Shown: piece by piece, positions 1 to 16,519 of the stretch | Layout: each line of letters opens with the position of its first letter | Numbering within the stretch: the stretch's first letter is position 1 | Assembly (NCBI GenBank): GCA_018266335.1 | Contig: JAFEAR010000245.1 | Coordinates: forward strand, 1-16,519 | Source: Bdellovibrionales bacterium | GTDB taxonomy: Bacteria > Bdellovibrionota > UBA2428 | DNA length: 16,519 bases | Direction of reading: 5' to 3' | Notes under the pieces: generated by a model | Database searches by the model: none | Seen by the model: only the letters and a program-made list of their open reading frames with translations | Told to the model about the DNA's origin: nothing | Program-made: the position numbers and the translations under genes

Positions 1-2340
1 GATGGGCTGTCTCCTTCTATTTCTATTGAGCAAAAGACCGTTACCTCACATCCTCGCTCCACCGTAGGCACGGTGACCAATATTTATGATTTTCTGCGGT
101 TGCTGTACGCACGAGTGGGCGAAGTGCGCGATCCCGAAACGGGCGAGAGTTTAAAGGCGCACACGGATGATGACATCACGACTTTCATTAAATCCTTCGA
201 CGATCAGGAAAAAGTGCAGCTCTTCGCTTCGGTCGTCCGCGGAAAAAAGGGCGAATACCTACGAGAATTCGAGCAGTGGCGTCGCGCGGGATTTACGAAG
301 GTGCGCATCGACGGAAAAATGCACGACCTGCACGATCCCATATTGATCGCCAAGAATCAGCACCACGACATCGATATTCTCGTAGACTCGCTTACACCCG
401 CCCGCAAAGAGCTGGCCCAAAGAATCAAAGAAACCATGATGGTCTGCGACAAAGTCGCCGAAGGCTGGTTACGCATTTGTATTCCGGCGAAATCCATCGA
501 CAAACTCTTTAGCCGTAAAGTGGCTTCCGCCACTTCAGGCATCAGCCTGCCCGAGCTTGAGCCCCGAATTTTTTCCTTCAACTCTCCCTACGGCATGTGT
601 CCCAAATGTCGCGGGCTTGGTTTTATCGACAAAGAATCCGTCGCGAAGCGAAAAAAACTTCTGGAAGACGACGAAGATGACTTACTGGTACCTGGTCTAG
701 AGTCCGCGGAGGTCTGCCCCGAATGCCACGGCGGAAGGCTCCGTAAGGAATCGTTATGCGTGTTCTTCAACGGTCACAATATTGCCGAACTTTCAAACCT
801 AACGTGTGCGGAGCTATCAACCTTTCTCCTGCGTAAAGATTCTAAGCAATCTACCAATGCCGTGGCCGCGCGACTCATCGACGAAATCACGACCCGCCTC
901 AAGTTTTTGAGCGACGTGGGAGTCGGATATCTCACCCTCGGGCGACCCGCCGGGACGCTCTCCGGGGGAGAAGCCCAGCGCATTCGTCTCGCCACCCAAC
1001 TCGGATCACAGCTCAGCGGAGTTTTGTACGTGCTAGATGAACCTAGCATCGGATTACATCCGCGCGATCACCAAAAACTTCTCGGCAGCCTCAAGCGTCT
1101 TCGCGATCTGGGAAACACCGTGGTGGTGGTGGAGCACGACGAAGAAACCATGCTCTTCGCCGATCACATCATTGATATTGGTCCGGGGGCCGGAGTGCAC
1201 GGAGGCCACGTAGTAGCCGAAGGTTCTCCGACCGAAATTCAAAGAAATAAAAATTCCGTGACGGGCTCATACCTTGCCGGCACCGCATTCGTAACTTCTC
1301 AGCGTGCGCGCCGCAAAGGAAATGGCCTTAGTCTGTCGCTCAAGGGGTGCAACGGCCATAATTTAAAGAACGTTGATCTCAATTTACCCCTCGGCAAGTT
1401 GGTCGTCGTAACGGGCGTGAGCGGTTCCGGGAAATCTTCCCTCATCGAGCAGACTCTCGAAGTTGCGCTCGCCAAAAAACTGTACCGCAGCACCATCGAA
1501 CCCCTGCCCTTTAAGTCGCTCGAAGGAGTGGAACACATCGATAAACTTGTTCACGTGGACCAACGCCCTATTGGCCGTTCGCCACGGAGCAACCCTGCTA
1601 CCTACACGGGACTCTTTGCTTTTCTGCGCAATGTTTTTGCTCAGAGCCCGGAAGCCCAGATTCGTGGTTACACGCAAGGAACTTTTTCTTTCAACGTAAA
1701 GGGCGGTCGTTGCGATGCCTGCGAAGGCGCGGGACGAGTAAAAATTGAAATGCACTTCCTGCCGGATGTTTATGTGCCCTGCGAAACTTGCCACGGCAGT
1801 CGCTACCGCCGTGAAGTTTTGGAAGTGCGGTTTAAAGGCAAAAGCATCGCCGACGCGCTCAACATGTCCATCGAAGAAGCTCACGCGCACTTTCAAAATC
1901 AGCCGCTCATTGAACCTAAACTTCGCACGCTAGTGGAAGTCGGATTAGGCTACGTACGACTCGGGCAACCGGCCACCACGCTCTCCGGTGGTGAGGCCCA
2001 GCGAATCAAGCTCGCCAAGGAACTTTCCAAACGTAGCACGGGCAAAACAATTTATTTTCTGGACGAGCCCACCACCGGACTCCATTTTCAGGACATTAAA
2101 AAATTGCTCGAAATCATTCAGCGTCTCTGTGACCTAGGTAATAGCGTGGTTATTATTGAACACAACCTGGATGTTATCTGCGCCGCCGATCACATCATCG
2201 ACGTGGGGCCCGATTCGGGCGCGCTCGGAGGATCCCTCGTTTTAGAGGGAACACCAGAAGATTTTGCGAAGTTTACAAAGGCCTCCTCTACGGCGCCCTT
2301 CGTGAAGGAATATTTTAAAGCCCGGAACTGGAAAGCTTAG
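1..2340 (+). CDS. uvrA: UvrABC excinuclease subunit A, 5'-truncated by window edge
   Basis: UvrA is the damage-recognition ATPase of nucleotide excision repair; it loads UvrB on damaged DNA. The frame is open from base 1 and the first codons already match the conserved stretch after the first Walker A (GLSPSISIEQK, then HPRSTVGTVT). Roughly the first 80-90 residues therefore lie outside the window, and the GTG at 73 is internal. Visible in the 779-residue fragment: the UvrB-binding insertion (VVRGKKGEY, about residues 78-86), a first ABC signature LSGGEAQRI (about 320), Walker B LDEPSIGLH (about 345), a second Walker A GVSGSGKSS (472-480), the C-terminal zinc finger CxxC-x19-CxxC (bases 1711-1791), and a second LSGGEAQRI and LDEPTTGLH. 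Odd points: the first CxxC of the N-terminal zinc site is SATS (526-537), and only 35 residues separate the next two CxxC pairs. It converges on atpE across a shared terminator. Identity is certain; the variant features are discussed in the findings. Confidence 0.97.
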   Translation, partial: DGLSPSISIEQKTVTSHPRSTVGTVTNIYDFLRLLYARVGEVRDPETGESLKAHTDDDITTFIKSFDDQEKVQLFASVVRGKKGEYLREFEQWRRAGFTKVRIDGKMHDLHDPILIAKNQHHDIDILVDSLTPARKELAQRIKETMMVCDKVAEGWLRICIPAKSIDKLFSRKVASATSGISLPELEPRIFSFNSPYGMCPKCRGLGFIDKESVAKRKKLLEDDEDDLLVPGLESAEVCPECHGGRLRKESLCVFFNGHNIAELSNLTCAELSTFLLRKDSKQSTNAVAARLIDEITTRLKFLSDVGVGYLTLGRPAGTLSGGEAQRIRLATQLGSQLSGVLYVLDEPSIGLHPRDHQKLLGSLKRLRDLGNTVVVVEHDEETMLFADHIIDIGPGAGVHGGHVVAEGSPTEIQRNKNSVTGSYLAGTAFVTSQRARRKGNGLSLSLKGCNGHNLKNVDLNLPLGKLVVVTGVSGSGKSSLIEQTLEVALAKKLYRSTIEPLPFKSLEGVEHIDKLVHVDQRPIGRSPRSNPATYTGLFAFLRNVFAQSPEAQIRGYTQGTFSFNVKGGRCDACEGAGRVKIEMHFLPDVYVPCETCHGSRYRREVLEVRFKGKSIADALNMSIEEAHAHFQNQPLIEPKLRTLVEVGLGYVRLGQPATTLSGGEAQRIKLAKELSKRSTGKTIYFLDEPTTGLHFQDIKKLLEIIQRLCDLGNSVVIIEHNLDVICAADHIIDVGPDSGALGGSLVLEGTPEDFAKFTKASSTAPFVKEYFKARNWKA

Positions 2341-2357
2341 CTCCCAAATTCAGGCAC

Positions 2358-2394
2358 AAAAAAACCCCAGCGGCCTTTCGACCGCTAGGGTTTT
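2358..2394. terminator. Bidirectional intrinsic terminator between uvrA and atpE
   Basis: A 13-bp stem with one mismatch (AAAACCCCAGCGG at 2361-2373 against CCGCTAGGGTTTT at 2382-2394) encloses an 8-base loop. Read on the plus strand it ends in TTTT, 20 bp after the uvrA stop. Read on the minus strand it ends in seven T (A run at 2358-2364), just after the atpE stop. It should end transcription of both converging units. Confidence 0.9.
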
Positions 2395-2410
2395 GAACTC
2401 ACTGTGCTTA

Positions 2411-2725
2411 TTATTTGCCGGCGAGCGTGAAAGCTACGACGAACGCGAACAGCACGAGGGACTCCATGAGCGCCAAGCTCAGAATGAGCGGCGTTTGGAT
2501 GTTCTTCGTAGCGGACGGGTTACGGCTGATGCCTTCGAGAGCAGCAACGGCAGCGCGGCTTTGCGAGAAGCCTACAACGGCAGCAGCCAAGCCCATGCAA
2601 AGACCAGCGGCCATGTAGCCAGCGCCAGCAGCGTGGTTACCGGCAGCAGCAGCGCCCACTTCTTCTGCCATAGCGGCAGCGGGTGCAAGAGCAGCAGCGA
2701 GAAGAGCTAGATTCATTTTTTTCAT
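2411..2725 (-). CDS. atpE: ATP synthase F0 subunit c, with signal-peptide-like N-terminus
   Basis: Subunit c forms the rotor ring of the F0 sector and carries the ion-binding carboxylate. This 104-residue protein has two hydrophobic hairpin helices (about residues 36-62 and 77-101) joined by the polar loop EGISRNPSA. The essential Glu is E88 in LALMES; Q55 sits in the first helix at the place of the Na+-ligand Gln of known Na+-type rings. I chose the ATG at 2725 over an in-frame ATG at 2758, because a perfect AGGAGG lies 8 nt upstream and the longer form would overlap atpB. The protein then starts [15 protein letters not shown], with a possible signal-peptidase site after AMA (residue 20), giving a c subunit longer than the usual 70-90 residues. 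It is last in the minus-strand operon, 22 nt after atpB, followed by a terminator. Confidence 0.93.
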
Positions 2726-2733
2726 GTTTATAT

Positions 2734-2739
2734 CCTCCT
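2734..2739 (-). promoter_or_regulatory. Shine-Dalgarno of atpE, decides the start
   Basis: A perfect AGGAGG on the minus strand stands 8 nt before ATG at 2725. It is the strongest ribosome-binding site seen in this operon, which fits the need for many c subunits per complex. It also rules against the upstream in-frame ATG at 2758, which lies inside the end of atpB. Confidence 0.85.
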
Positions 2740-2747
2740 GATATTTT

Positions 2748-3560
2748 TCAATGTTCATCGTGCGCCGTGGCCATTCCGATATAAATGGTCGTCAGGAGCA
2801 TGAAAACGAAGGCTTGGATCACCGCGACCAACAAGCCAAGGACCACGATGGGGACGGGCCCGAGCGCCGCGAACACCGCGCCAAGCGCAGTACCCACGGG
2901 CCCAAATTTGTGCCCCAGAAACTCTCCAAGATCTTTGAAGAGGTTCGCCATGATGCCATATATCGTGTGGTCACCATAGATGTTGGAGCGGAGGCGGATC
3001 CCCAGCGTAATCGGACGAACGGTGTGCGAGACAAGCTCGATGACGAACATGACGGGGCCCAGCACAAGCAGCAGTACGCCACTCAAGTGACCCGTGAAAT
3101 GTTCCATGTACTTAAATCCATGGGAGCGAAAGCCCTGGAAGTTGTAATAAAAATAAACAAAGAACCCCATCGCTAGCGTGGTGTTCAAGTTATCCGTCGC
3201 CGAGCCAAAACCGGGAACCATGCCGAGCAGGTTGTTCAGTAGCGTCCAAATGAAAATAAAAATCAGTAGGGGCAAGTAATTTTTGTAGTGATGTCCGATG
3301 ATATCGTGGGCCATCCCCTGAACGAACTCGCCGATTAATTCGAAGACATTTCGCAGACCCAGTGTCGCGGGGGGAATAAAGTCTTCGTCATTTTTAGTTT
3401 CTGCCGTCAGCTTCGGAGCAACCACGGCATATGCGACCGCCGATACAGCGAGGATGGTCACCGCTACGCTTGCGGCTGCAACCTGGCCATTGTGGTCCAA
3501 GTATTCGTTATGAAGAAGTTTCCACCATTGAAATCCGTGAGCTGCCATGCGGCTTCCCAT
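2748..3560 (-). CDS. atpB: ATP synthase F0 subunit a
   Basis: Subunit a is the membrane stator that holds the ion half-channels next to the c ring. The 270 residues contain several long hydrophobic segments (about 27-49, 95-115, 127-142, 160-181, 225-262). The essential stator arginine is R189 in PITLGIRL, and the conserved Gln of the last helix is Q249 in VIQAF. The usual RLFGN motif reads RLRSN here (R189-N193), followed by IYGDH, so there is an extra arginine two residues after the essential one. The first ATG (3560) has little Shine-Dalgarno support; an ATG at 3548 (MAAHGFQWW) preceded by GGGAAG is an equally plausible start. The gene lies 6 nt after atpI and 22 nt before atpE. Confidence 0.95.
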
Positions 3561-3566
3561 ATAGCT

Positions 3567-3866
3567 TTATTTCTCGGTTTTTCCCAGTAGGGAAAACACG
3601 AGAATAGATCCCACTAGACCTATCCCGAGTGCCATAGGATTTTGGGCCGCCGCACCACTTTTCAGAAGCAAGGCCAAAGCCACCAAAAGCTGCCCAATCA
3701 GAAGTATTCCGGCCAAAAATAGCTTGCGACGGCGCTGACCGGCCGGCATTTCGGGGTTGGCCTGGGCTTCGAGGAGCAATTTAACCCCCCACTGCAAACC
3801 ACCTACGCAAATACCCCCCGCAAAAAGCCCCACTAAAAGGGGCCTAAAGAAGCTCGTCCATGTCAT
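3567..3866 (-). CDS. atpI: AtpI-like ATP synthase assembly membrane protein
   Basis: This is a small, very hydrophobic 99-residue protein with about three membrane segments (roughly residues 8-31, 47-67 and 76-93) and a basic loop (QRRRK, about 44-48). Size, hydrophobic pattern and position just before atpB fit the AtpI family, which in other bacteria helps assemble the c ring or F0 sector. Sequence similarity in this family is weak, so the name rests mainly on context. Its ATG at 3866 directly follows the atpZ stop (TAG then ATG, no gap), and its stop is 6 nt before atpB, so translation is probably coupled to both neighbours. Confidence 0.72.
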   Translation of the reverse strand: MTWTSFFRPLLVGLFAGGICVGGLQWGVKLLLEAQANPEMPAGQRRRKLFLAGILLIGQLLVALALLLKSGAAAQNPMALGIGLVGSILVFSLLGKTEK

Positions 3867-4115
3867 CTAACTATCCTCTTTTTCCAATCGATCCGCCAAT
3901 CGACTCAATACCCTGACAATGTGAACAAAGGAAATACTCACAAAGCCCATGATTCCAACGGTCGTGCCCCAAGGTTTGGTGCCCAGTTTGGTGTCAATCC
4001 AGGCCCCAACCCACCAGCCAATAAGGCCGGCAACGGCAATTTCCGTACAAAGGGATAGGCCCAATCCCCCATAAATAACGTAAGACTTAACCTTACTTCG
4101 CCGAGGAGGGGTCAT
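3867..4115 (-). CDS. atpZ: AtpZ/AtpI-family small membrane protein
   Basis: An 82-residue protein with a basic N-terminus (MTPPRRSKVK) and two membrane segments: about residues 15-38, ending in GWWVGAWID, and about 50-68. The GxxxGxWxD pattern at the end of the first helix and the short loop before a second helix match the AtpZ / F0F1-ATPase assembly family found upstream of atpI-atpB in many bacteria. A role in cation transport or in F0 assembly has been proposed for the family; this sequence alone does not decide which. The start ATG overlaps the hemL stop (ATGA, 4115-4112), which implies translational coupling, and the stop abuts the atpI start. Confidence 0.78.
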   Translation of the reverse strand: MTPPRRSKVKSYVIYGGLGLSLCTEIAVAGLIGWWVGAWIDTKLGTKPWGTTVGIMGFVSISFVHIVRVLSRLADRLEKEDS

Positions 4116-5440
4116 GAACCGGAGGCCGCAACTTTAGCGAACACTTTTTGAGCCTTGGACAGGATCAGGTCTTCGCTCAGGCTCTCATGGGCCGTCGACA
4201 AAAAACAGGCCTCAAAGGGCGACGGGGGCATCATGAATCCCTCCTCAATCATCGCCCAAAAGAACTTCGTGAAAAGGTCCAAGTTTGAGTTTCGGCAATC
4301 GTCCGCATTGCGCACCGGTTGGCCGCGGAAATAGAAGCTAATCATCGAGCCTACGCGCTCAATTCGCAGCTCAACTTTTTTGTCGGCCGCCGCACGGTAA
4401 AAGCAGTCTTCAAAACGCTTGCCCACTTTTTCCAAGCGATCATAGGGGTTTTGCGCATCGATGAGGTCGAGCATCGCAATGCCGGCCGCGATGCTAACCG
4501 GATTGCCGGACAAGGTGCCGGCCTGGTAGACGCCGCCGAGTGGAGCCAAGTGGTCCATAAACTTCGCCGCACCGGCGACCGCCGAAAGAGGCATCCCTCC
4601 CCCAACAATTTTTCCAAGCGTCGTAAGGTCCGGCACAATGCCGTAAAGTCCCTGCGCAGAATGCTTATGCACACGAAGTCCTGTCATGACCTCATCAAAA
4701 ATAAGCATTGCTCCGTGTTGGTCACACAAACGCCGAAGAGTTTTCAAAAAAGAGGCCTGGGGCGGAACTACGCCCATGTTGCCCATAATGGGCTCCAAAA
4801 TTACGGCCGCAACTTGAGTGCCGTGCTTTTTAAAAAAGTCTTCAACACTCTGCTCGTCATTAAAGGTCAACGACTTAGTAAGGGCCGCTAAAGCCGCCGG
4901 CAATCCTTTAGATTCGGGAACCGAATCCATCGACAAAGTCGCCACACCACTTCCCGAATCAAAGAGGAGCGAGTCCACGTGACCATGGTAGTGACCCGAA
5001 AATTTAACGATCATTTCGCGGCCCGCAATTCCCCGCGCCAAACGAATGGCCGTCGCGCAGGCCTCCGTTCCCGTGCTCAAGGCCCGCGCCTTTTCGGCGC
5101 CCGGGATACGAGCAACGAGTTTTTCGGCCCAGGCGCATTCGCCTTCCGAACTCATTCCCAAGCAACTCGAACCTCGCACCGCTTTCGCCACGGCCTCCAC
5201 AATGGAAGGATGCGCATGACCAAAGAGGTGGGGGCCGTAGGACATCACCAAATCAATGTATGAATTGCCATCAACGTCCCGCAAAAAAGCGCCGTCGCCA
5301 TCTTTGGCAAAAATCGGATGTCCTCCCACCCGCTTAAAACTACGCACGGGAGAGTTAACCCCGCCCACGAGCACGCGTTTGGCGCGTTCATTTAATTCTA
5401 CCGACTTGGCCACTTTGATATTTGCCGGAAAACCGCTCAC
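4112..5440 (-). CDS. hemL: Glutamate-1-semialdehyde 2,1-aminomutase
   Basis: HemL is a PLP enzyme that turns glutamate-1-semialdehyde into 5-aminolevulinate, the committed precursor of haem in the C5 pathway. The 442 residues match the usual length. Landmarks: GGVNSPVRSF near residue 26, KFSGHYHGHVDSLL at 146-159, FDEVMTGLRV at 248-257, the PLP lysine K277 in TTLGKIVGGGMP, and YQAGTLSGNP. Small departures from the common form are STGTEA for NSGTEA and GMSSEGE in the gating-loop region, so a related class-III aminotransferase is a remote alternative. The start is a GTG at 5440, one base after the TPR-gene stop, with AAGGCGG upstream. The gene lies inside a replication and ATP-synthase gene string and overlaps atpZ by 4 nt, so it is probably co-transcribed with them. 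Confidence 0.94.
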   Translation of the reverse strand: MSGFPANIKVAKSVELNERAKRVLVGGVNSPVRSFKRVGGHPIFAKDGDGAFLRDVDGNSYIDLVMSYGPHLFGHAHPSIVEAVAKAVRGSSCLGMSSEGECAWAEKLVARIPGAEKARALSTGTEACATAIRLARGIAGREMIVKFSGHYHGHVDSLLFDSGSGVATLSMDSVPESKGLPAALAALTKSLTFNDEQSVEDFFKKHGTQVAAVILEPIMGNMGVVPPQASFLKTLRRLCDQHGAMLIFDEVMTGLRVHKHSAQGLYGIVPDLTTLGKIVGGGMPLSAVAGAAKFMDHLAPLGGVYQAGTLSGNPVSIAAGIAMLDLIDAQNPYDRLEKVGKRFEDCFYRAAADKKVELRIERVGSMISFYFRGQPVRNADDCRNSNLDLFTKFFWAMIEEGFMMPPSPFEACFLSTAHESLSEDLILSKAQKVFAKVAASGS

Positions 5441-5441
5441 T

Positions 5442-6248
5442 TTAAATCCGCCTTTCGCGCTTTCTTTTTTCTACTCGCTCAATCTTCAACTGAATCACTT
5501 TGGGATTCGGATAGGTTGCTAAACTTTGCCGGTACGCCTCTAATGCGGGACTCAACTCATCCATGGACTCGAAGGCACTTCCTAAACCAAAATAGGCTTC
5601 CGCAACCATAGACCGGTAACCATCCTGTCCGCCAAAGGTAGAGATGAGCTCCCGAAAACATTTTACCGCGAGCTCCGGTTCGCGGTCGGCCAAATGAGCA
5701 TGGCCCTCTTCAAGCAATGTCCGGGGCCCTTCCTTGTGGCCGGGATAGCGCTTACGAAACTCGACATATTTTTCGGCCGACTCTTTAAATCGGCCCGAGT
5801 CGTTTAGGCTCTTGGCCCAGGCCAGTAAAATTTCTTCGCCATCCTTTTGGTACTGACCAAACTCTTCGTAGAGGGGTTTGTATTCTTCCGCCGCCGCGGC
5901 GGAATTTTGCAAACGATCATTATAAATCGTCGCAATGGCCCAACGAGCATCCATTTTCATGCGCCGATCATCCGACCGCCGATAAGCATCCCGATAAGCC
6001 CGAATCGCGCGAGGGTAATCCTTCAAGTTACGGTTATAAATTTCGGCAATCCGCATTTGCGCTCGAATCGCCAGGGCATCCCGGTGCCCAAGGTTCACAA
6101 TTCGCGAATACTCTTCGATGGCCCGTAGGTACTGACCATGGGTCTCGAACTCTTCGGCCAGTTGCCAATCTTTCTCGGCCACCCCAACGGAGCAGGCCGA
6201 GAAAAACAGCAGCAAGGGAGCTAGCGCTCTACTAGTGAACCGCTTCAC
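5442..6248 (-). CDS. Tetratricopeptide-repeat lipoprotein, function unknown
   Basis: I do not recognise a specific function. With the GTG at 6248 the protein has 268 residues and begins with a typical lipoprotein signal: MKRFTSR, a hydrophobic stretch, then FFSAC with C19 as the candidate lipidated cysteine. The rest is helical TPR-like repeats of about 34-40 residues with the A-E-E-Y / A-I-x-A-Y pattern (for example [36 protein letters not shown]), and a very basic C-terminus (EKRKRERR). This suits a periplasmic scaffold anchored in the outer membrane, in the broad style of BamD- or YbgF-like proteins. AAGGAG lies just 3 nt before this GTG; in-frame GTG (6272) and TTG (6284) are alternatives and give a longer n-region. 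The start overlaps the gyrA end by 17 nt and the stop is 1 nt before hemL, so it sits in the operon. Confidence 0.8.
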
Positions 6249-8709
6249 TTTCTCCTTGAACTTCCACTTCACGAATAATGGCAATCGCCTGCACGGTTTC
6301 GTTCTCGTTCAGGCTAATCACGCGCACGCCCTGGGTATTCCGGCCAATTTCCGAAATGGGGCCCGCTGGAGTGCGAATCAATTGTCCGCCATTACTGATG
6401 ACAATAAGGTCATCCGACATCTTCACTTTTTTTACATCGACCAGGTGGCCAACTTTATCGGTCACTTTGAGGTTAATGATGCCCGATCCACCACGACCCT
6501 GACGACGGTACTCCGCGAGCGGAGTGCGTTTGCCATAACCGAGCGAGGTCACGCTCAGCAGAGTCACATCGGCCGCCAAATCGTCGGCGGGAAGAATTTC
6601 CATCGCCACAATTTGATCGCCTTCTTCCAGATCCATTCCCTTCACGCCGCGTGCCGTCCGACCCATCGGACGAACGTCATCCTCGGCGAAACGAATACTC
6701 TGTCCATTCCGCGTGGCCATGAACACATCTTCTTTGCCCGTGGTTAGGGCGGCGGAAATCAATTGGTCCCCGTCATCGCAGTTAATGGCAATAATGCCGG
6801 CCGCCCGGATATTGGAAAAAGACATGAGGTCAGTTTTCTTAACGATACCCGCCTTGGTCGCCATGAATACGTAACGATCCGCCTCAAACTTCTGTACCGG
6901 CAGAATCGAAAGAACTTGCTCGCCTTCGGCCAGCTGCAGCAGCTGAACGAGGGGCCGTCCGCGGGCCGTGCGGTTCATTTCGGGAATTCGGTGCACCTTG
7001 AGCCAGTGCAATTTGCCCTGGTTCGTGAAGCACAACAGGTAGGACAAGGTACTAGCTACGAAAATGTCCTTAATAAAATCGCTGTCCGATTCGCTCACCC
7101 CGGCACCACGAATGCCTTTGCCCCCACGGCTCTGCGCCCGGTAAGTTTCTAGGGTGTTGCGTTTCGCGTAGCCGGAGTTACTAATTGTAACGATGACTTG
7201 TTCATCCTTAACAAAATCTTCGACGTCGAAATCTTTATCGTCGACCGTAGAAATTTCTGTCCGGCGTTCATCGCCAAATTTCTCCAGAACTTCCCCGAGC
7301 TCGTCCTTAATCACCCGGAAAAGCTCCACATCGCTACCCAAAATTTTCCGCAAATGCGCAATGAAGGTGCGTACTTCTTCGAGTTCCGCGAGAAGTTTTT
7401 TAACTTCCAAGCCCGTGAGACGTTGCAGCCGCATTTCCAAAATTGCTTGCGATTGCTTTTCGCTTAGGCGGTAAGTCTCCTGCAGACCCAACTTAGCTTC
7501 AACGGGTCCGGGTGCCTTCTTGATGATTTCTACCACGCCGTCGATGTTATCGAGAGCGATCTTCAATCCTTCCAAGATATGTTCACGGGCTTGGGCCTTG
7601 TTCAATTCATAGACGGACCGACGAGTAACAACATCGCGGCGGTGTTCAATGAACGAAGCAAGGAACTCTTTTAAATTGAAAATCTTCGGACGACCGTTCT
7701 CAATCGCCAGCATGATCATGCCGAAAGAAATCTGTAACTGCGTTTTTGCGTACAGATTGTTCAACACAACTTGCGAGGACTCTCCGCGCCGCAATTCAAT
7801 GACCACCCGAATGCCAGTGCGGTCCGATTCATCACGAATATCGGTAATGCCTTCGATTTCTTTGTTACGAACCAAATCCGCAATGCCCTCAATCCAAGTA
7901 GCCTTGTTCACCTGGTACGGAAGTTCCGTAACGATGATGGCTTCCTTTTCTTTGGTCATTTGCTCGATCGTCGTACGACCCTTAATCGTGAAGCTACCGC
8001 GGCCCGTTCGATAAGCCGCCCGAATACCCGCCGTGTTCGAAATGATGCCGGCCGTAGGCAAATCGGGCCCCGGAACGAGAGCCATCAAATCTTCAATAGA
8101 AATTTCCGGATTATCAATGAGCGCAATGCACGCCTTCGTAATTTCCGTAAGGTTGTGGGGGGGAATGTTAGTCGACATCCCCACGGCGATACCGCCCGAA
8201 CCGTTCACCAACAGGTTGGGAATCCTCGTCGGCAGAACCTTAGGCTCTTGCATGCTGCCATCGTAGTTAGGTCCAAAATCGACGGTGTCTTTCTCCAAAT
8301 CGGTCAGCAATTCGCCGCCCAGTTTAGACATCCGGCATTCGGTGTAACGCATAGCTGCCGGGTTATCCCCGTCCACGCTACCGAAGTTACCCTGACCATC
8401 AACCAGCGTATAACGTTGCGAGAAATTCTGGGCCATGCGAACCATGGCGTTATACACGGCCGAGTCACCATGCGGATGGTATTTACCAATCACATCACCG
8501 ACCACACGGGCTGATTTAAGATACTTTTTATCGTAGGTATTCCCCAACTCGTTCATGGCGAACAAGATGCGGCGATGCACGGGTTTCAATCCGTCGCGAA
8601 CGTCCGGCAGAGCGCGGCCCGCGATAACGGACATGGCGTACTCCAGGTACGACCCCTGCATTTCTTCTTCAATTTTAACGAGCTCGGTAACTTTTTTAAC
8701 GTCTTCCAT
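6232..8709 (-). CDS. gyrA: DNA gyrase subunit A
   Basis: GyrA is the DNA-cleaving subunit of gyrase. The 825 residues keep E. coli numbering in the N-terminal part: the catalytic tyrosine is Y122 in AAMRYTE, and the quinolone-determining region reads [13 protein letters not shown] with S83 and N87. The coiled-coil gate follows (about 360-480), then the C-terminal DNA-wrapping domain, whose GyrA box reads QSRGGKG (525-531) rather than the common QRRGGKG. Later blade-like repeats with the GYGKR / GRGGSG style can be seen (for example [16 protein letters not shown]). The ATG at 8709 follows the gyrB stop by 10 nt with no clear Shine-Dalgarno, so coupling to gyrB is likely. N87 is unusual because E. 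coli and many bacteria have Asp or Glu there; see the findings. Confidence 0.97.
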
Positions 8710-8719
8710 GGTCTACTTT

Positions 8720-11167
<2,448 letters not shown>

Positions 11168-11180
11168 TTAGCTCCACAAC

Positions 11181-12311
11181 CTAAACCGCCGGATTATCAG
11201 TAAGAAAACCCTTCAAAACGGTGTACAAGTTGTAGTCTGAAAAGGCCCTAGAGTCGACCATGGATAGCTCGGTTCCGGTCACAAAAACTTGCCCTTTTTT
11301 ATCGCCCAAAAAACTCAGCAATCGGGAGCGTCTTTGGGCATCAAATTCGCTCGAAAAATCGTCCACCAAAAAGATCGGAATTTCGTTTCGAACGGCTTGA
11401 ACCCATTCCGCGTGGCTCCACTTGAGCGCCAGGGCAATCATTCGCGATTGTCCTTGCGAAGCATGGGCTCGGCTCTCGAGCCCACCAATGGACAACAACA
11501 AATCATCCCGGTGAGGACCTCGGTGAGTCCACCCCGTGGCCCTGTCGGTCTCCCAGGAATCCATTATGTAACTATATAATTTTATTTGATTTAATTCGCC
11601 TTCAAAGTCCTGCCCATACCGAACTTCGGGGCGATAATCCGTAAAAAGACCCCGGACAATTTCATCAAAATGACGCGAAAAGGCCGGCCACATTTCCCGA
11701 CGTAGCGTTAGCAAGTCTAAGCCGGCCAACGTTAAAGCCTGTGTCCACGTTTCAATTTCCTGGCGATACGAAGCTCGTTTCCACGCCTCTTCGTCGCGCA
11801 GAAGCTTATTACGACTCTTTAACGCCAAATTATAACGCAGCAGGCTCTCCACGTAGCCCGGACAAACATCCGTCAGCATGTCGTCCAAAAAAGCTCGGCG
11901 GGTTTCCGGCTCCTTGCGAACCAAAGCATGGTCATCGGGCGAAAAAACAACAATCGGTACCAGTGTTCGCAGTTGAGCGCTAGGAGCTCGCTTTTCGTTC
12001 AAAAAAAAGGACCACGAACCCCGCTCCGTAAGACGCATTTCACAAATATTTTCAAAGCCACGTTCTTCGCGAACGTGCACATGAACCCCCGAAGAGCCAG
12101 TCGTAGGGGCGCCCGCGGAACGCGCTAACCAATCTTTTCTTTGCGAATAGGGTCTAAAACTCTGCCCCTTCAGGGTGACGTACAGGGCTTCTAAAATGTT
12201 TGTTTTGCCCTGGCCATTAGGTCCGACAATCCAATTGAGGCCCGCGACCGGCTTAAGCTCGACCTGCGAGAGATTCCTGAACCCGCGTATTCTGAGTTCA
12301 GAAACTCTCAC
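11181..12311 (-). CDS. recF: DNA replication and repair protein RecF
   Basis: RecF is an SMC-like ATPase that helps RecO/RecR load RecA at single-strand gaps and stalled forks. The 376 residues start with the typical LRIRGFRNL motif, then Walker A GPNGQGKTN (about 30-38). The ABC signature region SQGQSRMIALALKW and Walker B FLVDDFSSEFDAQRR lie near the C-terminus, followed by VFVTGTE. PDDHALVRKEPETRRAFLD in the middle is also characteristic. The start is a GTG at 12311 preceded by AGGA; an ATG nearby is out of frame. It lies 20 nt after dnaN and 19 nt before gyrB, the classical origin-proximal order. Confidence 0.96.
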   Translation of the reverse strand: MRVSELRIRGFRNLSQVELKPVAGLNWIVGPNGQGKTNILEALYVTLKGQSFRPYSQRKDWLARSAGAPTTGSSGVHVHVREERGFENICEMRLTERGSWSFFLNEKRAPSAQLRTLVPIVVFSPDDHALVRKEPETRRAFLDDMLTDVCPGYVESLLRYNLALKSRNKLLRDEEAWKRASYRQEIETWTQALTLAGLDLLTLRREMWPAFSRHFDEIVRGLFTDYRPEVRYGQDFEGELNQIKLYSYIMDSWETDRATGWTHRGPHRDDLLLSIGGLESRAHASQGQSRMIALALKWSHAEWVQAVRNEIPIFLVDDFSSEFDAQRRSRLLSFLGDKKGQVFVTGTELSMVDSRAFSDYNLYTVLKGFLTDNPAV

Positions 12312-12331
12312 TCGTCATCCTAAGCGCCCAA

Positions 12332-13462
12332 TCAAATGCGCATGGGCATAACGACGATCAAATAACCCGGGTTTTCGGCGCATTTTAGCAATGCGGGTTG
12401 AAGCTTTTCACCCAAACCGATTTCAATCGTTTCGCCATCAAGGTTGCTAATCGCATCTTGGAAGAATCGTACGTTGTAGCCCGTCTTGAGTTCGGCACCA
12501 TCGTACTTGGCCGAAACTTCGTCCGTAGCCTCACCCAGATCGGGGTTGGTAGTGCTCAAAAAGATAAGGTCCTTTTTGAATTCAAAGGTAACGACTCGTG
12601 AACGATCGGATACCAAGTGAGACATCTTGCGCAGACTGGACGAAAGATCCTTGCGCGACACCATCATTTTGGACGGCAAATTGCCGGGCATAACTCGCCG
12701 AATGTCGGGATATTCGCCGTCAATGGGGCGAATCCAAAGCTGATAGTCCCCAATGTTGGTCCGGAAAAGGTTCTCGTCACAAGTGACTTCAAAGCTTTCC
12801 TCGGTGGAGCCTTCCAACAACTTCCGAAGTTCTGCCACACCCTTACGCGGCAAGATCATTCCCTTCTTAAGCTCCAAGGATCCAATACGGGAGGTCGGAA
12901 TGTCGTACATGGCTAGCCGGTGCCCGTCGGTCGCTACGGCCCGTAGTGCCCCCTCCTTGCCGTCCTGAACGCTTTCTAAAAAGATACCCGTGAGGAAATA
13001 ACGGATTTCGTCCGTACAAATGCAATGCTCCGTCTTTTGCAGGAGCTTGATGAATTCACGGGTGTTGAGCTTGGCCGTGGAAAGTTGTCCACGCGGGCTG
13101 GCTTTGAAATGCGGAAACAAATCCGAGGAAAGTCCTAGAAGTTTAAACTGACTTTTCCCCGAGCTAAGTTCCAGCCGATTCCCATCCGTAGTTTTAATAT
13201 GGATGGAGGCGTCATCGTCGCAGTCCCGAACGATGTCGAACAAGTTACGCGCCGGTACGGCGATACGTCCCGTGGATAAAGTCTTACAAGGAACCGAAGA
13301 ACTCATGAATATCTCCAGATCCGTTGCCGAGATCTGAAGCATTCCATCTTTGGCTTCTAAAAGAGCATGATTCAAAGAAGGCATCGTATTGCGCTTCTCA
13401 CTGACCGAAAGCGTAGGCGCTAATCCCCGAAGGAAGTCTTTTTTCTGAATCTTGAATTCCAT
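12332..13462 (-). CDS. dnaN: DNA polymerase III beta sliding clamp
   Basis: DnaN forms the dimeric ring that tethers DNA polymerase III and other partners to DNA. The 376 residues fit the usual size (about 366-380). Recognisable points are TMPSLNHALLEA (about 26-37), ISATDLEI, the central ATDGHRLAMYD, GEYPDIRRVMP, and the C-terminal VVMPMRI, part of the partner-binding pocket. Three clamp domains of similar length can be placed along the chain. The ATG at 13462 has only a weak upstream purine-rich site. The gene stands downstream of dnaA, separated by the 230-bp oriC spacer, and 20 nt before recF. Confidence 0.97.
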   Translation of the reverse strand: MEFKIQKKDFLRGLAPTLSVSEKRNTMPSLNHALLEAKDGMLQISATDLEIFMSSSVPCKTLSTGRIAVPARNLFDIVRDCDDDASIHIKTTDGNRLELSSGKSQFKLLGLSSDLFPHFKASPRGQLSTAKLNTREFIKLLQKTEHCICTDEIRYFLTGIFLESVQDGKEGALRAVATDGHRLAMYDIPTSRIGSLELKKGMILPRKGVAELRKLLEGSTEESFEVTCDENLFRTNIGDYQLWIRPIDGEYPDIRRVMPGNLPSKMMVSRKDLSSSLRKMSHLVSDRSRVVTFEFKKDLIFLSTTNPDLGEATDEVSAKYDGAELKTGYNVRFFQDAISNLDGETIEIGLGEKLQPALLKCAENPGYLIVVMPMRI

Positions 13463-13480
13463 GCTACCGCCAGGTCCTTT

Positions 13481-13527
13481 TCTAATTCTAAATAATACTT
13501 ATAAAGTTGTTGTTAGTTATATTGTCT
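13481..13527. promoter_or_regulatory. AT-rich stretch: candidate unwinding element and dnaN promoter
   Basis: By hand count 38 of 47 bases are A or T. On the minus strand a -35-like TAGACA (13523-13528) and a -10-like TATAAG (13498-13503) are 19 bp apart, and TATTAT (13492-13497) is a second -10 candidate, placing a possible dnaN promoter here. The same stretch is the most AT-rich part of the origin and may unwind. Both readings are inference. Confidence 0.4.
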
Positions 13528-13581
13528 AGCCGGATTCCATTGGGAAAGTCACCTAAAGTGCTATAAATATTCAACAAAACC

Positions 13582-13590
13582 GGTGGATAA
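13582..13590 (-). promoter_or_regulatory. DnaA box, one mismatch
   Basis: Minus-strand TTATCCACC differs from the consensus TTATCCACA only at the last base. It points toward the AT-rich side of the origin. Confidence 0.7.
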
Positions 13591-13593
13591 CTT

Positions 13594-13602
13594 TGTGGAT
13601 GG
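13594..13602 (-). promoter_or_regulatory. Degenerate DnaA box, two mismatches
   Basis: Minus-strand CCATCCACA keeps ATCCACA of the consensus. It is part of an inverted copy of the CCATG-plus-box module (13594-13609) and lies 3 bp from the neighbouring box at 13582. Confidence 0.5.
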
Positions 13603-13644
13603 AACATGGGAGTTACATGGGATTGTAGGGAATTCATGACTTTT

Positions 13645-13660
13645 CCATGAGTTATCCACA
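13645..13660 (+). repeat. CCATG plus DnaA-box module, copy 1
   Basis: CCATGAGTTATCCACA: the last nine bases (13652-13660) are a perfect DnaA box TTATCCACA, preceded by CCATG and two bases. It repeats 22 bp further on, with one extra base between CCATG and the box. Confidence 0.8.
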
Positions 13661-13666
13661 GGTTCG

Positions 13667-13683
13667 CCATGTAGTTATCCACA
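13667..13683 (+). repeat. CCATG plus DnaA-box module, copy 2
   Basis: CCATGTAGTTATCCACA contains a perfect DnaA box at 13675-13683 and lies 10 bp before the 3' end of dnaA. A further weak box-like TTATCCATC (13686-13694) follows directly. Confidence 0.8.
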
Positions 13684-13692
13684 ACTTATCCA

Positions 13693-14793
13693 TCACTCCG
13701 AAGCCGTTAATTGCTGCGACAATTGGGTTACCTGAGCCTTCAAAATAGGATCAGCTTTGATTTTTTCGCCCACGTATTCATGACCGTAGAGAATCGTGGT
13801 GTGGTGTTTGCCGCCTAACTCCCCACCAACGGCAGAACAGCTTAAACCCGTCAGTTCGCGGGCTAGATACATAACGATCTGCCGCGCACGGGCCACGGGG
13901 CCCTTTTTGGAAGTGCCGCGAATATCCGAAGATTTGAGACTGTAAAACTGAGCAACCGTAGCAATGATTTCATCCATAGAGATGATTTTTTGCCGTTCAG
14001 AAATGTAGTTGCGGAGCACCTTTCGCACGAGGTCCGTCGTAATGGCCTGTTTATAGAAAGCCGCGTGCCCGGCAATTTTAGTGAGCGAACCTTCGAGTTC
14101 TCGAATGTTCGCTTTGACGTAGGTACCAATTAAATAGGCAACGTCGTCACTGAGATGAATGTTATCCGTTGCTGCTCGCGACTTGAGAATCGCAACGCGA
14201 GTTTCCAATTCGGGCGGTTCAATGTTGGCAACCATACCCCACTCAAAACGGGAAATGATGCGATCGTTTACATCCGAGATTTCCTTCGGCAAACGATCCG
14301 AGGTGATCACGATCTGCTTGCTGGCATCAAAGAGGGTGTTGAAGATGTGGAAAAACTCATCCTGAGTCGACGAAGCTCTCGCCAGAAACTGAATATCGTC
14401 CATCAAAAGCACGTCGCATTTGGCGGTGAACGACTCCCGCAGCTCGTGGCGCGTGTTGTGCTGAATGGACTGAATCACTTCTTCCATGAAGCGCTGGGTG
14501 GAATAGTAGCAAATCCGTAGTTCCGGACGGGTGGTAGCCAGCTTGTAGCCGATGGCCTTCAAAAGGTGAGTTTTTCCGAGACCCGTTTTGCCCGCAATGA
14601 AGAGAGGATTATAGACGGAAGGCTTGTTAGCTACGGCTAACGCCGATGCATGGGCAAACTGGTTGCTAGACCCGACCACGAAGGTGTCGAAGGTATATTT
14701 GGGCGTAAGAAGCTCGCCAAAGAGGGTCTTAACGACCACCTCATTGGGCGCTTGGAGCCCTTCCTTCAACTCTTCAATGTTCGTCTGGATCAT
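13693..14793 (-). CDS. dnaA: Chromosomal replication initiator DnaA, lacking domain I
   Basis: DnaA binds DnaA boxes, opens oriC and helps load the helicase. Domain III (AAA+) starts at about residue 31 (PKYTFDTFVVGSSN), with Walker A GKTGLGKT (68-75), Walker B LLMDD (129-133), sensor 1 ITSD (163-166), the R178/R182 finger region and RELEGSL (231-237). Domain IV follows (about 271-366), with the DnaA signature ending GGKHHTT (327-333). The protein has 366 residues against 467 in E. coli, and the C-terminal 336 residues align without large gaps. The missing part is therefore domain I and nearly all of domain II. An in-frame TGA at 14845-14847 and the absence of ATG, GTG or TTG between it and 14793 exclude a longer start. 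The dnaA ATG has no good Shine-Dalgarno and overlaps a short ORF. Several E. coli box-contact residues are changed (see findings). Confidence 0.95.
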   Translation of the reverse strand: MIQTNIEELKEGLQAPNEVVVKTLFGELLTPKYTFDTFVVGSSNQFAHASALAVANKPSVYNPLFIAGKTGLGKTHLLKAIGYKLATTRPELRICYYSTQRFMEEVIQSIQHNTRHELRESFTAKCDVLLMDDIQFLARASSTQDEFFHIFNTLFDASKQIVITSDRLPKEISDVNDRIISRFEWGMVANIEPPELETRVAILKSRAATDNIHLSDDVAYLIGTYVKANIRELEGSLTKIAGHAAFYKQAITTDLVRKVLRNYISERQKIISMDEIIATVAQFYSLKSSDIRGTSKKGPVARARQIVMYLARELTGLSCSAVGGELGGKHHTTILYGHEYVGEKIKADPILKAQVTQLSQQLTASE

Positions 14794-14816
14794 GCGCTCA
14801 AAATCCCCATTTTCAT
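14790..14816 (-). other. Possible minimal leader ORF overlapping the dnaA start
   Basis: On the minus strand ATG at 14816 opens an 8-codon frame (MKMGILSA) whose TGA overlaps the dnaA ATG as ATGA. A second in-frame ATG (14810) has GGAG exactly 6 nt upstream, while dnaA itself lacks a spaced Shine-Dalgarno. Ribosomes could reach dnaA by coupling from this ORF. This is inference from arrangement alone; chance is possible. Confidence 0.3.
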
Positions 14817-14849
14817 CTCCACCCCAACAGCAAATGCGTACGAATCATT

Positions 14850-14878
14850 CTCTTACGGAACCCACTAAGGAAGATCAA
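14850..14878 (-). promoter_or_regulatory. Candidate dnaA promoter
   Basis: Minus-strand TTGATC (14873-14878) and TAAGAG (14850-14855) are 17 bp apart and 57 bp upstream of the dnaA ATG. The -35 is fair and the -10 weak. It lies in the only 138-bp space between dnaA and the divergent rpmH, where promoters for both must lie. I found no convincing rpmH promoter there. Confidence 0.3.
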
Positions 14879-14931
14879 ATGGTTTTAATCGCTTGATTTG
14901 GCGCTGAGACTTTGCCATAAGGGCGCCGGTT

Positions 14932-15096
14932 ATGAAGCGTACTTATCAACCTAGTCGTAGAAAACGCAAACGCGTCCATGGTTTTTTGGCCCGCATGTCC
15001 ACTCCTGGCGGTACGAAAGTCATCAGTTCTCGCCGTCGCAAAGGTCGCAAAAAATTGAGCGTATCTGTTGCGAGCAAGACGAAGCGCGCCGGTTGA
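14932..15096 (+). CDS. rpmH: 50S ribosomal protein L34
   Basis: L34 is a small, strongly basic protein of the large ribosomal subunit. The 54-residue frame starts [18 protein letters not shown], continues [26 protein letters not shown], and matches L34 along its length. The usual length is 44-47 residues; here a tail of about eight residues (ASKTKRAG) follows the normal end. AAGGG lies 8 nt before the ATG. It is divergent from dnaA and first of the rpmH-rnpA-yidD-yidC string, the common arrangement at bacterial origins. The downstream rnpA lies in the same frame after only three codons. Confidence 0.96.
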
Positions 15097-15105
15097 TACG
15101 CTTGT

Positions 15106-15423
15106 TTGAAAAAACGTTGGATCGGCTGGTTTAGACCGCTCGAAAGAGGTCGTAAGTTTGGACCTCTCGTTTTTGCGCCCATCGGAATTAACGAGAAGCG
15201 TAAAAAGACCTCTGCTGTTATTACTGTACCCGGGTCTTGTGGTAACGCCGTCCAACGAAACAGATTTCGGAGGATAGTTCGCGCCTACCTAGCTAAGGAA
15301 GGCGTCTTGCACAAACCGGTATGGATTCGACTCTTGGCTCAATACCGTCTGCCCAAGAAAATTTTGATATCCGACTGGGAAAAGGACCTCAAACGGGGTC
15401 TGGACTCTATTTTTTCTTCATAA
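15106..15423 (+). CDS. rnpA: Ribonuclease P protein component
   Basis: RnpA is the protein cofactor of RNase P, which matures the 5' ends of tRNAs. The 105-residue protein carries the family hallmark GNAVQRNRFRRIVRAYL (RNR at 51-53), preceded by the variable strand-rich part (FGPLVFAPIG, SAVITV) and followed by a basic C-terminus. The only usable start is TTG at 15106, nine bases after the rpmH stop and in the same frame. No Shine-Dalgarno is visible, so translation probably depends on re-initiation after rpmH. Length is slightly below the usual 110-120 residues, with a short N-terminus. Its 3' end is 11 nt before the yidD ATG. Confidence 0.92.
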   Translation: MKKRWIGWFRPLERGRKFGPLVFAPIGINEKRKKTSAVITVPGSCGNAVQRNRFRRIVRAYLAKEGVLHKPVWIRLLAQYRLPKKILISDWEKDLKRGLDSIFSS

Positions 15424-15434
15424 AAACTCTCTTT

Positions 15435-15665
15435 ATGATTTACCGCCTCATTCTTCATCCTGCTCTCTCCGCCTTAGGAGGATTAGGTCAAGAGTGTCGC
15501 TTTGAACCTTCTTGTTCCCGTTACGCGGAAGAGAGCTTTGAGCGCTTTTCTTTTTTCCGGGCCACGAAGCTTACGCTTCGTCGCTTGGCTCGGTGCAATC
15601 CTTGGATACGAGCGGAAGCTTACGATCCAATTCCTTTGGACGCTGCTGAAAGTGTGAGTCGTTGA
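15435..15665 (+). CDS. yidD: Membrane protein insertion efficiency factor YidD
   Basis: YidD is a small protein associated with the inner membrane that supports YidC-dependent insertion of membrane proteins. The 76 residues hold the family pattern: CRFEPSCSRYAEES (C21, C27), LTLRRLARCNPW (C54) and YDPIP (63-67). The glycines normally before YDP are EA here. An N-terminal amphipathic or hydrophobic stretch (IYRLILHPALSAL) fits membrane association. The frame is open further upstream, but those codons lie within rnpA, so I took the ATG at 15435. The stop at 15663-15665 is 2 nt before the yidC ATG, so the two are probably translated together. Confidence 0.9.
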   Translation: MIYRLILHPALSALGGLGQECRFEPSCSRYAEESFERFSFFRATKLTLRRLARCNPWIRAEAYDPIPLDAAESVSR

Positions 15666-15667
15666 TA

Positions 15668-16519
15668 ATGAAAAAGAGCTGGGTTCCCGTTGTTGCGTGT
15701 TTGGCTTTCATCGTTCTCTGGCAAGTTTTCATTGTTAATCCTTACAATTCGAAACACCGCCCCCTTACCAAACCCATTACGGCTCCGGTAACGACCCCCG
15801 CAGACTCCGGCGAGCAAGCCAAGGGAACATTGTCTACCGTGCCCGGAGCAACTCCAGTCATGACGGCTATGGATGACGCTCAAGCCGTATCCATTGATAT
15901 TGGACCCAAGCGCCAAGTTAAAGTGTTTCCCGATTTCTCTTTAGGCTCCGTAGTTTTCTGGGACTATTTCGTGCGCGGATCTAAAGAAAAGCAAGCCATG
16001 GTGGAACTCAAAGAAGGTCTCCACTGGACCTCGACGGACCCTCAAGTGGAATCTTGCTTGCTGGCGCTACGCCAGGGCGTGGTGGATCCCAAAAATTTAG
16101 TTCGTGAATCAAGTGTCGCGGCCGGCAAATGTAAAGTTACGCTGGCGCCTGATGCGGCTAAAGCGGGACTTACTCACCTGAGTCTTCAGCTTTCGGGATT
16201 CAAAGGTGCGCAGGGCTTCGTTGAACTTAAGGGCACCGACATGGTCGGCGCGGGGCCCGTTCAAGATCACAATTACTTCGGCTACCGGATGGATGAGTCG
16301 CGGCACTGGGTAAAGGACAAGTCTTTGCTCGAGGTGACGCGCAAAGAAGGCAAAGTAGATTGGGTCACTTGGGGCGACAAATATTTCGTCACTGCATTTC
16401 TTCCTCGCGGCGAATACAACCCCAATGTTGTGTACGGCCCCATTCCTCCGACCGACGGCAAGGACAAGCACGTTTACTTCGGAATTCAGTACCCACTTTT
16501 TGCTAAGACCGAAGCCAAC
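15668..16519 (+). CDS. yidC: Membrane protein insertase YidC, 3'-truncated by window edge
   Basis: YidC inserts and folds inner-membrane proteins, alone or with SecYEG. The 284 codons in view cover the N-terminal transmembrane anchor (MKKSWVPVVACLAFIVLWQ, about residues 4-23), a Pro/Thr-rich linker (about 30-70), and most of the large periplasmic domain (beta-rich, from about residue 75; WVTWGDKYFVTAFLP near 240-255). The insertase core with its five helices lies beyond the window. This long periplasmic domain is the Gram-negative form of YidC. The first ATG follows the yidD stop by 2 nt, and the frame stays open to the window end. Identity rests on context, the anchor and the periplasmic motif. 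Confidence 0.92.
   Translation, partial: MKKSWVPVVACLAFIVLWQVFIVNPYNSKHRPLTKPITAPVTTPADSGEQAKGTLSTVPGATPVMTAMDDAQAVSIDIGPKRQVKVFPDFSLGSVVFWDYFVRGSKEKQAMVELKEGLHWTSTDPQVESCLLALRQGVVDPKNLVRESSVAAGKCKVTLAPDAAKAGLTHLSLQLSGFKGAQGFVELKGTDMVGAGPVQDHNYFGYRMDESRHWVKDKSLLEVTRKEGKVDWVTWGDKYFVTAFLPRGEYNPNVVYGPIPPTDGKDKHVYFGIQYPLFAKTEAN

Follow-up and report, generated by a model that had tools for sequence, protein, structure and literature searches.

The window, by which we mean the whole stretch of 16,519 nucleotides analysed here, contains no N and gave no match in an Rfam search. Its dnaA gene (13693..14793, minus strand; 366 amino acids plus stop, with the ATG at 14793) lies between a divergent rpmH (14932..15096, plus strand; 54 amino acids, named by reading the sequence) and dnaN (12332..13462, minus strand), which was assigned by Pfam and encodes the sliding clamp, with which an Hda-type motif would be expected to pair; a recF-like gene (11181..12311, minus strand) with a Pfam RecF/RecN/SMC N-terminal domain completes this dnaA region. 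Only 16 bp (11165-11180) separate the recF-like gene from a gyrB-like gene, named by reading, so that dciA does not lie between them; in two related genomes introduced below (G001 and G003), the DciA match fell on a contig other than that of dnaN. Elsewhere in the window, a hemL-like aminotransferase gene (4112-5440) adjoins ATP synthase-type genes (names again by reading), an unusual neighbourhood for it.

A Pfam search of the window DnaA recovered AAA+ domain III (PF00308, residues 29-189, 207.8 bits) and the DNA-binding domain IV, Bac_DnaA_C (PF08299, residues 274-339, 76.3 bits), and did not find domain I (DnaA_N, PF11638). The score against TIGR00362 was 425 bits, above the cut-off of 343.9, with an alignment covering model positions 100-437 only, and the five DnaA chains of known structure that include an AAA+ domain aligned to the window protein from its residue 27 or 28 onwards. 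Judged by its two core domains and its equivalog score, the protein is a DnaA; it lacks the DnaA_N domain of the four-domain form. The Pfam and TIGR00362 results bear out an earlier note on this DNA, which had described 366 codons, complete domains III and IV and about 30 residues before PKYTF. That 30-residue N-terminus (14704..14793, minus strand) includes an element, [VI]KTxxGExL, which is conserved across the clade of short DnaAs described below.

The same note had held that the upstream frame is closed and that rpmH leaves too little room for domain I, and both points were confirmed. The frame is interrupted by TGA at 14847-14845 and again at 14877-14875, and the 17 codons from 14844 to 14794 include no ATG, GTG or TTG; an ATT codon at 14835, a rare start, would add 14 residues if used. 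Because the divergent rpmH starts at 14932, 138 bp remain beside dnaA (14794..14931), a gap with two in-frame TGA stops that is too short for domain I. The remaining two minus-strand frames of this gap are likewise broken by stops, and an upstream frameshift or a hidden domain I was rejected on this ground.

Two perfect DnaA boxes (TTATCCACA, at 13652 and 13675, plus strand) and one box with a single mismatch (TTATCCACC, at 13582, minus strand) lie in the gap between dnaN and dnaA (13463..13692), and near 13 kb the GC skew of the window climbs from negative values to roughly zero. Given these boxes and the skew change, the gap is probably oriC, and the window DnaA is predicted to bind the DnaA boxes and to open it.

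Short DnaA among the Bdellovibrionota

When the window DnaA was used in a protein search, the best 120 of 7,992 matches included 62 proteins (P0002-P0063) that were 61-88% identical to it, and the nearest full-length DnaA with DnaA_N among these best 120 was P0067, at 50% identity. In the resulting set of 63 (P0001-P0063), 28-58 residues precede the PKY position in 60 proteins, and 71, 83 and 94 in the other three; alignment of the relatives' DnaA, which the earlier note had proposed as a check, thus yielded no long DnaA reaching into the upstream gap and 62 others that are likewise short. Precomputed domain annotation recorded DnaA_N in none of 67 short-DnaA proteins, a count that includes four fragments of 236-288 residues (P0064-P0066 and P0068) left out of the alignment. 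Of the 63 aligned sequences, either 62 or all retain each of the Walker A and B, arginine finger, sensor II and DnaA-box residues. The N-terminus is itself conserved, with G26 and L29 invariant in 63/63 and P16 and T23 present in at least 90%, and an hhalign comparison of it with domain I gave no match (score 9.5, 0.3% probability). Six of the 63 (P0050, P0053, P0054, P0056, P0058 and P0060) carry QE[IVT]F.F peptides near the start, which resemble a clamp-binding motif.

In a search across Bdellovibrionota genomes, DnaA was matched in 229 of 240, and 150 genomes were listed with one row each. Among these 150, scores typical of short DnaA were seen in only two genomes, G001 (694 bits) and G003 (666 bits), which belong to one class; the next score was 438. 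The open frame of DnaA runs to at least 436 codons in 146 of the 150, the exceptions being G001, G003, G031 and G197. Three genomes were considered as further carriers of a short DnaA and rejected: in G031 the frame ends at the contig end, in G197 the stretch contains N's and has its domain I in the adjacent frame, and the DnaA of G075 has domain I. The canonical DnaA profile match starts at position 2-8 in 45 of 46 translated loci of the phylum; in the exception, L089, it starts from position 32, with 46 residues ahead of the match. The short-DnaA clade itself was placed in the Bdellovibrionota by source names, namely P0054 (Bdellovibrionota bacterium) and L001 (labelled Bacteriovorax stolpii).

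An annotation or assembly error could in principle create a short N-terminus; fragmented contigs are common in metagenomes, and the dnaA of G001 is cut by a contig end. Against such an artefact stand the 62 further proteins that share this start region, and the closed upstream frames together with an rpmH only 67-138 bp away in three loci (67 bp in G003, 124 bp in G001). The recurrence of the short N-terminal region in these proteins, 61-88% identical to the window DnaA, excludes a chance frameshift, and we give an artefact virtually no credence. On the strength of these comparisons of sequence, the short DnaA is a true DnaA that lacks domains I and II, and this trait is fixed in one class of Bdellovibrio-related bacteria. 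The protein shares with the four-domain DnaA (TIGR00362) domains III and IV, the Walker A and B motifs, arginine finger, sensor II and DnaA-box loop, as well as the place between rpmH and dnaN and the TTATCCACA boxes; unlike the four-domain protein, it has neither domain I nor domain II, and a short conserved N-terminal peptide stands in their place.

DnaA2, a second DnaA-like protein of the same class

Four genomes of the class of G001 were searched (G001-G004), a set distinct from the window organism's own genome. Each of the four encodes a second, highly divergent DnaA-like protein, here called DnaA2, of 482-537 residues with the starts taken; its occurrence in 4/4 genomes of the class with short DnaA is new here. 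The earlier note had suggested looking for a second dnaA, and such a gene is indeed present, but it is a divergent paralogue and not a second normal dnaA. A phoH-type gene lies 31-161 bp downstream of dnaA2 in 4/4, and an RNase E/G-type gene precedes it in the two loci where this was viewed (both named by reading). Short DnaA and DnaA2 were seen together in two of the four genomes. The remaining two, G002 and G004, are also without dnaN, so that the contig with oriC is probably missing from them, and a real loss of dnaA was rejected. From these relatives, the window organism is predicted to carry dnaA2 as well.

The TIGR00362 alignment to DnaA2 begins at model position 14-18 and ends at 433-436 in 4/4, at 103-123 bits against the cut-off of 343.9, and TIGR03420, the model for Hda/HdaA, gives 28-40 bits against a cut-off of 194.8 in 4/4; DnaA2 is DnaA-like without being filed as DnaA, and it does not score as Hda. 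The PF00308 matches in G001-G004 are confined to DnaA and DnaA2. Hda matches PF00308, and as no further PF00308 protein turned up, no Hda was seen in these genomes. In databases, a first profile search yielded 36 DnaA2 members, past which the score drops from 435 to 105 bits, and a second search added 20, giving 56.

A quick tree (81 rows) placed DnaA2 in one clade and short DnaA in another, with DnaA2 on a long branch, a program warning of long-branch joining with L087, and no root inferred. Nine phylum genomes (G006, G014, G029, G035, G051, G060, G064, G068 and G079, among loci L048-L085) pair a canonical DnaA with a diverged full-length second DnaA of another clade. These resemble DnaA2 in that a diverged additional DnaA accompanies a more typical DnaA; they differ in that, for all nine, the profile match extends into domain I of either copy, and in the three genomes searched with PF11638 both copies exceed its cut-off. 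The idea that DnaA2 is this second DnaA was rejected because the two form separate clades in the quick tree, in which DnaA2 has a long branch. Waddlia is also said to carry two copies of dnaA in one genome.

To characterize the N-terminus of DnaA2, a profile was built from 27 of the 28 rows of its alignment (A2), leaving out P0153, which partly lacks this region. Compared with DnaA domain I (96 rows), this profile scored 36.2 (84% probability), where the best of 200 column shuffles reached 14.7; compared with 51 DnaAs from the protein search, the phylum's own loci excluded, the match was weak (22.4, 15%; best shuffle 16.8). The 20 later members behaved similarly, scoring 41.6 against domain I (best of 100 shuffles 19.2) and, weakly, 18.25 (2%; best shuffle 17.5) against domain I of other phyla only. 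PF11638 stays below its cut-off in DnaA2; its best weak match in G001 (14.4 bits, E 0.06) falls inside the DnaA2 N-terminal region, whereas the one weak match in G004 (E 0.44) lies outside DnaA2, and G002 and G003 have none. At the position aligned, by reading, with E. coli DnaA F46, which we take to be a DnaB contact, 21 of 28 DnaA2 proteins have F. We describe this region as domain I-like, a wording chosen because the match lies well above shuffles once DnaAs from the phylum itself are in the comparison and is weak with those of other phyla only, with PF11638 below its cut-off.

A free-standing domain I protein, which the earlier note had envisaged, did not materialize: DnaA_N exceeded the Pfam cut-off nowhere in G001-G004, for a model of limited sensitivity, which reached that cut-off in just 8 of the 14 genomes used as controls. 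Separately, in another genome of the phylum search, G123, a DnaA_N match of 48.5 bits was seen in a 153-codon open frame apart from that genome's dnaA (L096; contig C7, 13406-13588, minus strand); it is either a free-standing domain I or a broken piece of dnaA.

Ahead of the AAA+ domain, DnaA2 has a glutamine that is invariant in the 28 aligned proteins, within motifs such as QVSLPL and QLPMPL; the clamp-binding hexapeptides given for Hda and HdaA are QLSLPL and QFKLPL (PMC3836487). We scored this motif 40-80 residues before Walker A in 35 first-set DnaA2 proteins (36 less one without an N-terminus), the 20 later members and the 77 scorable of 100 control DnaAs. The loose pattern, Q..[LIMF].[LIMF], written after the first set had been viewed, occurred in 34/35, 16/20 and 19/77, respectively, and a strict pattern in 28/35, 7/20 and 4/77; anywhere in the N-terminus, the loose pattern was present in 32 of the 77 controls. 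Three of the later members (P0172, P0173 and P0175) have no glutamine at the motif position, and in P0174 the motif is one residue longer. With such an Hda-type motif, most DnaA2 proteins may bind the clamp. Walker A, the arginine finger and the sensor II arginine are kept in 28/28, and where DnaA has the Walker B pair DD, DnaA2 has E and then N (23), D (3) or G (2).

The main rival to the division of labour proposed below takes DnaA2 for a clamp-bound regulator, an analogue of Hda with extra domains, so that loading would need no domain I and DciA would bring DnaB to the open complex or the short-DnaA AAA+ domain. DnaB was found in 4/4 genomes of the class and DciA in 4/4, three of them over the cut-off; DciA has been described as a widespread helicase operator (PMC5109545). 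The Hda-type motif of most DnaA2 members points the same way, as does the replacement of the second acidic Walker B residue by N or G in 25 of 28, and no other PF00308 protein of G001-G004 could take the part of Hda. In E. coli DnaA, the AAA+ residue His136 reportedly directs DnaB, a further point in favour of loading without domain I. DnaA2 and Hda have in common a DnaA-family AAA+ domain, an arginine finger and, mostly, a QLSLPL-like hexapeptide before the AAA+ domain; unlike Hda, DnaA2 adds a domain I-like part and a DNA-binding domain, and its TIGR03420 scores are low. A mere analogue of Hda gives no account of why DnaA2 keeps a domain I-like part while DnaA has none, and we regard this reading as rather unlikely.

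DnaA boxes and repeats in front of dnaA2

Perfect DnaA boxes occur within 450 bp upstream of dnaA2 in all four genomes (3, 2, 1 and 1 in G001-G004). The same upstream regions, shuffled 500 times each, contained at most 0.004 boxes on average, and genome densities predict fewer than 0.01 per 450 bp. Genome-wide, G001-G004 have 19, 16, 28 and 7 perfect boxes, against 8, 5, 26 and 5 for the pattern read backwards; the box is hardly commoner than this control in G003 (28 to 26) and G004 (7 to 5). Groups of three boxes are found in G001 at just two places, oriC and the region upstream of dnaA2, and at the other groups of perfect boxes (G001 C12, G002 C67, G004 C3 and G003 C10) no common gene was recognised by eye. 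The short DnaA may, on this pattern, bind the boxes in front of dnaA2.

Just upstream of these boxes lie A-rich repeats (AAAAATAGCT / AAAAACAGGC), at L041 1299-1325 (plus strand), L043 1256-1292 (plus), L044 3122-3158 (minus) and L042 3229-3265 (minus). With a pattern written after the sequences had been viewed, AAA[TC]AG[CG], 2, 3, 2 and 4 copies were counted beside the dnaA2 boxes of the four genomes, at multiples of 10 bp, and none in the three oriC regions checked. The recognition loop of DnaA2 is also changed: KD[PA]S replaces the HHTT-type DnaA-box loop in 28/28 (D[PA]S[TSA] at HHTT). The A-rich repeats are perhaps a binding site of DnaA2.

Both the altered loop and a repeat present at dnaA2 and absent from the oriC regions checked would suit a transcription factor, or the initiator of some other element, descended from DnaA, in which case the short DnaA would work without domain I. 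The conserved arginine finger and sensor II arginine and the alignment with DnaA across the AAA+ domain speak against such a descent into another role, as do the clamp-like motif and the DnaA boxes at dnaA2 itself, and we consider it improbable.

A possible division of labour in initiation

In the literature, domain I figures as the hub through which DnaA interacts in oligomerization and in the loading of the helicase (PMC8287927), and removal of the first 24 residues from E. coli DnaA is reported to leave it unable to complement a dnaA46 mutant (PMC5835720). We propose, as a reading that we think somewhat probable, that two proteins share the work of initiation in this class, a short DnaA that binds the origin and a DnaA2 linked to it by DnaA boxes, the latter serving domain I functions, clamp-dependent control, or both. 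With domain IV, the short DnaA would still recognise the origin, and with domain III it would still carry out ATP-dependent assembly and melting; it would bind and open oriC, and also bind the boxes ahead of dnaA2, placing dnaA2 itself under DnaA control. DnaA2 would join the short DnaA through AAA+ contacts and supply the role of domain I, that is, bridging and helicase recruitment; in addition or instead, DnaA2 tethered to the clamp might make DnaA hydrolyse its ATP, as Hda does.

This division of labour builds on draft genomes and on four observations, namely the short DnaA across its clade, DnaA2 in 4/4 genomes, the domain layout of DnaA2 by profile comparison, and the DnaA boxes upstream of its gene; from these we infer the protein contacts, the box binding and the function of DnaA2. 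Several points tell against it: the two genes were seen together in only two of the four genomes, the domain I match is weak with other phyla and PF11638 stays below its cut-off, the strict clamp motif is present in just 7 of the 20 later members, and the DnaA box barely outnumbers its backward control in G003 and G004. In addition, the tasks of activator and inactivator would pull DnaA2 in opposite directions, and the data favour neither. In a stricter form, the initiator would be an obligatory pair, in which a core DnaA reads and melts the origin, a clamp-tethered DnaA2 with the only domain I handles both helicase recruitment and DnaA inactivation, and dnaA2 is under DnaA-box control; we put this forward tentatively, as possible and on balance doubtful.

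The earlier note had left two options, that the organism loads its helicase without DnaA domain I or that another protein supplies the function. The evidence leans towards the second without proving it; the first is a possible route through DciA and the AAA+ domain, with no domain I at all, given DnaB and DciA in 4/4 genomes. Among the matches listed in a literature search of open-licence papers, we recognised no report of a DnaA without domain I or of a DnaA2-like protein.

A natural lineage whose DnaA is without domain I, with a candidate supplier encoded elsewhere, would make the division between melting and recruitment testable with natural proteins. One account states that, as of 2023, no initiation regulator had been identified in B. 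bacteriovorus (PMC11318664). If the proposed division of labour is true, DnaA2 would be a candidate initiation regulator among the relatives of Bdellovibrio.
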